A stretch of 64,000 nucleotides of DNA from a gamma proteobacterium HIMB55 (GTDB taxonomy: Bacteria > Pseudomonadota > Gammaproteobacteria > Pseudomonadales > Halieaceae), in the NCBI GenBank assembly GCA_000227505.4, contig AGIF02000001.1, forward strand, positions 1,136,035-1,200,034, written 5' to 3'. Every line of letters begins with the position of its first letter. The stretch's first letter is position 1. Below the pieces are notes generated by a model, which was not told where the DNA came from, did not search any database, and saw nothing but the letters and a program-made list of their open reading frames with translations. Below, one piece after another: positions 1-64,000 of the stretch. Made by a program: the position numbers and the translations under genes.

Positions 1-310
1 GCCACAAATCCTGATTCTTTACCGACTTCTTGGCGGCAGTTCGCCAGCCATTAGCCTTCCAATTTTTAATCCACTTGGTGATGCCGTCTTTGACGTAAGT
101 AGAGTCAGTCGTCAGAACGACGAGGCAGGGCTCGCTGAGTGCTTCGAGTGCACTGATGGCAGCCAAAAGCTCCATACGATTATTGGTTGTCTCTGGCTCA
201 GACCCAGATAACTCTCGCTCGTGCTCACCAAAGCGGAGAATTGCGCCCCATCCTCCCGGTCCGGGATTGCCTCGACAGCCCCCGTCTGTAAATGCTTCAA
301 CGCGTTTCAT
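1..310 (-). CDS. rnhA: Ribonuclease HI, N-terminal part (cut by window edge)
   Basis: Degrades the RNA strand of RNA:DNA hybrids. About 103 residues are visible, reading from the start codon at 310 to the window edge. The start [20 protein letters not shown] holds the first catalytic Asp, NNRMELLAA the catalytic Glu and [12 protein letters not shown] the next Asp. [11 protein letters not shown] matches the basic protrusion of the family. The ATG at 308-310 overlaps the stop of the upstream methyltransferase (ATGA), so the two are probably translationally coupled. The order methyltransferase–rnhA beside gloB is the usual gammaproteobacterial one. The C-terminal third lies outside the window. 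Confidence 0.95.
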
Positions 311-1104
311 TTAGTAGGATCGTTCCGCTGGTGTGTCTCAGCACCTACAGCAGGTCGCGAGACAGGAATCGCCACTAACTTAGGTCTGACTTTCTGCCGC
401 TGAAGACCCTTTATGCCCGCACCAACCTGCTTACGAGCGTGCAGTACAAAGGCACCGCCGATAGGAACTTGGTGATCGACCAACCAATCATCAAACCTCG
501 CCATCCATTTAAAGAGTCGTCCATTGCCAATAGGCCGAATCACGAGTTTGTGTCGAGGTTTGGCGACTTGAAAATTGAGTAAAGACAGCCAATCCATCAA
601 TTTGGGGATACGCTCGAGCTTCAATCCGCGCCATTTGGCTGGAAAAACAAATCTGTTTATTAACCAGCCGAGCCCGAATAAGGTCTCCGGGTTGAATCCC
701 ACAATAATCAAATTTCCATTAGGTACCAGCACCCGGTGCGCCTCGCGCAAGGCTTGGTGCGGCTCATCGCACACCTCGAAACCATGAAAGACCACTACCG
801 TATCAATTGACTCGGTGTCGAAGGGCAGCGCCTCATCAAAGCACAATACCGATTGCGCGCCCTTCACTGGCGTGCCATCGGGAGTTGCGACGAGCTTGGT
901 TTGTGAATGCGCCAAGTCCTCAACCGAAACATTTGGTGGCACCCCTAAAAACAGCGTGTGGTAGCCGAAGAGTCGTTCTAGCTGGCTGTCTAGTTCGCTA
1001 ATGATCTGGTGGTGTAGCCGCTTACCTACGGCGCTGCCGGCATACCACTCCGCAAGGTGATCCTTTGTGCTAAGGCGCATTTGTTGGTTTGTTTGCTTTA
1101 CCAT
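307..1104 (-). CDS. SAM-dependent methyltransferase, YafS-like
   Basis: Predicted class I methyltransferase of about 265 residues. Its place between gloB and rnhA matches E. coli yafS. The central stretch [17 protein letters not shown] followed by [17 protein letters not shown] (about residues 118-160) is the typical UbiE-type strand 4/5 region. The expected glycine-rich SAM motif I is poor: LFLGVPPN stands where GxGxG is normal, so cofactor binding is uncertain. The C-terminal 40 residues are basic and look disordered. The gene is divergent from gloB, with 62 bp between the start codons, and its stop overlaps the rnhA start. Substrate unknown. Confidence 0.8.
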
Positions 1105-1166
1105 TTGACAAGGGTATCTTCTCTCTGACCCAGTGCAAACACTTGTTACCCTCTGAGGACCTATTT

Positions 1167-1928
1167 ATGAACATTGCTCCGATTCCGGCGTTTTCTGATA
1201 ACTACATCTGGATGTTAGAGCGCGATGGGCGCGTCGCTGTTGTCGACCCGGGTGATGCCAATCCGGTACTGGCGGTCCTGACAGAACGTGGAGTGACACT
1301 TGATACCATCATCATCACCCACCACCACTTCGACCACACTGGCGGTGTAAAGGCGCTCAAGGCTGCGACTAACTGTCGGGTGGTTGGGCCAGATAACCCT
1401 AAAATTGAAGGAATCGACGAGAAATTGGTAGATGGGGATGTTGCCCATGTGCTGGGTTATGGCTTCGATGTTATAGAGGTTCCAGGCCATACGTTGGATC
1501 ATATTGCACTTCATTGTGACGATGAATCAGTGCTGTTTTGTGGGGATACGCTGTTTGTTGGCGGCTGTGGTCGCGTGTTTGAGGGAACCTTCCCGATGAT
1601 GCAGGGCTCTCTGGCAAAACTTGCCGCACTTCCCCCTGAGACCGCCGTTTACTGCACTCACGAATATACGCTGGCCAATCTTGCCTTCGCGCGTAAAGTG
1701 GAGCCGCAAAATGAACACCTTTTGGCACACATTGAAGAATGCGAGCAGATGCGTGCAGAGGGAGTTCCAACGGTGCCTTCTACTATTGGCAGAGAGCTCA
1801 ATATCAATCCTTTCCTGCGGTGGGATTCACCTACAGTGGCGGCTCAGTTGAATGACGAGGGGCGCTATACCGGTCAGGCTCCGGCGGAGATTTTTGGCGC
1901 CGTTCGAGCTTGGAAAGACGAAGGTTAA
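1167..1928 (+). CDS. gloB: Hydroxyacylglutathione hydrolase (glyoxalase II)
   Basis: Hydrolyses S-lactoylglutathione to lactate and glutathione, the second step of methylglyoxal detoxification in the cytoplasm. 253 residues. The start MNIAPIPAFSDNYIW is the family N-terminus, and a GAGGA-type ribosome binding site lies about 7 bases before the ATG at 1167; an in-frame extension to 1089 would run into the divergent promoter. The binuclear metal motif THHHFDHTGG is at about residue 52. Further ligands appear in VPGHTLDHI and LFCGDTLFVGGCGR, and CTHEYTLANL is the glutathione-site region. Convergent with the helicase gene that follows. Confidence 0.95.
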   Translation: MNIAPIPAFSDNYIWMLERDGRVAVVDPGDANPVLAVLTERGVTLDTIIITHHHFDHTGGVKALKAATNCRVVGPDNPKIEGIDEKLVDGDVAHVLGYGFDVIEVPGHTLDHIALHCDDESVLFCGDTLFVGGCGRVFEGTFPMMQGSLAKLAALPPETAVYCTHEYTLANLAFARKVEPQNEHLLAHIEECEQMRAEGVPTVPSTIGRELNINPFLRWDSPTVAAQLNDEGRYTGQAPAEIFGAVRAWKDEG

Positions 1929-1995
1929 TTTGCTACGTATTGAGACTTCAGCACGCAATGATTAAACCAACTCAAATCATTCTGGCAGGACTTCT

Positions 1996-4900
1996 CTAGA
2001 CAGCAACTTCGGCGAAAACGGTTAAAGCGGGAAAATAAAGCGCGGCTCTTGTTTGGACAACGTCGTTCTCTTTTTGCCCGTCATAGAGATCGATTAGCGA
2101 GCAATACGTTTGAAGTTGTTCTTTGTATTTTTCTGACTCTCTCAAAATAAACTGATCCAGAGCTTCTCCCTCTGCGGGCTGGCTAGATTTATAGTCAATA
2201 ACCCACCGCGTTGCAGTGATGCTGTCGATAAAGGTTCGATCAATAATTAGCTCTCGTTGCGTTTCTCGATGCCAGAGTGAGAGTTCACTTGAAGCATCTT
2301 GATGGCCGCTCGAAATGAGCCAGCGTCCTCGCTCATCGGCAAGTAGGTTGTTGAGGTCCTGCTCGATATTAACCATCTGCGTCTCAAGAACATTGCTCGC
2401 CATCCCTGCATTGATAAGCTGAAACCGTGCCGCAGCTAATACCTCTCCAGGGCAGGATTCAGGAACTACATCGAGCTTCGAAAGTAATTCTACGGCTCGA
2501 TGGAGCGCAGTTCCGTACCGTCTTTGAATGAGGTTTCCAATCGCCAATACAGGGTTTGTTGCCGACAAAGTAGAGGTAGGACTAATAGCACCGCTCGGGG
2601 CATCCACACTTTTGACACGTCGCAACGTTCGTACCTCTTCTCCGGCAGTACTGACGTCGGTTTCAGCGGATATCTTTATCGGTTCATAGTGGACGGTAGC
2701 TCCAGCGGCCTCGCAGAAGCGTGACCAGAAAGCCGCTGTTTTGGTGGGGGGCCAAGCCTTCTCCGATTTTTGGGTGGCCGTTATTGTGCAGGAACGTTTC
2801 GCGCGAGTGACGCCAACGTAAAAGAGACGGATAAGTTCCTGCTGCTCTTGCGCCTTGTTCAAATACCTAAGGTAATCGTAAACCGAACCCTCTCTTTCCA
2901 ACTGCGGTTTTGCCGCAATCATCAAGCCTTTGTTTCCGTCTCGGTACCACCTCAGTAGCGGCGAGTCGCCCGAACGCCCCACCCTAGCCGCACCCACGAT
3001 GAAAACATGATCAAACTCGAGCCCCTTGCTCTTGTGTAGAGTCATCAACTCCACGGATGCAGTTGCGGACTCAGCTTTGGAATAACCCTTATCAAACCAA
3101 TCATTTAGCGCAGATATATCCAGCCGATTTGTCGATACTTCTTGCTGCCGAATCTGATCAAAAAGTGCTTCAGTGTCGAGCACCTCTGAAGTGGGATAGG
3201 CCGTATTGCCCCCAACTCTCGCCCAGGTTTGCTGAATCCAAGCTGTCAAATCGAGTCGGTCTCGCTTGGATTCGGCCCACGCGAGCGCAGCGCAAGCATG
3301 GCGAAGCCGTGCACAACCGTCAGCTGACACCGATGTTCGTCCACTTTTGATGAGCTCTGCGAGATTCGAAACCGATTGTTCGCTTAAGAGAGGCGCAATG
3401 AAACCTATGTCTTTAAAGGTCACTCCCACCATGGGTGCTCTGAAAAGTGCGAGCATTGCGATTGTGTCCGCGGGGTTCGCTAGCCAACGCACCAACGACA
3501 TCAGGTCCGCTACTGCCGAGCGCTGGTTATACGGTGTTAAATCCGACCCTACAACGTCGATTCCTGCTTGTGCGAGCGCAAGGCTCGTTGGCGTGATCGC
3601 AGCCCGACTTCTGCCAAGCACGGCGATAGTGCTACCTGGTTGATTTGCTTGTATTTGGACGATTTTTTCAGCGACAAACGTGGCTTCACGATGCACATCG
3701 TCGGGGAAGACATTTATTGCGACGGATTGACCCTCTACGGCAGGATTAACCGCCTCCGCCTTGGTCAACGGAACAACACCCAGACGAGAATCGCCATTCG
3801 CAGGAATCAAAGCCCCAAACTGCTGGTTCACCCAGGAAATAACATTTGCCTGCGTTCTAAAGTTCTGCGTTAAGGCCCGAGATTTGAGTGCAACTCCGGC
3901 AATGCCCTCACTCTGAGCTTTTAAAAATAATCCCACGTCTGCGTAGCGAAAGCCGTAGATACTTTGCATTGCATCTCCGACGATAAACAACGTCCGAGGC
4001 GATTGGGGGTTTACAAAGTTGTACTCCGACCAGCCGCGACATAGCTTCTCCAGCAGTTGGAACTGCGTAAGCGAAGTATCTTGAAATTCATCAACAAGAA
4101 TATGCTGAATCTGATAGTCCAAGCGCAGCGCTAAGTCAGTCGGTTCACTGTCATCACCCAAGGCGAGATCAGCAGCCATGGCCATATGCGTGTGGTCAAC
4201 CATACCGCGAGACTGAAAAACAGCCAGCAACTGCGCCGCGAGAACCGGTAGAACGCGAGACAGTCGTAACACCCCTTCCCATTCTTCCGAAGCGAGACTC
4301 AACGTCGGCAGCGCCGCAATTTCCTTGAGAATATCAACGCGCTCGGGGTGATCTCCGATCTCCGCAATGCGATCAATCAGCTGCTGCTTAATCTCCGTGT
4401 CCAGTTTCGCTCTGAAGCCCCAATTTTTGTTGAAGCTTTTGCGAGGAGTACCCTCCTTTACCAGTACAAAGTTAACAAACCATTTCCAGTGGTCTAGCGA
4501 AGACAGCTCGCTACTCAACTGAAGTGAATCACCTTCGAAGGTATTCGCCTTCGCTTCTTCAACTGACCCATCTGCAACCGATGATTGCAACCGATGTTTC
4601 GCCTGATTAGCCGCCTCCATAACATCAGATAGCCACTCTTGAGGAAGCTGATCTTGAGCCTGAGCAAGACGGTCAGAAACAATGCGCTCTAGTGTTTCAA
4701 GCGCAAGCTCCGCCGCGGCTTCGGGATTTTCGTGCTGCCCAAGTGCTGACAACCAATCACCCCGCTGGGCCAAGAGTGAGATCAGTAATTCACTGCAACG
4801 CTGCCAGTTGTTCTCCATTAGGAGTAAGAGCTCCCGAAGCGCTTCACCACGTTTAGAGTTTTCGGGCATCAAACCGTAAAGATCATCAACTGCCTCTGCA

Positions 4901-5334
4901 TAGAGTCTAGATGCATCCTCTGCGATCAGTGCGCCACCGCCCAAGCCACTGGTAACGGGCATTGAGCGATTCAATTGGGCAGATAAACCATCAATCGTTC
5001 TGATATTCAGCTTTTCAGCGTTTAGCGACCAACCCATTGTCTCAGCATGCTTGAGTGCACCTTGCGCCAACTCAAGACTCAAGGCCTCATGCTCAGATGT
5101 TGCAGTTATCCCCCGAGAAGCTTGCTCAAGCGTTGCGAGAACACGACTGCGCATTTCTGCTGCCGCTTTTCGGGTAAACGTGATCGCGAGAATCTGCTCG
5201 GGTCTCTCAACACGAGATAACAGCGCAAGTATGCGTTGAGTCAGAAGACTGGTTTTTCCTGATCCAGCAGGCGCCGTTACACAGAAGCTCTGGTCCACCG
5301 ACAGTACGTCTTTGCGAATCGCTTGATCAGTCAT
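1996..5334 (-). CDS. AddA-like UvrD-family helicase-nuclease
   Basis: Superfamily 1A helicase of about 1112 residues with a C-terminal nuclease, probably acting in double-strand-break end processing. Visible motifs are Walker A APAGSGKTSLL, motif II ILVDEFQDTS, motif III GDAMQSIYGFR, TLHKSKGLEFDHVF (motif V region) and LFYVGVTRAKR (motif VI). Near the C-terminus a PD-(D/E)XK nuclease is indicated by IIDRTF followed by VIDYKSS. I chose the ATG at 5334 (MTDQAIRKDVLSVDQ), which puts the P-loop at about residue 20. It overlaps the stop of the upstream AddB-like gene by 8 bp (ATGACTGA), so the pair is coupled. No Chi-recognition claim can be made from sequence. Confidence 0.88.
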   Translation of the reverse strand: MTDQAIRKDVLSVDQSFCVTAPAGSGKTSLLTQRILALLSRVERPEQILAITFTRKAAAEMRSRVLATLEQASRGITATSEHEALSLELAQGALKHAETMGWSLNAEKLNIRTIDGLSAQLNRSMPVTSGLGGGALIAEDASRLYAEAVDDLYGLMPENSKRGEALRELLLLMENNWQRCSELLISLLAQRGDWLSALGQHENPEAAAELALETLERIVSDRLAQAQDQLPQEWLSDVMEAANQAKHRLQSSVADGSVEEAKANTFEGDSLQLSSELSSLDHWKWFVNFVLVKEGTPRKSFNKNWGFRAKLDTEIKQQLIDRIAEIGDHPERVDILKEIAALPTLSLASEEWEGVLRLSRVLPVLAAQLLAVFQSRGMVDHTHMAMAADLALGDDSEPTDLALRLDYQIQHILVDEFQDTSLTQFQLLEKLCRGWSEYNFVNPQSPRTLFIVGDAMQSIYGFRYADVGLFLKAQSEGIAGVALKSRALTQNFRTQANVISWVNQQFGALIPANGDSRLGVVPLTKAEAVNPAVEGQSVAINVFPDDVHREATFVAEKIVQIQANQPGSTIAVLGRSRAAITPTSLALAQAGIDVVGSDLTPYNQRSAVADLMSLVRWLANPADTIAMLALFRAPMVGVTFKDIGFIAPLLSEQSVSNLAELIKSGRTSVSADGCARLRHACAALAWAESKRDRLDLTAWIQQTWARVGGNTAYPTSEVLDTEALFDQIRQQEVSTNRLDISALNDWFDKGYSKAESATASVELMTLHKSKGLEFDHVFIVGAARVGRSGDSPLLRWYRDGNKGLMIAAKPQLEREGSVYDYLRYLNKAQEQQELIRLFYVGVTRAKRSCTITATQKSEKAWPPTKTAAFWSRFCEAAGATVHYEPIKISAETDVSTAGEEVRTLRRVKSVDAPSGAISPTSTLSATNPVLAIGNLIQRRYGTALHRAVELLSKLDVVPESCPGEVLAAARFQLINAGMASNVLETQMVNIEQDLNNLLADERGRWLISSGHQDASSELSLWHRETQRELIIDRTFIDSITATRWVIDYKSSQPAEGEALDQFILRESEKYKEQLQTYCSLIDLYDGQKENDVVQTRAALYFPALTVFAEVAV

Positions 5335-7972
5335 TAGCTGTCTCATCCGCATCTTCGCCATCATCGCCACTGTCCTGCACTTTTGCGCGGCAAACTGCAG
5401 CGTAATCACAATAGCGGCAGGCCTTGGCTGACGGCGTTGCGACCGCGCTGCCACGGATAAAGTCAGCCACTAGACGGTCAAGCTCATCTCTCCACTGGCG
5501 CTTTAGTTCCGCCCAGGTCAGTCCAGCTTTTTCATCCATCTCTTTTTGAGCGGCTGCATCGCTTCTGACCCCCATAGCTGCACCGATAGGCCGGTAACCG
5601 GCCTTGTCACCCGTTACCGATGCGACGGCCACCGCTACAACATCATCTATCACTTCGCTGTAACACGGCAATTGAGGGGCCTTGATCGGCGTCCGAGTCC
5701 AATCGCCCAAGCTATTGCCCGCTTTGGACTTGTAATCGATGATCACCCGTCCTCCGTCGGGAAGCTGATCTACGCGATCGACCTTAAAAGACAAGGACAT
5801 CCCGTGCATCTCCCACTCATGCGACACCTCGCGAGCAATGACTTCGAATGGGATGGTTCTTTTTGACTCAATCTCTATCCACCGAAGGACGGCGCTCTTT
5901 AGTCTATTGCGCTCGAGATCAATTATCTCAAGTCCAACCCGATCACGAGTTTGTGACTTTATGGATGACAATGCCTTGTCGACTGAGTTAGTCACAATCG
6001 TAGCTTGTTGGTGTGCTGCTGCTAGCGACAAGTGTTCAGAACTACTCAGCGCTTCAAAGGTGTGAAACAGTGCTGCGTGCAACAATGCACCCCGCTCACC
6101 AGCTGACAATCCAATTTGCCCCTCGCGGAGCGCAGAGACACCCAACCGGTGTTTTAAATGCGCCTTTAGCGGGCAAAGAGCTTGGTCCTCGAGAAGGCCA
6201 ACCCCGCCTTTCTGGGCGAGCGGTGTAATTGCTTCACAACCGGTGTCATCCAGTAACTCCTCCAACGGCAGACTTACTTCATTCGAATACTGCGATCTAT
6301 CAGTCATTATCTGGCGTGGCTCAGCACAAAAACGGCTGGGAAGCGTCTCCAAGCCATCCACAACCATAGAAAATGATAGGGTTACAGCAGCTTGTTCGTT
6401 TAAACGTCCTAACAGGTTTCTGCTAATTAACTCAGTTTCCTGTTCGAACACGGAACGTATGTTGTAGTCCCGACAAATTTGCCAAGGAATCAAGCTTAGG
6501 TGCTGTAGCGTACCTGGTAACGCCTGTGAAACGGCGCCAACCACCCTCACCGAGTCGAAAGGCAAGCCAAAGGTATCCCGTAGAAACATGACCTGCAGCG
6601 ATGAGGATTCCGTTTGAGGCTGAAAAATGCGTTGCACGAGTGCGTAATTCAGTTTTTCAACAAATCTCACAAACGGAAAAGTCTCGTTATCCAGAGGATT
6701 AACTGCTATGGATTCAAGGACATCAGCAAACTGCTCGTATTGCTGATACTCAACTGAATCGAGAGCTGCGGCACCTGGCCACCCGGTTTTACTCAAGAAC
6801 TCAGAGAGCAACTCACACCATCTCGAGGATGACTGCTTAGATGCCACCACTCTCTCGATACGGATCCAGTTTAGCGCCTCACTAAGGCCCGAGTTCGGTG
6901 CGATGAGATTCAGCTGCGAGAGCACCTTTGGCAGGGAAAACTGCTTTTCCTCGCTCGCAAAAAGCGCGCGGATGAGCGTTGCCTTATCGGCTTGGTTGCT
7001 CCAGTAAAAAAAAGGCGAGCGAATTAAGGCAAGAATGTCCTCGCGTGAAACACTCCCAATGAGTAGGCGAAGCAGAAGTAAGAAATCCCGGTACATCGGC
7101 GTTTTGGAGAGCTCTATACCTCGACTGAAGTTCACAGGAAGCTGAGTAAAGGACTGTCCATCCACAGCAAACTGTTGTCGCAGATACTGCTCTAGCTCAG
7201 CCCTGTCTTGCTGATAGTCGGTCAAGATAATGACCGCCGAAAGCCCCGCATCGTAAGCCGACTTTCCCCAGCGCGCTGCAGCTATTAGTTCATCCGATCG
7301 GGTTTCAAACGCATGGGTCTCTAATTGTTCGTCGAGCGCTTTGGAGTGATGCCATGTGCATTTTTCGAAATGCTGATGTAGAGCCTCTGAAAGCGCAGGC
7401 CCCGGTGCCTCCTCGGATAAAAAAAGCACCTCTGAAACCTTGTACGCAGAGTCTTTCGCGATGATTTCGTAGGTGTCCTCCAGCAGTAACCAGCGCTCAC
7501 GAACGAGCCTCGCATCAAAAACATCGAGCCAAGCTAAAAAGTTTTTAGTATCGATTTCAGACTGAAAAAGCCTGCGATTTCTCTCGTAAGCCATTGAGGC
7601 GCAGTGGGTTTTGAGTGCAACACGACATCGAGCAGCCAATTGCGCTGCTGACTCCGATTGGAGAAGGCTAAAAGATCGTTCTGTAGCCGTATGATCCTCG
7701 ATAACGCGACGCCAAAGCTCACTCGCCTCCGCAGTTGAGAGCATCCTGCGCGGATTCTCGCTCACCTCTTCAATCTGAGACCAGGTTTCGATCAACCAGG
7801 ACTCAATCGAGAGTATTGCCGGTTTTTCGATGACCTCTGACTGGCGAATCGATACCTGTTGTATGAGGTGCCGTGCCAAGCGCTGTGTCGCCGTAATCAC
7901 AACACCACCGCGTTGCAACGTCGCAAGGATAGTATCGATCGAGGGAAGACTGTTTACAGCAGGTAGCGTCAT
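5327..7972 (-). CDS. AddB-like nuclease partner (probable DNA repair protein)
   Basis: About 881 residues. It resembles the AddB-related 'probable DNA repair protein' family (TIGR03623) that travels with a UvrD-like helicase in gammaproteobacteria. The C-terminal PD-(D/E)XK nuclease shows RVDQLPDGGRVIIDYKSK. A four-cysteine Fe-S staple is visible: one Cys in QALCPLKAH and three in CRYCDYAAVC (C-x2-C-x5-C), as in AddB. The N-terminal helicase-like half lacks an obvious Walker A, as expected for the inactive partner. I prefer the ATG at 7972 (MTLPAVN) to an in-frame TTG six codons upstream; neither has a strong ribosome binding site. It is the first gene of a two-gene operon with the AddA-like gene. 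Confidence 0.83.
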   Translation of the reverse strand: MTLPAVNSLPSIDTILATLQRGGVVITATQRLARHLIQQVSIRQSEVIEKPAILSIESWLIETWSQIEEVSENPRRMLSTAEASELWRRVIEDHTATERSFSLLQSESAAQLAARCRVALKTHCASMAYERNRRLFQSEIDTKNFLAWLDVFDARLVRERWLLLEDTYEIIAKDSAYKVSEVLFLSEEAPGPALSEALHQHFEKCTWHHSKALDEQLETHAFETRSDELIAAARWGKSAYDAGLSAVIILTDYQQDRAELEQYLRQQFAVDGQSFTQLPVNFSRGIELSKTPMYRDFLLLLRLLIGSVSREDILALIRSPFFYWSNQADKATLIRALFASEEKQFSLPKVLSQLNLIAPNSGLSEALNWIRIERVVASKQSSSRWCELLSEFLSKTGWPGAAALDSVEYQQYEQFADVLESIAVNPLDNETFPFVRFVEKLNYALVQRIFQPQTESSSLQVMFLRDTFGLPFDSVRVVGAVSQALPGTLQHLSLIPWQICRDYNIRSVFEQETELISRNLLGRLNEQAAVTLSFSMVVDGLETLPSRFCAEPRQIMTDRSQYSNEVSLPLEELLDDTGCEAITPLAQKGGVGLLEDQALCPLKAHLKHRLGVSALREGQIGLSAGERGALLHAALFHTFEALSSSEHLSLAAAHQQATIVTNSVDKALSSIKSQTRDRVGLEIIDLERNRLKSAVLRWIEIESKRTIPFEVIAREVSHEWEMHGMSLSFKVDRVDQLPDGGRVIIDYKSKAGNSLGDWTRTPIKAPQLPCYSEVIDDVVAVAVASVTGDKAGYRPIGAAMGVRSDAAAQKEMDEKAGLTWAELKRQWRDELDRLVADFIRGSAVATPSAKACRYCDYAAVCRAKVQDSGDDGEDADETAND

Positions 7973-8090
7973 ATCGCACTTATACAGCAAGGCGTGAGCC
8001 GAATAAATTCACATTAACGGTGATGATCGTCATGACTCTTGAAAGGGTACAGGGTATCCTCCGCCCTCTTTTAAAAAAACAATCCAAGTC

Positions 8091-9164
8091 ATGACGCAAT
8101 CATCGGTACACAACGTTAACGTAGCATCACAAACAACGCTCATTGCACCCAATGCGCTGAGAGCGTCGGTTCCTGTGGATGATGCCACTTTTGATTTTGT
8201 GAGCAGCTCACGGGCAACCATCAGCAATATTCTCGATCGCAAAGACCATCGCCTTATCGTTGTGGTAGGTCCGTGCTCTATCCACGACCGTGATGCGGCC
8301 ATGGAGTATGCAAATCGTCTAAAGGCTTTAGCTCAGGAGTTGAATGACTCGCTATACATCGTTATGCGGGTTTACTTTGAAAAACCGCGCACAACAACGG
8401 GCTGGAAGGGCCTTATCAACGACCCCCACCTCGACGACTCTTTTGATATCGAAGAGGGTTTGAAGATCGGCAGAACACTGCTTCGCGATCTATTGGCAAT
8501 GGGTCTGCCAACAGCTACCGAGGCACTTGACCCTATCACGCCTCAATATTTGCAGGACTTGATTTGCTGGTCAGCTATTGGTGCCAGAACGACAGAGTCG
8601 CAGACACACCGTGAAATGGCGAGTGGACTCTCCTCCGCCGTTGGTTTCAAAAACGGTACAGACGGGAGCCTAGATGTCGCCATCAACGCATTGAAGTCTG
8701 TTCAGCACCCACACCGCTTTCTCGGTCTCAATTCTGAGGGTGTCGTTTCGGTATTTGAAACTAAGGGTAATCCTTATGGCCATGTAGTACTTCGTGGCGG
8801 CAGTAACGGACCCAATTACGACAGCGTAAATATTGCGATGTGCGAGAGCGCACTAGAAGCTGCAGGTTTGCCAGCCAATATCATGGTGGATTGCAGCCAC
8901 GCAAACTCAAGTAAAGACCACAACGTCCAGCCCTTGGTTGCTCGAGACGTTGCAAACCAAGTCGTGAAAGGCAACAAGTCCATTGCGGGTTTGATGCTTG
9001 AAAGCCATCTACATGCAGGACGGCAGAACATTCCTGAGAATCTTGCCGAGCTAGACTACGGGGTGTCCGTTACCGACGCCTGTATCGATTGGGTGACAAC
9101 GGAAATGACGCTGCGGGAGATTGCTGACACCGTCCGTGAAGCACTGCGCTTACGCATTACCTAA
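8091..9164 (+). CDS. 3-deoxy-7-phosphoheptulonate (DAHP) synthase, class I
   Basis: Condenses phosphoenolpyruvate and erythrose 4-phosphate, the first step of the shikimate pathway. 357 residues, normal for the AroF/G/H family. Diagnostic segments are VVVGPCSIHD, MRVYFEKPRTTTGWKGL, GARTTESQTHREMASG, VGFKNGTDGS, VLRGGSNGPNYD and MVDCSHANSSKDH, which hold PEP and metal ligands. Which aromatic amino acid inhibits this isozyme cannot be read from sequence with confidence, so no letter is assigned. The 100-bp spacer to the divergent AddB-like gene must carry both promoters; no convincing operator was recognised there. Confidence 0.95.
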   Translation: MTQSSVHNVNVASQTTLIAPNALRASVPVDDATFDFVSSSRATISNILDRKDHRLIVVVGPCSIHDRDAAMEYANRLKALAQELNDSLYIVMRVYFEKPRTTTGWKGLINDPHLDDSFDIEEGLKIGRTLLRDLLAMGLPTATEALDPITPQYLQDLICWSAIGARTTESQTHREMASGLSSAVGFKNGTDGSLDVAINALKSVQHPHRFLGLNSEGVVSVFETKGNPYGHVVLRGGSNGPNYDSVNIAMCESALEAAGLPANIMVDCSHANSSKDHNVQPLVARDVANQVVKGNKSIAGLMLESHLHAGRQNIPENLAELDYGVSVTDACIDWVTTEMTLREIADTVREALRLRIT

Positions 9165-9210
9165 ATGCCTGAAAAGTAAAAGCTTACGGAGTTGCTACCG
9201 TCCGAGTTGA

Positions 9211-9231
9211 GTGCACGGGCAAGCCGTGCAC
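9211..9231. terminator. Hairpin between convergent DAHP synthase and nfuA
   Basis: A perfect 8-bp inverted repeat, GTGCACGG and CCGTGCAC, with a 5-base loop lies between the two convergent stop codons. No T-run follows on either strand, so it is a stem-loop that may protect 3' ends or assist termination rather than a classical intrinsic terminator. Confidence 0.45.
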
Positions 9232-9258
9232 CCATTTAGCAGGCGGTAAAGAAACGTC

Positions 9259-9834
9259 TTAATAAAACGCGTTGCTGCGGTCGGTGTGGTCGGTCATATC
9301 ACGCACGCCTGCCAGCTCAGGTATCTGCTCGATAAGCGTTTTTTCAACACCATCCTTGAGCGTAATGCTTACAGCGCTACAGCCCTGACAGCCGCCACCG
9401 AACTGAAGGATAGCAAACTGATCGTCTGTGACCTCGACCAACGACACGTCACCACCATGCGCGGCTAACGATGGATTAACCTCGTTATACAGAACGTAGT
9501 TGATTCGGTCTTCAATGGAGCTATCTGCATCCACGCGTGGCATTTTTGCGTTGGGTGCCTTGATCGTAAGCTGGCCGCCCATCCGGTCTTTCGCGTAATC
9601 AACCACCGCATCCTCGAGGAATGGAATGCTGCGCTCCTCGATCCATGCACTAAACAGATCGTAGTCCTGTGAAACGTCGCTTTCTTGCATGTCACCTTCA
9701 CGACAGTAGGCAATACATGTTTCCGCACGGGGAGTGCCAGGGTTGTTAATGAAAACTCTTACACCAAGCGCATCGGACTGCTTATCAAGCAGCTCTTTCA
9801 GATACTCCCGCGCTGATTCGGTTATTGTCACCAT
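9259..9834 (-). CDS. nfuA: Fe-S cluster carrier protein NfuA
   Basis: Scaffold/carrier that delivers 4Fe-4S clusters to apoproteins. 191 residues, the E. coli NfuA size. The N-terminal degenerate A-type domain is followed by the Nfu domain with [18 protein letters not shown] and the cluster-binding CxxC in [16 protein letters not shown]. The start MVTITESA at 9834 has a GGGGAG ribosome binding site 7 bases upstream; the in-frame extension to 9891 lacks support. The CIAYC stretch near residue 40 of the A-type domain is not the canonical three-Cys pattern, which is normal for NfuA. Confidence 0.95.
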
Positions 9835-9949
9835 AGTTGTCTCCCCTTTTGGACACTGCAAGATTACCAGAAGCGCGGCGTTTTGTAGCAATGACTTGCA
9901 ATTGTTAAATCACCAAATAGAATAAACATATTCCTAATGGAGATATCGC

Positions 9950-10135
9950 ATGGGCAGCAAATCGTTACGCATCATTCAGAGCACACTGGCGGCGGCGATT
10001 GGCGTTCAGAGTAAAAAAAATCGCGAACGCGACTTTCAAGAAGGCAATGCCGGCACGTTTATCGCCGCCGGCATCATTTTTACCGCCCTATTTATTGCGA
10101 CGGTAATGACGGTGGTACAGCTAGTAACCGCCTAG
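9950..10135 (+). CDS. DUF2970 small membrane protein
   Basis: 61 residues. It matches the DUF2970 pattern: an N-terminal stretch IIQSTLAAAIGVQSKKNRE, then RDF, then a single membrane segment GTFIAAGIIFTALFIATVM. A GGAG ribosome binding site precedes the ATG. Function unknown. The stop codon shares the palindrome CTAG with the stop codon of the small gene on the other strand. Confidence 0.85.
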   Translation: MGSKSLRIIQSTLAAAIGVQSKKNRERDFQEGNAGTFIAAGIIFTALFIATVMTVVQLVTA

Positions 10136-10245
10136 GCAGGTAAGCCAGACAACCACTGCACGACCGCAAGTACGACAACCGACACCACAACAACGGCAAC
10201 AATCGCGTCAGCTGTGCTGTCATCCATATTACTTTTAGCCATCAT
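10132..10245 (-). CDS. Hypothetical 37-residue single-span membrane protein
   Basis: A short frame with start ATGATGGCT and a strong GGGGGA ribosome binding site a few bases upstream. It encodes MMAKSNMDDSTADAIVAVVV, a continued run of Val/Ala/Leu, and a short tail QWLSGLPA. The product is one hydrophobic helix with a short acidic N-terminus, like small inner-membrane proteins. I do not recognise a family. Support comes from the ribosome binding site, the membrane-helix composition and the exact fit of its stop to the neighbour's stop (CTAG). The second ATG at 10242 is an alternative start. Confidence 0.55.
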   Translation of the reverse strand: MMAKSNMDDSTADAIVAVVVVSVVVLAVVQWLSGLPA

Positions 10246-10280
10246 ATCCCCCTAACGACTGATTAAATCCTGTTGAGATG

Positions 10281-10298
10281 CGGCGCTTTACAGCGCCG
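10281..10298 (-). terminator. Hairpin over the etfA stop codon
   Basis: CGGCGCT and AGCGCCG form a perfect 7-bp stem whose 4-base loop contains the TAA stop of etfA. No T-run follows. Probably a 3'-end stabilising or weak terminating stem for the etfBA transcript. Confidence 0.4.
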
Positions 10299-11217
10299 TT
10301 TCTAGTTCGGGTAGAGCTGAGAACAAGTCCGCAACAAGACCATAATCCGCAACCTGGAAAATCGGCGCGTCTTCATCCTTGTTAATAGCAACGATTACTT
10401 TACTGTCCTTCATACCCGCGAGGTGCTGAATTGCTCCGGAAATACCGACTGCAATGTACAGATCCGGTGCGACAATCTTACCCGTTTGGCCTACCTGATA
10501 GTCGTTAGGAACGAAACCTGCGTCAACTGCAGCGCGTGAGGCACCAATAGCAGCGTTCAGTTTGTCGGCAATCCCCTCAAGCATTGAGAAGTTGTCGCCG
10601 TTCTGCATACCACGACCGCCAGAGATGACGACGGAAGCTGAAGTAAGTTCTGGACGATCTGAAACTGCCACCTCTTCGCCAATGAAACTTGAGACGCCCG
10701 CATCATGTGCACCGTCAACTGCTTGCACCGACGCACTTCCGCCCTCTGCAGGGACCGCATCAAACGCAGTTGTTCGCACAGTAATGACCTTCTTACTGTC
10801 TGAGCTTTTAACCGTAGCAATAACGTTACCGGCGTAGATAGGACGCTCGAACGTGTCCGCGTCGATAACTGCGGTGATGTCTGAGATCTGTGCAACGTCA
10901 AGAAGCGCCGCAACACGAGGCATCACGTTCTTGCCGTTTGCAGTGGCTGCCGACATCACGCAATCGTAGCCTGATGCCGCATCGGCCACTGCAAGACTTA
11001 CGTTTTCAGCAAGCTGGTGTTCGTAGGCTACGTTATCCGCACAAAGTACAGTACCGACGCCAGCGACCGACGCCGCCGCGTTCGCCGCGCCTTCACAGCC
11101 GCTTCCAACAACAAGAATATCGACATCGCCACCGAGCTGTTGCGCAGCTGCAACCGCGTTCAGCGTCGCCGCCTTGAGTGTTTGGTTATCGTGTTCAGCA
11201 ACAATTAATGTCTTCAT
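10288..11217 (-). CDS. etfA: Electron transfer flavoprotein alpha subunit
   Basis: Alpha subunit (FixB type) of the soluble flavoprotein that takes electrons from acyl-CoA and other dehydrogenases. 309 residues. The C-terminal FAD-binding domain shows SGGRGMQNG, GASRAAVDAGFVPNDYQVGQTG, LYIAVGISGAIQHLAGMKDS and VAINKDEDAPIFQVADYGLV, all diagnostic. Its start overlaps the etfB stop by one base (TAATG), so the two are coupled. The oxidoreductase gene that accepts its electrons lies just beyond, divergent. Confidence 0.97.
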   Translation of the reverse strand: MKTLIVAEHDNQTLKAATLNAVAAAQQLGGDVDILVVGSGCEGAANAAASVAGVGTVLCADNVAYEHQLAENVSLAVADAASGYDCVMSAATANGKNVMPRVAALLDVAQISDITAVIDADTFERPIYAGNVIATVKSSDSKKVITVRTTAFDAVPAEGGSASVQAVDGAHDAGVSSFIGEEVAVSDRPELTSASVVISGGRGMQNGDNFSMLEGIADKLNAAIGASRAAVDAGFVPNDYQVGQTGKIVAPDLYIAVGISGAIQHLAGMKDSKVIVAINKDEDAPIFQVADYGLVADLFSALPELETAL

Positions 11218-11966
11218 TAGATCACCTTTGCTTCGTTCTTGAGCTTATCTACCAACTGCTCTACTGATTCAACTTTGATACCTGCCGAGCGCTCTGCCGG
11301 TGGCTTAACGCCAAGAAGCGCAACGTGAGATTGAATATCAACCCCCAGATCTGCCGGAGACATGGTCTCGAGAGGCTTTTTCTTCGCCTTCATGATGTTA
11401 GGCAGCGATGCATAGCGTGGCTCGTTCAAGCGAAGGTCAGTCGTTACGACGGCAGGCATCTTCAACTCAACCGTTTGAAGGCCCCCATCGATCTCACGAG
11501 TCACTTGGACTGTTCCGTCACCGATGTTCACCTCGGAAGCGAAAGTCCCCTGCCCCATGCCAGTCAATGCTGCGAGCATCTGACCAGTTTGGTTGTTATC
11601 GCCATCGATCGACTGCTTGCCCAGAATAACGAGATCTGGAGACTCAGCAGCAACGACACCCTTAAGCAACTTCGCGACTTCCAGTGGCTCTGGACGACCA
11701 TCGGCCTCCACATGAATTCCGCGATCTGCACCAAGTGCCAAAGCCGTACGGATTTGTTCCTGGCAGCTCTTGTCACCGATAGAAGCAACAACAACTTCAG
11801 ACGCTGTGCCCGCTTCTTTGAGGCGAACCGCTTCCTCTACCGCGATTTCACAGAATGGGTTGATCGCCATTTTTACATTGTTCAGCTCTACATCAGAGCC
11901 GTCTGCCTTGGCGCGAACCTTGACGTTGTAATCAACAACGCGCTTCACTGCGACGAGTACTTTCAT
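11217..11966 (-). CDS. etfB: Electron transfer flavoprotein beta subunit
   Basis: Beta subunit (FixA type), binds AMP and supports the flavin of EtfA. 249 residues. Seen: [18 protein letters not shown] at the N-terminus, [20 protein letters not shown], the adenine-binding [16 protein letters not shown] region and the recognition-loop segment [20 protein letters not shown] with docking Leu. First gene of etfBA; its promoter must lie in the 179-bp divergent spacer shared with the ETF-ubiquinone oxidoreductase gene. Confidence 0.97.
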
Positions 11967-12145
11967 AGCATCTCCACTGAAAGTTAACGTGTGTAAATTT
12001 CTTAATGATCAATGATCAAATTATTGCTCGCGTTACTACATTTGCGAGGCGCGATACTTTAACATACTGAAAGTTCAAAAAAGCGATTGTCGACGCATAT
12101 TTTATGTAGATACGGCCTATTGCGACTGTTAATTGGAGGTAAGTC
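11967..12145. promoter_or_regulatory. Divergent etfBA / ETF-QO control region
   Basis: This 179-bp AT-rich spacer feeds two divergent transcripts of one pathway. It holds two copies of ACTGAAAGTT (11976-11985 and 12066-12075) in the same orientation 90 bp apart, and a doubled palindrome TGATCA-A-TGATCA at 12006-12018. The GTG start of ETF-QO is preceded by GGAGGT at 12135-12140. These repeats are plausible operator sites for a fatty-acid or branched-chain catabolic regulator. Which regulator is not established. Confidence 0.45.
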
Positions 12146-13795
12146 GTGGAACGCGAATCAATGGAGTTCGATGTGGTAGTAGTGGGTGCAGGTCCTGCGG
12201 GACTTTCAGCGGCTATTAAGCTTGGTCAGTTAGCGCAAGAGCAGGAGCAGGAAGTCAGCATCTGCGTCGTAGAAAAAGGCTCTGAGGTGGGTGCTCATAT
12301 TCTCTCAGGGGCCGTTTTTGAGACCTCTGCGCTCGATGAGTTACTCCCAGATTGGCGCTCGATGGGCTCGCCACTGGCCACTGAGGTAAAGGAAGACGTC
12401 TTCTATTACTACACGTCTGGCAAGTCAGCATTCCAGATCCCCAATCTTTTCTTGCCAGCTCCTGTTCACAACGACGGCAACTATATTGTCTCTATGGGTA
12501 ATGTCTGCCGCTGGCTAGCAGAGCAGGCGGAGAATATGGGCATCGAGGTCTATCCAGGATTCGCAGCTGCCGAGGTTCTTTTCAATGACGATGGTTCTGT
12601 CAAAGGCGTTGCCACAGGTGATATGGGCATCAGTGCAGAGGGCGAGCAGAAGGACTCTTATATGCCCGGTATGGAGCTACACGCCAAGTACACGCTCTTT
12701 GCGGAAGGCTGTCGTGGTCACCTCGGTAAACAGCTCATCTCGCATTTCGGTCTCGACGAAGGTAAAGACCCTCAACACTACGGGATTGGTATTAAAGAGG
12801 TTTGGCAAATCAAACCTGAACTTCACGAGGAAGGCAAAGTCATCCATGGACTGGGCTGGCCTCTCGCAGAGAGCGGCTCGTCTGGCGGTGCATTCATGTA
12901 TCACGCAGAGAACAACGAGGTTTACTTGGGCCTCATTACCGATCTCAACTACTCCAACCCACATGTGAGTCCTTTTGAGGAATTCCAACGTTGGAAAACC
13001 CACCCAAAGACAGCTAAGTACCTTGAGGGTGCAGAGCGCCTCGCATACGGTGCTCGAGCACTGGCGAAAGGTGGTCTCAATTCGCTGCCTAAGATGAATT
13101 TCCCAGGTGGTCTCATCATTGGATGCGATGCGGGCACATTGAATGCCGTCAAAATCAAGGGTAATCACACCGCGATGAAGAGCGGTATCTTAGCGGCCGA
13201 GGAAGTCGCTGCAGCACTGATGTCTGAGAGCCCTGCAGCTGATCTCGTCAACTTCGAGGCGCGCGTCAGCGCCTCGTGGCTTGGTAAGGAGCTTAAGTCG
13301 AGCCGGAACTTTGCCGGCTACATGCACACATTTGGCGCACTACTTGGTTCCGCCGCTGTCTGGTTCGATCAAACCATCATGCGCGGCAATATGCCTTTTA
13401 CGCTGCGTGACAAAACGCCTGATCATGCCTGTCTCAAGCCTGCGGCGCAGTCTAAAAAGATTGACTATCCGAAGCCTGATAACGTGCTCACCTTCGACCG
13501 TCTATCTTCCGTGTTTCTGTCGAATACGAACCATGAAGAGGACCAGCCCTGCCACCTGCAGCTGATGGATACCTCGATTCCGATTCAGGTCAACTTGCCT
13601 ACATACGATGAACCCGCACAGCGTTATTGCCCAGCCGGCGTTTATGAGGTGATTACTGATGGCGATGAGCCAAGGTTTCAGATAAATGCGCAGAACTGTG
13701 TTCACTGCAAAACCTGTGACATTAAAGATCCGTCGCAAAACATTCGTTGGGTGACACCAGAGGGACTAGGCGGTCCTAACTACCCCAACATGTGA
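12146..13795 (+). CDS. Electron transfer flavoprotein-ubiquinone oxidoreductase
   Basis: Membrane-associated iron-sulfur flavoprotein that passes electrons from reduced ETF to ubiquinone. 549 residues, normal length. The FAD-binding start VVVGAGPAGLSAAIKL is followed by the quinone-site region and a C-terminal 4Fe-4S domain with RYCPAGVYEV and NCVHCKTCDIKDPSQNIRW. GTG at 12146 was chosen because a consensus GGAGGT sits 5 bases upstream; the ATG at 12161 has no such site. Together with etfBA it forms a complete dehydrogenase-to-quinone branch. Confidence 0.97.
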   Translation: MERESMEFDVVVVGAGPAGLSAAIKLGQLAQEQEQEVSICVVEKGSEVGAHILSGAVFETSALDELLPDWRSMGSPLATEVKEDVFYYYTSGKSAFQIPNLFLPAPVHNDGNYIVSMGNVCRWLAEQAENMGIEVYPGFAAAEVLFNDDGSVKGVATGDMGISAEGEQKDSYMPGMELHAKYTLFAEGCRGHLGKQLISHFGLDEGKDPQHYGIGIKEVWQIKPELHEEGKVIHGLGWPLAESGSSGGAFMYHAENNEVYLGLITDLNYSNPHVSPFEEFQRWKTHPKTAKYLEGAERLAYGARALAKGGLNSLPKMNFPGGLIIGCDAGTLNAVKIKGNHTAMKSGILAAEEVAAALMSESPAADLVNFEARVSASWLGKELKSSRNFAGYMHTFGALLGSAAVWFDQTIMRGNMPFTLRDKTPDHACLKPAAQSKKIDYPKPDNVLTFDRLSSVFLSNTNHEEDQPCHLQLMDTSIPIQVNLPTYDEPAQRYCPAGVYEVITDGDEPRFQINAQNCVHCKTCDIKDPSQNIRWVTPEGLGGPNYPNM

Positions 13796-13813
13796 CGGCA
13801 GCGCGTTTAAATT

Positions 13814-13843
13814 CCCTGCTCGGCTAGTGAGTAGCCAGCAGGG
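13814..13843. terminator. Strong hairpin between convergent ETF-QO and DUF1285 genes
   Basis: CCCTGCT-c-GGCTA pairs with TAGCC-AGCAGGG around a 5-base loop, a 12-bp stem with one bulged base. A-tracts flank it on the plus strand, and on the minus strand the stem covers the DUF1285 stop codon. It probably serves as a shared 3'-end structure for both convergent genes. Confidence 0.55.
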
Positions 13844-14402
13844 AAAAACGCTCTCCCCCACTGAATACATTCCCGTCTTCATCAGCTAGTTCCACCAGAC
13901 GATACCAAGCCGCTCTCGTAAAGAGCGCACTCAGACCGTTCGGAAGATTTACGTAAGACGCACCCGCAGCCCGACCCTCGGGCTGCAGACCCGTTTCGGC
14001 ATCAAGTTGAAAAATACCGCCTGTGTTGAGCACAAGTGCCAGTACCTGCCCCTCCTCAGCGATCATCGGCGCGGCGTCGACTACCATGAGCGGATGTAGC
14101 GCGACGTCCACTTCTACTTTCTCAACAGGCGTTACGAGGTAGTAGCCACCGTCTCCCTCACGGCGCAGCAATCCCGCAAACAGACTTACCAACTCTTGTC
14201 GCTTGATTTCCGAGCCCTCATGAAACCAGCGGCCATCACGATCGATTGAAATATCGACGAAGCCACAATTAGTAGGATTCCACTTGTCCAGTGGATACGG
14301 CGGGCGGCCATTGACGCTACCCGCAAATGTTGGGGTGCCCTCTGACGCCCCAGAAGCTTCTGAGGCGTTTTGAATCAATCGGGCGTAGGCATCATCCGTC
14401 AT
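13824..14402 (-). CDS. DUF1285 domain protein
   Basis: 192 residues, matching the DUF1285 family in order: PPYPLDKWNPTNCGFVDISI, DGRWFHEGSEIKRQELVSLFAGLLRRE and DGGYYLVTPVEKVEVDV, then an OB-like C-terminal half. The function of the family is not established. It starts 24 bp downstream of the ppiD stop on the same strand, so it is the likely last gene of that transcript. Not truncated. Confidence 0.85.
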   Translation of the reverse strand: MTDDAYARLIQNASEASGASEGTPTFAGSVNGRPPYPLDKWNPTNCGFVDISIDRDGRWFHEGSEIKRQELVSLFAGLLRREGDGGYYLVTPVEKVEVDVALHPLMVVDAAPMIAEEGQVLALVLNTGGIFQLDAETGLQPEGRAAGASYVNLPNGLSALFTRAAWYRLVELADEDGNVFSGGERFSLLATH

Positions 14403-14425
14403 TCGTTCAAGTCCAAGACCTGGCG

Positions 14426-16300
14426 CTAGCGAACAATGACGGTACCGCGACGGCGAAGATCTGCAAGGAACTCAGTGAACAACAGGTCCCCCTGAACTTG
14501 CTGAACCTCGTCGACTAACGCTTGCCTTTCTGAAGTAAGGAGTGTGTCCGCGCTTCCAGCTGTGACCCTCGCAAGCTGAACAAGGGCGTACCCCCCCGAA
14601 GTCACACCGATGGCACTCACTGAATTTGTATCACTGGCTTGTTTTGCGAACGCCGCCTGCAACACCTCAGGCGGTAAAAGTGTGTTCTGGCGTGTGGCTG
14701 CCAACTCAACGCGCCACTCTAGGTCTTTGTCTTCAGCGATGCTTTCCAATGATTCGCCGGCAGCAAGCGCAGCGTTTACATCCGCCACAAGCCCTTCAAG
14801 CTCCGCCTCACGGGCCTGACGCTCGAGCGTTGCCATGATCTCACCCCGCACCTCCTGTAAGGGCTTAGACCCCTCTGGAAGACGCTCGTTCACACGCAGC
14901 GCAACGAATCGGCTGCCACTCAGTTCGATGACGTCACTGTTGTTATCCTCGATGAATACATCATCAGCAAAGGCCGCCTCACGTAAAGCGACCTCGTCAA
15001 AAATACCCTCACCCGCATCGCGAGAAAACGGCGATGATTTAGTGATAGCTACGCCCAGATCGGCAGCGGCACTCTCCAAATCGTCCGCCGTGAATACCGC
15101 GTCCCGCAGATTGTCGACGGCTAAAAGGAGGTCGCGCTGTGATTGAGCACTGCGAAGGTTGTCCTCTATCTCTGCCCTAAGCACCTCGTCTGATACTTGA
15201 GCCGCAGCTGTGCGCTGTTTTAGCAAAATAAAGTGGGTACCTGCGTCCGTCTCTACCGCATCGGAAACCTGCCCAATTGCGAGAGCGTCGATGGCATCCT
15301 CCATCGCGTCCGGGAACACAGAACCATCGGTGTATCCGAGATCACCACCTAATGATGCCGAGCCAATATCGTCAGACAGCTCTTGAGCAATCGCCGCGAA
15401 GTCTTCCCCGCTCGACAGACGAGCGCTAACGGCCTCTATTCTCGTTTGATACCCAGCAGCGTCCTCGTCGTCCATTTGAGTAATCAGAATATGTGCCACC
15501 TCAGACTCTGCCTTAGATTCGTACTCAGCCAATGCGTCTGCTAATTGCGCTACCACTTCTGCTGGGTCTACCGGTTGCGTGTACAGCTCAGGTGTCAGCA
15601 TGATGTAGCTGGCAATAACGCGCTCGGGCTGCGCAAATTGCGCAATATTCGAATCGTAGTATGCGCTTATCGCATCATCAGAGGTCGCACCCTCAACAGC
15701 AAGCGTCGTATCGTCGACCACCAAATACCGCACATCCCTGCGCTCTGCCGCGACGTTTATAGAGGCCTGCGTTTCCATAGGCGTGACGAAAGCAGCTTCG
15801 CTTACGAAAGATTGAAGTTTTTGAAGGCGATCAAGATTTTCCTGATCAGCTCTGTACTGGCTGTTTGTGAGACCATTCGATCGCAGTATGTCCCGATAAT
15901 ATTCAGCGGAGAAACCACCGTCCAACTGAAACGCAGGATTGCCCGTGATGGCACGACCAACCGCTTTTGGGGAAGACGCTATCTCCAAAGAGGCTGCGTA
16001 ATCAGACAATAACGCTTGCTCAATCAAACCATTGAGTACAGAGGGACGCAGTAAATCATCATCAAGAAACGAAGGGTCCAGTTGGTCGCCGTAGAGCTCA
16101 CTTAGCTGCCTTCGTTGACGCTCAATCGCAAACTGAAGCTCATTAAGGGATATCTCTTCACCGTTTACTTCAGCCGCACCTGATTGCGATCCATTGAACG
16201 TCAAAGATTCGGCACCCGTCAGCACAAAACTCAAGACAATCAGACCGATGATTACCAAAATCCATGGGCTTCTCGCCCCCTCACGCATGCCTTGAAGCAT
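14426..16300 (-). CDS. ppiD: Periplasmic folding chaperone / peptidyl-prolyl isomerase PpiD
   Basis: Inner-membrane anchored periplasmic chaperone near the SecYEG exit. 624 residues, the size of E. coli PpiD. One N-terminal membrane anchor (SPWILVIIGLIVLSFVL, about residues 11-27) is followed by a SurA-type N domain (EVNGEEISLNELQFAIERQR), then a parvulin domain around residues 265-365 with SEVAHILIT and GGDLGYTDGSVFP, and a long C-terminal chaperone region. It follows hupB as in E. coli, but an intrinsic terminator separates them. Confidence 0.93.
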   Translation of the reverse strand: MLQGMREGARSPWILVIIGLIVLSFVLTGAESLTFNGSQSGAAEVNGEEISLNELQFAIERQRRQLSELYGDQLDPSFLDDDLLRPSVLNGLIEQALLSDYAASLEIASSPKAVGRAITGNPAFQLDGGFSAEYYRDILRSNGLTNSQYRADQENLDRLQKLQSFVSEAAFVTPMETQASINVAAERRDVRYLVVDDTTLAVEGATSDDAISAYYDSNIAQFAQPERVIASYIMLTPELYTQPVDPAEVVAQLADALAEYESKAESEVAHILITQMDDEDAAGYQTRIEAVSARLSSGEDFAAIAQELSDDIGSASLGGDLGYTDGSVFPDAMEDAIDALAIGQVSDAVETDAGTHFILLKQRTAAAQVSDEVLRAEIEDNLRSAQSQRDLLLAVDNLRDAVFTADDLESAAADLGVAITKSSPFSRDAGEGIFDEVALREAAFADDVFIEDNNSDVIELSGSRFVALRVNERLPEGSKPLQEVRGEIMATLERQAREAELEGLVADVNAALAAGESLESIAEDKDLEWRVELAATRQNTLLPPEVLQAAFAKQASDTNSVSAIGVTSGGYALVQLARVTAGSADTLLTSERQALVDEVQQVQGDLLFTEFLADLRRRGTVIVR

Positions 16301-16355
16301 TACCGTTTCCCTACTGTTTCGTTAATTTTTTAAGAGTTACCTGGCTTTCAGATAC

Positions 16356-16379
16356 AAAAAGGGCGCCCTAAAGCGCCCT
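16356..16379 (-). terminator. Intrinsic terminator after hupB
   Basis: Read on the minus strand, GGGCGC-TTTAGG-GCGCCC followed by TTTTT. It lies between the hupB stop and the ppiD start, so hupB is largely a separate transcript. Confidence 0.8.
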
Positions 16380-16411
16380 CACATCTTGGCCCCAGCCAAG
16401 ATTTTACATCA

Positions 16412-16687
16412 TTAGGAGTTGCACGCGTCTTTGAGTGCTTTTCCGGCTTTGAATCCAGGAGTGTTCGAAGCCGCAATCTTGATAGTTTCGCCGGTACGTG
16501 GGTTACGGCCATCGCGGGCTGCACGTGGCTTGACAGAAAACGTACCGAATCCGACAAGAGAAACACTGCCACCTTTGGCAAGCTCAGCAGTAATAGCTGC
16601 AACTGCCGCATCAAGAGCACGGCCAGCGGCTGCTTTAGGAAGATCTGCTTCAGATGCCATAGCATCAATTAATTCATTTTTATTCAC
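16412..16687 (-). CDS. hupB: DNA-binding protein HU, beta-type
   Basis: 91-residue histone-like protein that bends and compacts DNA. Family motifs are [38 protein letters not shown] (the beta-arm with the Arg-Asn-Pro tip) and a C-terminal FKAGKALKD helix. The start codon is GTG at 16687 with GAGGA upstream. Genomic order lon–hupB–ppiD is conserved. It has its own promoter and terminator. Confidence 0.97.
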
Positions 16688-16735
16688 GATAGTTCCTCGT
16701 TAAATTGCTTTAGGAAATGCTTAAAACGCACACTG

Positions 16736-16764
16736 AGCCTACCTTTGCGCCATCTGACGGTCAA
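16736..16764 (-). promoter_or_regulatory. Candidate sigma-70 promoter of hupB
   Basis: On the minus strand, TTGACC (-35, at 16759-16764) lies 17 bp from TAGGCT (-10, at 16736-16741), about 50 bp before the hupB start. The -35 and the spacing are good, the -10 is weak. Confidence 0.4.
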
Positions 16765-16817
16765 TCAACAAACGTAAATTTTTCAGGTTTTTTTCGTTTA
16801 ATCGGACTGAAAACGCG

Positions 16818-19238
16818 TTAGTGAGACATAGACGGCTTGTCACCCGCGTCTTCCTCTCCCGCCGACGTCAATTTAGCGTCGCTTTGGCCTGCTAAATACG
16901 CCTCATCCGATAACGGAGTCGGTGATGACTCAAGCGCGATTTCCAGTACCTCATCAATCCATTTAACAGGCTTGATCTCTAAGTTGTCCTTTATCTTATC
17001 GGGGACCTCCGCGAGATCGCGCTCATTTTCATGAGGAATAATGACGGTCTTGATCCCGCCACGACGTGCCGCGAGCAACTTCTCCTTCAATCCGCCAATG
17101 GCTAGAACCTCTCCACGCAATGTGATCTCACCGGTCATGGCCACATCCGCGCGAACAGGTATCCCTGTGGCGACACTGACAAGCGCTGTGCACATACCGA
17201 TTCCGGCACTCGGACCGTCCTTGGGGGTCGCTCCCTCGGGGACGTGAATGTGAAGATCGTGACTGTCATGGTATTTCGCTGGAATCCCCAAACCTTGAGA
17301 ACGCGATCGTACAACAGTCATTGCAGCCTGAATGGACTCCATCATCACATCACCGAGACTTCCAGTTCGAACATGACGCCCTTTACCACTCACAGAAGCA
17401 GCTTCGATAGTCAGCAGCTCACCGCCCACTGAAGTCCATGCTAGGCCCGTCACTTCGCCGACCTGATTCGCCTCATCCGCAACCCCGAACGTGAACTTCC
17501 GCACCCCAAGAAGTGATTCGAGGTTTTCAGAGTTAACCTCCGCACCTGCCTTCCACTCATCAAGCGCGATCTTTTTGACAACCTTCCTGCAGACTTTAGC
17601 CAACTCACGCTCCATTGCTCGCACACCGGCCTCACGGGTGTAGTAACGCACGATATCGAGAATGGCATCATCCGCGACTGTTATTTCATCCGCCTTGAGG
17701 CCATTAACCTTAACTTGCTTTGGCAAGAGGTATTTGCGCGCAATGCTCAGCTTTTCATCCTCGGTGTAACCAGGGATGCGAATAACCTCCATACGATCCA
17801 GTAGCGGACCCGGGATATTCATGGTGTTCGACGTACACACAAACATGACATCCGATAGGTCATAGTCGACTTCTAGGTAGTGGTCATTGAATGCATGATT
17901 CTGCTCGGGGTCTAGCACCTCCAACATGGCTGATGCTGGGTCACCTCGATGATCCATGCCCATCTTATCGATTTCGTCGAGCAGAAATAGCGGGTTCTTA
18001 ACCCCCACTTTGACCATTTTTTGGATCAACTTACCGGGCATTGAGCCGATATAAGTCCTTCGATGTCCGCGGATTTCCGCCTCATCACGAACACCCCCGA
18101 GTGCCATTCGAACGAACTTTCGATTGGTAGACTTGGCTATAGACTCGCCCAACGAGGTCTTACCGACACCTGGAGGTCCAACTAGACAGAGAACAGGACC
18201 CTTCAACTTACGTACTCTTTTCTGGACTGCTAAATACTCGAGAATCCGGTCCTTGACCTCTTCAAGCCCATAATGATCCTGATCCAATATCGATTGTGCT
18301 CGCTTAATATCGTGCTTTATCTTGCTGCGTTTTGCCCAGGGGAGACCAACCAACCAATCGATGTAGCCTCGCACCACAGAAGCTTCTGCAGACATTGGAG
18401 ACATCATTTTGAGTTTGTTCAGTTCAGCATTTGCCTTTTCGCTGGCCTCATCTGACATCTTGGCTTCCACAATCTTGTTCTGAAGCTCATCAATCTCGTT
18501 TGGTGCGTCATCCATCTCGCCAAGTTCTTTCTGAATGGCCTTCATTTGCTCATTCAGGTAGTACTCGCGCTGACTTTTCTCCATCTGTTTCTTAACGCGA
18601 CCACGGATCTTTTTCTCAACCTGAAAGAGATCGATTTCTGAATCCATTAAGCCCATGAGATGGTCAATTCGACTTTTAACCGATGCCATTTCGAGGATGT
18701 TTTGCTTTTCCTCAAGATCCACTGACATATGCGCAGCGATGGTGTCAGCCAAACGGCCCGGGTCATCTATACCCGAAAGTGATGTGAGCACTTCATTGGG
18801 CACCTTCTTACTGACATTTACATATTTTTCGAAGTGCGCGACGGTCTCTCTGATGGTGCCGTCAACCTCTTCATCGGCTAGCTCATCGCACTCCAACTGA
18901 CGAACGGTTGCTAGCGAAAAATCCTCTCCGCTATCAATGGCTTCAACGACAGCCCGCTCGCCACCCTCGACGAGCACCTTGATAGTGCCATCGGGTAGTT
19001 TCAAAAGCTGAAGAATCGTCGATACCGTGCCGACTTGATAAAGGTCATCTACACCCGGGTTGTCATCACCGGCTTCTCGCTGAGCCACAAGCAACACTTG
19101 CTTTGAGCCTGCCATCGAATGCTCCAGTGCTTCGATCGAGCGCTCTCTACCCACAAAAAGCGGCAAAACCATGTGGGGGTACACGACAACGTCGCGTAAC
19201 GGCAAAAGGGGTAATTGCAAAGGCGTGTTATCGCTCAT
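16818..19238 (-). CDS. lon: ATP-dependent protease Lon
   Basis: Hexameric AAA+ serine protease for damaged and regulatory proteins. About 806 residues. Seen in order: the LonN substrate domain (LPLLPLRDVVVYPHMVLPLF), Walker A GPPGVGKTSLG, Walker B FLLDEIDKM and the protease domain with catalytic Ser in PKDGPSAGIG and the Lys-containing KEKLLAARRGG region. The start MSDNTPLQ at 19238 has GGAGA about 8 bases upstream; earlier in-frame Met/GTG codons overlap that site. A sigma-32-like promoter precedes it. The C-terminal tail of about 30 residues is polar. Confidence 0.97.
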   Translation of the reverse strand: MSDNTPLQLPLLPLRDVVVYPHMVLPLFVGRERSIEALEHSMAGSKQVLLVAQREAGDDNPGVDDLYQVGTVSTILQLLKLPDGTIKVLVEGGERAVVEAIDSGEDFSLATVRQLECDELADEEVDGTIRETVAHFEKYVNVSKKVPNEVLTSLSGIDDPGRLADTIAAHMSVDLEEKQNILEMASVKSRIDHLMGLMDSEIDLFQVEKKIRGRVKKQMEKSQREYYLNEQMKAIQKELGEMDDAPNEIDELQNKIVEAKMSDEASEKANAELNKLKMMSPMSAEASVVRGYIDWLVGLPWAKRSKIKHDIKRAQSILDQDHYGLEEVKDRILEYLAVQKRVRKLKGPVLCLVGPPGVGKTSLGESIAKSTNRKFVRMALGGVRDEAEIRGHRRTYIGSMPGKLIQKMVKVGVKNPLFLLDEIDKMGMDHRGDPASAMLEVLDPEQNHAFNDHYLEVDYDLSDVMFVCTSNTMNIPGPLLDRMEVIRIPGYTEDEKLSIARKYLLPKQVKVNGLKADEITVADDAILDIVRYYTREAGVRAMERELAKVCRKVVKKIALDEWKAGAEVNSENLESLLGVRKFTFGVADEANQVGEVTGLAWTSVGGELLTIEAASVSGKGRHVRTGSLGDVMMESIQAAMTVVRSRSQGLGIPAKYHDSHDLHIHVPEGATPKDGPSAGIGMCTALVSVATGIPVRADVAMTGEITLRGEVLAIGGLKEKLLAARRGGIKTVIIPHENERDLAEVPDKIKDNLEIKPVKWIDEVLEIALESSPTPLSDEAYLAGQSDAKLTSAGEEDAGDKPSMSH

Positions 19239-19263
19239 GATCATCTCCATAGTCACAAGTAAG

Positions 19264-19290
19264 AGATGGGGGGATGGTTAAGAAACTCAA
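19264..19290 (-). promoter_or_regulatory. Candidate sigma-32 heat-shock promoter of lon
   Basis: Minus strand: TTGAGT (19285-19290), a 13-base spacer, then CCCCATCT (19264-19271). This fits the RpoH pattern of TTGAA-type -35 and CCCCATNT -10. It lies about 25-50 bp before the lon start, where the E. coli lon heat-shock promoter also sits. Confidence 0.55.
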
Positions 19291-19371
19291 CCCCCTCTTT
19301 TAATTAATGCGAAATTAATTCTAAGTTTGTGGATCAAAACCCGATCTGGATCGCTGTTAAGCAACTACAGG

Positions 19372-19385
19372 GGGCCTAACGGCCC
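19372..19385 (-). terminator. Weak hairpin after clpX
   Basis: GGGCC and GGCCC flank a 4-base loop just beyond the clpX stop on the minus strand. No T-run follows. It could attenuate read-through from clpX into lon. Confidence 0.35.
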
Positions 19386-19393
19386 TCAGATGC

Positions 19394-20671
19394 TTACGCG
19401 TCTTGGGCAGCGACCGACTCGTCAGGCGTTTCGTAAACAAGCAATGGCTCGGAGTCACCATTGATGACGGACTCATCCACTACTACTTTTGCCACGCCCG
19501 TTTGAGACGGAATGTTATACATAGACTCGAGTAAGACATTCTCCAAGATGGAGCGTAGGCCTCTTGCACCCGTCTTTCGTTCCATGGCTTTCGCAGCTAC
19601 GGCGCGCAGACCATCCTCACGGAAATCAATCTCGACGCCTTCCATGTCGAACATCTTGTGGTACTGCTTGGTGAGTGCATTTTTAGGCTCAGTAAGAATT
19701 TGCACCAAAGCATCGACGTCTAGCTCTTCAAGGGTAGCGATCATGGGTAATCGCCCAACAAACTCAGGTATTAACCCGTACTGCACCAGATCTTCTGCTT
19801 CGAGATCTACGAGGCTCTCAGCGAAGTCCTTCTTATCGGCCAGTGCCTTAACGTCGGCAGAGAAACCAATACCGCCCTTATCCGATCGGTTCTGAATAAC
19901 TTTGTCGAGCCCGGCAAAGGCACCACCACAAATGAACAAAATGTTGCTTGTGTCGACCTGCAGGAACTCCTGTTGCGGATGCTTACGGCCACCTTGTGGT
20001 GGCACCGAGGCAATGGTGCCCTCGATGAGCTTAAGCAGCGCCTGCTGCACGCCCTCTCCCGATACGTCACGGGTGATAGAGGGATTATCTGACTTGCGAG
20101 AAATCTTATCGATTTCGTCAATGTAGACGATGCCCATTTGGGCCTTTTCCACATCGTAATCGCATTTCTGGAGCAGCTTCTGAATGATGTTCTCAACATC
20201 CTCGCCGACATATCCTGCTTCCGTCAGCGTGGTGGCGTCAGCGATGGTGAATGGAACATCTAACATCCGTGCCAAGGTCTCGGCGAGCAGCGTCTTGCCC
20301 GACCCTGTAGGCCCTACAAGTAAGATATTTGATTTGCCGAGCTCAACGTCGGAATTAGTGCCTTCTCCCGTACGCAGTCGCTTGTAGTGGTTGTACACAG
20401 CGACGGACAGAACGCGCTTGGCGCGGGACTGACCGATCACATACTGGTCGAGAATATCATTGATTTCGCGAGGTACTGGGAGCTTATCGGACGCTTCTGG
20501 AGCCGCTGTTTCCTGAATCTCCTCACGGATAATGTCATTGCAGAGATCTACGCACTCATCGCAAATAAATACGGATGGTCCCGCAATTAGCTTGCGAACC
20601 TCATTTTGACTTTTACCGCAAAAAGAGCAGTAAAGTAGTTTTCCGTCTTCGCTGGTGCTGTCACCCGTCAT
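19394..20671 (-). CDS. clpX: ATP-dependent Clp protease ATPase subunit ClpX
   Basis: AAA+ unfoldase that feeds substrates to ClpP. 425 residues. The N-terminal zinc-binding domain has [11 protein letters not shown] and ICDECVDLC. Walker A is [15 protein letters not shown] and Walker B is VYIDEIDKI. The sensor-2 region [14 protein letters not shown] is present. A 96-bp spacer separates it from clpP upstream; a separate promoter there is possible but I see no convincing one. Confidence 0.97.
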
Positions 20672-20767
20672 TCGTTCTAGCCCTGTACTCGTACTTCGTT
20701 ATTACACAAAGATGATAGTTTTCTACGCCTAATGCAAGGCGACAGATCTAGTTTCCGGAAAAAGCGT

Positions 20768-21385
20768 TTAGCGAGCGCTAATCACCTGATCGACAAGCCC
20801 GTACTCAACGCTCTGCTCTGCGCTCATGAAACGATCGCGCTCGGTATCTTGCTCGATAACGTCCAGTGACTGTCCGGTGTGATCCGCCAGCAGGCGATTC
20901 AATCGCTCTCTGAGGAAGAGAATTTCCTTAGCCTGAATCTCAATATCCGTCGCCTGGCCCTGTGCACCGCCGCTAGGCTGGTGAATCATTGTCCGCGCAT
21001 TTGGCAAGATCAGTCGCTTACCCTTGGTACCGCCGCTCAGCAAAAAAGCACCCATGGATGCTGCTTGGCCGAGACACATCGTGCTGACTTCGGGCTTGAT
21101 AAACTGCATGGTGTCATAAATCGATAGACCTGCCGTTACCGAGCCACCAGGACTGTTGATATAGATATGGATGTCTTTATCAGGATTTTCAGATTCCAGA
21201 AATAGAAGCTGAGCCACAACGAGATTCGCCATTTGGTCTTCGATCGGACCAACAATAAATATGACGCGCTCTTTTAACAGGCGAGAGTAAATATCGAACG
21301 AACGTTCTCCGCGCGATGTCTGCTCGATGACCATTGGCACAAGCCCAAGTGCTTGTTCATTTCCGACGTCGAATCGTTGCGCCAT
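20768..21385 (-). CDS. clpP: ATP-dependent Clp protease proteolytic subunit ClpP
   Basis: Serine protease that forms the double-heptamer chamber. 205 residues. The catalytic Ser is in [13 protein letters not shown] and the catalytic His in [30 protein letters not shown] is the oxyanion-hole region. The first dozen residues resemble the propeptide region before [18 protein letters not shown]. It follows tig by 28 bp on the same strand. Confidence 0.97.
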
Positions 21386-21413
21386 GATCGGCTCCTTTTA
21401 ATTCCTGTTGAGA

Positions 21414-22742
21414 CTACTGCTGGCTCGCCTCACGAGCTCTCTGCAGTGCGTCCTGATAACCCGTTGCTTCCTCGGTGATGTTGGCACCTTCAAGAAGCTT
21501 TTCAACCACTGTGTCCTCAAGAACACGTGATTCGATACCCATCAACTGATCGTTGTCCTCGTAGTACCAATTTATAACCTCGGTAGGATCCTGGTACGTA
21601 GACGCAATGTCCTCGATCAGCTCACGCACTTTATTGGGTTCTGCACGCACGCCCAAGTCTTGAACGAGCTCACTCACCAATAAACCGAGCTTAACGCGCG
21701 TTTCGGCACGCTCGGTGAACATTTCATCAGGGAGAATACTCTTAAGATCCATCTCTGGACTTACAGCACCGCCAAATTGCTGGAACATCTGCCCACGCAG
21801 TGCGTCCGTTTCTTGCGCAATTAGGCTGGTTGGAATCTCGAGCGCTGGGTGTGCTTCGATGATGGCATCCATCACCTGCTGCTTGACGTGTCCGTCTACA
21901 GCAGCGTTGAGTTCACGTTCCATGTTCTTACGCACTTCTGCTCTGAAGCCATCTATATCATCGCCGTCGACGCCGTAAGCAGCAAATAACTCCGCGTTTA
22001 ATTCCGCAGGCTCAAGCGTCTTAACTTCTTTAACGCTTACCTTGAACTCCACAGCTGCGCCCTTAAGTTCTTCGGAGTGGTAATCTTCAGGGAAGGTAAG
22101 CTCAAGTGTTCGCTCATCGCCCGCAGAGGCGCCAACAAGGCCATCTTCGAAACCGGGAATCATTCTGCCAGAGCCGAGCTCTAAAGCGGTGTCGTTACCA
22201 GTACCGCCCTCGAACGCCTCTCCATCTTTGAAGCCTTCAAAATCGATGGTGACGGTGTCACCCTCCTCTGCGGCTCGCTCGACAGCAGAAAGCTGCCCTT
22301 GCTGCTTCTGGAAGATTTCGATGATTTCGTCCACATCGGAATCAGCCACGTCACAAACCAACTTAGTGACAGCAAAATCCTTTACCTCATTGAGCGCAAC
22401 CGTTGGGTAGATCTCGAAGGTCGCTACGTACTCGACATCTTGCCCACTCTCAAAGGTCTTGATCTCAATGCTTGGTTGGCCGGCTGGACGGAGATTCTCG
22501 CCCATAACCGCCTCTTGGAAAGATCGGTTGACCACGTCGCCAAGTACCTCTTGACGAACGCCAGCACCAAAGCGCTGCTTCATCACGCGCATGGGCACCT
22601 TGCCAGGACGGAAACCAGGCAAACGAACGTTTTTGGCCGCGTCTGCTAACTTCTTGTCAACCGCTGAATCCACATCGTCAGCAGGTACACCTACTGTAAG
22701 CTTACGTTCCAAACCCGATGTTGTTTCTACCGAGACACGCAT
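21414..22742 (-). CDS. tig: Trigger factor
   Basis: Ribosome-bound chaperone with prolyl isomerase activity. 442 residues. The N-terminal ribosome-docking signature GFRPGKVPM is at about residues 44-52. The FKBP-type domain follows with GDTVTIDFEGFKDGEAFEGG and GRMIPGFEDGLVGA, and the C-terminal helical cradle completes the protein. First protein gene of tig–clpP–clpX–lon. tRNA-Leu lies 64 bp upstream on the same strand, so tig may share or sit very close to that transcript. Confidence 0.97.
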   Translation of the reverse strand: MRVSVETTSGLERKLTVGVPADDVDSAVDKKLADAAKNVRLPGFRPGKVPMRVMKQRFGAGVRQEVLGDVVNRSFQEAVMGENLRPAGQPSIEIKTFESGQDVEYVATFEIYPTVALNEVKDFAVTKLVCDVADSDVDEIIEIFQKQQGQLSAVERAAEEGDTVTIDFEGFKDGEAFEGGTGNDTALELGSGRMIPGFEDGLVGASAGDERTLELTFPEDYHSEELKGAAVEFKVSVKEVKTLEPAELNAELFAAYGVDGDDIDGFRAEVRKNMERELNAAVDGHVKQQVMDAIIEAHPALEIPTSLIAQETDALRGQMFQQFGGAVSPEMDLKSILPDEMFTERAETRVKLGLLVSELVQDLGVRAEPNKVRELIEDIASTYQDPTEVINWYYEDNDQLMGIESRVLEDTVVEKLLEGANITEEATGYQDALQRAREASQQ

Positions 22743-22806
22743 CTTCGTCTCCTAACTCTATAACCTAATACAGCCTCGTTAAGAGGCGTCACTCAATAAT
22801 GGAATA

Positions 22807-22891
<85 letters not shown>

Positions 22892-23025
22892 GTAATCGAT
22901 CACTTTTTCAAGTGTTTCGGTGCATCCCGACCTAAGGGCGCGGATGGTGTCACATAAGATGGTTTGATTCAATGCGGTCCGGCAAAAAGCACGTGACACA
23001 GACCAAAAGTGCCAGCTTCGGTGAT

Positions 23026-23370
23026 CTACATTGTGTGAGTCGGCCTATCTGACACGAGACCGGTTCCTAGATGCTCTTCAATTTTAGTCGCTGCAGCGAA
23101 ATCAGCCTCGGAAAACTGCACCCCAATCCCGGCCTGACGATTACCTTGAGCGCCTTTTGGCGTAATCCACACCACCGTGCCGTTGATGGGGATTTTTTCA
23201 GGTTCGTCCATCAAGGCAAGTAAAATGAAAACCTCTTCTCCCAGCTCGTAGCGCTTATTGGTTGGCACAAATAGTCCGCCATTTCGAACAAACGGCATAT
23301 ACGCGGCATACAGGACTGCACGATCCTTGATCGTCAGTGACAAAATGCCTTGTCTGCTCTCTTCACTCAC
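23026..23370 (-). CDS. pilZ: PilZ domain protein
   Basis: 114 residues, PilZ family, needed for type IV pilus assembly in pseudomonads. The core LTIKDRAVLYAAYMPFVRNGG leads into LFVPTNKRYELGEEVFILLAL, and the domain ends with VWITPKGAQGNRQAGIGVQF. The canonical c-di-GMP motif (RxxxR with DxSxxG) is not present: the N-terminus has no Arg pair and GGLFV replaces the second half, as in PilZ itself, which does not bind the nucleotide well. The start is GTG. It follows holB as in Pseudomonas. Confidence 0.9.
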   Translation of the reverse strand: MSEESRQGILSLTIKDRAVLYAAYMPFVRNGGLFVPTNKRYELGEEVFILLALMDEPEKIPINGTVVWITPKGAQGNRQAGIGVQFSEADFAAATKIEEHLGTGLVSDRPTHTM

Positions 23371-23426
23371 CGCATACCCCGGTTGAATACATTCGCTCCG
23401 TGTCGCTCCTATCGAGGAAAGATTGC

Positions 23427-24389
23427 TCAGGCAACTGTGACCCCCATCAAACTTAGACTCTGACGAACAGATTCCATATTGTTTTCCCTCGCGCCAGCCG
23501 TCAATACTCCGATCTCATAACAAACCACTTCCCGCGCCGGTGTTGCACCGTTTCGAATACGCTGAAGCAACGCGGCAACCATTCGATGAAGTGTGAGGAG
23601 TGTTACTCTCGCCTTCGGGTCTAGATTGGTCTCGCTGACTCGCTCCTCAATCGCTTGCGCTGTCGCCTCGACCGCATCGCTTAACTCGTGCTTCATCAGA
23701 CACTCAGTCAGCTCTCTTCCACCCGATTTACCATTAAGCACGCGAGTCACACTGGATCGCACCTCGTTCTGCAAGTCGAGTGTGCCGTTGGCTGCGGCAA
23801 CCAGCCAATTCTCAAGAAAGCGCGATGACTTCCCATCGAAAGATTCTGGGGAAACGCCACTTTGCGTGAGTGCACTATTGCACGTCGCTTCAGACAGCCT
23901 GGGCAATGTGCGGCTTTGACATCGCGACCTGATCGTTGCGGGCAACAGCCAAGGACGTCGACTAATTAACGTTATCAGCGTGTCGCCCTGCGGTTCCTCA
24001 AGCGTTTTCAGCAATGCATTGGCTGCAGCGGTGGTGAGTTTATCGGCCCCCTCAATCACCAGCACTTTCAGCGAACCATAACCAGCCGTTTTGGCGACAA
24101 AATCGCAGGCTGCCCGCACCTGATCCACGCCAATACTCTGCTTGCCATCTATCACCGATACCCAGCGAAAATCGCCGTGGGTGCCTGCTGCCAGCAATTC
24201 TTGCGTTTCTTCCTCGGAAGACTGGGAGGTCATCCACAACAAGCGATGCGCAAGCACTTCGCATACTTCGCTCAGGCCAAGACCAGAATCACTTGTCAGC
24301 AAAAGCGCGTGCGGTAGCCGCCCACTCTTGTACAATTGAATAAGCTCGGCCACCAGAGATTCGTGTTCAGGAAACAGAGTACTATTCAT
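23427..24389 (-). CDS. holB: DNA polymerase III delta' subunit
   Basis: Clamp-loader subunit. 320 residues. The AAA-like core shows HALLLTSDSGLGLSEV in place of a real Walker A, which is normal for delta'. The remaining signatures are IGVDQVRAACDFVAKTAGYG, KVLVIEGADKLTTAAANALL and KTLEEPQGDTLITLIS. The start overlaps the tmk stop by 8 bp, so the genes are coupled. The zinc-finger cysteines seen in E. coli delta' are largely absent. Confidence 0.92.
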   Translation of the reverse strand: MNSTLFPEHESLVAELIQLYKSGRLPHALLLTSDSGLGLSEVCEVLAHRLLWMTSQSSEEETQELLAAGTHGDFRWVSVIDGKQSIGVDQVRAACDFVAKTAGYGSLKVLVIEGADKLTTAAANALLKTLEEPQGDTLITLISRRPWLLPATIRSRCQSRTLPRLSEATCNSALTQSGVSPESFDGKSSRFLENWLVAAANGTLDLQNEVRSSVTRVLNGKSGGRELTECLMKHELSDAVEATAQAIEERVSETNLDPKARVTLLTLHRMVAALLQRIRNGATPAREVVCYEIGVLTAGARENNMESVRQSLSLMGVTVA

Positions 24390-25026
24390 CAGTGCCCTCT
24401 ATGAATAACTCGAGCGCCTCACGAATCGATGCCTGAACGTCCGGCACAGGTCTTGCCGCATCTATTACAACGAATCGCTCACTACTCTCTGCGCGCTCCA
24501 AATAACCCTGTCTGACGCGTTCAAAGAAGGCGATTTCCTCTGATTCAAATCTATCTAGCTCAGCGCGTTTTTGAGCGCGTTCAATACCGATCCTAGGATC
24601 CACGTCGAAAAGAAGTGTTAAGTCAGGGTGACGGTCTTTTTGAACCATCGCTTCAAGCACATTGATTGCGGCCAAATCAAAACCACGCCCATAGCCCTGA
24701 TAAGCGTATGTGGCGTCGGTAAATCGATCACAGAGAACCCACTGCCCCTTGGCCAACGCGGGTTCGATAACTTCATGCAAGTGTTGTGCTCTCGCTGCAA
24801 ACACCATTAGTAATTCCGCCTCAACAGACGGCGCGGTTCCGTCTTTTGCTAAAAGCAGTGATCGCAGCGATTCACTCAGCGGTGTACCACCCGGCTCTCT
24901 GGTTTGAACAAAAGGGATTCCGCGTGCAATGAGTAACTCGACAATGAATTCGCGACTGGTTGACTTACCGGCACCCTCGCCCCCTTCCAAGGTAATGAAT
25001 TTGCCTTCAGAGCATGCTGCTGTCAT
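24382..25026 (-). CDS. tmk: Thymidylate kinase
   Basis: Phosphorylates dTMP to dTDP. 214 residues. The P-loop LEGGEGAGKST, the TREPGGTPLSE motif that binds substrate, and the CDRFTDATYAYQGYGRG segment are all present; the LID region has RAQKRAELDRFE. The start ATG overlaps the mltG stop (ATGA), so mltG–tmk–holB–pilZ is one operon. Confidence 0.97.
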   Translation of the reverse strand: MTAACSEGKFITLEGGEGAGKSTSREFIVELLIARGIPFVQTREPGGTPLSESLRSLLLAKDGTAPSVEAELLMVFAARAQHLHEVIEPALAKGQWVLCDRFTDATYAYQGYGRGFDLAAINVLEAMVQKDRHPDLTLLFDVDPRIGIERAQKRAELDRFESEEIAFFERVRQGYLERAESSERFVVIDAARPVPDVQASIREALELFIEGTDE

Positions 25027-26057
25027 TGACTCGGACTCGATCGATAATCTTTCTTGCGATTGAGCTGATAGCGTCTCACATTTTCCTCGTGTTCATCGAG
25101 CGTCGCGCTAAATGCATGACTACCATCGCCCTTCGCCACGAAGTATAGAGCATCTCCCGACTTAGGATGTGTCGCAGCACGCAATGCAGCACTGCCTGGC
25201 AGCGCGATGGGTGTCGGTGGCAACCCAAAGATGCGGTAGGTGTTGTAAGGATTGGACCCATCTCTCAAGTGGCGGCGCTTCAAATTTCCGTCAAAGCGTG
25301 TTCCCAACCCATAAATAACGGTAGGGTCGGTTTGCAAGCGCATTCCTTTTTGGAGTCTTCGGGTAAAGACACCCCCAATTTCACCTCGCTCAGAGGCTAC
25401 ACCTGTCTCCTTCTCGATAATTGAAGCAAGTATCAGCGCTTCATACGGGGAGTTCAGCGGCAACTCGCTAGCTCGGGAGCTCCAGGCGGCTTCCAGTTCC
25501 CGCTCCATTGCCTCTCTTGCGAGCTTTAAAACATCGAGATCAGTCATGCCTCGAGGAATTAGATAAGTCTCTGGCAGGAATAAGCCCTCAGGTGATGTGA
25601 ACGGCTTGATTAGCTCGCCGACGCTAGAATCCTTGGCGTCAACAAGAGTGCGCGTAATCTGAGGATGCTGCCAAAGCTTCTCTAAGACCCACTGAAAGCG
25701 CACGCCCTCTGGGATCGTGAAACCGTATACAACAACGTCATTGTTGTTAAATCTGTTAAGAAGTTCCCGAACCGTCTCGGTAGGTCGAAGACGGTACTCT
25801 CCCGGCTTTACAACAAGTGTTTGTGGCTGCAGCGTTAGCGCAAGGCGCGAGGCCTGAGCTGACCGAATATAACCTTGCTGCTCCAGAGCCTGGAGGACCC
25901 GAATAATCCCATCGCCCTGATTCACAACAAATAGCGGAGCGCCCTCGGTTACCGAGATCTTACGATCGAGCTCCTGTGACAGATAGGCACCCGCTGCCGC
26001 CACGCTAAGGACGCAGACAAGTGCAAATAGGACAATGAGGGAGGAGGAGCGGCTCAA
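25023..26057 (-). CDS. mltG: Endolytic murein transglycosylase MltG
   Basis: Inner-membrane enzyme that cleaves nascent glycan strands. 344 residues with an N-terminal membrane anchor (LIVLFALVCVLSVAAAGAYL). The catalytic Glu lies in LASIIEKETGVASERGEI. LQTDPTVIYGLG and NPYNTYRIFGLPPTPIALPG are diagnostic of YceG/MltG. It follows fabF directly; the pabC gene that usually lies between them in gammaproteobacteria is absent here. Confidence 0.96.
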   Translation of the reverse strand: MSRSSSLIVLFALVCVLSVAAAGAYLSQELDRKISVTEGAPLFVVNQGDGIIRVLQALEQQGYIRSAQASRLALTLQPQTLVVKPGEYRLRPTETVRELLNRFNNNDVVVYGFTIPEGVRFQWVLEKLWQHPQITRTLVDAKDSSVGELIKPFTSPEGLFLPETYLIPRGMTDLDVLKLAREAMERELEAAWSSRASELPLNSPYEALILASIIEKETGVASERGEIGGVFTRRLQKGMRLQTDPTVIYGLGTRFDGNLKRRHLRDGSNPYNTYRIFGLPPTPIALPGSAALRAATHPKSGDALYFVAKGDGSHAFSATLDEHEENVRRYQLNRKKDYRSSPSQ

Positions 26058-26077
26058 TGAATGCTCCTTATCTGCGA

Positions 26078-27319
26078 TTACTCAAACTTTTTGAAGATCA
26101 AGGTGCCGTTGGTACCACCAAACCCGAAAGAATTGGACATGGCAACCTTGATTTCCCGTTCCTGAGCAGTTCCGGGCACGTAGTTCAAGTCGCAGCCATC
26201 ATCGGGATTGGTAAGGTTAATTGTTGGCGGTGCGACGCCATCACGAATCGCAAGCGTTGAGAAAATAGCCTCGACGGCGCCCGCCGCACCCAGAAGGTGG
26301 CCTATCATCGATTTCGTAGAGCTAACCGCCAAATCGTAGGAGTGATCACCGAAGACACTCTTGATTGCCAAGGTCTCTGCAACGTCTCCCGCCGGTGTTG
26401 AGGTGCCGTGCGCGTTGATGTAATCGACTTCATCGGCATTCATACCTGCACTGGCGAGCGCGTTGCGCATTGACAGAGCAGCACCACGGCCGTCTTCTGG
26501 TGGCGACGTCATGTGATACGCATCGCCACTCATACCAAAACCCACTACCTCAGCATAGATATTTGCACCGCGAGCCTGTGCACTTTCAAGCGATTCAATC
26601 AACATGACGCCAGCGCCATCGCCCAAAACAAAGCCGTCCCGCTCCTTGTCCCAAGGTCTCGAGGCTGTGGCAGGATCATCGTTTCGGGTGGAAAGCGCTC
26701 TTGCGGCGGCGAACCCGCCTAAACCTGCAGGCGTCGTCCCCATCTCCGCACCACCAACCAGCATTGCGTCAGCATCGCCCGCAGCGATCAATCGAGCGCC
26801 AAGGCCGATGCTATGAGTACCCGTAGTACAGGCTGTAACCATTGCGAGATTAGGTCCACGAAGGTTGAATTCTATTGAGAGGTTGCCTGCGACCATATTT
26901 ATGATCGACCCGGGCACAAAAAACGGGGAGATTTTTCTTGGGCCAGACTTGTTCATCAGGAGCGAAGTCTTCTCGATGAGACCAATGCCGCCAATTCCCG
27001 CGCCCACGTTGCATCCAACTCGGTCCTGATTGGCTTCCGTAATTTCCAAGCCGGAATCACGCATCGCCTGAATACCGGCCACCATGCCGTATTGGATAAA
27101 CAGGTCCATACGCTTGGCGTCGCGTGGCTCGATGTAACCCTCGACAGAGAAGTCCTGGAGGCTCGCGCTGAACCTAGTGGAGAAAGCGGAGGCATCGAAA
27201 TGCTCGATGGCCCTCACGCCATTTTTACCATTGACCACACCAGTCCAGGTTGACTGTGTATCTAAGCCTAACGCCGTGACCGCCCCCATTCCTGTGACGA
27301 CAACTCTTCGGTTGTTCAT
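26078..27319 (-). CDS. fabF: 3-oxoacyl-ACP synthase II
   Basis: Elongating condensing enzyme of fatty-acid synthesis. 413 residues. The active-site Cys is in [12 protein letters not shown]. The two His are in [12 protein letters not shown] and [14 protein letters not shown]. The glycine-rich C-terminus [11 protein letters not shown] is present. A GGGGAA ribosome binding site precedes the ATG. The gene is separated from acpP by an intrinsic terminator, so its expression depends on read-through or a promoter in that spacer. Confidence 0.97.
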
Positions 27320-27357
27320 AGAAATTCCCCAGATTCCGTTCTCAACAGTGTACCAGC

Positions 27358-27396
27358 AAAAAAAAAGCCGCTCTTCCGTATAAAAGAGCGGCTTTT
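27358..27396 (-). terminator. Intrinsic terminator between acpP and fabF
   Basis: On the minus strand, AAGCCGCTCTT pairs with AAGAGCGGCTT across an 8-base loop and is followed by nine T. It lies just after the acpP stop and before fabF. It is likely to raise acpP mRNA over fabF, in line with the high demand for ACP. Confidence 0.88.
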
Positions 27397-27417
27397 CCTC
27401 GAGAAGGTTGACCTAAA

Positions 27418-27654
27418 TTAAGCCAGGTTCTCGTTGATGTAGTTAATGGCGAGCTGGACCGTGGTGATCTGCTCTGCTTCTTCGTCAGGAATCTCTGTAT
27501 CAAATTCCTCCTCAAGCGCCATGACCAACTCAACAGTGTCGAGTGAATCAGCACCTAAATCGTCGACGAAAGAAGACGCATTGTTCACTTCGTCTTCCTT
27601 AACCCCCAACTGCTCTGCCACGATTTTTTTAACGCGATCTTCAATGTTGCTCAT
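27418..27654 (-). CDS. acpP: Acyl carrier protein
   Basis: 78-residue acidic carrier. The phosphopantetheine attachment Ser is in [20 protein letters not shown], as in E. coli AcpP. It lies between fabG and fabF as usual. An AAGGGAA ribosome binding site precedes the ATG. Confidence 0.98.
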
Positions 27655-27754
27655 GACGTTCCCTTTTGGTCTCCATTTTTTTAAGTGGCCCGTAAGCCAA
27701 TTGCGTGCGGATTCTACCGATAAATTGACGAATTAAAACCCGCATTTTTTCGCA

Positions 27755-28495
27755 TCACATGTACATACCGCCATTCACGTGAATCGTTTCTCCGGTGATG
27801 TAGGCACCCGAATTACTGGCAAGGAAAGCGACAACTTTCGCGATTTCCTCTGGAGCACCCAACCTACCGAGAGGTATTTGACCCAACATAAGGGCCTTTT
27901 GTTCCTCAGTCAGCACATCAGTCATATCAGTGGCTATGAATCCGGGTGCAACACAGTTGACGGTGACGGCTCGCGAACCCAGTTCTTTAGCCATCGCGCG
28001 AGACATTCCCTCGGCACCTGCCTTGCTCGCAGCGTAATTTGCCTGTCCTGCGTTACCCATAGAGCCGACTACTGAAGAAATATTGATAATTCGGCCCCAG
28101 CGAGCTTTTGTCATCCCGCGCAAGCAAGCCTTACTGACGGTAAACAACGGATTCAGGTTGGTATTGATGACATCGCCCCACTCGTCGTCTTTCATGCGCA
28201 TCATCAAGTTGTCGCGCGTGATGCCTGCATTATTCACCAGTATTGTTGGTGCGCCATGCTCGGCAGTAATCGCGGATATGCACTCTCGCACCGCATCGGC
28301 ATCGCTGACATCGAGCTTAATGCCCACACCGCCCATCGATCCTAAATTCTCGCTGATCGTTTCAGCGCCACTCTCAGATGTCGCTGTGCCGACCACCGTG
28401 TGTCCTGCCAACGCCAACTCGTGGGCAATTGCTTTACCGATGCCACGAGTTGCTCCGGTAACTAAGGCTACACGCTGTTCTTCTGTATCACACAT
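27755..28495 (-). CDS. fabG: 3-oxoacyl-ACP reductase
   Basis: NADPH-dependent short-chain dehydrogenase of fatty-acid elongation. 246 residues. Seen: cofactor motif VTGATRGIGKAIA, NNAGITRDNLMMRM, catalytic Ser in NISSVVGSMG, the Tyr-Lys pair in ANYAASKAGAEG and the conserved PGFIATDMTD. The ribosome binding site AAGGAG lies 8 bases before the ATG. Confidence 0.97.
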   Translation of the reverse strand: MCDTEEQRVALVTGATRGIGKAIAHELALAGHTVVGTATSESGAETISENLGSMGGVGIKLDVSDADAVRECISAITAEHGAPTILVNNAGITRDNLMMRMKDDEWGDVINTNLNPLFTVSKACLRGMTKARWGRIINISSVVGSMGNAGQANYAASKAGAEGMSRAMAKELGSRAVTVNCVAPGFIATDMTDVLTEEQKALMLGQIPLGRLGAPEEIAKVVAFLASNSGAYITGETIHVNGGMYM

Positions 28496-28588
28496 ACTGC
28501 AACTCCTTTAACGTTTAGTTTGGGCGTTGGATAACTGCGAATTCAAATAGACGTTTCACGACCTGATCGGACCGCAATAGCAATGCGA

Positions 28589-29521
28589 TCAGAGATCTGA
28601 CAATCCAGCCTCAATCGAGGCCACGGCTTCTATCGACTTGATAGGGACTGTTTTATCGATGCGCTTGCTCAGACCACACAGCACATTGCCCGGACCGCAT
28701 TCCAGGAACCGATCACAGCCCTGCTGCTTCAACGTGTTCATGCAGTCTGTCCACAACACCGGCGAGGAAATCTGTTTAACCAAGCTTGCCTTTATCGCGT
28801 CGGGGGATGCCTGCAGCGATCCGTCGACGTTGCTGACAACGGGGAAGCTCGGTTCATGCCAAGACACTGTTTCAAAGGCTTCAGCCATAATGTCAGCGGC
28901 TGGCTGCATGAGTGGCGTGTGGAACGGTGCGCTCACAGGCAGTGGCATTGCACGTCGAGCACCTGCGTCTTTAAGCGCAGCGACTGCAGTATCGACAGCG
29001 CCAGTTGCGCCTGCAATAACCACCTGGCCCGGCGCATTGAAGTTAACACCACCCACAAATGCTTCGGCCGTAGATATACCGGAGCAAATATCTGCGACAA
29101 CGTGATCTTCGAGACCTAGCACAACGGCCATTGCCCCTTGACCCACAGGTACTGCTTTTTGCATAGCTGCGCCGCGCTTACTGACCAATGACGCTCCGTC
29201 GCCCAATGACAATGCGCCGGCAGCCACTAGAGCAGAGTATTCACCTAAGCTGTGGCCTGCACCCGCCGCAGGCGATATGGCGTGTCGCTCATTGAGCGCA
29301 CGATAGAGTGCGACGCTGGCTGTGAGGATGGCTGGCTGGGTAAATTCAGTGAGGTTAAGCTGATCTTCAGGCCCATCGGACGCCAAAGCCCAAAGGTCGT
29401 AGCCCAAAGCATCGCTAGCTTCAGTAAAGGCATCCTTAACGCTGGCGAATTCCGCGGCAGCCTCTGCAAGCATACCAACTCGCTGAGAACCCTGGCCGGG
29501 GAAAACAACACCCAAACCCAT
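28589..29521 (-). CDS. fabD: Malonyl-CoA:ACP transacylase
   Basis: Loads malonyl onto ACP. 310 residues. The catalytic Ser is in GAGHSLGEYSALV, preceded by the N-terminal VFPGQGSQRVGML. The catalytic His is in VSAPFHTPLMQPA. The gene begins 4 bases after the rpmF stop, so its ribosome binding site lies within the rpmF 3' end. plsX and fabH, which stand between rpmF and fabD in E. coli, are not present. Confidence 0.97.
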   Translation of the reverse strand: MGLGVVFPGQGSQRVGMLAEAAAEFASVKDAFTEASDALGYDLWALASDGPEDQLNLTEFTQPAILTASVALYRALNERHAISPAAGAGHSLGEYSALVAAGALSLGDGASLVSKRGAAMQKAVPVGQGAMAVVLGLEDHVVADICSGISTAEAFVGGVNFNAPGQVVIAGATGAVDTAVAALKDAGARRAMPLPVSAPFHTPLMQPAADIMAEAFETVSWHEPSFPVVSNVDGSLQASPDAIKASLVKQISSPVLWTDCMNTLKQQGCDRFLECGPGNVLCGLSKRIDKTVPIKSIEAVASIEAGLSDL

Positions 29522-29525
29522 GACG

Positions 29526-29708
29526 TTAGTCGTCGTTATTGGTGTCTACGACTTTTTCGCCTTTGTAAAAGCCGTCTGCACTGACGTGGTGACGACGACG
29601 CGTCTCGCCAGATGTGCTGTCGACGGTCAGTGTAGGTCCGCCCAAGGCATCATGCGAACGACGCATACCACGCTTTGAACGAGTTTTACGATTCTGCTGA
29701 ACAGCCAT
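29526..29708 (-). CDS. rpmF: 50S ribosomal protein L32
   Basis: 60 residues. The N-terminal signature [20 protein letters not shown] is that of L32, and [14 protein letters not shown] is the usual C-terminal half. The zinc cysteines found in some L32 proteins are absent, as in E. coli. Located between yceD and fabD. Confidence 0.97.
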
Positions 29709-29774
29709 GTTGCTCTCCTGTTAACCATCGCCTTGCTTGATAGCTTGTTCGATGGGATAAGTTTAATTCATTAC

Positions 29775-30320
29775 CTAATCTTTTTCTGCGCTGTCTTTGT
29801 TTGAGTCAGCTTTTAACAAGTCACCCAACGCAGCAAACGGATTCTCTCTCTGAGGCACCTCTGCATCAGCTCCGTTACCAAATTCATTACCGCTATGCTG
29901 ACATTCCTCTCGGCTGTGCATAGGCACGGCCGGCAGGGCCAGTAGCAGCTCATCCTCCACGAGTGTATGCAAGTTCGTTATATCCCCAGAAACAAGAGGG
30001 TCATAACTCGCCGGCAGGTCACTAGCAGCATCATCGTCCCACAGCACACATAGCGTGGCCGCAGCACTCAAATCAACGTCGCAAGGCTTCAAACAACGCT
30101 GGCACTGCATTACCACCGTCATGTCCGTTGAGATATCCACCAAGTATCTGTGCTGCTCGTCTCTGCGGCACGATAGGTTAGCGCTGGCTTCAGAGTGTGC
30201 GCCCTGTGTCACTGACTCGAGACGCGGCATTTTATCTAGGCCTACGGAACCTTTGGCGCTCAACTCACGTGCGGCCCAATTCCGTAACTCAGCTTCCTTG
30301 GGTATCGTGGTTTGCGACAT
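29775..30320 (-). CDS. yceD: YceD family (DUF177) protein, 23S rRNA accumulation
   Basis: 181 residues. YceD proteins affect 23S rRNA levels in bacteria and plants; the exact mechanism is unknown. Signature elements are the paired cysteines in MQCQRCLKP, the segment VEDELLLALPAVPMH and the C-terminal ENPFAALGDLL. Genomic position upstream of rpmF is conserved. Confidence 0.92.
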   Translation of the reverse strand: MSQTTIPKEAELRNWAARELSAKGSVGLDKMPRLESVTQGAHSEASANLSCRRDEQHRYLVDISTDMTVVMQCQRCLKPCDVDLSAAATLCVLWDDDAASDLPASYDPLVSGDITNLHTLVEDELLLALPAVPMHSREECQHSGNEFGNGADAEVPQRENPFAALGDLLKADSNKDSAEKD

Positions 30321-30402
30321 GGCGGCGGACTATACGTATGGGTACCTAAACTGTCAAAATCCAATGATGTCAAAATCTCACATCGAAAAGTGATATCTGA
30401 AC

Positions 30403-30975
30403 GTGAAAAATCTCATTTTAGCATCGACCTCCCCTTACCGCGCTGCTCTGCTGGAGAGACTCGGACATACATTTGTAAAAGTAGCTCCCGGGATCGATGA
30501 AACTGCAATCGCCGGTGAAACTTTCTCTTCACTTGCGATGCGACTTGCAGAGGAGAAGGCACGAGCAGTTTCCCAGAGCAACTCCTTGGTCATAGGCTCG
30601 GATCAAGTTGCTGTGCTGGGGAATCGGCAGTTGCACAAGCCAGGCACACCAGATAACGCTCGAGCACAACTTGAGCAAGCGCAAGGTCAAACCGTGACCT
30701 TTTACACTAGCCTAGCCCTCTACAACACCGATACCGATCAGTGCCAGGTTGACCTTGTGACCACTCGGGCAACACTTCGGGCGTTATCAAGTGATGAGAT
30801 CGCGAGATATGTTGAGTTCGACGAACCACTTGATTGCGCCGGATCTTTCAAATGGGAGCGGTTAGGCATATCACTTATGTCTGAGCTGCAGGGCTCAGAC
30901 CCAACAGCACTTGAAGGGCTGCCGTTAATAAAGCTCTGCAGCATGCTCAGAAACGAAGGGGTTCTCGTTCCTTAA
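30403..30975 (+). CDS. yceF: Maf family nucleotide pyrophosphatase, YceF type
   Basis: House-cleaning pyrophosphatase; the YceF subgroup prefers 7-methyl-GTP. 190 residues. The start LILASTSPYRAALLERLG is the Maf signature, and the second motif is VIGSDQVAVLGN. CAGSFKWERLGI and LEGLPLIKLCSML follow the YceF rather than the YhdE pattern. The start codon is GTG. It is divergent from yceD and faces rluC, as in E. coli. Confidence 0.93.
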   Translation: MKNLILASTSPYRAALLERLGHTFVKVAPGIDETAIAGETFSSLAMRLAEEKARAVSQSNSLVIGSDQVAVLGNRQLHKPGTPDNARAQLEQAQGQTVTFYTSLALYNTDTDQCQVDLVTTRATLRALSSDEIARYVEFDEPLDCAGSFKWERLGISLMSELQGSDPTALEGLPLIKLCSMLRNEGVLVP

Positions 30976-31109
30976 TGCCGTTGTCAATCGAGTAGACACC
31001 AGAAAATATGAGTTGGAGGGGCTCTGGCAACAACGCATAGGGGCCGCAGCCCAGGGCCACAATATAACCACTTTAAATAAGTGTCAGAGGGTTGCTGTCA
31101 TCGACGATA

Positions 31110-32069
31110 CTACTGGGGCAGCGCTATTGAGTCGCAAACCTGGCGGAGTTCCGCGTCCATTGGCGCCTCAAATTCATACTGCTTACCGTCCAACTTGAAG
31201 GACAGCCGATGGGCATGCAGGAATAGTCGTTTAAGACCCATCGATTTGGCCTCGTTCAGTTGATCCTCGTTGGCGTATTTTGGATCAGACATGATTGGGT
31301 GCCCGGCATGCTGTGCGTGGACTCTGATTTGGTGGGTGCGGCCGGTTACCGGCTTGGCTTCAATCAAGGTTGCCCCGTTAAGACGCTCCAATACCCTGAA
31401 ATCTGTGATACTCCTCCGGCCATCAACCGATACTCGAACCACACGCTCGCCTGAGGACAAGCCGGATTTTTCGAGGGAGGCCTCTACCCTTACCCGGTGC
31501 GCCGGCCATTTACCATGAACGAGCGCAAGATAACGCTTGTCCACGCCATCACCTCGCAGCAATTGGTGCAACTCACGCAACGTAGAGGCGCGTTTCGCCA
31601 CCATGATGAGACCCGACGTGTCCCTATCGAGCCGATGAACCAGTTCGAGATAACGCTGATTGGGATAAATCTGCCTTAGAGACTCAATCAGGCCAAAATT
31701 GACGCCACTGCCTCCGTGCACAGCGAGTCCGGTTGGCTTGTTCAGCACAATCAGATTTCGATCCTCATAGACCACGCTCTGTGCGATACGTTTAAACCAG
31801 CGGTCAGGGACGACTGTAGCCGCATTACTCTCGGCCACATCTAGGGGAGGTATACGAAGCAGGTCACCGGCGGCGAGCTTAGTCTCCGGCTTTACCCGCC
31901 CTTTGTTGACTCTCACCTCCCCCTTACGAATAGCTTTGTATATCCGTGTCTTGGGCACGCCATTTAGCATGCGCAAGAGGAAGTTATCGACGCGTTGCCC
32001 CGACTCTTCGTCTGAGATTGATCTGAATTGCACGCTAGTTTTTGTCACGAGCGCCTGACACCCCCTCAT
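31110..32069 (-). CDS. rluC: 23S rRNA pseudouridine synthase RluC
   Basis: Modifies helix 69-type and nearby uridines of 23S rRNA (positions 955, 2504 and 2580 in E. coli). 319 residues. An N-terminal S4 domain (GQRVDNFLLRMLNGVPK) is followed by the RluA-type catalytic motif VHRLDRDTSGLIMVAK, with the catalytic Asp, and GRTHQIRVHAQHAGHPI. The start is uncertain: ATG at 32069, or GTG at 32048, which lies closer to an AGGGGG. Divergent from rne, as in E. coli. Confidence 0.93.
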   Translation of the reverse strand: MRGCQALVTKTSVQFRSISDEESGQRVDNFLLRMLNGVPKTRIYKAIRKGEVRVNKGRVKPETKLAAGDLLRIPPLDVAESNAATVVPDRWFKRIAQSVVYEDRNLIVLNKPTGLAVHGGSGVNFGLIESLRQIYPNQRYLELVHRLDRDTSGLIMVAKRASTLRELHQLLRGDGVDKRYLALVHGKWPAHRVRVEASLEKSGLSSGERVVRVSVDGRRSITDFRVLERLNGATLIEAKPVTGRTHQIRVHAQHAGHPIMSDPKYANEDQLNEAKSMGLKRLFLHAHRLSFKLDGKQYEFEAPMDAELRQVCDSIALPQ

Positions 32070-32451
32070 CGTCGCGTCTATCTAATCGGTGGTTGGCTTC
32101 TGGGCCGATTGATGTCATGCGGCCGCAATGCTATGCTCCCGCCCCGGTAAGCCTGAGCGCGACATTTTACGCGAAAGCGGAAAGCAGAACAGTCTGCTCG
32201 CGACAGTCATTACCGAAAGTGTAAGCCGCTCGAAGCGCCGGCGCGATGGAATTCAGAGAAAAGCAGTCACGGCAGCTCAGAGCGATAAGTTAAACCGCGG
32301 TCCAATGGCGCGGAGAGAATTCAACAGGATTTTAGTAAAAATTCTGTTACGACAAGCAGTTAGCAACGAGTTGTGAAAACTCGTCATACCTTAGTGTCGT
32401 GCACCTAGAGTGCGCTCGCCCGCTGTTGGGTTGCCTTGTGGAACCTAACAA
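32070..32451 (+). promoter_or_regulatory. Long rne leader / rluC–rne divergent spacer
   Basis: A 382-bp stretch without a protein gene. Stem-loops on the rne side are AACAGGATTTT / AAAATTCTGTT (32323-32348, 11 bp with one G·T pair, 4-base loop) and ACGAGTT / AACTCGT (32366-32384, 5-base loop). Long structured rne leaders are known in E. coli to bind RNase E and give feedback control. The same role here is inference. No convincing ribosome binding site stands immediately before the ATG. Confidence 0.5.
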
Positions 32452-35160
32452 ATGAAGAAAATGTTGATCAACGCTACGGAGCGCGAAGAAGTTCGTGTCG
32501 CTCTCGTAGACGGGCAGCGTCTTTACGATTTAGATATCGAAAACCGCGCCCGACTCCAAACAAAAGCCAACGTCTATAAAGCGAAGGTCACTCGCGTAGA
32601 ACCCAGCCTCGAAGCCGCGTTTGTGGATTTCGGTGCTGAACGACATGGCTTCCTACCACTCAAAGAAATCGCGCATCAGTACTACCGATCTGCAGCCCCC
32701 TCAGACGGTAAGATGCGGATCAAGGATGCAATAAAAGAAGGCACCGAGGTTATCGTTCAGGTCGATAAAGAAGAGCGTGGTACCAAAGGTGCGGCCCTCA
32801 CGACCTACATCAGCCTCCCAGGCCGCTACATGGTCTTGATGCCCAACAATCCAAAAGCTGGTGGCATCTCGCGACGTATCGAAGGCGATGATCGCAGTGA
32901 GCTTCGCGATGCGCTGAACCAACTCGAAATACCCAACGGTATGGGTGTCATTATCCGCACCGCTGGCGTTGGACGCTCGGCTGAGGAATTGCAGTGGGAT
33001 TTGGACTACCTGCTGAAGTTATGGGCAGCCATTTCTGAAGCCGCTGATGAGAACCCGCCGCAGACGCTCCTTTACCAGGAGAGTGATGTCATCATCCGCG
33101 CGATTCGAGATTATCTGAAGGACGACATTGATCAGGTTCTGATTGACGAAGCGCATGCACACCGACAGGCGCTCGATTTCGTCAGTATGGTGATGCCGAA
33201 GTACCAGAATAGAATCAAAGCTTACGACGATTCACTGCCCCTCTTTAATCGCTTTCAAGTCGAAGGTCAGATAGAGACAGCGTTTCAGCGGGAAGTTCGT
33301 CTACCCTCTGGCGGCTCGATAGTCATCGACCCTACCGAGGCGCTGGTGTCTATTGACATTAACTCTGCTCGCGCCACGAAAGGCAGTGACATCGAGCAAA
33401 CAGCGCTTCAAACAAACCTAGAAGCGGCTGACGAAATTGCGCGTCAACTTAGACTTCGCGACATGGGCGGTCTTGTTGTTATCGATTTCATCGACATGAA
33501 CGCATCTAAGAACCAGCGTGCGGTTGAGAACCGTATGCGTGACGCTTTGGAAATAGACCGAGCGCGTGTACAGCTCGGCCGTATTTCGCGATTTGGCCTG
33601 CTGGAGATGTCACGTCAACGCCTGCGCCCCTCGCTGGGTGAGACCAGTGGCATGGTATGTCCACGTTGTACGGGTCAGGGAACTATCCGTGACACAAAGT
33701 CCCTCGCACTAGCCATCCTTCGTCTTATTCAGGAAGAGGCTTCTAAAGAGCGCACGGGTGAAGTTCGCGTGATTGTCCCTGTCGATGTCTCTGCGTTCTT
33801 GTTAAATGAGAAGCGCTCAGCAGTGGGTGAGATTGAACAGGAGACTAAGGTCCGCGTAGTCATCATTCCGAATCCAAATATGCAGACGCCTCACTTTGAG
33901 GTCATTCGTCTGCGTGATGACGAGGTCGACGATGATCAGCGCGAGAGCTTCGAGATCGATCTATCAGCGTTTGAAGCTGAAGCTGCAACCAACGACGAAG
34001 AGAAGGCCGCGCCAGCGCCACAAGCGCTCGTGCGAGGTGTGACGCCTGACGCGCCGCCACCCGCTGCATCACCTGCACCTGAGAAAGTTGAGCAAGCACC
34101 TGCAGTTGCAGAGACTGAGAGCACATCAAAGCCTGGCTTATTCCCCCGCTTGTGGGCTGCACTATTCGCGCCCATGCCGAAAGCTGAGGAAGTCGAGGAG
34201 AAAGATAGTAAGGACGAAAAGAAATCTGAGGCGCGTTCTGGCAATAAGGCCAAGCGACGCAACAATCGCCAGCGCAAGCGTCCCGCCAAACAAACTGATG
34301 CGGATGCAAACGTCGAAACCAAAACATCGGCAGACACACCATCAGTGGCGGATAACGAGAATGGAGAAAGCGGCGCCGAAGGTGAACCTAAAAAGCGTCG
34401 CAGACGTGGCCGTCGTGGTGGCCGCCGGCGTAGCGCTGGAGAGGCCGGATCGGATAACACTGTAGCGATAACAGCAGATACAGATGGGGACCTAGAAGAA
34501 AGCTCCAATGAGGTAGATGCAGATTCTACTGATGAGACATCAGCAGGCGAAAATGCAGAACCTCGACATCGTCCTGCCGACAAACGCACTGAAGGTCGGC
34601 GCCGACGCAGACGCGGCCCCAAGACTGATGGAGCGGTAACAGAGCAGACTGCGTCGGAAACGAGTTCCGATGGGGCCGCAGCAGCAATTTCTGCGGAAAC
34701 ATTAGAGGCAGCGGCGGGTAATGACACCGCAGGATCAAAGGATGGCTCGGCGGAGATCTTCGCAACGGTCCAATCAGCGAGCGTTACAGAAGTGTCGGAA
34801 GATGCGAAGCCGATGGAACCAGGTACCGCTACTGTGGCGTCGAAATCAAGCGATATTGATTCTTCGTCTGATAAAAGCGAGCCAGTATTAGCGGCTTCAC
34901 AGACACCGTCAGGGGCCTTGGATCTTAGCGGTATCACGGAAGATGGTAGAGCAATTAATGACCCACGGGTCGACGCAAAACCCATCACTGAAATACGTGT
35001 TGAAACAGCCAAACGAGCCCTCTTCAGCTCAGAAGCATTCCCAGACGCGATGAAAATCGCGAATAACCCTGAGCGGGCCGCAAACGACCCTCGAGGCCCC
35101 CGAGCAGTGGAAGCTGCAGAAGGCACAGATTCTGAGGAAAATAACGCACAGGAAGCTTGA
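32452..35160 (+). CDS. rne: Ribonuclease E
   Basis: Endoribonuclease and scaffold of the RNA degradosome. 902 residues, shorter than E. coli RNase E. The catalytic half holds the S1 domain (residues about 37-118), the DNase-I-like site ([28 protein letters not shown]) and the zinc-link CPRCTGQG. An amphipathic segment [16 protein letters not shown] near residues 562-577 lies where E. coli has its membrane-targeting helix. Arginine-rich blocks follow ([14 protein letters not shown] and RRRRRRGPK), then an acidic low-complexity tail and two NDPR motifs near the C-terminus, a motif described in pseudomonad RNase E as a partner-binding site. Confidence 0.97.
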
Positions 35161-35184
35161 TAGTCGGGGAGGCATCGCTATAAT
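35157..35184 (+). promoter_or_regulatory. Sigma-70 promoter of tRNA-Ser
   Basis: TTGATA (35157-35162), a 16-bp spacer and a perfect TATAAT (35179-35184). The -35 box overlaps the rne stop codon. The GC-rich stretch after the -10 is typical of growth-rate-controlled stable RNA promoters. Confidence 0.75.
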
Positions 35185-35219
35185 GCGGCGCTTCCCTCGA
35201 CGGAGTCGAGACAGGTTTA

Positions 35220-35307
35220 GGTGGGCTGGCTGAGTGGTCGAAAGCGGCGGTCTTGAAAACCGTTGAACCGAGAGGTTCCCGGGGTTCGAATCCCTGGCCC
35301 ACCGCCA
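35220..35307 (+). tRNA. tRNA-Ser (anticodon UGA)
   Basis: 88-nt class II tRNA with encoded CCA. The acceptor GGTGGGC pairs with GCCCACC and the discriminator is G, as in serine tRNAs. The anticodon loop CTTGAAA gives TGA. The long variable arm and T arm GGGG-TTCGAAT-CCC are present. An intrinsic terminator follows after 11 bases. Its last bases recur at 35472-35488. Confidence 0.97.
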
Positions 35308-35488
35308 TCTATGAAAGAACCGCCCTCCTGGGCGGTTTTTTTATGGATCCGTTTTGGGTTAGGTTTAGAAGTCCAGAGCGTTCGATCCAAAGCGATCCTG
35401 GGAGCTTTGGGAACCGAGCCGCAGAGCGGCGAAGCCCATCGGGCCGAAACCGTCATAGGGCGGTTTCGGGTAATCCCTGGCCCACCGC
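35289..35488 (+). repeat. Direct repeat of the tRNA-Ser 3' end flanking a structured segment
   Basis: The 17 bases AATCCCTGGCCCACCGC occur at 35289-35305, within the tRNA T arm and acceptor, and again at 35472-35488. The copies are 183 bp apart. Between them, after the terminator, are three short perfect hairpins with no reading frame. The layout is that of an attachment-site scar or of the tRNA-3'-end repeats known from the E. coli tyrT operon (rtT). No integrase gene is nearby. Confidence 0.7.
35319..35342 (+). terminator. Intrinsic terminator of tRNA-Ser
   Basis: ACCGCCC-TCCT-GGGCGGT followed by a run of seven T. Ends the tRNA transcript. Confidence 0.9.
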
Positions 35489-35530
35489 TGTTCAGTAACG
35501 CCTCAAGCTCCCTTCACCAAGGGTACGGGA

Positions 35531-38467
35531 TCACGGTGTCTCTGCCGCCGATACGGCATCTAGAGCGGCCTTGAATATCAGAATGCTCGTACCCGCAACT
35601 GGTGCATCGGATGCATCGGTTGGCGAGGTACCTTCCTCTATCTCTTCGCCGTCTGAGAAGCCATCGCCATCGGTATCTGATGAAGTCGGATCCGTACCTA
35701 ACGTCACCTCGTTACCATCAGCTAAGCCGTCATCATCCGAGTCCGCATCATTAGGATCGGTTCCTAATTCAGCTTCCTCGTCATCTGTTAACCCGTCTTC
35801 GTCACTATCTACATCATTGACAGCACTCGGCGTCACCTGCCCCATGGCCACAGTTTCACTCGGGTCGCTGTCTGCAAACGCGGTTATCTCACACGTGTAG
35901 GTCTCATCGTTTTGCATACCAGACAACACAATCGGTGATGAAACACCTTGATTGGTGACTACATCTCCCGGAGTGACCGAGGACAATAAGAGCCCCCAGG
36001 AATTGAGTGTCCCAGTATCTAACTCAAAAAAGTCAGTCACTGTAAGCTTCCAATCGCCAGCAGCGGACTCACCCTCCAACGTATCCAGTGAATCCTCTGC
36101 AGCGAGTGAATCGGGAAATACGCCCTGGACATTCGTGCCTGCATCAGACCCCAAAGAGCTCTTAAGTCGAACGCTCGTACCCGTGGGTGATTGTAAGACT
36201 AGGACAATGTCGCCGCGATAGGTGTGCGTAATATCCACCGGAACCTTTACGCCACCCTCTTGAATTGTCAGATCAACATCAACTGACAGTACTGAATCGA
36301 TTGTTCCCTGATCAGGAATCGCAACCGCTGGTGCAATTGAAAAATTGTATTCGTCGACAATATCTTCCGTTCGACAAGAAACTTCGTATGACGTTACGGG
36401 AACGCCATTGTCTACCCCTGGTGTGAAGGCAATGCTGACGCCTCCGTTGACCGGAGTCAGTGATGTTTCTGTTGGCGCTGGTGGCACGGGCTTATCCGAG
36501 TCCAACGTGAAATTCGCGTCCGAAACGTCATAAAAAATATTATCTTTGGCACGGATCATGATTCTCGCGCTACTTGATTGGATACCCGCTGGAAAACTGA
36601 CCGAAGCGAGCCCATCATTGTCAGTGACCCCGAGTGACGTATCGAATGAAACACCGCCATTCGTCGATAAGAAGATTTCAACCTGTGAAGCGTTGATGGG
36701 CGCTTGATCGGTTTGCGACACATCCCACCGAATAGTCTTGGACTCCCCAACAGTCTCACCTCCATTGGGTGATACCAAGCTAAAGGGACCGGCGGAGCCG
36801 CTCACCGTAACCACGATATCATCCGAATCTACACCACCAACCCCATCTCTGGCCGTTAGGCGCAAATTCATGTCTCGAGCCACCTGCGGAATCTTCTCAG
36901 AGTCGCTATAGTTCCCCGACAGCACAGAGGGTAATGCGGGTAGATATCGTGTTGCACTAGATGTCGGTGTGAGAACACGAAATAACGGTATTTCCCCATC
37001 ATCAGTAGCTGACAACGCTGCTTGTGAACCCAAATCACGTTGCTCCCACAAATATGTGAGTTCGCTTTGCTCTGCATCACTGGCTGAGCCCGTAACAATC
37101 AGGGGAGTGCCCTTCGGCACAACATAGTCAGCCCCCGCATCGACAACAGGGGCGGTATTTCCCGTATCTGTTACCACCCCGCAAGACGAACCAAGGCCTT
37201 CAGCAACATAGGTTCGAATTTCCTCGAAGCTCTCAGAGTGATAAATCGGATCGACCGCGTTTTGCAGATCATCAACACCACAAAGACTAGGATAGGCCTG
37301 GATCGTAGAACCACTTCCCGGCTCATAAGCAGATAAGTACCACCGAGTAGAGCCAGCACAGCCGCCATTAGCGCCATTAAACGTGTGGTTTGCACCGAGC
37401 TGGTGTCCTATCTCGTGTGCCACAAAATCAACGTCGAAGTATTCCCCTCGTGGCTGTGAACTGCCCGTAACACCCTGAGCTTTTCGGATAGGGTTACAGA
37501 CGGAACCCAGGGATGCCAGCCCCCCTGCTCCGGTGCTGAAGGTGTGCCCGATATCATAGTTTTCGGAGCCGATAAGGAGGTCAATCTGCTCCTGAGACTC
37601 GTCGATCAAGGTAGAAGCGTTGTTATTGCCAGTGAAAGGTGATGTGGCCACCGAGGTAAAAAGAATCTTGTCGTTATCCGGCACTAACTCAAGACTTAGC
37701 GCCATCTCTTTCTCTAAAATCCCAGTAACGCGATTGATTGTGGTCGTGACGGCGCTGAGGATGGTGGACTTTTGACCACCGTGGAAAACACCGTATTCGC
37801 CAGTAGCCGCAACAGCCAATCTGTAAGTTCGAAGTTGGCTGCCACTCGATTTAGCGGCGTTACCGTGCTTCGCCGCAAAGAGCTTTTTTTCGAAGTCTGC
37901 CTGTGAATCGGGGTTCAATACGCCTCCTTCGAACTCACAGAAATTGCTGTCCGAGCTGCGCTTAGTGTCTTTGGTGTAATAGACAACTGAGAGACCTTTC
38001 TGCCCTCCCGTAAGTGGATCTATCATCCACCTATTCCCTGGCTCCAAAACTTGTGCGCTAAATCCGTTGTCGGTCAACTCGAAACGCAGGGTAATCGACG
38101 GGTCAGCGATCGCGTAGCCTTTAAAGGCAGTTACGGAGGGATACTTTTTGCGGAGCGCCTCCGGCAAAACGCCAGAGGGTTCGATAAAAAACTGCATGAC
38201 ATCGCCGTTAGGCGCAGGAAGTGTCAACGTAGTGCCGGTGCTGGCTTTGGCTTGCGCTCCACTGACAAGTGATTTCATGCCCGCCAGGTCGAGATCAACG
38301 ACGCGAAGTCCCTCCGAGCTGCTCGCATATTTGCTCTGGGACACGATGGTATCAACTGATGCCCGGTCAACATCGCTCCAGTGGGGCTGCGCCAGTGCCG
38401 AGACCGAAAAAAAGAGCGAGACCATGCCAACCCGGCTGATGCTATTGAATATTTTCGTCGTCTTCAT
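35531..38467 (-). CDS. Secreted reprolysin-type (M12B-like) metallopeptidase
   Basis: 978 residues with an N-terminal signal peptide ending near SALAQ. A propeptide-like region is followed by a zinc protease domain (about residues 210-430) with HEIGHQLGANH at 351-361. Further domains in order are a PKD/Ig-like one (438-558), an NGGE-type Ig-like one (562-656), a fibronectin-III-like one starting near 666, a P/Homo B domain (about 717-830) that seems nested within that fibronectin fold, and a run of TSP3-like calcium repeats (DSDEDGLTDDEE and similar, 886-955). The short hydrophobic C-terminus is not a recognised GlyGly-CTERM. It probably degrades extracellular protein. Convergent with tRNA-Ser. 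Confidence 0.88.
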   Translation of the reverse strand: MKTTKIFNSISRVGMVSLFFSVSALAQPHWSDVDRASVDTIVSQSKYASSSEGLRVVDLDLAGMKSLVSGAQAKASTGTTLTLPAPNGDVMQFFIEPSGVLPEALRKKYPSVTAFKGYAIADPSITLRFELTDNGFSAQVLEPGNRWMIDPLTGGQKGLSVVYYTKDTKRSSDSNFCEFEGGVLNPDSQADFEKKLFAAKHGNAAKSSGSQLRTYRLAVAATGEYGVFHGGQKSTILSAVTTTINRVTGILEKEMALSLELVPDNDKILFTSVATSPFTGNNNASTLIDESQEQIDLLIGSENYDIGHTFSTGAGGLASLGSVCNPIRKAQGVTGSSQPRGEYFDVDFVAHEIGHQLGANHTFNGANGGCAGSTRWYLSAYEPGSGSTIQAYPSLCGVDDLQNAVDPIYHSESFEEIRTYVAEGLGSSCGVVTDTGNTAPVVDAGADYVVPKGTPLIVTGSASDAEQSELTYLWEQRDLGSQAALSATDDGEIPLFRVLTPTSSATRYLPALPSVLSGNYSDSEKIPQVARDMNLRLTARDGVGGVDSDDIVVTVSGSAGPFSLVSPNGGETVGESKTIRWDVSQTDQAPINASQVEIFLSTNGGVSFDTSLGVTDNDGLASVSFPAGIQSSSARIMIRAKDNIFYDVSDANFTLDSDKPVPPAPTETSLTPVNGGVSIAFTPGVDNGVPVTSYEVSCRTEDIVDEYNFSIAPAVAIPDQGTIDSVLSVDVDLTIQEGGVKVPVDITHTYRGDIVLVLQSPTGTSVRLKSSLGSDAGTNVQGVFPDSLAAEDSLDTLEGESAAGDWKLTVTDFFELDTGTLNSWGLLLSSVTPGDVVTNQGVSSPIVLSGMQNDETYTCEITAFADSDPSETVAMGQVTPSAVNDVDSDEDGLTDDEEAELGTDPNDADSDDDGLADGNEVTLGTDPTSSDTDGDGFSDGEEIEEGTSPTDASDAPVAGTSILIFKAALDAVSAAETP

Positions 38468-38627
38468 AACTTACGTTCCTAATTTTTCTGGCGGAGCCAT
38501 TACGTTGGAAGCAGCGGTTCTCTTTTCGTCTTATCGGTCTCACTGCGGGCAACGTCGCATTTCACGAACCAAATCTACATGACAGGCCACAGAGTTTCAC
38601 ACTCCTCTGAAAAAAATACCTCTAAAT

Positions 38628-39173
38628 CTACACAGCCGAGGTTTGTTTCATCCCGTCAGCCAAGATCCAGACAACTGTACCCAAGACAGTTATTCCTATG
38701 ACAAGGGGCCCGAACACTTCGAATAGCCAAAAACTGATACCTCCGAGAACGAAGAGTACGATCACCGACCTAACAGTAACCCAGCCCTCCTCGAGCGCCT
38801 TTTTCACAATCAGGAAATTAACAGGTAAATAGAGTAGTAAGGCGGTGTACAAACCGGGACTAAAATCCCAAAAATAGAGGGTCGCCCCGAGATGAAAAAA
38901 TGCATTCTGGACTTGCGTAGCCATCAGGAACAGTAGCGCCGACATCGCAGCAACCTTGCTCTCATACAAGTTTTACAGCAACACGTAGATTATAGTGATG
39001 GTCGTTAAGATCATGAACACTAGTTCGGTTGAAAGCGCATTTGAATCTGGAAAATACAGTAGCCGCCATTCGCGGAAATTGAAGAGAATATGCTCCTCGA
39101 AGTGGTGCACCGAATAAGCCAAAGGCGCGAGTAAAAGCGCGGTAGAGAAATGTATTTTTGCCATTACACTCAA
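38628..39173 (-). pseudogene. HXXEE-motif membrane protein, interrupted by one in-frame stop
   Basis: The two frames 38973-39173 and 38628-38969 lie in the same reading frame, separated only by a TAA at 38973-38975. Joined, they give about 181 residues: an N-terminal membrane segment, the motif HHFEEH, FREWRLLYFPDSNALSTELV, then further membrane helices ending LADGMKQTSAV. This fits the HXXEE family (PF13787) of unknown function. The downstream piece has only a TTG as possible start and no ribosome binding site. Most likely a recent nonsense pseudogene; stop read-through or a sequencing error are alternatives. Confidence 0.7.
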
Positions 39174-39187
39174 CTCATATACCCAGT

Positions 39188-40585
39188 CTAATCAGACCAA
39201 CCCCAGTCGCTGACGTCACTATTCGCGGCTAACCATACGAAAACCAAATAGGCCGCTACATTCTGATCCATTGCCGCGGGATCGATCTTGTCGAGTGTGT
39301 CATCGGGTGTGTGATGAAGGTCGAAGTAATCACTCCCATCCTGCACGAACCGAAACCCCGGAAAGCCCATCCGATTCATAGGGCTGAGATCTGGTCCACT
39401 AGAGCGCGCATTGTTGCTTCCAGGCGCAATACCCAGAGGCTCAACGAGCTCAGCTATTTTGTCAGCCACGGGCACTGCTGCCTCGTTGATACTCCGCGTG
39501 ATTTTCCAAATTCGACCCGCACCGAAATCGCTTTCGGTACCGATAACATGCTTCCGTAGCTCTTCTTCGTGAGCCTTCGCGTAGGCGTACCCGCCCAAGA
39601 GCCCTACCTCCTCAGCACCCCAGAGCACCAAGCGGATTGTCCGACGAGGTTTGAGTCCGCGACTTTTGATTTGGCGGAGCACCTCCATCGTAATGGCAAC
39701 GCCAGCGCCATCATCGACAGCGCCTGTTCCCAAATCCCAGCTGTCCAGGTGGCCACCTATCACAACTATTTCATCGGCAAGGTCAGTGCCGGGAATCTCA
39801 GCGATTACGTTGCCGCTCTCCACTACGCCTGTGTAATTCGGCGTCAGTGTCATTTTCACCCGAATCGTCTGACCTCTCGCCGCGATGCGTTCGAGTTGAT
39901 CGGCGTCGGGATTGGAGAGCGCGGCAATGGGAATTGGCGTAACCCCCTCGGCGTAACTCATGTTGCCGGTGTGTGGCATGCGATGGCTATCGGTACCGAT
40001 AGAGCGAATCAGTGTTGCAACCGCACCCCGCTTTGCCGCCTCAACTGCACCTGCAGAGCGAAGACGTACAAAGTGACCGTAGGAGGATCCGTCTTGGGTA
40101 CGCTGCATCCCGTGCCCCACATAGGCAATTTTTCCTGTCAGCGAGTCCATATCCGCTGCTTGCAATGCGGCAAGGGTTTCGAAAAGAACCACCTCAGCTT
40201 CAACCCCGGAATCAGAAGTAGCTACACTGTTACCTAGGGAGGTAATGGCTAACTTCTGAGGGAACGGCGCAACAATCTCAGCGACCTCGGTGCCCCTCTC
40301 CCAACCATCCATGGCAAAGGTTTCAACTCTGACGTTCTCAAACCCGTAAGATGCTAACTTCTCGACAGCCCACGCTCGCGCGCGAGCCTCTGCTTCGCTG
40401 CCTGCCAGTCTTGGTCCCACCTCGGTAGTCAGACTCTCCACGATATTCCAAGCGCGCGACCCAACCATCGTCTCGTCACGGAGTTGTTTTGCCGTAGCAA
40501 TCATCTCGTCAGAGACGGGCTGCGCTGTTGCTAGAGTGGTCCAGCTGCAGAAAATGGTCACAGCAATTTTTAATCGAAACGACAT
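39188..40585 (-). CDS. Secreted M28 family zinc peptidase
   Basis: 465 residues. Signal peptide MSFRLKIAVTIFCSWTTLATA, then a PA-like insert, then the M28 catalytic domain. Metal ligands are seen in GGHLDSWDLGTGAVDDGAG, WGAEEVGLLGG, GTESDFGAG and DLHHTPDDTLD. I chose ATG at 40585 because GGAGG lies 8 bases upstream and it starts the signal peptide; a longer in-frame start at 40663 is unlikely. Probably an aminopeptidase or carboxypeptidase of the periplasm or outer surface, acting downstream of larger proteases. Confidence 0.92.
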   Translation of the reverse strand: MSFRLKIAVTIFCSWTTLATAQPVSDEMIATAKQLRDETMVGSRAWNIVESLTTEVGPRLAGSEAEARARAWAVEKLASYGFENVRVETFAMDGWERGTEVAEIVAPFPQKLAITSLGNSVATSDSGVEAEVVLFETLAALQAADMDSLTGKIAYVGHGMQRTQDGSSYGHFVRLRSAGAVEAAKRGAVATLIRSIGTDSHRMPHTGNMSYAEGVTPIPIAALSNPDADQLERIAARGQTIRVKMTLTPNYTGVVESGNVIAEIPGTDLADEIVVIGGHLDSWDLGTGAVDDGAGVAITMEVLRQIKSRGLKPRRTIRLVLWGAEEVGLLGGYAYAKAHEEELRKHVIGTESDFGAGRIWKITRSINEAAVPVADKIAELVEPLGIAPGSNNARSSGPDLSPMNRMGFPGFRFVQDGSDYFDLHHTPDDTLDKIDPAAMDQNVAAYLVFVWLAANSDVSDWGWSD

Positions 40586-40715
40586 GCGTATCCTCCGTAT
40601 TGAGACGTCTGCAGAGTAACAAAAACTTATTGTAGAGAGCGGTGTTCTACGGGAACTTTTCAATCAGCTTTGCGCTCTCAATAAGTGACCTTCATGAGCG
40701 CAGGGGTTCAGCGTA

Positions 40716-41423
40716 ATGGTATTTCCACAAATCTTCATCCGATTCACAGTTTTTGCGGCTCTGATGTTCACGCTTTCCAGCGCCGTCAGTGCTGAAACCC
40801 GTCTTGAGGCACGGGGCGCAGGATTTATTGATATTGCACCTGACCAAGTCAAATTCAGTGCTTCTGTGACCGAGGTAAATCGCAGCGCAGTTGACGCTCA
40901 GACTCAGGTGAATAGCACCATGTCGCGGCTAGAAAAAGCCATCGCCAAATTCAATCTCAATGAGGACTCCATCGACTCGAGTGCCTTGTCGGTTAATCCA
41001 GAGTATCGGTGGGACGCAGACAGTCGTAAGCAAGTTTTCGTGGGCTACCGAGTAAACCGCAATCTTGAATTCACAGCCAATGACGTCTCGGAAATTGGTA
41101 CGATACTAACGTCTCTGACGGAATCGGGTGCGACGCAGGTAAACGCGCCTCAACTCGCGTATTCCCGACCAGAGGATGCTCAACAGCAAGCGCTCCGAAC
41201 TGCCGTAGCCAATGCGCTCAAAACAGTAAGAACAATGGCGTCCGCCGCTAAATTATCCATCCAGGCGATTGACTCCATCAGTGAAGCCAAAGAGCATTTT
41301 GTAGAGCCTTTCAACAATTTGATGCGTGCTGAAGCCTCTTCCGCAGTGGATACTGCACCTACAGTCTCGGTTGGCACACTCCGCTACAGCGCTGACGTCA
41401 AAATCATAGCGACCGCTAATTAA
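40716..41423 (+). CDS. SIMPL domain (DUF541) periplasmic protein
   Basis: 235 residues with a signal peptide ending near SAVSAET. The SIMPL core shows ARGAGFIDIAPDQVKFSASV, a middle YRVNRNLEFTANDVSEIGTIL and the conserved PQLAYSRPEDAQQQALRTAV. E. coli YggE is the best studied member, linked to oxidative stress; the biochemical role is unknown. Divergent from the M28 peptidase with 130 bp between starts. No operator was recognised. Confidence 0.9.
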   Translation: MVFPQIFIRFTVFAALMFTLSSAVSAETRLEARGAGFIDIAPDQVKFSASVTEVNRSAVDAQTQVNSTMSRLEKAIAKFNLNEDSIDSSALSVNPEYRWDADSRKQVFVGYRVNRNLEFTANDVSEIGTILTSLTESGATQVNAPQLAYSRPEDAQQQALRTAVANALKTVRTMASAAKLSIQAIDSISEAKEHFVEPFNNLMRAEASSAVDTAPTVSVGTLRYSADVKIIATAN

Positions 41424-41532
41424 GCCGGCGGGGCTTGGATATCAGAGAGCTCGCCCCTATTATTACGGTTATTGGTGGCAATCATCCGTGCTTAGCGGTC
41501 GCTACCCACGAAAATAGATCAGGAGATCGAAC

Positions 41533-42207
41533 ATGTCGGAAAGACGCGTAGATGTAGCAACGGCTCGTTATGACAGTGCCGTCCTAGAAACCAACAAGGT
41601 TCTTAAAAATACATACATGTTGTTGGGTATGACACTGGCTTTCAGTGCAGTTACTGCGGGCATTTCTATGGCCTTGAACCTTCCCGCCTTTATGGGTTTG
41701 GTGTTCTCGCTAATCGGCTTTGCGCTTTTGTTTGTTGTGAACAGAATGGCTGATAGTGCGAAGGGTTTACCGGCCATCTTTGCCTTCACTGGTGTGATGG
41801 GCGCAGGTCTTGGTCCTCTTCTAAACGCGTATTTAGCGATGCCTGGTGGTCCTCAGTTGGTTATGCAGTCACTCGCTGGAACAGCGTTTATTTTCTTTGG
41901 ATTGTCAGCCTATGCACTCCAGAGCAAGCGCGATTTTTCGTTCATGACTGGCTTCCTGTTCGCGGGCCTTATCGTCGCGATTGTGGCCATGATTGCTAAT
42001 ATCTTCCTGGGTATCCCAGCACTGTCGCTCACTATCTCGGCAGCCGTGGTGATGATCATGTCGGGCTTGATTCTTGTAGATACCAGCAGAATCATCAACG
42101 GCGGCGAAACGAACTACATCCGCGCTACGGTGGGTCTCTACCTCAATATATACAACCTGTTCGTTCACCTACTTCACCTCCTTGGTGCCTTTGGCGGCGA
42201 TGATTAA
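41533..42207 (+). CDS. Bax inhibitor-1 / YccA family membrane protein
   Basis: 224 residues with about seven membrane segments. The family pattern is clear: an N-terminal cytoplasmic stretch, LKNTYMLLGMTLAFSAVTAG, and the C-terminal IINGGETNYIRATVGLYLNIYNLF with conserved acidic residue and LNIYN motif. YccA modulates FtsH, which would make it part of membrane protein quality control; that role is inferred by family. A GGAG site precedes the ATG and an intrinsic terminator follows. Confidence 0.93.
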   Translation: MSERRVDVATARYDSAVLETNKVLKNTYMLLGMTLAFSAVTAGISMALNLPAFMGLVFSLIGFALLFVVNRMADSAKGLPAIFAFTGVMGAGLGPLLNAYLAMPGGPQLVMQSLAGTAFIFFGLSAYALQSKRDFSFMTGFLFAGLIVAIVAMIANIFLGIPALSLTISAAVVMIMSGLILVDTSRIINGGETNYIRATVGLYLNIYNLFVHLLHLLGAFGGDD

Positions 42208-42222
42208 ACGAGTGCACGCTTC

Positions 42223-42249
42223 AAAAACCCCGGCTTGCCGGGGTTTTTT
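42223..42249 (+). terminator. Intrinsic terminator after the Bax inhibitor-1 gene
   Basis: AAAAACCCCGGC-TT-GCCGGGGTTTTTT. The 2-base loop is short, so the apical pair may open. It ends 9 bp before the tusD start. Confidence 0.88.
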
Positions 42250-42257
42250 ATTCCCCT

Positions 42258-42572
42258 ATGAAATCCATCGCCCTTCTCATTAAAGACAGATCAGTCGCCA
42301 CACCGGCGGCTTTGCGTTACGCGAAGGCCCTTGTCCGATCAGGCAACCCACCTGTGAGTGTGTTTTTCTACGGGCGGGGGGTCTGTCAGGCCGCAGAGCC
42401 TATTCATGAAGATTGGCGCGAAATAAAAGGACTTTGCGGTGCCAGCCTTACTTTGTGCAGCGCCTCGGCGGAAAAATTTGGTATCAGCGGCGATGCTGAG
42501 TTTGATGTAGCAGGACTCGGTGAATTGATGGCAAGCGGCTTAAATAACACGAGAGTCATAAGCTTTGGCTAA
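42258..42572 (+). CDS. tusD: Sulfur relay protein TusD
   Basis: 104 residues, DsrE fold. Takes persulfide sulfur from TusA within the TusBCD heterohexamer for 2-thiouridine synthesis at tRNA position 34. The conserved acceptor Cys lies in LTLCSASAEKFGI, like Cys78 of E. coli TusD. The gene begins directly after a terminator and overlaps tusC by 8 bp. Confidence 0.88.
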   Translation: MKSIALLIKDRSVATPAALRYAKALVRSGNPPVSVFFYGRGVCQAAEPIHEDWREIKGLCGASLTLCSASAEKFGISGDAEFDVAGLGELMASGLNNTRVISFG

Positions 42573-42921
42573 TACAGCATCATGGCTATTAATAATAGCT
42601 TCGGCACCCTATCAACATCGTTTAGATAGTGACCCCGCCGTTGATCTTGTCATGGCCGTCGGTGCGTTTGGCCAGCAGGTGTCGGTATTGTTTATGGGGG
42701 AAGGACGTGGATACCTAGATGCTGAGATTACTCCGGGGGACGAGCAAACTGATCTGAGGAAACTTCTGAAGTCCCTCCCCCTCTACGACGTTGATAATGT
42801 ATATGTGTTGGCAGATGAAGACGTAGATACCAAGGCGGCGTTCACCGTTCCCGCTGAGATCATCGCTTCTGACGATGCGTCCCGACTGATTGCTCAAGCA
42901 GATCACGTGGTGAGCTTCTGA
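42565..42921 (+). CDS. tusC: Sulfur relay protein TusC
   Basis: 118 residues, DsrF type. Structural member of TusBCD. Family features are SAPYQHRLDSDPAVDLVMAV, the motif VSVLFMGEGRGYL and LKSLPLYDVDNVYV. It overlaps tusD by 8 bp and tusB by one base, so the relay genes are a tight operon. Confidence 0.9.
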   Translation: MANTASWLLIIASAPYQHRLDSDPAVDLVMAVGAFGQQVSVLFMGEGRGYLDAEITPGDEQTDLRKLLKSLPLYDVDNVYVLADEDVDTKAAFTVPAEIIASDDASRLIAQADHVVSF

Positions 42922-43187
42922 TGGCCATACATTTGATCAATCAACAATACCAAGCATCCCATGCGGTACGACTAGTGGCTGAGGGCGACACCGTAATCGT
43001 CACAAAGGAGCAGATAGCTGTAGACGTAATCGCCGCACTTGCTGATCGTAATGTATCGGTGGCGCTACTTACAGGGACCTCGCCCGAGGCTAGCGACAAT
43101 AGTGCCCGAGCAGCGTGCAAGGTCATCTCAGAGGACGACTGGGTGCGGTACACTACATCCGATGAATCCGTGATTAGTTGGGGTTAA
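42921..43187 (+). CDS. tusB: Sulfur relay protein TusB
   Basis: 88 residues, DsrH type. Completes TusBCD. The end VISWG is typical, and the middle ALADRNVSVALLTGT fits the fold. The start ATG overlaps the tusC stop by one base. Confidence 0.88.
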   Translation: MAIHLINQQYQASHAVRLVAEGDTVIVTKEQIAVDVIAALADRNVSVALLTGTSPEASDNSARAACKVISEDDWVRYTTSDESVISWG

Positions 43188-43189
43188 AT

Positions 43190-43516
43190 ATGCAGGCGTC
43201 GATTACTGATGACATGCTAGACGCCAATGGCTTCCTTGTTGATCGCGCTCTTTGGACGCCGGCGGTTGCGGAGGCATTCGCAGAACTAGAAAGCATCACG
43301 TTGACCGACGCGCATTGGGAAATTATTGCGCTTATCCAGCGATTCTATGAGGAGTTTGATGCATCACCTGCTAACCGAGCCCTCGCAAAGTACGTAAAAA
43401 TTGAACTAGGCCCCGAGAAAGGAAACAGCATTTACCTCATGTCGCTATTTCCCAGCTCCCCTACGCGGCTTGCCAGTCGTATTGCCGGTCTACCAAAACC
43501 AAAGAACTGTCTGTAG
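43190..43516 (+). CDS. tusE: Sulfur relay protein TusE
   Basis: DsrC-family protein that carries persulfide from TusBCD to MnmA. 108 residues from ATG at 43190; a TTG four codons earlier is less likely. The flexible C-terminal arm carries the penultimate Cys in KPKNCL. HWEIIALIQRFYEEF and PSRL-like SSPTRLASRIAGLPKP match the family. Only one arm Cys is present, as in TusE and unlike sulfite-reductase DsrC. Confidence 0.93.
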   Translation: MQASITDDMLDANGFLVDRALWTPAVAEAFAELESITLTDAHWEIIALIQRFYEEFDASPANRALAKYVKIELGPEKGNSIYLMSLFPSSPTRLASRIAGLPKPKNCL

Positions 43517-43518
43517 CC

Positions 43519-44628
43519 GTGTTACCAAAAGATTTTTCGCCCGACGCCTATGAAGATCTGCTGAATGAAAAGATCAGCGGTATTGCCAATGACTTTGAAA
43601 GTCTGGGTGCGCCAACGCCATCGATCATAACGTCTCCGAGAGAGGGATTTCGGATGCGGGCAGAGTTCCGGGTCTGGCACGACGGCGACAAGCTGGACTT
43701 CGTTATGTTCGATCGAGAAGCGCCGAAAATACCGGTCCGTATCAAAGAATTCCCCATAGCTAGCTCGTCCATTCAAGCAGTGCTGGCACCTCTGCGAGAG
43801 GCGCTACAGGCAAATTCTGTGCTGCGCCACAAGCTTTTTCAGGTGGAATTTCTCTCTACGCAATCTGGGGAGATGTTAGTTACGCTCGTATATCACCGAT
43901 CACTTAATGACGAGTGGGAAGCCGAGGCACGCGTGCTTGCCGATCAGTTAGCTATCTCACTGATTGGTCGCTCGAGAGGACAAAAGATCAGTCTGACTCA
44001 AGATTGGGTTGAAGAGTCGTTGACAATCAACAACCAGCTTTACCGTTACAAGCAGCCCGAGCAAGCGTTTATCCAGCCTAACGCCTCTGTCAACGAGCGA
44101 ATGATCGAATGGGCAATGGCCCAAGTAGGCCGTGAGGACTCTGATTTACTCGAGCTCTACTGTGGTATCGGTAACTTCACGATTCCGCTCGCCACACAAT
44201 TCCGCAACGTATTAGCGACCGAAGTTTCAAAGGTAGCGACTCGCGCAGCGGTCGATAACCTGACGCTAAACAACGTCAATAATGTTGAATTCGCAAGGCT
44301 ATCGGCTGAGGAGATGACCGTCGCTATGGCGGGTACGCGTAAGTTCAGGCGATTAGCGACACTGCAACGCCCTCTCGAAGACTACAAACTTCAAACTGTT
44401 TTTGTAGATCCGCCTCGCGCAGGCCTCGACCCGGGCACGTTGGCCTTGGTTAAAGGCTTTTATGAGATTCTCTATATCAGCTGTAACCCGCTGACGTTGA
44501 TAGACAATTTGAAGACGCTAACCGAAACACACACAATAGAATCGCTTGCTTTCTTCGACCAGTTCCCCTACACCCCTCATTTGGAATGTGGCGTTCATTT
44601 AAAGCAACGCTCGGAAGCGATAGCATGA
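43519..44628 (+). CDS. trmA: tRNA (uracil-54-C5)-methyltransferase TrmA
   Basis: Makes ribothymidine in the T loop of all tRNAs. 369 residues. SAM-binding [41 protein letters not shown] and the catalytic Cys in [11 protein letters not shown] are all present. The start codon is GTG, 2 bases after the tusE stop. It shares its stop with the start of the next gene (ATGA). Its position with the Tus genes makes a small tRNA-modification operon. Confidence 0.96.
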
Positions 44629-44909
44629 AAAAGCTCAGCACAACTCAGGTCGATTACGCGCTAAAAACAAGCCTCAGCCGCTGGCAACTAGAGGACGATT
44701 TCATACGTCGCGATTTCGAGTTCAAGGATTTTATCGCCGCCTGGGGTTTTATGAACCGCGTGGCACTTCTCGCAGAGAAGGCCGACCACCACCCGAATTG
44801 GGAAAACGTCTATAACCGCGTCACTATAAGACTATCGACTCATGATGCTGACGGGCTTACCGATAAGGATCTTCAGCTCGCCGCCAACATCGACAAATGC
44901 GTTGGTTAA
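44625..44909 (+). CDS. Pterin-4a-carbinolamine dehydratase
   Basis: 94 residues from ATG at 44625, overlapping the trmA stop. Family motif: [20 protein letters not shown] followed by [20 protein letters not shown] with the catalytic His pair and H-P-x-W. Recycles oxidised pterin cofactor after aromatic hydroxylation or acts as a DCoH-like protein; no phenylalanine hydroxylase is in the window. Confidence 0.93.
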
Positions 44910-44917
44910 TCTGGCAA

Positions 44918-45772
44918 CTACGCACCGATAAAGCGTTCAATGGCCTCGGTAACCATCTTATCCATCAGCATGGGTGCGTGACCCACATCGCCCACTTCTA
45001 AGTACTCGAGACTTGGAATTGCCTCAATCATCCTATCTTTGATTTCGGTATCCAGTAGATCTGAGATCGCGCCCCGAACTAGCATGAGAGGCTGAGCGTC
45101 AAGAAGCTGATAGACGGGCCATAAGTCAGGCGGTACAGCGCTACCATCGTCTGCTTTAACCGCTTGTGAGATAGCAGGGTCGTAATCTAAATAGGGCGCA
45201 CCATCGCGCTCACTGAACAACTGCCGCGTAAAGGTTTGCCATTGGTCATCGCTCAAGGTGGGAAAAGCAACACCATTGATACTGCGGTTGTAAACTACCG
45301 CCTCGTCCCAAGTAGAGATAGGGCCGCCCTGCCCTACATAGCTACTGATACGATCTAAACCCACCCTCGAGAGCTCGGGACCGATATCGTTTAGCACAAC
45401 GTGGCTAAACACACCTGGCTTGGCAGCATTCATTACCATGGCCATGAGCCCACCCATCGAGGTACCCACGGCGGCGACTTGTGATTCACCAGCCGCTTCC
45501 AGCAACGTAAACATATCGCCAACATAATTGGGTATGGCATAGCGCTCGGGTTGCGAATCCCATTCTGACTTACCACGGCCTCTCTGCTCGGCCACCAAGA
45601 CACGATAAGAGCTTGAAAGCCTTCCAGCTAGAACTTCAAAGTCTCGCGAGTTTCGCGTAAGCCCATGCATCATCAGCACACAACCACGGCGGCTGTTAGG
45701 CCCCGGGTAGTCTCTAGCATAGAGCGTCAGACCGTCATCTACCGTGTAGAAAAGATCTTCATACCTTTGCAT
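44918..45772 (-). CDS. Alpha/beta hydrolase
   Basis: 284 residues from ATG at 45772, which has GGGAGG 6 bases upstream. The nucleophile Ser is in VGTSMGGLMAM, the oxyanion region is MMHGLTRNSRDFE and the catalytic His is in VGDVGHAPML. It has no signal peptide. The substrate is unknown; esterase or C–C hydrolase are both possible. Confidence 0.9.
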   Translation of the reverse strand: MQRYEDLFYTVDDGLTLYARDYPGPNSRRGCVLMMHGLTRNSRDFEVLAGRLSSSYRVLVAEQRGRGKSEWDSQPERYAIPNYVGDMFTLLEAAGESQVAAVGTSMGGLMAMVMNAAKPGVFSHVVLNDIGPELSRVGLDRISSYVGQGGPISTWDEAVVYNRSINGVAFPTLSDDQWQTFTRQLFSERDGAPYLDYDPAISQAVKADDGSAVPPDLWPVYQLLDAQPLMLVRGAISDLLDTEIKDRMIEAIPSLEYLEVGDVGHAPMLMDKMVTEAIERFIGA

Positions 45773-45856
45773 CCGTAACCTCCCATGGTTCTGCCTCGAG
45801 AGAAATTCAGACAGAAAAAAGTGCACTCAAAACGCGCAGCATCCAATGAGGAAAGC

Positions 45857-46471
45857 CTATCCGGGATAACTACCCGAGAGCCCCTTGTAAACAGCATCCG
45901 CGAAGCCTGCATCACTTGCATCGAGCCCGCTAAGAATGTCTGAGAGGTGCTCATTGTCCTCCCGACCGTCCCAAACTTTGACGTATGACCCGTCCTTGTA
46001 GCCATGATCCTGACGGAAGAAGTTCAAAACGTTCTTCCCGACATACATACGGTAGAGCTGATAAAAACTCAGACCACTCGCTCGCATAAGATTCAGAAAC
46101 GCTGAGGTGGAGAAGGATTCGCTCGTAATACAAGCAGATGCTAAGGCCTCGGATGCCTCCAGCAGGCTGAGACTCGCATCGGACTCCGCACTCAAATCTT
46201 TCACGATGTCAGCGGCTAAGCTGTCAGTATGCTCACTACTTACGAGCAAAGCCGACATCCCAAAGTGCCATATATCAACCACCTCTAGCTGGATTTGCTC
46301 GATATCAGGTTCTGCGTGTTTCCACCATTTGTAACCGGCGTGGTCCATCAATTCCGCACATTCGATCCACGCAGCGCGATACCACTCGTAGCCCTGCTCC
46401 CGCCACTTTGGATGAACTTTGGTGTTCATTTTGTCCTGAAGATCCAACATGGTTTGTACAGCGGTAAGCAT
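45857..46471 (-). CDS. All-alpha dimeric dUTP diphosphatase-like protein
   Basis: 204 residues. Matches the dUTPase-2 (all-alpha NTP pyrophosphatase) family: ECAELMDHAGYKWWK with the metal-binding Glu pair, EVVDIWHFGMSALL, YVGKNVLNFFRQDHGYKDG and a WDGREDNEHL tail. Likely removes dUTP from the nucleotide pool. Most gammaproteobacteria use the trimeric Dut; whether this genome also has one cannot be seen here. Same strand as the hydrolase downstream, 84 bp apart. Confidence 0.85.
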   Translation of the reverse strand: MLTAVQTMLDLQDKMNTKVHPKWREQGYEWYRAAWIECAELMDHAGYKWWKHAEPDIEQIQLEVVDIWHFGMSALLVSSEHTDSLAADIVKDLSAESDASLSLLEASEALASACITSESFSTSAFLNLMRASGLSFYQLYRMYVGKNVLNFFRQDHGYKDGSYVKVWDGREDNEHLSDILSGLDASDAGFADAVYKGLSGSYPG

Positions 46472-46549
46472 CGAGATTGTCCTGTTAGTTTGTAAGGAGT
46501 GACGTTACCATGGCGCGCGATTTGTTAACTACATCTTCGGGAATCAAAT

Positions 46550-46981
46550 ATGAGCAATGTCGACCCTATCGAGCGTTTAAACAGTAATCGCCCGCCCTTT
46601 ATCGAGTTGCTTAATGGTCATGTTATTGGCAGTGATCGTGATGAACAAAGCTGCACGTTTGAATTCCGCCCAACCAAGGACCACTGCCACTCCATTGACG
46701 TGGTACAAGGCGGCTTTATCACTGTGATGTTGGATGCGGCGATGTCGCACGCTGTTTTTGCACACCTCGCAGAGGAAGGTGTAGTTGCGCTCTCAAGCTA
46801 TGAAGTAACGACTCGCTACCATGCGGTCACTCGCGGTGAAAAAGGTCCGGTATTTGCTCGCGGTTGGATCCGGCAGGCGACGTTTAAAACAGTCTTTTTA
46901 GAGTCAGAACTCCTCGATGAGGACGGTAATTTGCTTGCAACTGCTCAGAGTGTTGCCAAAATTGTCAGAGCAAAATCTTAA
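46550..46981 (+). CDS. PaaI-type hotdog thioesterase
   Basis: 143 residues, single hotdog domain. The helix HSIDVVQGGFITVMLDAAMS carries the GG and the catalytic-type Asp. Likely hydrolyses an acyl-CoA thioester. Divergent from the dUTPase gene with 78 bp between. Substrate not known. Confidence 0.88.
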   Translation: MSNVDPIERLNSNRPPFIELLNGHVIGSDRDEQSCTFEFRPTKDHCHSIDVVQGGFITVMLDAAMSHAVFAHLAEEGVVALSSYEVTTRYHAVTRGEKGPVFARGWIRQATFKTVFLESELLDEDGNLLATAQSVAKIVRAKS

Positions 46982-47148
46982 AGCCTCCGCGGCCACCCAC
47001 AGCTCTTGCAGCTCTAGCTTTTGAGTAACCGACCGACGCTTTTCAAACTGTAACTTTTTCCCTTCAACCGACGGACAGTAGAAGTCATAGTCGAATACGT
47101 ACTAGGCCGTCGGCTTGATCGTGACTAAGAGCTTTCAAGGAGTATCAC

Positions 47149-47520
47149 GTGCAAAAATTTTCTCTCTTCCTAGGAATCACGCTGCTAGCAGGGTGCGCGA
47201 CCTCTGACCCGTTCGTTGACGCCCCCATCATCGATCGCAAAGGTGTCGATATGGCGAAATACGCCGCGGACAAGGCGGAGTGTGAGCAGTACGCATCAGA
47301 GGTGGATCGTGGCGGGAAAATCGCAAGAGGCGCGATCGGCGGTGCCGTAGTTGGTGGTGCAATCGGAGCGATCGTAAACCGTCGCTCAAACTCCGCTGAG
47401 CGCGGTGCGGGTGTTGGCGCGGTCACCGGTGGCGTTGGCGGCGCCCGTGAAGGCAGTCGCGAGGTTGAGCAAGTGATCAAACAGTGTCTCCGCGGAAGGG
47501 GCTACAGGGTTCTAAATTAA
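47149..47520 (+). CDS. Glycine-zipper lipoprotein
   Basis: 123 residues. Signal peptide with lipobox LLAGC, so a lipid-anchored outer- or inner-membrane protein. A glycine-zipper segment of alternating Gly (GAIGGAVVGGAIGAIVN, GAGVGAVTGGVGGA) follows and a basic tail ends it. The start is GTG with AAGGAG 8 bases before. Function unknown; some such proteins support envelope integrity. The 167-bp spacer upstream holds nothing I recognise. Confidence 0.85.
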   Translation: MQKFSLFLGITLLAGCATSDPFVDAPIIDRKGVDMAKYAADKAECEQYASEVDRGGKIARGAIGGAVVGGAIGAIVNRRSNSAERGAGVGAVTGGVGGAREGSREVEQVIKQCLRGRGYRVLN

Positions 47521-47565
47521 GACGAACCCTGCTTTTCCCAAAGTCCCAGTCTACGGTTCCTTCCC

Positions 47566-48900
47566 TTACTCGTATGTATCGGTGAGTGCCTGATAAACAG
47601 CGACTTTGACATCCGAGCGAAGTGGCCAGGGGCTCTGCATCAGCTGGATCATGCTAATCACCACAAGCTCTTCAACCGGGTCAATCCAGAAGACTGTTCC
47701 TGCTGCTCCACCCCAGTTGTACTCACCGTCGCTACCCATGATGCTAATCGCGGTAGAGTCAGTGACCACGCCAAAGCCCAGACCAAAGCCAAAGCCAGGA
47801 CGGCCTATGTCATCGGTTGGCTTCTCACCCCACGAATCCAGCATCGAGTCTTCCGCTAGGTGATTTTTAGTCATGAACGCCACCGTCTTGGGTCCAAGAA
47901 TGCGAGCACCATTGAAAGAACCACCACGGCGCATCATCTCCGAGAACTTTGCGTAATCCATGGCTGTCGAAACCAAGCCACCGCCACCAGAGAAGAGTGA
48001 GACATCAAAGTAATCAATCATGGCGACGCCATCACGATAGGAGAACGGTGGTGGCGCGTATTTTGTATTAGTCAGTGCACCTGTTTCCGGGTTGAGGAAA
48101 TGATTGGGAACAAAGCGCTCCCGCTCGGACTCAGGGACTTCAAAGAAGGTGTCAGTCATACCCAAAGGCGCAAAAATATGCTCTTCGAGATACTCGTCAA
48201 AGGGCTGACCTGACAAGCGCTGAACCACAATGCCCGTAATATCGACCGCTACCGAGTAGTGCCAGCGGTCTCCCGGGTGAAACTTAAGTGGAAGCTTACC
48301 AATGCGCGCGGCCAACTCATCAAGGTCTTTAGAAGCCCACAGGTCAGCCATCGCATACCGCTGATCCACGGCATCAGTGGCCGCTGCAAAGCCATACGAC
48401 ATGCCTGTGGTGTGCATAAGGAGCTGATGCATTGTCATCTCTCGGCCAGCAGGCACGAACTCGCCTGAGGCATCGAGTACCTTAAGGTCTTTAAGTTCGG
48501 GCACGAACTTCGTCACAGGGTCAGTTAGCTGAAACTTGCCCTGCTCGTACAGCTGCATAGCGGCAACGGCTGTAATGGGCTTGGTCATTGAATAGATGCG
48601 AAACAGATCATCTACCTGCATTGGCGAGGGATTGTCTGCTCCTCGATTACCTGTTGCCTCGTAGTGAATGACTTCTCCATTACGAACGACAAGATTTACG
48701 ATTCCAGCGACGCGGCCCTCGTCAACATATTGTTGTGAAAGCTCTGATAAGCGCTGCAGTTTCTCGCTCGAGACGCCTTGTGCTTCAGGCTTACTAGCCT
48801 CTAAAGAAGCCAGCCCCGTCACCGGATTTACGAGCAATAATGCGCCCAAAACAAAAGAACTAATCGATTTAGCGCGGTACGAAATAGGTTTTTCAGACAT
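47566..48900 (-). CDS. Secreted serine hydrolase, beta-lactamase class C / EstB type
   Basis: 444 residues with an N-terminal signal or anchor (SFVLGALLLVNPVTGLAS). The catalytic Ser-x-x-Lys is in IYSMTKPITAVA and the second motif Tyr is in RWHYSVAVDI. The third motif is not a clear KTG; GYNWGGAAG-like sequence stands near the end. It is probably an esterase or D-amino-acid-type hydrolase rather than a true lactamase. Confidence 0.88.
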   Translation of the reverse strand: MSEKPISYRAKSISSFVLGALLLVNPVTGLASLEASKPEAQGVSSEKLQRLSELSQQYVDEGRVAGIVNLVVRNGEVIHYEATGNRGADNPSPMQVDDLFRIYSMTKPITAVAAMQLYEQGKFQLTDPVTKFVPELKDLKVLDASGEFVPAGREMTMHQLLMHTTGMSYGFAAATDAVDQRYAMADLWASKDLDELAARIGKLPLKFHPGDRWHYSVAVDITGIVVQRLSGQPFDEYLEEHIFAPLGMTDTFFEVPESERERFVPNHFLNPETGALTNTKYAPPPFSYRDGVAMIDYFDVSLFSGGGGLVSTAMDYAKFSEMMRRGGSFNGARILGPKTVAFMTKNHLAEDSMLDSWGEKPTDDIGRPGFGFGLGFGVVTDSTAISIMGSDGEYNWGGAAGTVFWIDPVEELVVISMIQLMQSPWPLRSDVKVAVYQALTDTYE

Positions 48901-49277
48901 GGGTAAAAACTCGATGTTGTTTTTATAGATGGCCTGAGTCTACACCAACCAATCTAGCAAGCCAGAGCGACCGTCTGGCATAAGACTTGTCCAAAAGGAG
49001 GTCACGCAAATGTGGGACAGTGCCCAAAACGTTGACTTTTGACGACATTTTAGACATTTGAACAAGTCACTCTCAGCCCTTTATAGGGCCCAGTTGGCCT
49101 CCTCACTACTTCTAATGTATCCAATAACCGAGGACATGCAGGGTCTATGAGAGGCATGCAGATAAGACTAACTTTGCGTTGGAGCATCGCGTTGTGGTCT
49201 TCTCTACTCTGAAAACAGCAAACACAACTCAAAAAAGAGTTTCTTCTGTAAAGCTGCGTAAGGAACAACGAAACGGC
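48901..49277. other. Spacer between serine hydrolase and amidohydrolase genes
   Basis: 377 bp between divergent genes. It contains a consensus ribosome binding site AAGGAGGT (48995-49002) followed 7 bases later by a 10-codon frame, MWDSAQNVDF, at 49010-49042. A GGCCTCCT at 49096-49103 could pair with the ribosome binding site. Otherwise no gene or terminator is seen. Confidence 0.4.
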
Positions 49278-50615
49278 ATGAGGCAGATGGGATTTATCCG
49301 CATTCGCAAGCTCTCGACACTGATATCGTGTCTCCTTGCAACAAGCACTAGCATCCTAAACGCTGAGACACCCTCGGCTGTCGTGATAAATACTATTCAC
49401 TGCGGGAACGTAATCGACGGTATTGCGGACGAACCCATTGGACCTCGAATACTGACGATGAATAACGGGGTTATTACGTCAATCGCACAACCCTCTGAGC
49501 TGCATACTGTTGACCTCGATCTCAGCGATCACACCTGTCTCCCTGGGCTTATCAACACACATGTTCATTTTGATGCGAATCCAGAGGATGCCGCTGATTA
49601 CGGGGTCTATGCCCGTCGTACGAGCGAGGACAATCTCAAGCTGATCCTAAGAAACGCAGAAACAACCCTGCGCAGCGGCTTTACAACCGTTCGCCACGCA
49701 GGGGCGTGGTTCCCAGACACACTTGCTGTGGCGCGTGCGGAAATTGAAGCTGGGCGAGCCCTGGGACCGAGGATCCAGTCCGCTGGGCCCTATCTCACGA
49801 TACCGGGCGGTGGAGGCGATCTGACATTTCCTGAGATACCTCCTGACAAAATACCGACAGAGTCGCAACAAGGCATTGCTAGAAACCCCGAGGAATTCGC
49901 CGAGAGAGCCAGCAATGCAATCGATAAAGGCGCTGACTTTTTGAAGGTCATTGCCTCAGGTGCTGTTTTCTCCACAGGTACTGAACCCGGCGCGCCTGAG
50001 ATGCATCAGGATGACATTGAAGCCGTTGTGGCAGTGGCAATACAACATGGTGTGAAAGTCACAGCCCATGTGCACAGCGACCAATCAGGTCGAGACGCTA
50101 TCCTGGCAGGTGTGAACTCGCTCGAGCATGCTTCCCTACTCTCTAATGAAACCATCGCACTGGCGGTCGAGCACGGTGTTGCGCTGTCGATGGATGTTTA
50201 CAACGGGACTTACACCGACACCGTTGGACGTGAACAGGGCTACCCCGAGGTTTTTATTCAGCGGAATATTGAGACGACGGAGGTGCAACGCCTTGTCTTT
50301 GAAAAGGCCGTCGCCGCAGGAGCGACGCTTTTCTACGGCACGGATGCTGGCGTATTACCCCACGACATGGGCGGCTGGCAGTTTGAGATCATGGTAGAGC
50401 GCGGTATGACACCCATGCAGGCCATCAAGTCAGCGACATCTGTTGCTGCACACCACATGGAACTAGACGATATAGTCGGTGCCCTCCACGAGGGATTGCG
50501 GGCCGATCTGCTTGCAGTGCGCGGCGATCCCTCGGGAGACGTAAAACGCCTGCGCGAGGTATCGATCGTAATAAAGGATGGAGTTGTAGTAAAAGCACCT
50601 GAGGGCGCTCGCTAG
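49278..50615 (+). CDS. Secreted metal-dependent amidohydrolase
   Basis: Imidazolonepropionase-like amidohydrolase with signal peptide (LSTLISCLLATSTSILNAE). Metal ligands: HVHF in LINTHVHFDA, Lys in FLKVIASGA, His in VTAHVHSDQ and SLEHASLL, Asp in YGTDAGVLPHD. About 445 residues from the ATG at 49278; ATG at 49287 is a near alternative and the frame opens at 49179. The substrate may be a dipeptide or cyclic amide; some relatives are prolidases. It ends 2 bases before the 3' end of a convergent tRNA. Confidence 0.88.
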   Translation: MRQMGFIRIRKLSTLISCLLATSTSILNAETPSAVVINTIHCGNVIDGIADEPIGPRILTMNNGVITSIAQPSELHTVDLDLSDHTCLPGLINTHVHFDANPEDAADYGVYARRTSEDNLKLILRNAETTLRSGFTTVRHAGAWFPDTLAVARAEIEAGRALGPRIQSAGPYLTIPGGGGDLTFPEIPPDKIPTESQQGIARNPEEFAERASNAIDKGADFLKVIASGAVFSTGTEPGAPEMHQDDIEAVVAVAIQHGVKVTAHVHSDQSGRDAILAGVNSLEHASLLSNETIALAVEHGVALSMDVYNGTYTDTVGREQGYPEVFIQRNIETTEVQRLVFEKAVAAGATLFYGTDAGVLPHDMGGWQFEIMVERGMTPMQAIKSATSVAAHHMELDDIVGALHEGLRADLLAVRGDPSGDVKRLREVSIVIKDGVVVKAPEGAR

Positions 50616-50617
50616 AT

Positions 50618-50705
50618 TGGTCCCCGGGGCCGGACTTGAACCGGCACGCTCGCAATGAGCGGGGGATTTTAAGTCCCCTGTGTCTACCAATTTCACCACC
50701 CGGGG
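50618..50705 (-). tRNA. tRNA-Leu (anticodon UAA)
   Basis: 88-nt class II tRNA with encoded CCA. Acceptor CCCCGGG pairs with CCCGGGG, and the anticodon arm GGGGA-CTTAAAA-TCCCC gives TAA. A long variable arm (CCGCTCATTGCGAGCGT region) is present. It is convergent with the amidohydrolase gene and has no T-rich terminator before that gene's 3' end. Confidence 0.96.
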
Positions 50706-50721
50706 TGGGTGAGAGCGCGCG

Positions 50722-50727
50722 ATGATA
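50722..50727 (-). promoter_or_regulatory. Candidate extended -10 promoter of tRNA-Leu(UAA)
   Basis: On the minus strand TGA-TATCAT lies about 17 bases before the tRNA, with a GC-rich discriminator CGCGCGC. No good -35 is seen, so the extended TGN may compensate. Confidence 0.4.
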
Positions 50728-50816
50728 TCACGTCATACGGGTGACGCACGCCTAAATGAGAGTGTTACAGTAGGGACAACTAAAAAAACCTAAAAAAACA
50801 CAAGGGGCAGACATCA

Positions 50817-52163
50817 GTGTCAGTGCAACGCGGAGAATTTGGATCTCGTTTTGGTTTCATTATGGCTGCAGCGGGATCCGCTGTTGGGCTAGGCAATATT
50901 TGGGGATTCCCTACGCAAGCAGCAAGTAACGGTGGGGCGGCGTTTGTGCTTGTTTATCTTGTTCTTGCCTTTCTACTCGCCTACCCCGTGCTCATGGCTG
51001 AGCTCACCTTGGGGCGACATGCACACGGCAATATGATCGCAGCGCTCGCCAAAGTCTCGCGTAACGGAACACAGCGCGGTATTGGTACGTTGGTGGGTAT
51101 CGTCGGCATATTTACCGCCAGCCTCATCTTAAGTTTCTATGCCATTGTGTCAGGTTGGATGCTCGGTTTTGGCGCTGCCTATCCGCTGGGCGCGCTCGGT
51201 GCTGTAGAGACCTCCACTTGGCTCACAACTTTCGGTGACTCACGTAACCTATTGTTAATGCTAATCTTTATGACTCTCACCATGGCGGTTGTCGCAGGTG
51301 GTGTGGAGAAAGGTATTGAGCGATGGTCCAAACGCCTCATGCCGGCAATGATCGTCACACTCGTTTTACTTTCGGGTTACGTGCTCACACTCGACGGCGC
51401 GAGCAAAGGGCTTGCGGTGTATCTCATACCGGATGTCTCAAAAATCTTATCGACTGAATTGGTCTTCAACGCCATGGGAGCAGCCTTCTTTTCTCTCTCG
51501 CTGGGCGTTGGCACCATGCTGATATATGGCTCCTACATCTCAGACGACGAACACTTGCCAACACTCGGCGCTCAGGTGGCACTCGTTGATGTGGGTATCG
51601 CTGTGCTTGCGGGATTTTTGATTCTGCCAGCCATGTATGTCGCCGCTGAGCGCGGTGTGATGATTTTTAATGAAACGGGCGGATTGCTGTCAGAAGACAC
51701 GCTTATTTTCACCGTATTACCCGCCCTATTCGAATCGATGAACGAGTCGGGAACCATCCTTGCATTAGCGTTCTTTGGGCTGATGAGTATCGCGGCACTC
51801 ACCTCCTCTATCTCGATGCTCGAGGTGCCAGTCGCGTTTCTCGTCGAGCGCTTCAGCTGGGGGCGCACTCAAGCAGCAGTGGTCGCGACCTTAATCATCA
51901 CGGTTATGAGCGCCACCATCGTCCTCAACTTCGATACGCTGTTCGGGCTGGTAATCACGGCAAGTACGCGTTTCTCTCAGCCACTGCTCGGCTTTGCACT
52001 CTGTATTTATGCGGGCTGGGTGTGGCGCAGAGACAGCTTACTCAAAGAACTCGCACAGAATGAAGCATCACCTGAACCGACCTTCTTTATGAAATGGTGG
52101 CCGCTTTATGCTCGGTTTGTATGCCCAGCAATTATCGCCCTGATTCTTATAAGGTCGTTGTAA
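50817..52163 (+). CDS. Sodium-dependent transporter, SNF/NSS family
   Basis: 448 residues with about 11-12 membrane helices. The first helix carries FGFIMAAAGSAVGLGNIWGFP with the sodium site Gly/Asn and unwound region typical of NSS. LPTLGAQVALVDVGIAVLAG and TSSISMLEVPVAFL are later landmarks. Likely substrate a small amino acid; which one is not deducible. The start GTG at 50817 has AGGGG about 9 bases upstream. Confidence 0.93.
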   Translation: MSVQRGEFGSRFGFIMAAAGSAVGLGNIWGFPTQAASNGGAAFVLVYLVLAFLLAYPVLMAELTLGRHAHGNMIAALAKVSRNGTQRGIGTLVGIVGIFTASLILSFYAIVSGWMLGFGAAYPLGALGAVETSTWLTTFGDSRNLLLMLIFMTLTMAVVAGGVEKGIERWSKRLMPAMIVTLVLLSGYVLTLDGASKGLAVYLIPDVSKILSTELVFNAMGAAFFSLSLGVGTMLIYGSYISDDEHLPTLGAQVALVDVGIAVLAGFLILPAMYVAAERGVMIFNETGGLLSEDTLIFTVLPALFESMNESGTILALAFFGLMSIAALTSSISMLEVPVAFLVERFSWGRTQAAVVATLIITVMSATIVLNFDTLFGLVITASTRFSQPLLGFALCIYAGWVWRRDSLLKELAQNEASPEPTFFMKWWPLYARFVCPAIIALILIRSL

Positions 52164-52334
52164 TTCAGCCTACTTGAATTGACTATTTATGGAGGATTGT
52201 TTGGCTAGGCCAGAGATAGCTCCTGCACGTTAATCTGCCTATCTAAGCGGACACGCTATTCAAACTTGGCTGGGGGTGCGACGAGCCCTATGCGCGCCAC
52301 GTCTTCTCAGGCGGTCACGCACAAAATCTGGGGC

Positions 52335-52367
52335 AAAAAAAAAGCCTCCAACGTTACCGGTGGAGGC
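52335..52367 (-). terminator. Intrinsic terminator of the MerR-type regulator gene
   Basis: Minus strand: GCCTCCA, a 10-base loop, TGGAGGC, then nine T. It lies 53 bp after the regulator stop. The rest of the 257-bp spacer (52164-52420) holds no recognised feature. Confidence 0.85.
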
Positions 52368-52420
52368 ATTGACTGCTAACTACGGTCTGGACCGATTCTT
52401 AAACTCGCCACTGACACGTC

Positions 52421-53422
52421 TCAGTGTGGGCTCCGCATAATCTTTGTGAGCTCCTCTCCACGCCCCTCAAGCGCTGCCTGCAGAGCTTTTTCCATGAGGT
52501 AGCGTGCTTGCGCCGTGTAAGCATAGATGCACGAATGAACGGCAGCCTCGTGCCAATTCTCGACGCTACAGGCCGTTGAGTAATTCTCGAACTCGCTCAA
52601 CGTCTTGATGAGATCGGAAATGTGCTTTGGGCACTCGCAGTCGAGTAGGCTCTTCAGCTTCGCAGCCGCATTCAGCGTGCTGTCGTCGTACATTCGGGGC
52701 TTCGCCTGGATGAGCTCGCCAAGGTTGATCTCACCTTGCTTGGCTTCATGATCAATCGCCACACGACCCAACTCAAAGGCGAGACGGGCGGACTCAGGTG
52801 GGTACTCCAGCGCAGTCATACCGCGACGCTCGATTTCTTCGATCCATCGCTGATTGCACAGTTGGTAGAGAACCAGTGTGCGCTTAGCGCCCAAGCGAGT
52901 TGCCAGAGTGTCCATAGCGTTAATGTTGGTCATCGAAACCGACGGGCAATGAACAACAAGCATGTCCGCCTGTTCATCCGCGTCGAGTGTATCCACTGCA
53001 TTCGCAAGCGGCATACGCGACAGGAAGGCGCTGATACCTGACAAACAACCTTGGTGTCCGTCTAACCACTGGCAAAGCTCTGCACCCACGAAGACGACCC
53101 TCGACTTTGTAGCGGGAATCGCTTTGCTCATGCGGCTGCCACGATTACTAACGAGGAGCTCAAGTGTCTTTCGATCCGAGGAGGCAATCTCGCCGATACG
53201 CACGCCATCCTCGACGAGTGCTGTGATGAGTTGGAGATGCTCAAGGTCCGACTGCGTGAACAGACGGCGACCCGAGGCAGACTTATAACTGGCGCCCAGA
53301 CCATATCGGCGTTCCCAGACGCGGAGTGTGTCGGGCTTGAGACCGGTAAGTCTGGCTACAGTGCCAATTCCATACAGCGGGCGTGGCTCTAAGATGTTCG
53401 GTGTCTTCGCTGGTGCGTTCAT
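52421..53422 (-). CDS. MerR-family transcriptional regulator
   Basis: 333 residues. The winged helix-turn-helix (about 16-85) has YGIGTVARLTGLKPDTLRVW and ERRYG. A Rossmann-like region (about 106-215) and an alpha-helical C-terminal region (about 245-330, starting CECPKHISDLIKTLSEFENY) follow. This is the architecture region of LitR/CarH-like proteins, but no DxHxxG cobalamin motif is seen and the helical part comes last, so B12 binding is doubtful. It is divergent from a sigma factor and close to a photolyase, so control by light or stress is a reasonable inference. It has its own terminator. Confidence 0.85.
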   Translation of the reverse strand: MNAPAKTPNILEPRPLYGIGTVARLTGLKPDTLRVWERRYGLGASYKSASGRRLFTQSDLEHLQLITALVEDGVRIGEIASSDRKTLELLVSNRGSRMSKAIPATKSRVVFVGAELCQWLDGHQGCLSGISAFLSRMPLANAVDTLDADEQADMLVVHCPSVSMTNINAMDTLATRLGAKRTLVLYQLCNQRWIEEIERRGMTALEYPPESARLAFELGRVAIDHEAKQGEINLGELIQAKPRMYDDSTLNAAAKLKSLLDCECPKHISDLIKTLSEFENYSTACSVENWHEAAVHSCIYAYTAQARYLMEKALQAALEGRGEELTKIMRSPH

Positions 53423-53600
53423 GTTTTCCCCGCATTTTTGTTCATTAACTGTCGTGATTTACGGGGTGAATCGGGGGTCAGATCAGCAAATTTTGAATTC
53501 GTCCAGATCTTGTTCAACTCCCAGCTGGACAATGTCCAAGTTTCGCTGGGCAGACCGAAAGTAGCCCCGTATAGATAACGTATCTACTGGGGCACACGTC
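53423..53600. promoter_or_regulatory. Divergent control region of the regulator and sigma genes
   Basis: 178 bp. It holds a 13-bp palindrome TGGACA-A-TGTCCA (53526-53538), a related TTGTTCAA at 53510-53517 and a GTCCAG at 53501-53506. Right before the sigma ATG, GCCCC (53564-53568) and GGGGC (53589-53593) enclose TAGATA / TATCTA with a 3-base loop, so the hairpin covers the only Shine-Dalgarno-like GGGG. Operator and RNA control roles are inference. Confidence 0.5.
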
Positions 53601-54890
53601 ATGATCGACAATACAGACGAGAAAGACATCGAGTTAATGTTCGCTGAGGCACGTCGTTACGACCTCCTCACCGCCGAACAAGAGCAGCAGATTGATGCCG
53701 CCAAATGGCAAGCGGTGCGAGAGCTGCATGCGCTCATTGCCAACGAGGAAGAGTTAAGCGAGTACTTGGCCACCTTTTGTGACCAGTGCCTAGTAAATCC
53801 CCCTCAAATACAACGTTTTCCCAACCGGGATCTTCACTTTGTCCTGCGCAGGGAGCTAGCGGCTCTGTTCAGTGATGGAAGTCACAGCGCGCAGTCTACA
53901 GAAGCCGCGACGAAACTCGGAACGCTAAAAACACCCGCAGGTCGATTAAAGTACGTAGAGGCACTCGAGTTACCCGCCAGCTTAACGGTAGGCATCGCGG
54001 TGGCTATTTTGCGCCGGGCAGGCGGTCAGTTTGCAGACACTGTTTCCGACGCTATCGGGCACTGGCAGCGCCACTGGCAATCGCCTGTCCCCTCCTTTGC
54101 GCTCGAGCAGAAGACGTTGTCGCAGTTAAAGCAGAAGCTTCGTCGTTATACGGAGGCGAGGGACCGGCTGGTCATGCATAATCTTCGCCTCGTGTATTCG
54201 ATTTCGGCTCGTTACAAGGGGCGTGGCGTTGGCTACCTTGATTTGGTGCAAGAGGGAACGCTTGGTCTCATCCGCGCCGCAGAAAAGTTCGAGTATGAAA
54301 AAGGTTTCCGGTTCAGCACTTACTGCTTTAACTGGATTACGCAAGCGGTTCGTCGATATGTGGGAGACGCGGGGACGCTTATTCGCTTCCCGACTCATGT
54401 TCAAGAACAAATCGGCAGACTCTACAAAGAACGATACGCAGAGCAGGCGAGAACAGGGCAGGAAGCAGATACGGAGACCTTGGCTGCGAATGCGGGTATG
54501 GACCCTGAGAAAGCCAGAGAACTGCTACAGCTTCGTAACCTTACTGTTTCGCTAGACGCGCCGAAGTACGACGACGACGATGACCAGAGCATGGTCGATA
54601 CGCTTGTCGGAGAGACCTTTGGCGAAGCGAGTGACGATGCAGAGCAAGAATCACTGGGTAAGTTCCTGGGGCACGCGATATCGCGCCTCGAAGCTAACGA
54701 ACGTGAGGTCGTCAGTGCTCGGTGGGGCTTGAACAACGCGCCACCCCTGAGTCGCGCTGAAATCGCCGACAAGCTAGGTGTGAGTCGCGAATGGGTGCGA
54801 CAGTTAGAGCGTTCTGCGTTGAAGAAACTTAAGGGCCAAATCGACGTTCAGAAGACGTTTGATGACTACCAACAAAGCAGTAACTGGTAG
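53601..54890 (+). CDS. Alternative sigma factor, RpoD/RpoS-like (group 2 type)
   Basis: 429 residues. Region 2 (about 185-255) shows LVMHNLRLVYSISARYKGRG, YLDLVQEGTLGLIRAAEKFE and GFRFSTYCFNWITQAVRR. Region 3 follows (GDAGTLIRFPTHVQEQI), then an acidic linker YDDDDDQ, and region 4 (355-415) with EIADKLGVSREWVRQLERSA. The N-terminal 1-180 starts with a region-1.2-like helix and continues with a helical domain unlike RpoS or RpoH. Region 2.3 YCFNWI replaces the usual YATWWI. The target promoters are unknown; the divergent MerR regulator and nearby photolyase suggest light or oxidative stress. Confidence 0.88.
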   Translation: MIDNTDEKDIELMFAEARRYDLLTAEQEQQIDAAKWQAVRELHALIANEEELSEYLATFCDQCLVNPPQIQRFPNRDLHFVLRRELAALFSDGSHSAQSTEAATKLGTLKTPAGRLKYVEALELPASLTVGIAVAILRRAGGQFADTVSDAIGHWQRHWQSPVPSFALEQKTLSQLKQKLRRYTEARDRLVMHNLRLVYSISARYKGRGVGYLDLVQEGTLGLIRAAEKFEYEKGFRFSTYCFNWITQAVRRYVGDAGTLIRFPTHVQEQIGRLYKERYAEQARTGQEADTETLAANAGMDPEKARELLQLRNLTVSLDAPKYDDDDDQSMVDTLVGETFGEASDDAEQESLGKFLGHAISRLEANEREVVSARWGLNNAPPLSRAEIADKLGVSREWVRQLERSALKKLKGQIDVQKTFDDYQQSSNW

Positions 54891-54894
54891 TCCC

Positions 54895-55773
54895 TTAGAC
54901 TAATTTTTCAACCGCTGTGACGATATCGGGATAGTTGTGTTGAAACCCCTGCTCAATTAGCACAGTAGGCAAGACTCTTTGCCCCGTGAGCAATAACTCA
55001 TCGGCCATCTCGCCGAGTATTACGCGCATTACAGGCGCGGGCATACCCAGCTTAAGTAGCGTCGGCTGTCGCTGGGATACAGCGTCGGCAAAAGCACGAT
55101 GAGTCGCGGGCTCGGGTGCCGTCATGTTTACCGGTCCCCGAACATGATCATTTTCCAGGCAGAAACGAATCGCTGCGACCATGTCTTCGATGTGAATCCA
55201 GCTCAACCAGTGGCTACCCTGCCCCATCCAAGACGAGACTCCAAACTTGAAAGACTGAGTCATCTGCGGGAAAGCGCCTCCCGCAGTATCGAGCACCACG
55301 CCTGTCCTCAGTAACACTAATCTCGTGACCTCGGACTCTGCTCTTCGTGCCTCTGCCTCCCAGTCGGCGCACAAATTAGCTGAAAAACCTGCACCGGCAC
55401 TATCAGATTCCGTAAAAGACGCATGTTCATGAGCGCCATAAAAGCCTATGGCGCTACCACTCACGAACACCTTTGGCATGCCTTTGACGCTAAGCTGATC
55501 GACCAAATCGCGGGTCAAAGTAATTCGGCTATCGAGAATTTCGCGCTTGTAGCCATCGCTCCACCGTTTATCGGCAAGTCCAGCACCCGCGAGATTAACG
55601 ACGGCATCCAAGCCCTCAGGTATGTCAGAGAAGCTCTGTACGTACTGAAGTCTCCCGTATGACTCCAGTGGTTGGCGAGTCAGCACAGTCACCTCGTACC
55701 CATCAGAGAGCATCCCTTTGACCAAAGCTCGTCCAATTAGTCCCGTGCCACCTGTCACAAATACCTTCATCAC
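54895..55773 (-). CDS. TIGR01777-type NAD-dependent epimerase-like protein
   Basis: 292 residues of the SDR39U1 / YfcH group. N-terminal VFVTGGTGLIGRALVKGM binds NAD(P). VVNLAGAGLADKRWSDGYK, SRITLTRDLVDQL and SGSAIGFYGAH are diagnostic; a C-terminal DUF1731-like segment includes LGEMADELLLTGQRVLP. Reaction unknown. It is often found near photolyase genes in proteobacteria. Convergent with the sigma gene and divergent from the sirtuin gene. Confidence 0.9.
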   Translation of the reverse strand: MMKVFVTGGTGLIGRALVKGMLSDGYEVTVLTRQPLESYGRLQYVQSFSDIPEGLDAVVNLAGAGLADKRWSDGYKREILDSRITLTRDLVDQLSVKGMPKVFVSGSAIGFYGAHEHASFTESDSAGAGFSANLCADWEAEARRAESEVTRLVLLRTGVVLDTAGGAFPQMTQSFKFGVSSWMGQGSHWLSWIHIEDMVAAIRFCLENDHVRGPVNMTAPEPATHRAFADAVSQRQPTLLKLGMPAPVMRVILGEMADELLLTGQRVLPTVLIEQGFQHNYPDIVTAVEKLV

Positions 55774-55831
55774 CGCTTTATCCTTTGCTCTCGCCCTACA
55801 ACCACCGGACAGTAGTCAACGTATACGTAAA

Positions 55832-56680
55832 ATGCAGCAAACGGTTGAATCACTGTCGACTTGGCTTCGCCGAATTGAGCGATGGACGATACTCACGGGT
55901 GCTGGCGTCAGTGCGGCATCCGGCATCCCAACTTATCGAGACCGAACCGGGCGCTGGCTACGTGTTGACCCCATACAACACCGCGAGTTCGTTGAGTCAC
56001 ATAGCAAGCGCCAGCGTTATTGGGCGCGCTCCATGGTGGGCTGGAAAGGCGTTGATGCAGCCCTTCCCAATGCAAATCACTATAGCCTCGCGGCACTCGG
56101 GCGCTTGGGTAAAATTGACACACTGATCACGCAAAATGTTGACCGACTGCACCAGCGTGCAGGCTCGCAAAATGTGATCGATCTGCATGGTAGGTTGGAT
56201 CGAGCGGTCTGCTTGAGCTGTGGCTCCTTTGAGACTCGAGAGTCTCTACAAAAACGCTTACTGGCCGCGAATCCATTTGTCCCCGAATACAGCCATATAG
56301 CGCGTCCCGACGGTGACGCTGATGTACCCGATGACTACATATCGCAAACCGTAACGCCCGACTGTCTCTCTTGCGGCGGCACGCTCATGCCTGACGTGGT
56401 GTTTTTCGGTGGCACAGTCCCAAAGCCACGGGTTGAGCAGTGTTTCGAGGCCATCGATCGATCGGCGGGTCTGCTAATCGTTGGCAGCTCGTTACAAGTG
56501 TATTCAGGCTTTCGATTTTGCCGGTATGCGCAAAAACGACAAATACCTATTGTCATTGTTAACGAGGGACAGACCCGCGCTGACGACATTGCAACCCTTA
56601 AGATTGGTACTCATGGCATGCAGAAACTAGTGTCCGCCATTGATGAACTCAGTCCTTCAACGGAGAAGAAAACCGCGTGA
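55832..56680 (+). CDS. Sir2-family NAD-dependent deacylase
   Basis: 282 residues, class II (SIRT4-like). GAGVSAASGIPTYRDR binds NAD, the catalytic His is in TQNVDRLHQRAG…IDLHGRL, and two CxxC pairs (CLSCG and DCLSCG) bind zinc. It ends with LIVGSSLQVYSGF. ATG at 55832 was chosen from domain alignment; no ribosome binding site is visible (the preceding bases are ACGTATACGTAAA), so initiation may be weak or leaderless. The stop overlaps the photolyase start (GTGA). A role in deacylating proteins under stress is a possibility. Confidence 0.9.
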   Translation: MQQTVESLSTWLRRIERWTILTGAGVSAASGIPTYRDRTGRWLRVDPIQHREFVESHSKRQRYWARSMVGWKGVDAALPNANHYSLAALGRLGKIDTLITQNVDRLHQRAGSQNVIDLHGRLDRAVCLSCGSFETRESLQKRLLAANPFVPEYSHIARPDGDADVPDDYISQTVTPDCLSCGGTLMPDVVFFGGTVPKPRVEQCFEAIDRSAGLLIVGSSLQVYSGFRFCRYAQKRQIPIVIVNEGQTRADDIATLKIGTHGMQKLVSAIDELSPSTEKKTA

Positions 56681-58122
56681 GCACTACCATCGTTCTATTT
56701 AGGCAAGACCTCAGACTTCACGATCATCCAGCGCTCACTGCGGCGGCGCAACGCGGCGCGGTTATTCCGGTATTCGTGCTGGACGATGAGGCTTGCGGTG
56801 ACTGGGTGATGGGCGGTGCGAGTCGCTGGTGGCTAAAGCAGAGTCTACTGAACCTCGGAAGCACAATTGCGCAGTCCGGTGGAGAGTTGATCCTCCGCCG
56901 AGGCGATACATTGACCGCTTTAATAGACATTCAAAGTCAGTCGGGCGCCGACGCAATTTATTTTTCACGGCAGTATCAACCGTGGTCAGCTGCGATGGAA
57001 AAAGCCATTAACGATGCGTTCAACGAAGACGACGTCGAAGTAAAGCGATATCCAGGGACACTGCTGCACGAGCCCGGCTCAGTTCTCACTGGCTCTGGCA
57101 CGGGCTTTAAGGTCTTCACTCCTTTTTGGCGCGCCGCGCTGAAACTGCCGGTTGCGACGCCCCTGCCCTCGCCTGCGGTGAACTGGAGTAACGCGGTGCC
57201 GGCCGCCGAAGATCTAAATTCTTGGGTTCTCGACCCTGCCGAAGATGCGGGAGTGCCAGACTGGGCCGCAGGCTGGGAAGATATTTGGGAGCCCGGTGAA
57301 GACGGCGCTCACAATGCACTTGAGGCGTTTCTTGACGCTCCCGTGGCGCATTACTCTGAGGGTCGTGATCTTCCTGCACGTCGCTACACATCGCGTCTAT
57401 CGCCTCACCTTAAGTTCGGAGAGATCTCTCCACGACAGGTCTGGGCCTCTGCGCAACAACGGAAGCTCTCCGCCCCCGAGTGGACCAGCGCGATTGATAA
57501 GTTTCTCGCCGAAATCGGCTGGCGAGAGTTTTGTTATCAGTTGATTGATCTTTTTGATGCGATGCCAGACAGACCCTTTAAGGATCAGTTTGCGGGCTTC
57601 CCTTGGGATAATAGCGAGGAACACCTCAAAGCTTGGCAGCGCGGGATGACTGGCTATCCTATCGTCGATGCAGGCATGCGTGAGCTCTGGCAAACGGGCT
57701 TCATGCATAATCGTGTTCGTATGATCGTCGCGTCGTTCTTAACTAAGCATTTACTCGTTCACTGGCTGGAGGGTGAGCGATGGTTCTGGGACTGCCTGCT
57801 AGACGCAGATATCGCCTCCAATGCTTGCAGTTGGCAATGGGTGGCTGGGTCAGGTGCGGACGCCGCGCCCTACTTCCGCATCTTCAACCCAATTGCGCAG
57901 GGACAGAAATTTGACCCCGAGGGTGAATATGTAAAGCGTTGGTGCCCAGAGCTCGCTGACATGCCGAAGAAATTTGTACATGCACCATGGGAAGCGCCAG
58001 CAATGACCCTAGCAAGTGCCGGCGTTGAATTAGGCAAAACCTATCCCGAGCCGATTGTGGACCACAAGACGGCACGTCAGGGCGCACTTGACGCCTACGA
58101 GGTGATCAAAAAGGCCAGTTAA
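56677..58122 (+). CDS. phr: Deoxyribodipyrimidine photolyase
   Basis: Light-driven repair of cyclobutane pyrimidine dimers with FAD and an antenna chromophore. 481 residues. N-terminal antenna domain starts VLFRQDLRLHDHPAL. The FAD domain has LAEIGWREFCYQ, GYPIVDAGMRELWQTGFMHN and RVRMIVASFLTKHLLVHW, then SWQWVAGSGADAAPYFRIFN. The GTG start overlaps the sirtuin stop, so the two are translationally coupled. Its 3' end overlaps the convergent cyclase by 4 bases (TTAA). Confidence 0.96.
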   Translation: MSTTIVLFRQDLRLHDHPALTAAAQRGAVIPVFVLDDEACGDWVMGGASRWWLKQSLLNLGSTIAQSGGELILRRGDTLTALIDIQSQSGADAIYFSRQYQPWSAAMEKAINDAFNEDDVEVKRYPGTLLHEPGSVLTGSGTGFKVFTPFWRAALKLPVATPLPSPAVNWSNAVPAAEDLNSWVLDPAEDAGVPDWAAGWEDIWEPGEDGAHNALEAFLDAPVAHYSEGRDLPARRYTSRLSPHLKFGEISPRQVWASAQQRKLSAPEWTSAIDKFLAEIGWREFCYQLIDLFDAMPDRPFKDQFAGFPWDNSEEHLKAWQRGMTGYPIVDAGMRELWQTGFMHNRVRMIVASFLTKHLLVHWLEGERWFWDCLLDADIASNACSWQWVAGSGADAAPYFRIFNPIAQGQKFDPEGEYVKRWCPELADMPKKFVHAPWEAPAMTLASAGVELGKTYPEPIVDHKTARQGALDAYEVIKKAS

Positions 58123-58907
58123 TCCTCGTCTATGATTGCGACAGCGCGCGTCCAGCCAGCGGATCCGCCACGCACTTTGTGTGGGAAGCAGCTGACGGTA
58201 AAGCCGTGATCAGGTAGCGCCTCTAAGTTATGCATCTTCTCGAGATGGCAATATCCAATGTCGCGACCGGCCTTATGACCTTCCCAGATGATACTCGCGT
58301 CTTTATCGGCCGCATAACGTTCTGCAGTGTATGAAAATGGCGCATCCCAGCTCCATGCGTCAGTACCTGTTACGCGTACACCACGTTCCAAAAGATACAT
58401 GGTGGCCTCGTAGCCCATGCCTGCGCCGGCGTTGACGTAATCCTCGCTTCCGTAGCGCTTCCCAGCAGAGGTGTTCACGAGAACAATCGTCAAAGGTTCT
58501 AACTCAACACCGATTCTCGTTAGTTCAGCCTCAACATCGTTGGCGGTTACTACATAACCATCTGGCTTATCTCTGAAGTCGAGCTTTACTCCTGGCTGGA
58601 AACACCACTCGAGTGGTACCTCGTCAATGGTAATAGCACGCTCTGCGCCCCCAGCTTTGTTATTCATGGTGCTGTGATAGTGGTAAGGCGAATCGAGGTG
58701 CGTACCGTTATGAGTACACAACTGAACCATTTCGATCGCCCAGCCTTCGCTGTCGGGTAGCTCTGATTTATCAAGCCCCTCAAAGAAGTCAGCCATTTGC
58801 TCAGCGCCAGCGTCGTGTCGAATGTAGTCAATCTTTGGACGCATGGGAGGCGGGTCACTCACCACGTCATTTTCAAGATATATCGACAAATCAATGAATC
58901 GGCGCAT
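58119..58907 (-). CDS. Cyclase-family metal hydrolase (kynurenine formamidase-like)
   Basis: 262 residues. The family metal motif is HNGTHLDSPYHYH. VRVTGTDAWSWDAPF and the C-terminal VRGGSAGWTRAVAI region are typical. Related enzymes hydrolyse N-formylkynurenine or cyclic amides. No kynurenine genes are nearby, so the substrate is open. It has no signal peptide. Confidence 0.88.
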   Translation of the reverse strand: MRRFIDLSIYLENDVVSDPPPMRPKIDYIRHDAGAEQMADFFEGLDKSELPDSEGWAIEMVQLCTHNGTHLDSPYHYHSTMNNKAGGAERAITIDEVPLEWCFQPGVKLDFRDKPDGYVVTANDVEAELTRIGVELEPLTIVLVNTSAGKRYGSEDYVNAGAGMGYEATMYLLERGVRVTGTDAWSWDAPFSYTAERYAADKDASIIWEGHKAGRDIGYCHLEKMHNLEALPDHGFTVSCFPHKVRGGSAGWTRAVAIIDED

Positions 58908-59057
58908 GGCTGGCCTCCCTGCGAGCTCGTGATCAATTGGTTTAAACCATGTCTGACTTTACCCCTACTCGGAGGCGACATCTAACACTTATGCATCTTG
59001 GCAAACTGCATTCTCGAGACTAAGGTTCTCGCCACGTTAATTTGTTGTGGATCCACC

Positions 59058-60431
59058 ATGAATTTCTTTAGATCGAAACTCTTGATTGCGACCGTTGCGT
59101 GCTTGAGCCCACTCGCCAACGCCGAGGGTCCGTTTCCCTCAACCTACGAAGCACCGGCACACAATCCCACGTTGATAACCAACGCGACAGTGCTAACTGG
59201 CGACGGCCAGCGTCTCGACGGTGCCAGTGTCTATTTCGCTAACGGGAAAATTGTTGAGGTAAGCAGCGGCGCCCCAGTAGTGGATGCAAATGTGCGAGTC
59301 ATCAACGCGCAAGGACGCTGGGTAACGCCAGGCGTGATCGACGTACACTCGCATTTGGGGGTTTATCCCTCGCCCGATGTGGATGCGCACTCCGATGGTA
59401 ACGAGGCGACAGCCCCTGTCACGGCTGAAGTCTGGGCGGAGCACAGTATTTGGCCACAGGATCCCGGATTTGGGCGCGCACTGGCCGGCGGTGTTACCAC
59501 ACTGCAGATACTGCCTGGTTCAGCAAACCTATTTGGAGGACGGGCTGTGACCTTGAAAAACGTTGCTTCGGTGTCCTATCAAGGAATGAAGTTTCCCGAC
59601 GCGCCCTATGGTCTCAAGATGGCGTGCGGTGAGAACCCTAAGCGCGTCTATGGCAGAAAAGGCAGCGGTCCTTCTACACGAATGGGCAACATTGCAGGTT
59701 ATAGAACCGCATGGATCAAAGCCCAGGACTATCGAGATGAGCACGCCAAATACGCAGCGCTATCAGCAGACGAGCAAAAAGACGCGAAAAAGCCACAGCG
59801 TGATCTTGAACTTGAGACACTTGCGGGCGTCCTCAACGGCGAGATCATCATTCACATGCATTGCTACCGTGCGGACGAGATGTTGACAATTTTAGATCTC
59901 GCCAAAGAGTTCGATTACAAGGTTGGCACATTCCATCACGGCGTCGAGGCTTACAAGATTGCTAACGAGCTGGCTGAAAACGATGTTTGCGGCGCGCTGT
60001 GGGCAGACTGGTGGGGTTTCAAGATGGAGGCCTATGACGGCATTCAGGAGAATATAGCCCTCGTCGATCGACCTGACGGCAGTTGTGCGGTGGTGCATTC
60101 TGATTCTGACGAGGGTATCCAGCGGCTCAATCAAGAAGCCGCAAAGGCGATGAGCCGTGGCGTAAAAGCAGGATTAGACATCCCGCCTGAGCGCGCGATC
60201 ACATGGATTACGTCCAATGCTGCAAAATCGCTCGGCATTGAAGACGAAACAGGAAGTCTTACACCCGGGAAAATGGCTGACGTTGTGCTTTGGAGTGGTA
60301 ATCCTTTCAGTGTTTATACCAAGGCTGATCATGTCTTCATTGACGGTGTGCACCGCTATGACCGGATGAACCCTGAACTCCAGCCGGTTTCTGATTTCGA
60401 GCTTGGACAACTACTGGAGGCCGGAGAATGA
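59058..60431 (+). CDS. Secreted metal-dependent amidohydrolase, catalytic member of a pair
   Basis: 457 residues from ATG at 59058, which starts a signal peptide (FFRSKLLIATVACLSPLANA). Metal ligands are HSH in VIDVHSHLGV, His in IIIHMHCYRADE and GTFHHGVEAY, and Asp in VVHSDSDEG. TWITSNAAKSLGIEDETGSL is the standard C-terminal part. The stop overlaps the start of the next gene (ATGA). Probably acts in the periplasm with its degenerate partner. Confidence 0.88.
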   Translation: MNFFRSKLLIATVACLSPLANAEGPFPSTYEAPAHNPTLITNATVLTGDGQRLDGASVYFANGKIVEVSSGAPVVDANVRVINAQGRWVTPGVIDVHSHLGVYPSPDVDAHSDGNEATAPVTAEVWAEHSIWPQDPGFGRALAGGVTTLQILPGSANLFGGRAVTLKNVASVSYQGMKFPDAPYGLKMACGENPKRVYGRKGSGPSTRMGNIAGYRTAWIKAQDYRDEHAKYAALSADEQKDAKKPQRDLELETLAGVLNGEIIIHMHCYRADEMLTILDLAKEFDYKVGTFHHGVEAYKIANELAENDVCGALWADWWGFKMEAYDGIQENIALVDRPDGSCAVVHSDSDEGIQRLNQEAAKAMSRGVKAGLDIPPERAITWITSNAAKSLGIEDETGSLTPGKMADVVLWSGNPFSVYTKADHVFIDGVHRYDRMNPELQPVSDFELGQLLEAGE

Positions 60432-61678
60432 AGCGTTTATTGACTGGATTGTTGACGGGACTATTGACCGGACTCCCAATTATCCCGGTCGCCTTCGCCG
60501 ATAGTGTGCTCGTTACGAATGCTAAGTTGATGAGTATGGGCCCATCAGGTACCCAAGATGGCGTCAGTGTGCTGATTGAAGATGGTGTTATTTCAGGCAT
60601 CGGCACAGACATCTCAGCTGCGGCCGATACGGTGATCGATGCAGGCGGTGCGGTTGTGACACCTGCATTGTTTGCGGGTGCGACAGGTACAGGTCTCGTT
60701 GAAGTCAATGCTGTCAGAGAATCGGCTGACGGCTCGATGAAAGAGACCAAGGACAACACGGTTCAGGTCGAATTCGATGTCCGCGACGCCTACTCCCCTT
60801 TTTCTTCGCTCGTGGGTGTGACGCGCGTAGAAGGCTTTGGCTATTCACTTCTGTCCGCAAGTGGTGGTCAATATTCCGTGGCAGGCAGAGGATCCCTGGT
60901 CGATTTTGACGGCGGCTTCGAAAGCTTTGATGGACGCGATGTACTGTTTATCGATGTGGGTGGCTATGCTGCGGATAAGGTTGGTGGCTCACGCGCGGGA
61001 CATTGGATGATGCTTGAGGGCATCATGGCGGATTTGAAACGCCGCAGCGCTGAGCGTGAGTACTTGAGTCAGTCCGGTAAGGATCATCTCAAGAATCTCA
61101 CCAAGAATGGCGTCTTTGTATTCGCTGCCAATCGTGCAGCTGATATTAGAAAGGTCATCTCCTTCTCAGAGAAATACGATCTTAATAGTGTTATCGCCGG
61201 TGGGCGCGAGGCTTGGTTGCTCGCTGACGAATTGGCGTCGGCAGGCATCGCTGTGATGGTTAACGGACTCGATAACCTGCCCTCGAACTTTGATGCATTG
61301 GGCTCACGATTGGATAATGCCGCTCTCTTGCACGGTGCCGATGTGCAGGTTCTGTTTACCAGTGGCGAGACGCACAATGCGCGTAAAATTAGGCAAGGCG
61401 CAGGAACTGCAGTAGCGCATGGCATGCCGCATGAAGCCGCAGTAGAGGCTATGACCACGGCACCTAGTCGCATATTCGGTGGCCGCTCAAGATCACTCGA
61501 AGTGGGAAATCGTGCAGACCTGGTTATCTGGAGTGGTGATCCGCTTGAGGTTACGAGTTACGCCACTAGCGTCATCCTCGACGGCGAAGTCACGTCTATG
61601 GAAACGCGGCAAAGCAAGCTGCTTGAGCGCTATCTTCCAGAGGAAGAGGGTTTAGGTCGGGCCTATATCAATCGCTAA
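60428..61678 (+). CDS. Degenerate amidohydrolase paralogue
   Basis: 416 residues with a signal peptide whose core is three LLTG repeats. The fold is that of its neighbour (N-terminal beta sandwich, C-terminal MTTAPSRIFGGRSRSLEVGNRADLVIWSG), but the metal ligands are gone: VTPALFAGATGTGLVEV replaces the HxH strand, and FTSGETHNARK replaces the GTD/HSDS segment. It is probably a non-catalytic partner of the upstream enzyme. Translationally coupled to it. Confidence 0.8.
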   Translation: MKRLLTGLLTGLLTGLPIIPVAFADSVLVTNAKLMSMGPSGTQDGVSVLIEDGVISGIGTDISAAADTVIDAGGAVVTPALFAGATGTGLVEVNAVRESADGSMKETKDNTVQVEFDVRDAYSPFSSLVGVTRVEGFGYSLLSASGGQYSVAGRGSLVDFDGGFESFDGRDVLFIDVGGYAADKVGGSRAGHWMMLEGIMADLKRRSAEREYLSQSGKDHLKNLTKNGVFVFAANRAADIRKVISFSEKYDLNSVIAGGREAWLLADELASAGIAVMVNGLDNLPSNFDALGSRLDNAALLHGADVQVLFTSGETHNARKIRQGAGTAVAHGMPHEAAVEAMTTAPSRIFGGRSRSLEVGNRADLVIWSGDPLEVTSYATSVILDGEVTSMETRQSKLLERYLPEEEGLGRAYINR

Positions 61679-61719
61679 GCTAGTATCAATCGCTAAGCTA
61701 GTATCAATCGCTAAGCTAG
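61666..61719. repeat. Three exact tandem copies of an 18-bp unit over two convergent stops
   Basis: TATCAATCGCTAAGCTAG occurs three times head to tail. The first copy contains the TAA stop of the amidohydrolase-like gene. The last copy contains the stop of hldE on the other strand. It looks like a recent slippage or duplication at the end of the convergent genes. Confidence 0.97.
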
Positions 61720-63158
61720 TCACTCGACGATTCGTTTATGCGCGACAGCGTTGCGGTCGTCGAATGCCCTTCCAGAAAATCGAGAATAATGACCTCGCCA
61801 CCCCCGGCGAGGACATGCTCATGCCCTGCGATCTCCGTAACCGCATAGTCACCGCCTTTGACCAAAACATCAGGTGATACGGCCTCTATCAAACGCGCAG
61901 GTGTATCCTCTGTAAAGGGTACAACGTAGGATACTGACCGTAAGCCCGCCAACACCTCCATGCGTGCACTCAAAGCGTTTACAGGGCGTTCTGGGCCCTT
62001 TAAACGGGATACCGAAGCGTCATCGTTAACCGCTACGATTAACACATCACCTAACTTTGCCGCAGATTCGAGATAGCTCACGTGGCCCGGATGAAGAAGG
62101 TCGAAACATCCATTTGTCATCACAAGACGTTGATCATTGGCCTTAAGCTGGGAGACAGCGGAGATCAAATCCGCCTCCTCGACAACGCCAAACTCAGGTG
62201 GCAGGTTAACCGCTAACTCGGCGTTAGCAGCCAGTGCAAGTTCGTCACGAGAAATCGAGGCGGTACCCACCTTCCCCACAACTAAGCCCGCAGCGATATT
62301 CGCTAGGCGGGTGGCATGCTCAAGCGAGGTTTGACTCGCAATGCCCGCGGCAACCGCGGAAATGACCGTGTCGCCCGCCCCAGTCACGTCAAATACCTCT
62401 TTGGCGAGTGCGGGTAGATGCAGAGGATCACCCTCTCTCGGCTGGAGCGTCATGCCACGCTCACTTCGAGTAACCAGGACCGCATCAAAGTCATAATCCG
62501 TGCACATTGCTTTGGCGGCGTTACTGATTTTTTCGTCCGACTGATTACAGGCACCGGCAACAGCTTCAAACTCGGACATATTAGGCGTAATCATGGTCGC
62601 ACCACGATACCGAGAGAAATTGGTCCCTTTCGGATCAACGAGACAGGGAATGTTTCGTTCGCGACAAACTTCGATCAAGGCCTCGATACGAGAAAGCGTG
62701 CCCTTGGCGTAATCACTTAGCAGCACAACGTCGTGTTCGGCAACAAGATTGCTCACGTACTGGAGGAACATCTCATCGGCATAGTCATCAAGGGGTTGCT
62801 CGAAGTCCATGCGAATGAGTTGCTGGTTCCGGCTCAATACTCGGAGCTTAACGATCGTTTCAGTCTCGCAAGGCATTACCGACCACCTGACACCGCGTTT
62901 TTCTACCGCCGTTCGTAAGACCTTTGCATGCTCGTCGTCACCCGCTAGACCCGACAAGGTCGTTTCTACGCCCAGAGCCGCAAGATTCACCGCAACGTTA
63001 CCTGCCCCGCCAGGACGATCGTCAACTTCGCCCACATTGACCACAGGGACTGGCGCCTCTGGACTCATCCGCGAAGCACTACCATGCCAAAACCGATCCA
63101 GCATAACGTCACCGACCACAAGCACCTTAGCGTTCTGGAAATCTGGGATATTGGCCAT
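61716..63158 (-). CDS. hldE: Bifunctional heptose-7-phosphate kinase / heptose-1-phosphate adenylyltransferase
   Basis: Two steps in ADP-heptose synthesis for the LPS inner core. 480 residues. The N-terminal ribokinase-type domain shows VVGDVMLDRFWHG, RPGGAGNVAVNLAALG and the catalytic VTGAGDTVISAVAA. The C-terminal nucleotidyltransferase has TNGCFDLLHPGHVSYL, VNDDASVSRLKG and the KGGDYAVTEIAG motif. The start is ATG at 63158. The stop is in the 18-bp repeat. Confidence 0.97.
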   Translation of the reverse strand: MANIPDFQNAKVLVVGDVMLDRFWHGSASRMSPEAPVPVVNVGEVDDRPGGAGNVAVNLAALGVETTLSGLAGDDEHAKVLRTAVEKRGVRWSVMPCETETIVKLRVLSRNQQLIRMDFEQPLDDYADEMFLQYVSNLVAEHDVVLLSDYAKGTLSRIEALIEVCRERNIPCLVDPKGTNFSRYRGATMITPNMSEFEAVAGACNQSDEKISNAAKAMCTDYDFDAVLVTRSERGMTLQPREGDPLHLPALAKEVFDVTGAGDTVISAVAAGIASQTSLEHATRLANIAAGLVVGKVGTASISRDELALAANAELAVNLPPEFGVVEEADLISAVSQLKANDQRLVMTNGCFDLLHPGHVSYLESAAKLGDVLIVAVNDDASVSRLKGPERPVNALSARMEVLAGLRSVSYVVPFTEDTPARLIEAVSPDVLVKGGDYAVTEIAGHEHVLAGGGEVIILDFLEGHSTTATLSRINESSSD

Positions 63159-63228
63159 GAAAAGATTCTCTACTCCTGTCAGGGCCGTCGAGAGGAAGGT
63201 CGCTGACTTATATGTTCTTGCGGTTAGT

Positions 63229-64000
63229 TTATTCGATATTAATTACGTTAGAGCCATCGTCCAAAACCTCTTCTAGAGCCGCTAATGCCTCAGAGGGTTG
63301 TATTCCTGCCATGCAGTTGAATGCGCCGGCACAGGTTGGGCGACGCTTACACGGGGCACAATCGAGGCCATGGTAAATCACTCTGACATTGTCACGACCT
63401 GTCTCCGTGTAGGGGCAGGTAGAACCAAATAAGGCTACCGTAGGTACGCCCGCTGCGATTCCCATATGTGTCAGGCCAGTATCTACACCAATAACCGCTT
63501 TTGCCTTGCTTACAAGACTGGCGCTAACACCCAGCGGGTGCGTTCCTACCCAGTTTTCGACTGTTAATCCCTCGAGCATTTTTGCTGCTTCTGCACGGTC
63601 AGCAGGACCACCCAGACAACCCACTGTATGACCCTTTTCGCAGAGCGACCGAATGAGTGAGCGCCAGTGCTCGGGAGTCCAATGCTTTTGGGGACGCGTG
63701 GTGAACGGCGCAATTGTGATGTAGCTACCCGGCTCGGCAACATTGGCAGCCCGTACGTGATCGTCATTCGTCAAGCCAAGCTTCATCTCGAACTGCTCAG
63801 TATCCCATCCGAGTTCCTGCGCTAACCCCAAATACTCTGAACTGATCCGAGACGTTATCTGTTTGGGATATCGCTTTGATAAAAACAACCCATTGGGTTC
63901 CTTCGATTTAAACCCAACACGGTCGCGACAGCCTGTTAACCAAGCGAGGAAGGCACTTTTTAGCAAGCCTTGAGCATCTACCACCAAATCGTAGTTGCGG
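63229..64000 (-). CDS. GT9 family heptosyltransferase, cut by the window edge
   Basis: C-terminal 257 residues are seen; the frame runs off the edge, and the visible start reads RNYDLVVDAQGLLKSA, as in WaaC. Later signatures ITIAPFTTRPQKHWTPEHW and IGVDTGLTHMGIAAGVPTVALFGST are the GT9 nucleotide-sugar site. The tail has a CAPCKRRPTCAGAFNC cluster more like WaaF. Adds a heptose to the LPS core. The I or II assignment is not safe. Same strand as hldE, 70 bp upstream of it. Confidence 0.88.
   Translation of the reverse strand, partial: RNYDLVVDAQGLLKSAFLAWLTGCRDRVGFKSKEPNGLFLSKRYPKQITSRISSEYLGLAQELGWDTEQFEMKLGLTNDDHVRAANVAEPGSYITIAPFTTRPQKHWTPEHWRSLIRSLCEKGHTVGCLGGPADRAEAAKMLEGLTVENWVGTHPLGVSASLVSKAKAVIGVDTGLTHMGIAAGVPTVALFGSTCPYTETGRDNVRVIYHGLDCAPCKRRPTCAGAFNCMAGIQPSEALAALEEVLDDGSNVINIE

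Follow-up and report, generated by a model that had tools for sequence, protein, structure and literature searches.

A repeated tRNA-Ser(TGA) 3' end in a Halieaceae genome probably marks one unit of a large tRNA-trailer element family that includes E. coli rtT

The tRNA-Ser(TGA) locus repeats its own 3' end

The analysed stretch of 64,000 nucleotides from the gammaproteobacterium HIMB55 (the window) contains a tRNA-Ser(TGA) gene at 35220–35307 on the forward strand, which is recognised by ARAGORN and Rfam and encodes its CCA at 35305–35307. Its 5' neighbour (32452–35160) encodes a 902-aa protein that we named rne-like by eye; Halieaceae and Luminiphilus assemblies are among the best-matching named contigs for this gene. 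A candidate promoter, TTGATA-16-TATAAT (35157–35184, forward strand), agrees with 11 of 12 consensus positions, compared with a mean of 0.1 in shuffles, and is presumed, as a consensus match only, to be the promoter of the tRNA-Ser transcript. The initial annotation had placed a terminator behind the tRNA. This assignment stands as a terminator-like hairpin with a T-run that can be seen by eye at 35318–35342 on the forward strand, and not as a computed feature, since a simple scan of 35100–35600 does not report it.

The 17-bp sequence AATCCCTGGCCCACCGC occurs on the forward strand at 35289–35305 and, exactly, again at 35472–35488, with a spacing of 183 bp and 166 bp between the copies. In 100 dinucleotide-preserving shuffles, exact matches had a mean of 0.00 and matches with up to three mismatches a mean of 0.20. 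The repeat of the tRNA-Ser 3' end, first noticed by inspection, is thus confirmed, with none expected by chance. Copy 1 spans the T-loop, the acceptor strand, the discriminator and the first C of CCA. Copy 2 ends at this first C and continues as CTG (CCGCTG), so that the final CCA is lost.

A structured core lies between the two copies

The DNA between the copies constitutes one rtT-type unit on the forward strand, with an 86-nt core of four hairpins and a weak fifth hairpin before the core. The core (35386–35471) scores 104.3 bits with covariance model R1 and 87.1 bits with model R2, both of which were built with the window copy, and is framed by the two sides of the tRNA T-loop in the order GTTCGA[core]AATCC. 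It is not derived from a tRNA and comprises the hairpins P3 (35386–35393/35404–35411), P4 (35418–35422/35426–35430), P5 (35434–35437/35441–35444) and P6 (35445–35454/35459–35468). The preceding P2 region (35370–35385; alignment A3) ends in GTTCGA, the motif of the T-arm 5' strand. The unit is enclosed by a closing stem, P1, whose 5' strand UGGGUUAGG (35355–35363) is complementary to the copy of the tRNA 3' end at 35476–35484; copy 2 of the repeat is both the tail of the unit and the 3' strand of P1. The model match begins at 35364, on the same strand behind tRNA-Ser(TGA).

In the window copy, 29 of the 32 consensus pairs form, and P2 makes only two of its five. The 9-bp P1 is present in both folds of 35352–35489, the minimum free energy fold at –60.1 kcal/mol and the consensus-constrained fold at –57.1 kcal/mol, while P2 and P3 are replaced when the unit folds without constraint. 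The loss of CCA, the poor P2 and this altered fold together suggest that the window copy may be decaying and on its way out. A 978-aa metalloprotease-like protein, with calcium-binding type repeats close to its C-terminus (both by eye), is encoded on the reverse strand at 35531–38467 and converges on the unit.

A BLAST search with 35341–35495 matched 10 of the 57 genus genomes, own genome included, and ties the window unit to loci L120–L126, L129 and L130 without recourse to a model. At 7 of the 11 loci from other genomes, ARAGORN predicts a tRNA-Ser with a GCT or GGA anticodon and not TGA; the units of these other-genome loci share the window's layout. Their tails are exact copies of their own tRNA 3' end with CCA at L121 and L122, a copy with a mismatch at L126, and only partly kept at L120, L125, L129 and L130. 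L126 also carries an IMES-1 RNA (RF02034, 145 bits; 2308–2492, reverse strand) about 0.7 kb from its tRNA-Ser(GGA) unit.

Ten units were aligned to a hand-written structure of five hairpins and 32 pairs that was not fitted by a model. In this alignment 92.1% of cells are paired and 15 pairs show double changes (0 of 500 shuffles), and versions in which the structure was slid drop to at most 46.1% paired. Model R1, built from this set, finds matches in 33 of the 57 genus genomes at E ≤ 0.01. The second model, R2, was derived from a genus-centred set of 62 matches representing 60 distinct units. In its alignment, which is fitted to the model and thereby favours the structure, 28 of the 32 pairs change on both sides and 371 cells carry double changes, versus 101.6 in shuffles. 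G:U outnumbers A:C in paired cells by 114:18 and 129:32, which suggests that the tRNA-sense strand is the one that folds; a G:U excess would then be expected, and a bias of the model may contribute. R2 matches of 22 bits at L010 and L011 overlap the tRNA and were rejected as spurious.

Units are widespread in the class and sporadic at this locus

At E ≤ 0.001, R2 finds units in 32 of the 57 genus genomes. With the same threshold, its counts for the order (130 of 390 genomes), the class (89 of 369) and the phylum (27 of 299) are lower bounds, because 9–12 candidates were scored per genome. Eighteen of the phylum-level genomes lie outside the class, 16 of them in one family. Tandem arrays with a period of about 175–193 bp occur, for example, in G489, G467 and G336. 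The window's genome is a single contig of 2.74 Mb with the window unit at 1.17 Mb. By BLAST the unit is single copy there; R1 adds two diverged units and R2 three, giving four units with four different tails. Among the phage and plasmid BLAST matches listed (20 of 36 and 20 of 34 records), there were only tRNA-sized matches.

Absence of the second copy from all close relatives, with no sign of insertion, had been named as evidence against the repeat being a genuine element. On this point the outcome is mixed. In the two nearest relatives that are collinear on both sides (G056 and G030), about 200 bp hold no recognisable second copy. Among 80 loci of the rne-linked set, ARAGORN was run on 33, of which 17 had a tRNA-Ser(TGA) with enough sequence behind it; two carry an R2 unit, Haliea sp. 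E1-2-M8 (L050, 84.3 bits) and, weakly, L052 (23.9 bits), and the other 15 have none. Yet tRNA-Ser(TGA) is followed by units outside the genus, in other genera and in one further family (L021, L025, L027, L028, L034), and by weaker variants within the genus (L013, L017). Units are thus sporadic at the rne/tRNA-Ser(TGA) locus, and the locus turns over fast.

Such scattered presence would suit a neutral relic, a functionless tandem duplication of the tRNA 3' region, as would the lost CCA and poor P2 of the window copy and the limited share of order and class genomes with a match, even as lower bounds. However, a core that is not derived from tRNA and has kept its structure is no simple duplication; its pairs covary, albeit in a genus-centred set, and it is found across the class. 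We consider a relic of this kind very improbable.

Tail and closing stem follow the preceding tRNA

For the context of the units we took 80 order-level loci from the listed best-scoring R2 hits, one per cluster, a non-random set that was chosen without regard to tRNAs. At 61 of them ARAGORN predicts a same-strand tRNA at the first unit, in 60 cases 43–84 nt before the match. The tRNAs are of many kinds (Arg 14, Ser 13, Phe 10, Met 9, Val 8, Lys 3, Asp 2, Pro 2). The 19 remaining loci include six with a tRNA-like tail before the unit, seen by eye, where no tRNA is predicted (L221, L231, L238, L257, L261, L285). An opposite-strand tRNA occurs only at L241 and L272 and on inspection lies in front of the unit in neither. 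Also among the 19, L242 (G322) and L256 (G397) carry unit arrays with ends GATGCTTCCGCCATGCG..., unlike a tRNA tail, which are either decayed or belong to a different host gene.

At class level, 26 of the 29 best R2 loci have a tRNA, as do 19 of the 22 RtT loci re-found by R2, and the class-level loci add Tyr, Gln and Glu. Four loci come from beyond the class: in two of them a tRNA (Asn, Ser) immediately precedes the unit, and in the other two none is predicted, one of these showing a tRNA-like tail at the contig end. A restriction of units to tRNAs with a long variable arm (Ser, Tyr) was considered and rejected, as Arg, Val, Phe, Met, Lys, Gln, Pro and Asp also occur.

The 14 nt after the core were then compared with the locus's own tRNA at 60 of the 61 loci (L288 excluded). 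The mean agreement is 10.35 of 14 positions, versus 6.77 when permuted (sd 0.22, maximum 7.55), and the own tRNA is a better match than every tRNA of another kind in 30 of the 60 loci. Agreement is best in the T-stem part, and the acceptor part has often diverged. Across the same 60 loci, the 5' flank pairs with its own tail at –15.84 kcal/mol versus –13.61 kcal/mol in permutations (sd 0.40; 0 of 2000 permutations). In the window's genome, the tails behind Ser(GGA), Arg(ACG) and Lys(TTT) are each their own tRNA 3' end, exact from ATC to CCA; the Ser(TGA) tail in the window is exact too, but stops short of CCA. These comparisons show that the tail and the closing stem P1 follow the tRNA in front.

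Probable movement of cores from one tRNA gene to another

In the forms observed, the core is flanked by GTTCGA and (A)ATCC, which are the two sides of the tRNA T-loop. In the tandem array L288 (G489:C4:594200-596000), it splits the T-loop in three tRNA-Val(GAC) copies that are otherwise complete, and the array closes with one intact tRNA-Val. In islands, the core is found inside a tRNA-Val half that starts at the anticodon loop.

In G009, one unit behind Ser(GGA) and one behind Ser(GCT) agree in 99 of 108 columns (92%), and their flanks GGAGAGGGAT and GGAGAAGGAT are each complementary to their own tRNA. In a tree of 34 units, in which only 8 of 31 inner branches are well supported, these two are sisters (99/95), as are the Arg(ACG) and Ser(TGA) units of G070 (98/91), which share 84 of 111 columns. 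The closest neighbour of the window unit is a Ser(GCT) unit from a different species in the genus (89/85, weakly supported), and not one of the TGA units of other genera. Sister units behind different tRNAs of one genome indicate that cores move between tRNA genes.

This mobility could be that of an element acting at the level of DNA, mobile or recombining, which would be recognised as a folded single strand and use the T-loop as its insertion site, with covariation arising from hairpins in the DNA or from template switching. Even in the absence of selection on an RNA, template switching can produce perfected inverted repeats such as P1. The change of tRNA within the G009 and G070 genomes, the sharp GTTCGA/AATCC boundaries, the core within otherwise full tRNA-Val copies in L288, the island copies with the core in a tRNA-Val half and the sporadic presence at one locus are all in keeping with such an element. 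We nevertheless regard it as unlikely. The position of 60 of the 80 units at a short, same-strand distance behind a tRNA fits co-transcription; the G:U excess lies on the tRNA-sense strand, though the model may favour G:U; a search for tyrosine integrases revealed no mobilising enzyme; and RtT relatives are detected RNAs according to passages of one report (PMC4986893).

A further proposal, also unlikely, is that of a selfish or symbiotic element, spread across the class, which lands in the T-loop, the one stretch that nearly all tRNAs have in common, and rewrites its closing stem for each new tRNA. At L125 and L177 the 5' strand reads TGG... and is complementary to the tRNA CCA end. Such a strand is similar to a tRNA primer-binding site, so the tRNA 3' end may prime the copying or serve as a point of template switching.

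Integrases and islands at tRNA genes

The initial annotation had left two origins side by side, an rtT-like unit and the scar of an excised element, and had noted that no integrase lies here. The latter observation holds well beyond the window: a PF00589 search, which covers tyrosine recombinases, found no tyrosine-integrase gene within 460 kb of the unit, and the PF00589 genes of this genome lie at 1.63, 2.05 and 2.09 Mb. Extra tandem copies or islands at the same tRNA in relatives were expected to tell the two origins apart. Tandem arrays of units do exist elsewhere, and in G054 (L012) an exact copy of the tRNA-Ser(TGA) 3' end including CCA is found some 1 kb further downstream. The interval holds a reading frame of 153 aa but no unit, and is probably a small insertion at the same tRNA. 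No island is found between the repeats in the window.

Islands are evident in relatives within the genus, where units stand kilobases apart at tRNA-Val(GAC). The island junctions read [arm]-TTGACAT-tRNA-Val 3' half-CCA-terminator-unit (L165, L166, L167, L169, L173, L178). Islands L164 and L168 have different cargo and, by eye, no evident integrase. In the window's own genome, a 299-aa tyrosine integrase lies 89 bp behind tRNA-Val(GAC) (L364:8128-9193; G000:C1 near 2.086 Mb); in G053 an integrase gene starts 102 bp behind tRNA-Val, and in G035 an integrase domain match lies at most 0.5 kb downstream. By eye, the tRNA-Val islands of relatives contain TonB receptors, transporters and dehydrogenases, with similar arms before TTGACAT. 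From junctions of a tRNA-Val half, a terminator and a unit, with an integrase nearby, we conclude that the crossover was probably in the anticodon loop and that these look like integrase islands carrying the unit as a passenger. The island forms with a core fused to a half-tRNA would be a later collapse. The unit as attachment site of these islands was rejected, given the junction order of tRNA-Val half, terminator and unit.

Several observations favour the scar of an excised or decayed integrative element with tRNA-Ser as its attachment site: elements of this type leave behind a direct repeat of a tRNA 3' end like the 17-bp one here, the insertion-like copy in G054 indicates that tRNA-Ser(TGA) seems to receive insertions, and tRNA-Val(GAC) comes with an integrase gene in the window's genome and in relatives. 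At the window site, however, what separates the copies is a unit of a kind that occurs with a local tail behind many tRNA kinds and also in tandem arrays. The 166 bp hold neither cargo nor a longer tRNA fragment such as the anticodon-loop half of the genus tRNA-Val scars. Together with the distant integrases, this makes a scar highly unlikely here, even though the tail does begin at the T-loop, which like the anticodon loop can be a crossover point of such elements. It is the rtT-like origin that stands, by its architecture, its covariation and the R2 matches at 22 of 30 RtT loci.

Relation to RtT and other Rfam families

The window unit passes no Rfam family cut-off. RF00391 (RtT) has no match in the window at its gathering cut-off of 45 bits, on the window locus L119 at E ≤ 5 or in the window's genome at E ≤ 0.01. 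Conversely, R2 gives E. coli rtT 15.7–19 bits, which is not above noise and falls below the spurious 22-bit tRNA match of the same search. At E ≤ 0.01, RF00391 has matches in 80 of the 369 genomes of the class, and in 23 of these the match exceeds its cut-off. Of the best RF00391 loci, 30 were fetched, and R2, built without RtT loci, re-finds 22 of them, 16 above 30 bits, and misses eight. Full-length sub-cut-off RF00391 matches occur on units of the family at L130 (22.1 bits), L282 (26.0 bits) and L236 (25.2 bits). Since R2 and RF00391 meet at common loci, the link to rtT runs through shared intermediates. The window unit would then be a far relative of E. coli rtT; the direct link is weak and rests on the places common to both models. 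At the level of the family, the data place rtT in a much wider group whose units follow tRNAs of many kinds throughout the Gammaproteobacteria, with a few further genomes outside that class. A literature search of incomplete coverage found no description of this wider rtT-type family.

RF02902 (AaHKsRNA22) matches L313, L307, L267, L258 and L260, above its cut-off only at L313 (45.0 versus 39.8 bits), and has no match in the window at its cut-off. This suggests that RF02902 and RF00391 belong to one clan. Sub-cut-off matches of RF02223 (sX4) at L301, L304, L314 and other loci cover tRNA-Ser and its terminator, so that much of what is called sX4 may be transcript of tRNA-Ser. A hammerhead ribozyme and an integron attC site were considered and dropped after comparison of their motifs by eye.

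For RtT itself, passages of one study describe Northern signals in Actinobacillus and RtT in other E. coli tRNA operons and in Pasteurellaceae (PMC4986893). An effect on the stringent response is stated in literature citing Bosl and Kersten 1991. In an sRNA overexpression screen for E. coli biofilm and motility, RttR was without effect, being given as 97 ± 9% with no other effects (PMC4606813), and part of a 2010 study links rtT-like sequences to BIME repeats (PMC2965389).

Discussion

We propose that the 183-bp repeat behind tRNA-Ser(TGA) is probably a single member of an extensive family of tRNA-trailer elements, to which E. coli rtT also belongs. Read-through past the tRNA terminator would transcribe the unit, whose RNA would fold on its own into a multi-hairpin structure closed by P1 and could be excised as the tRNA is processed, which is what has been reported for rtT. 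Its most likely role would be that of a small RNA whose production keeps pace with that of the tRNA. Copy number could grow when the repeated tRNA 3' ends recombine unequally. Because every tRNA offers nearly the same landing sequence, GGTTCGA/AATCC, cores could pass between tRNA genes, with the receiving tRNA supplying the tail.

The architecture of the family is well defined: the core stands on the T-stem, and the closing stem changes with the tRNA. This makes its function testable by compensatory mutation and allows many unrecognised units to be annotated, and at least two Rfam entries are suggested to belong together. It also poses the question of how the element keeps matching the tail of whichever tRNA precedes it.

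The locus can be set against several known systems. In tRNA-targeted islands of the Islander type, the displaced tRNA 3' end marks the end of the island, as described in part of the source (PMC4383910). Such islands need an integrase, cargo and a tRNA fragment reaching to the crossover; integrase and cargo are absent at the window site, and it is tRNA-Val(GAC) with its integrase gene that resembles an Islander-type island here. AaHKsRNA22, an Aggregatibacter sRNA, forms a separate Rfam family (RF02902), yet its model matches the same units as ours. The RtT RNAs Arrc20 and Arrc21 of Actinobacillus pleuropneumoniae, from another bacterial group, are placed upstream of tRNA-Asn and tRNA-Lys in a passage of the same report that describes the Northern signals (PMC4986893).

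The closest comparison is with E. coli rtT (rttR) of the tyrT operon, where units lie 178 bp apart and follow the order of a 5' strand, GGTTCGAC, hairpins including CCCGAAGGG, GTAATCC and a tRNA tail with CCA, the 5' strand being complementary to the tRNA-Tyr 3' end. The window unit differs in standing behind tRNA-Ser and not tRNA-Tyr, in being single, in having lost CCA, in the terminator-like hairpin between tRNA and unit, and in P3, P4 and P6, which are by eye unlike those of rtT in length and sequence. Both nevertheless lie behind a tRNA, end in the tRNA 3' end and open with a 5' strand complementary to that end, and E. coli rtT shares with the rtT-type units the layout of GGTTCGA, hairpins and GTAATCC.
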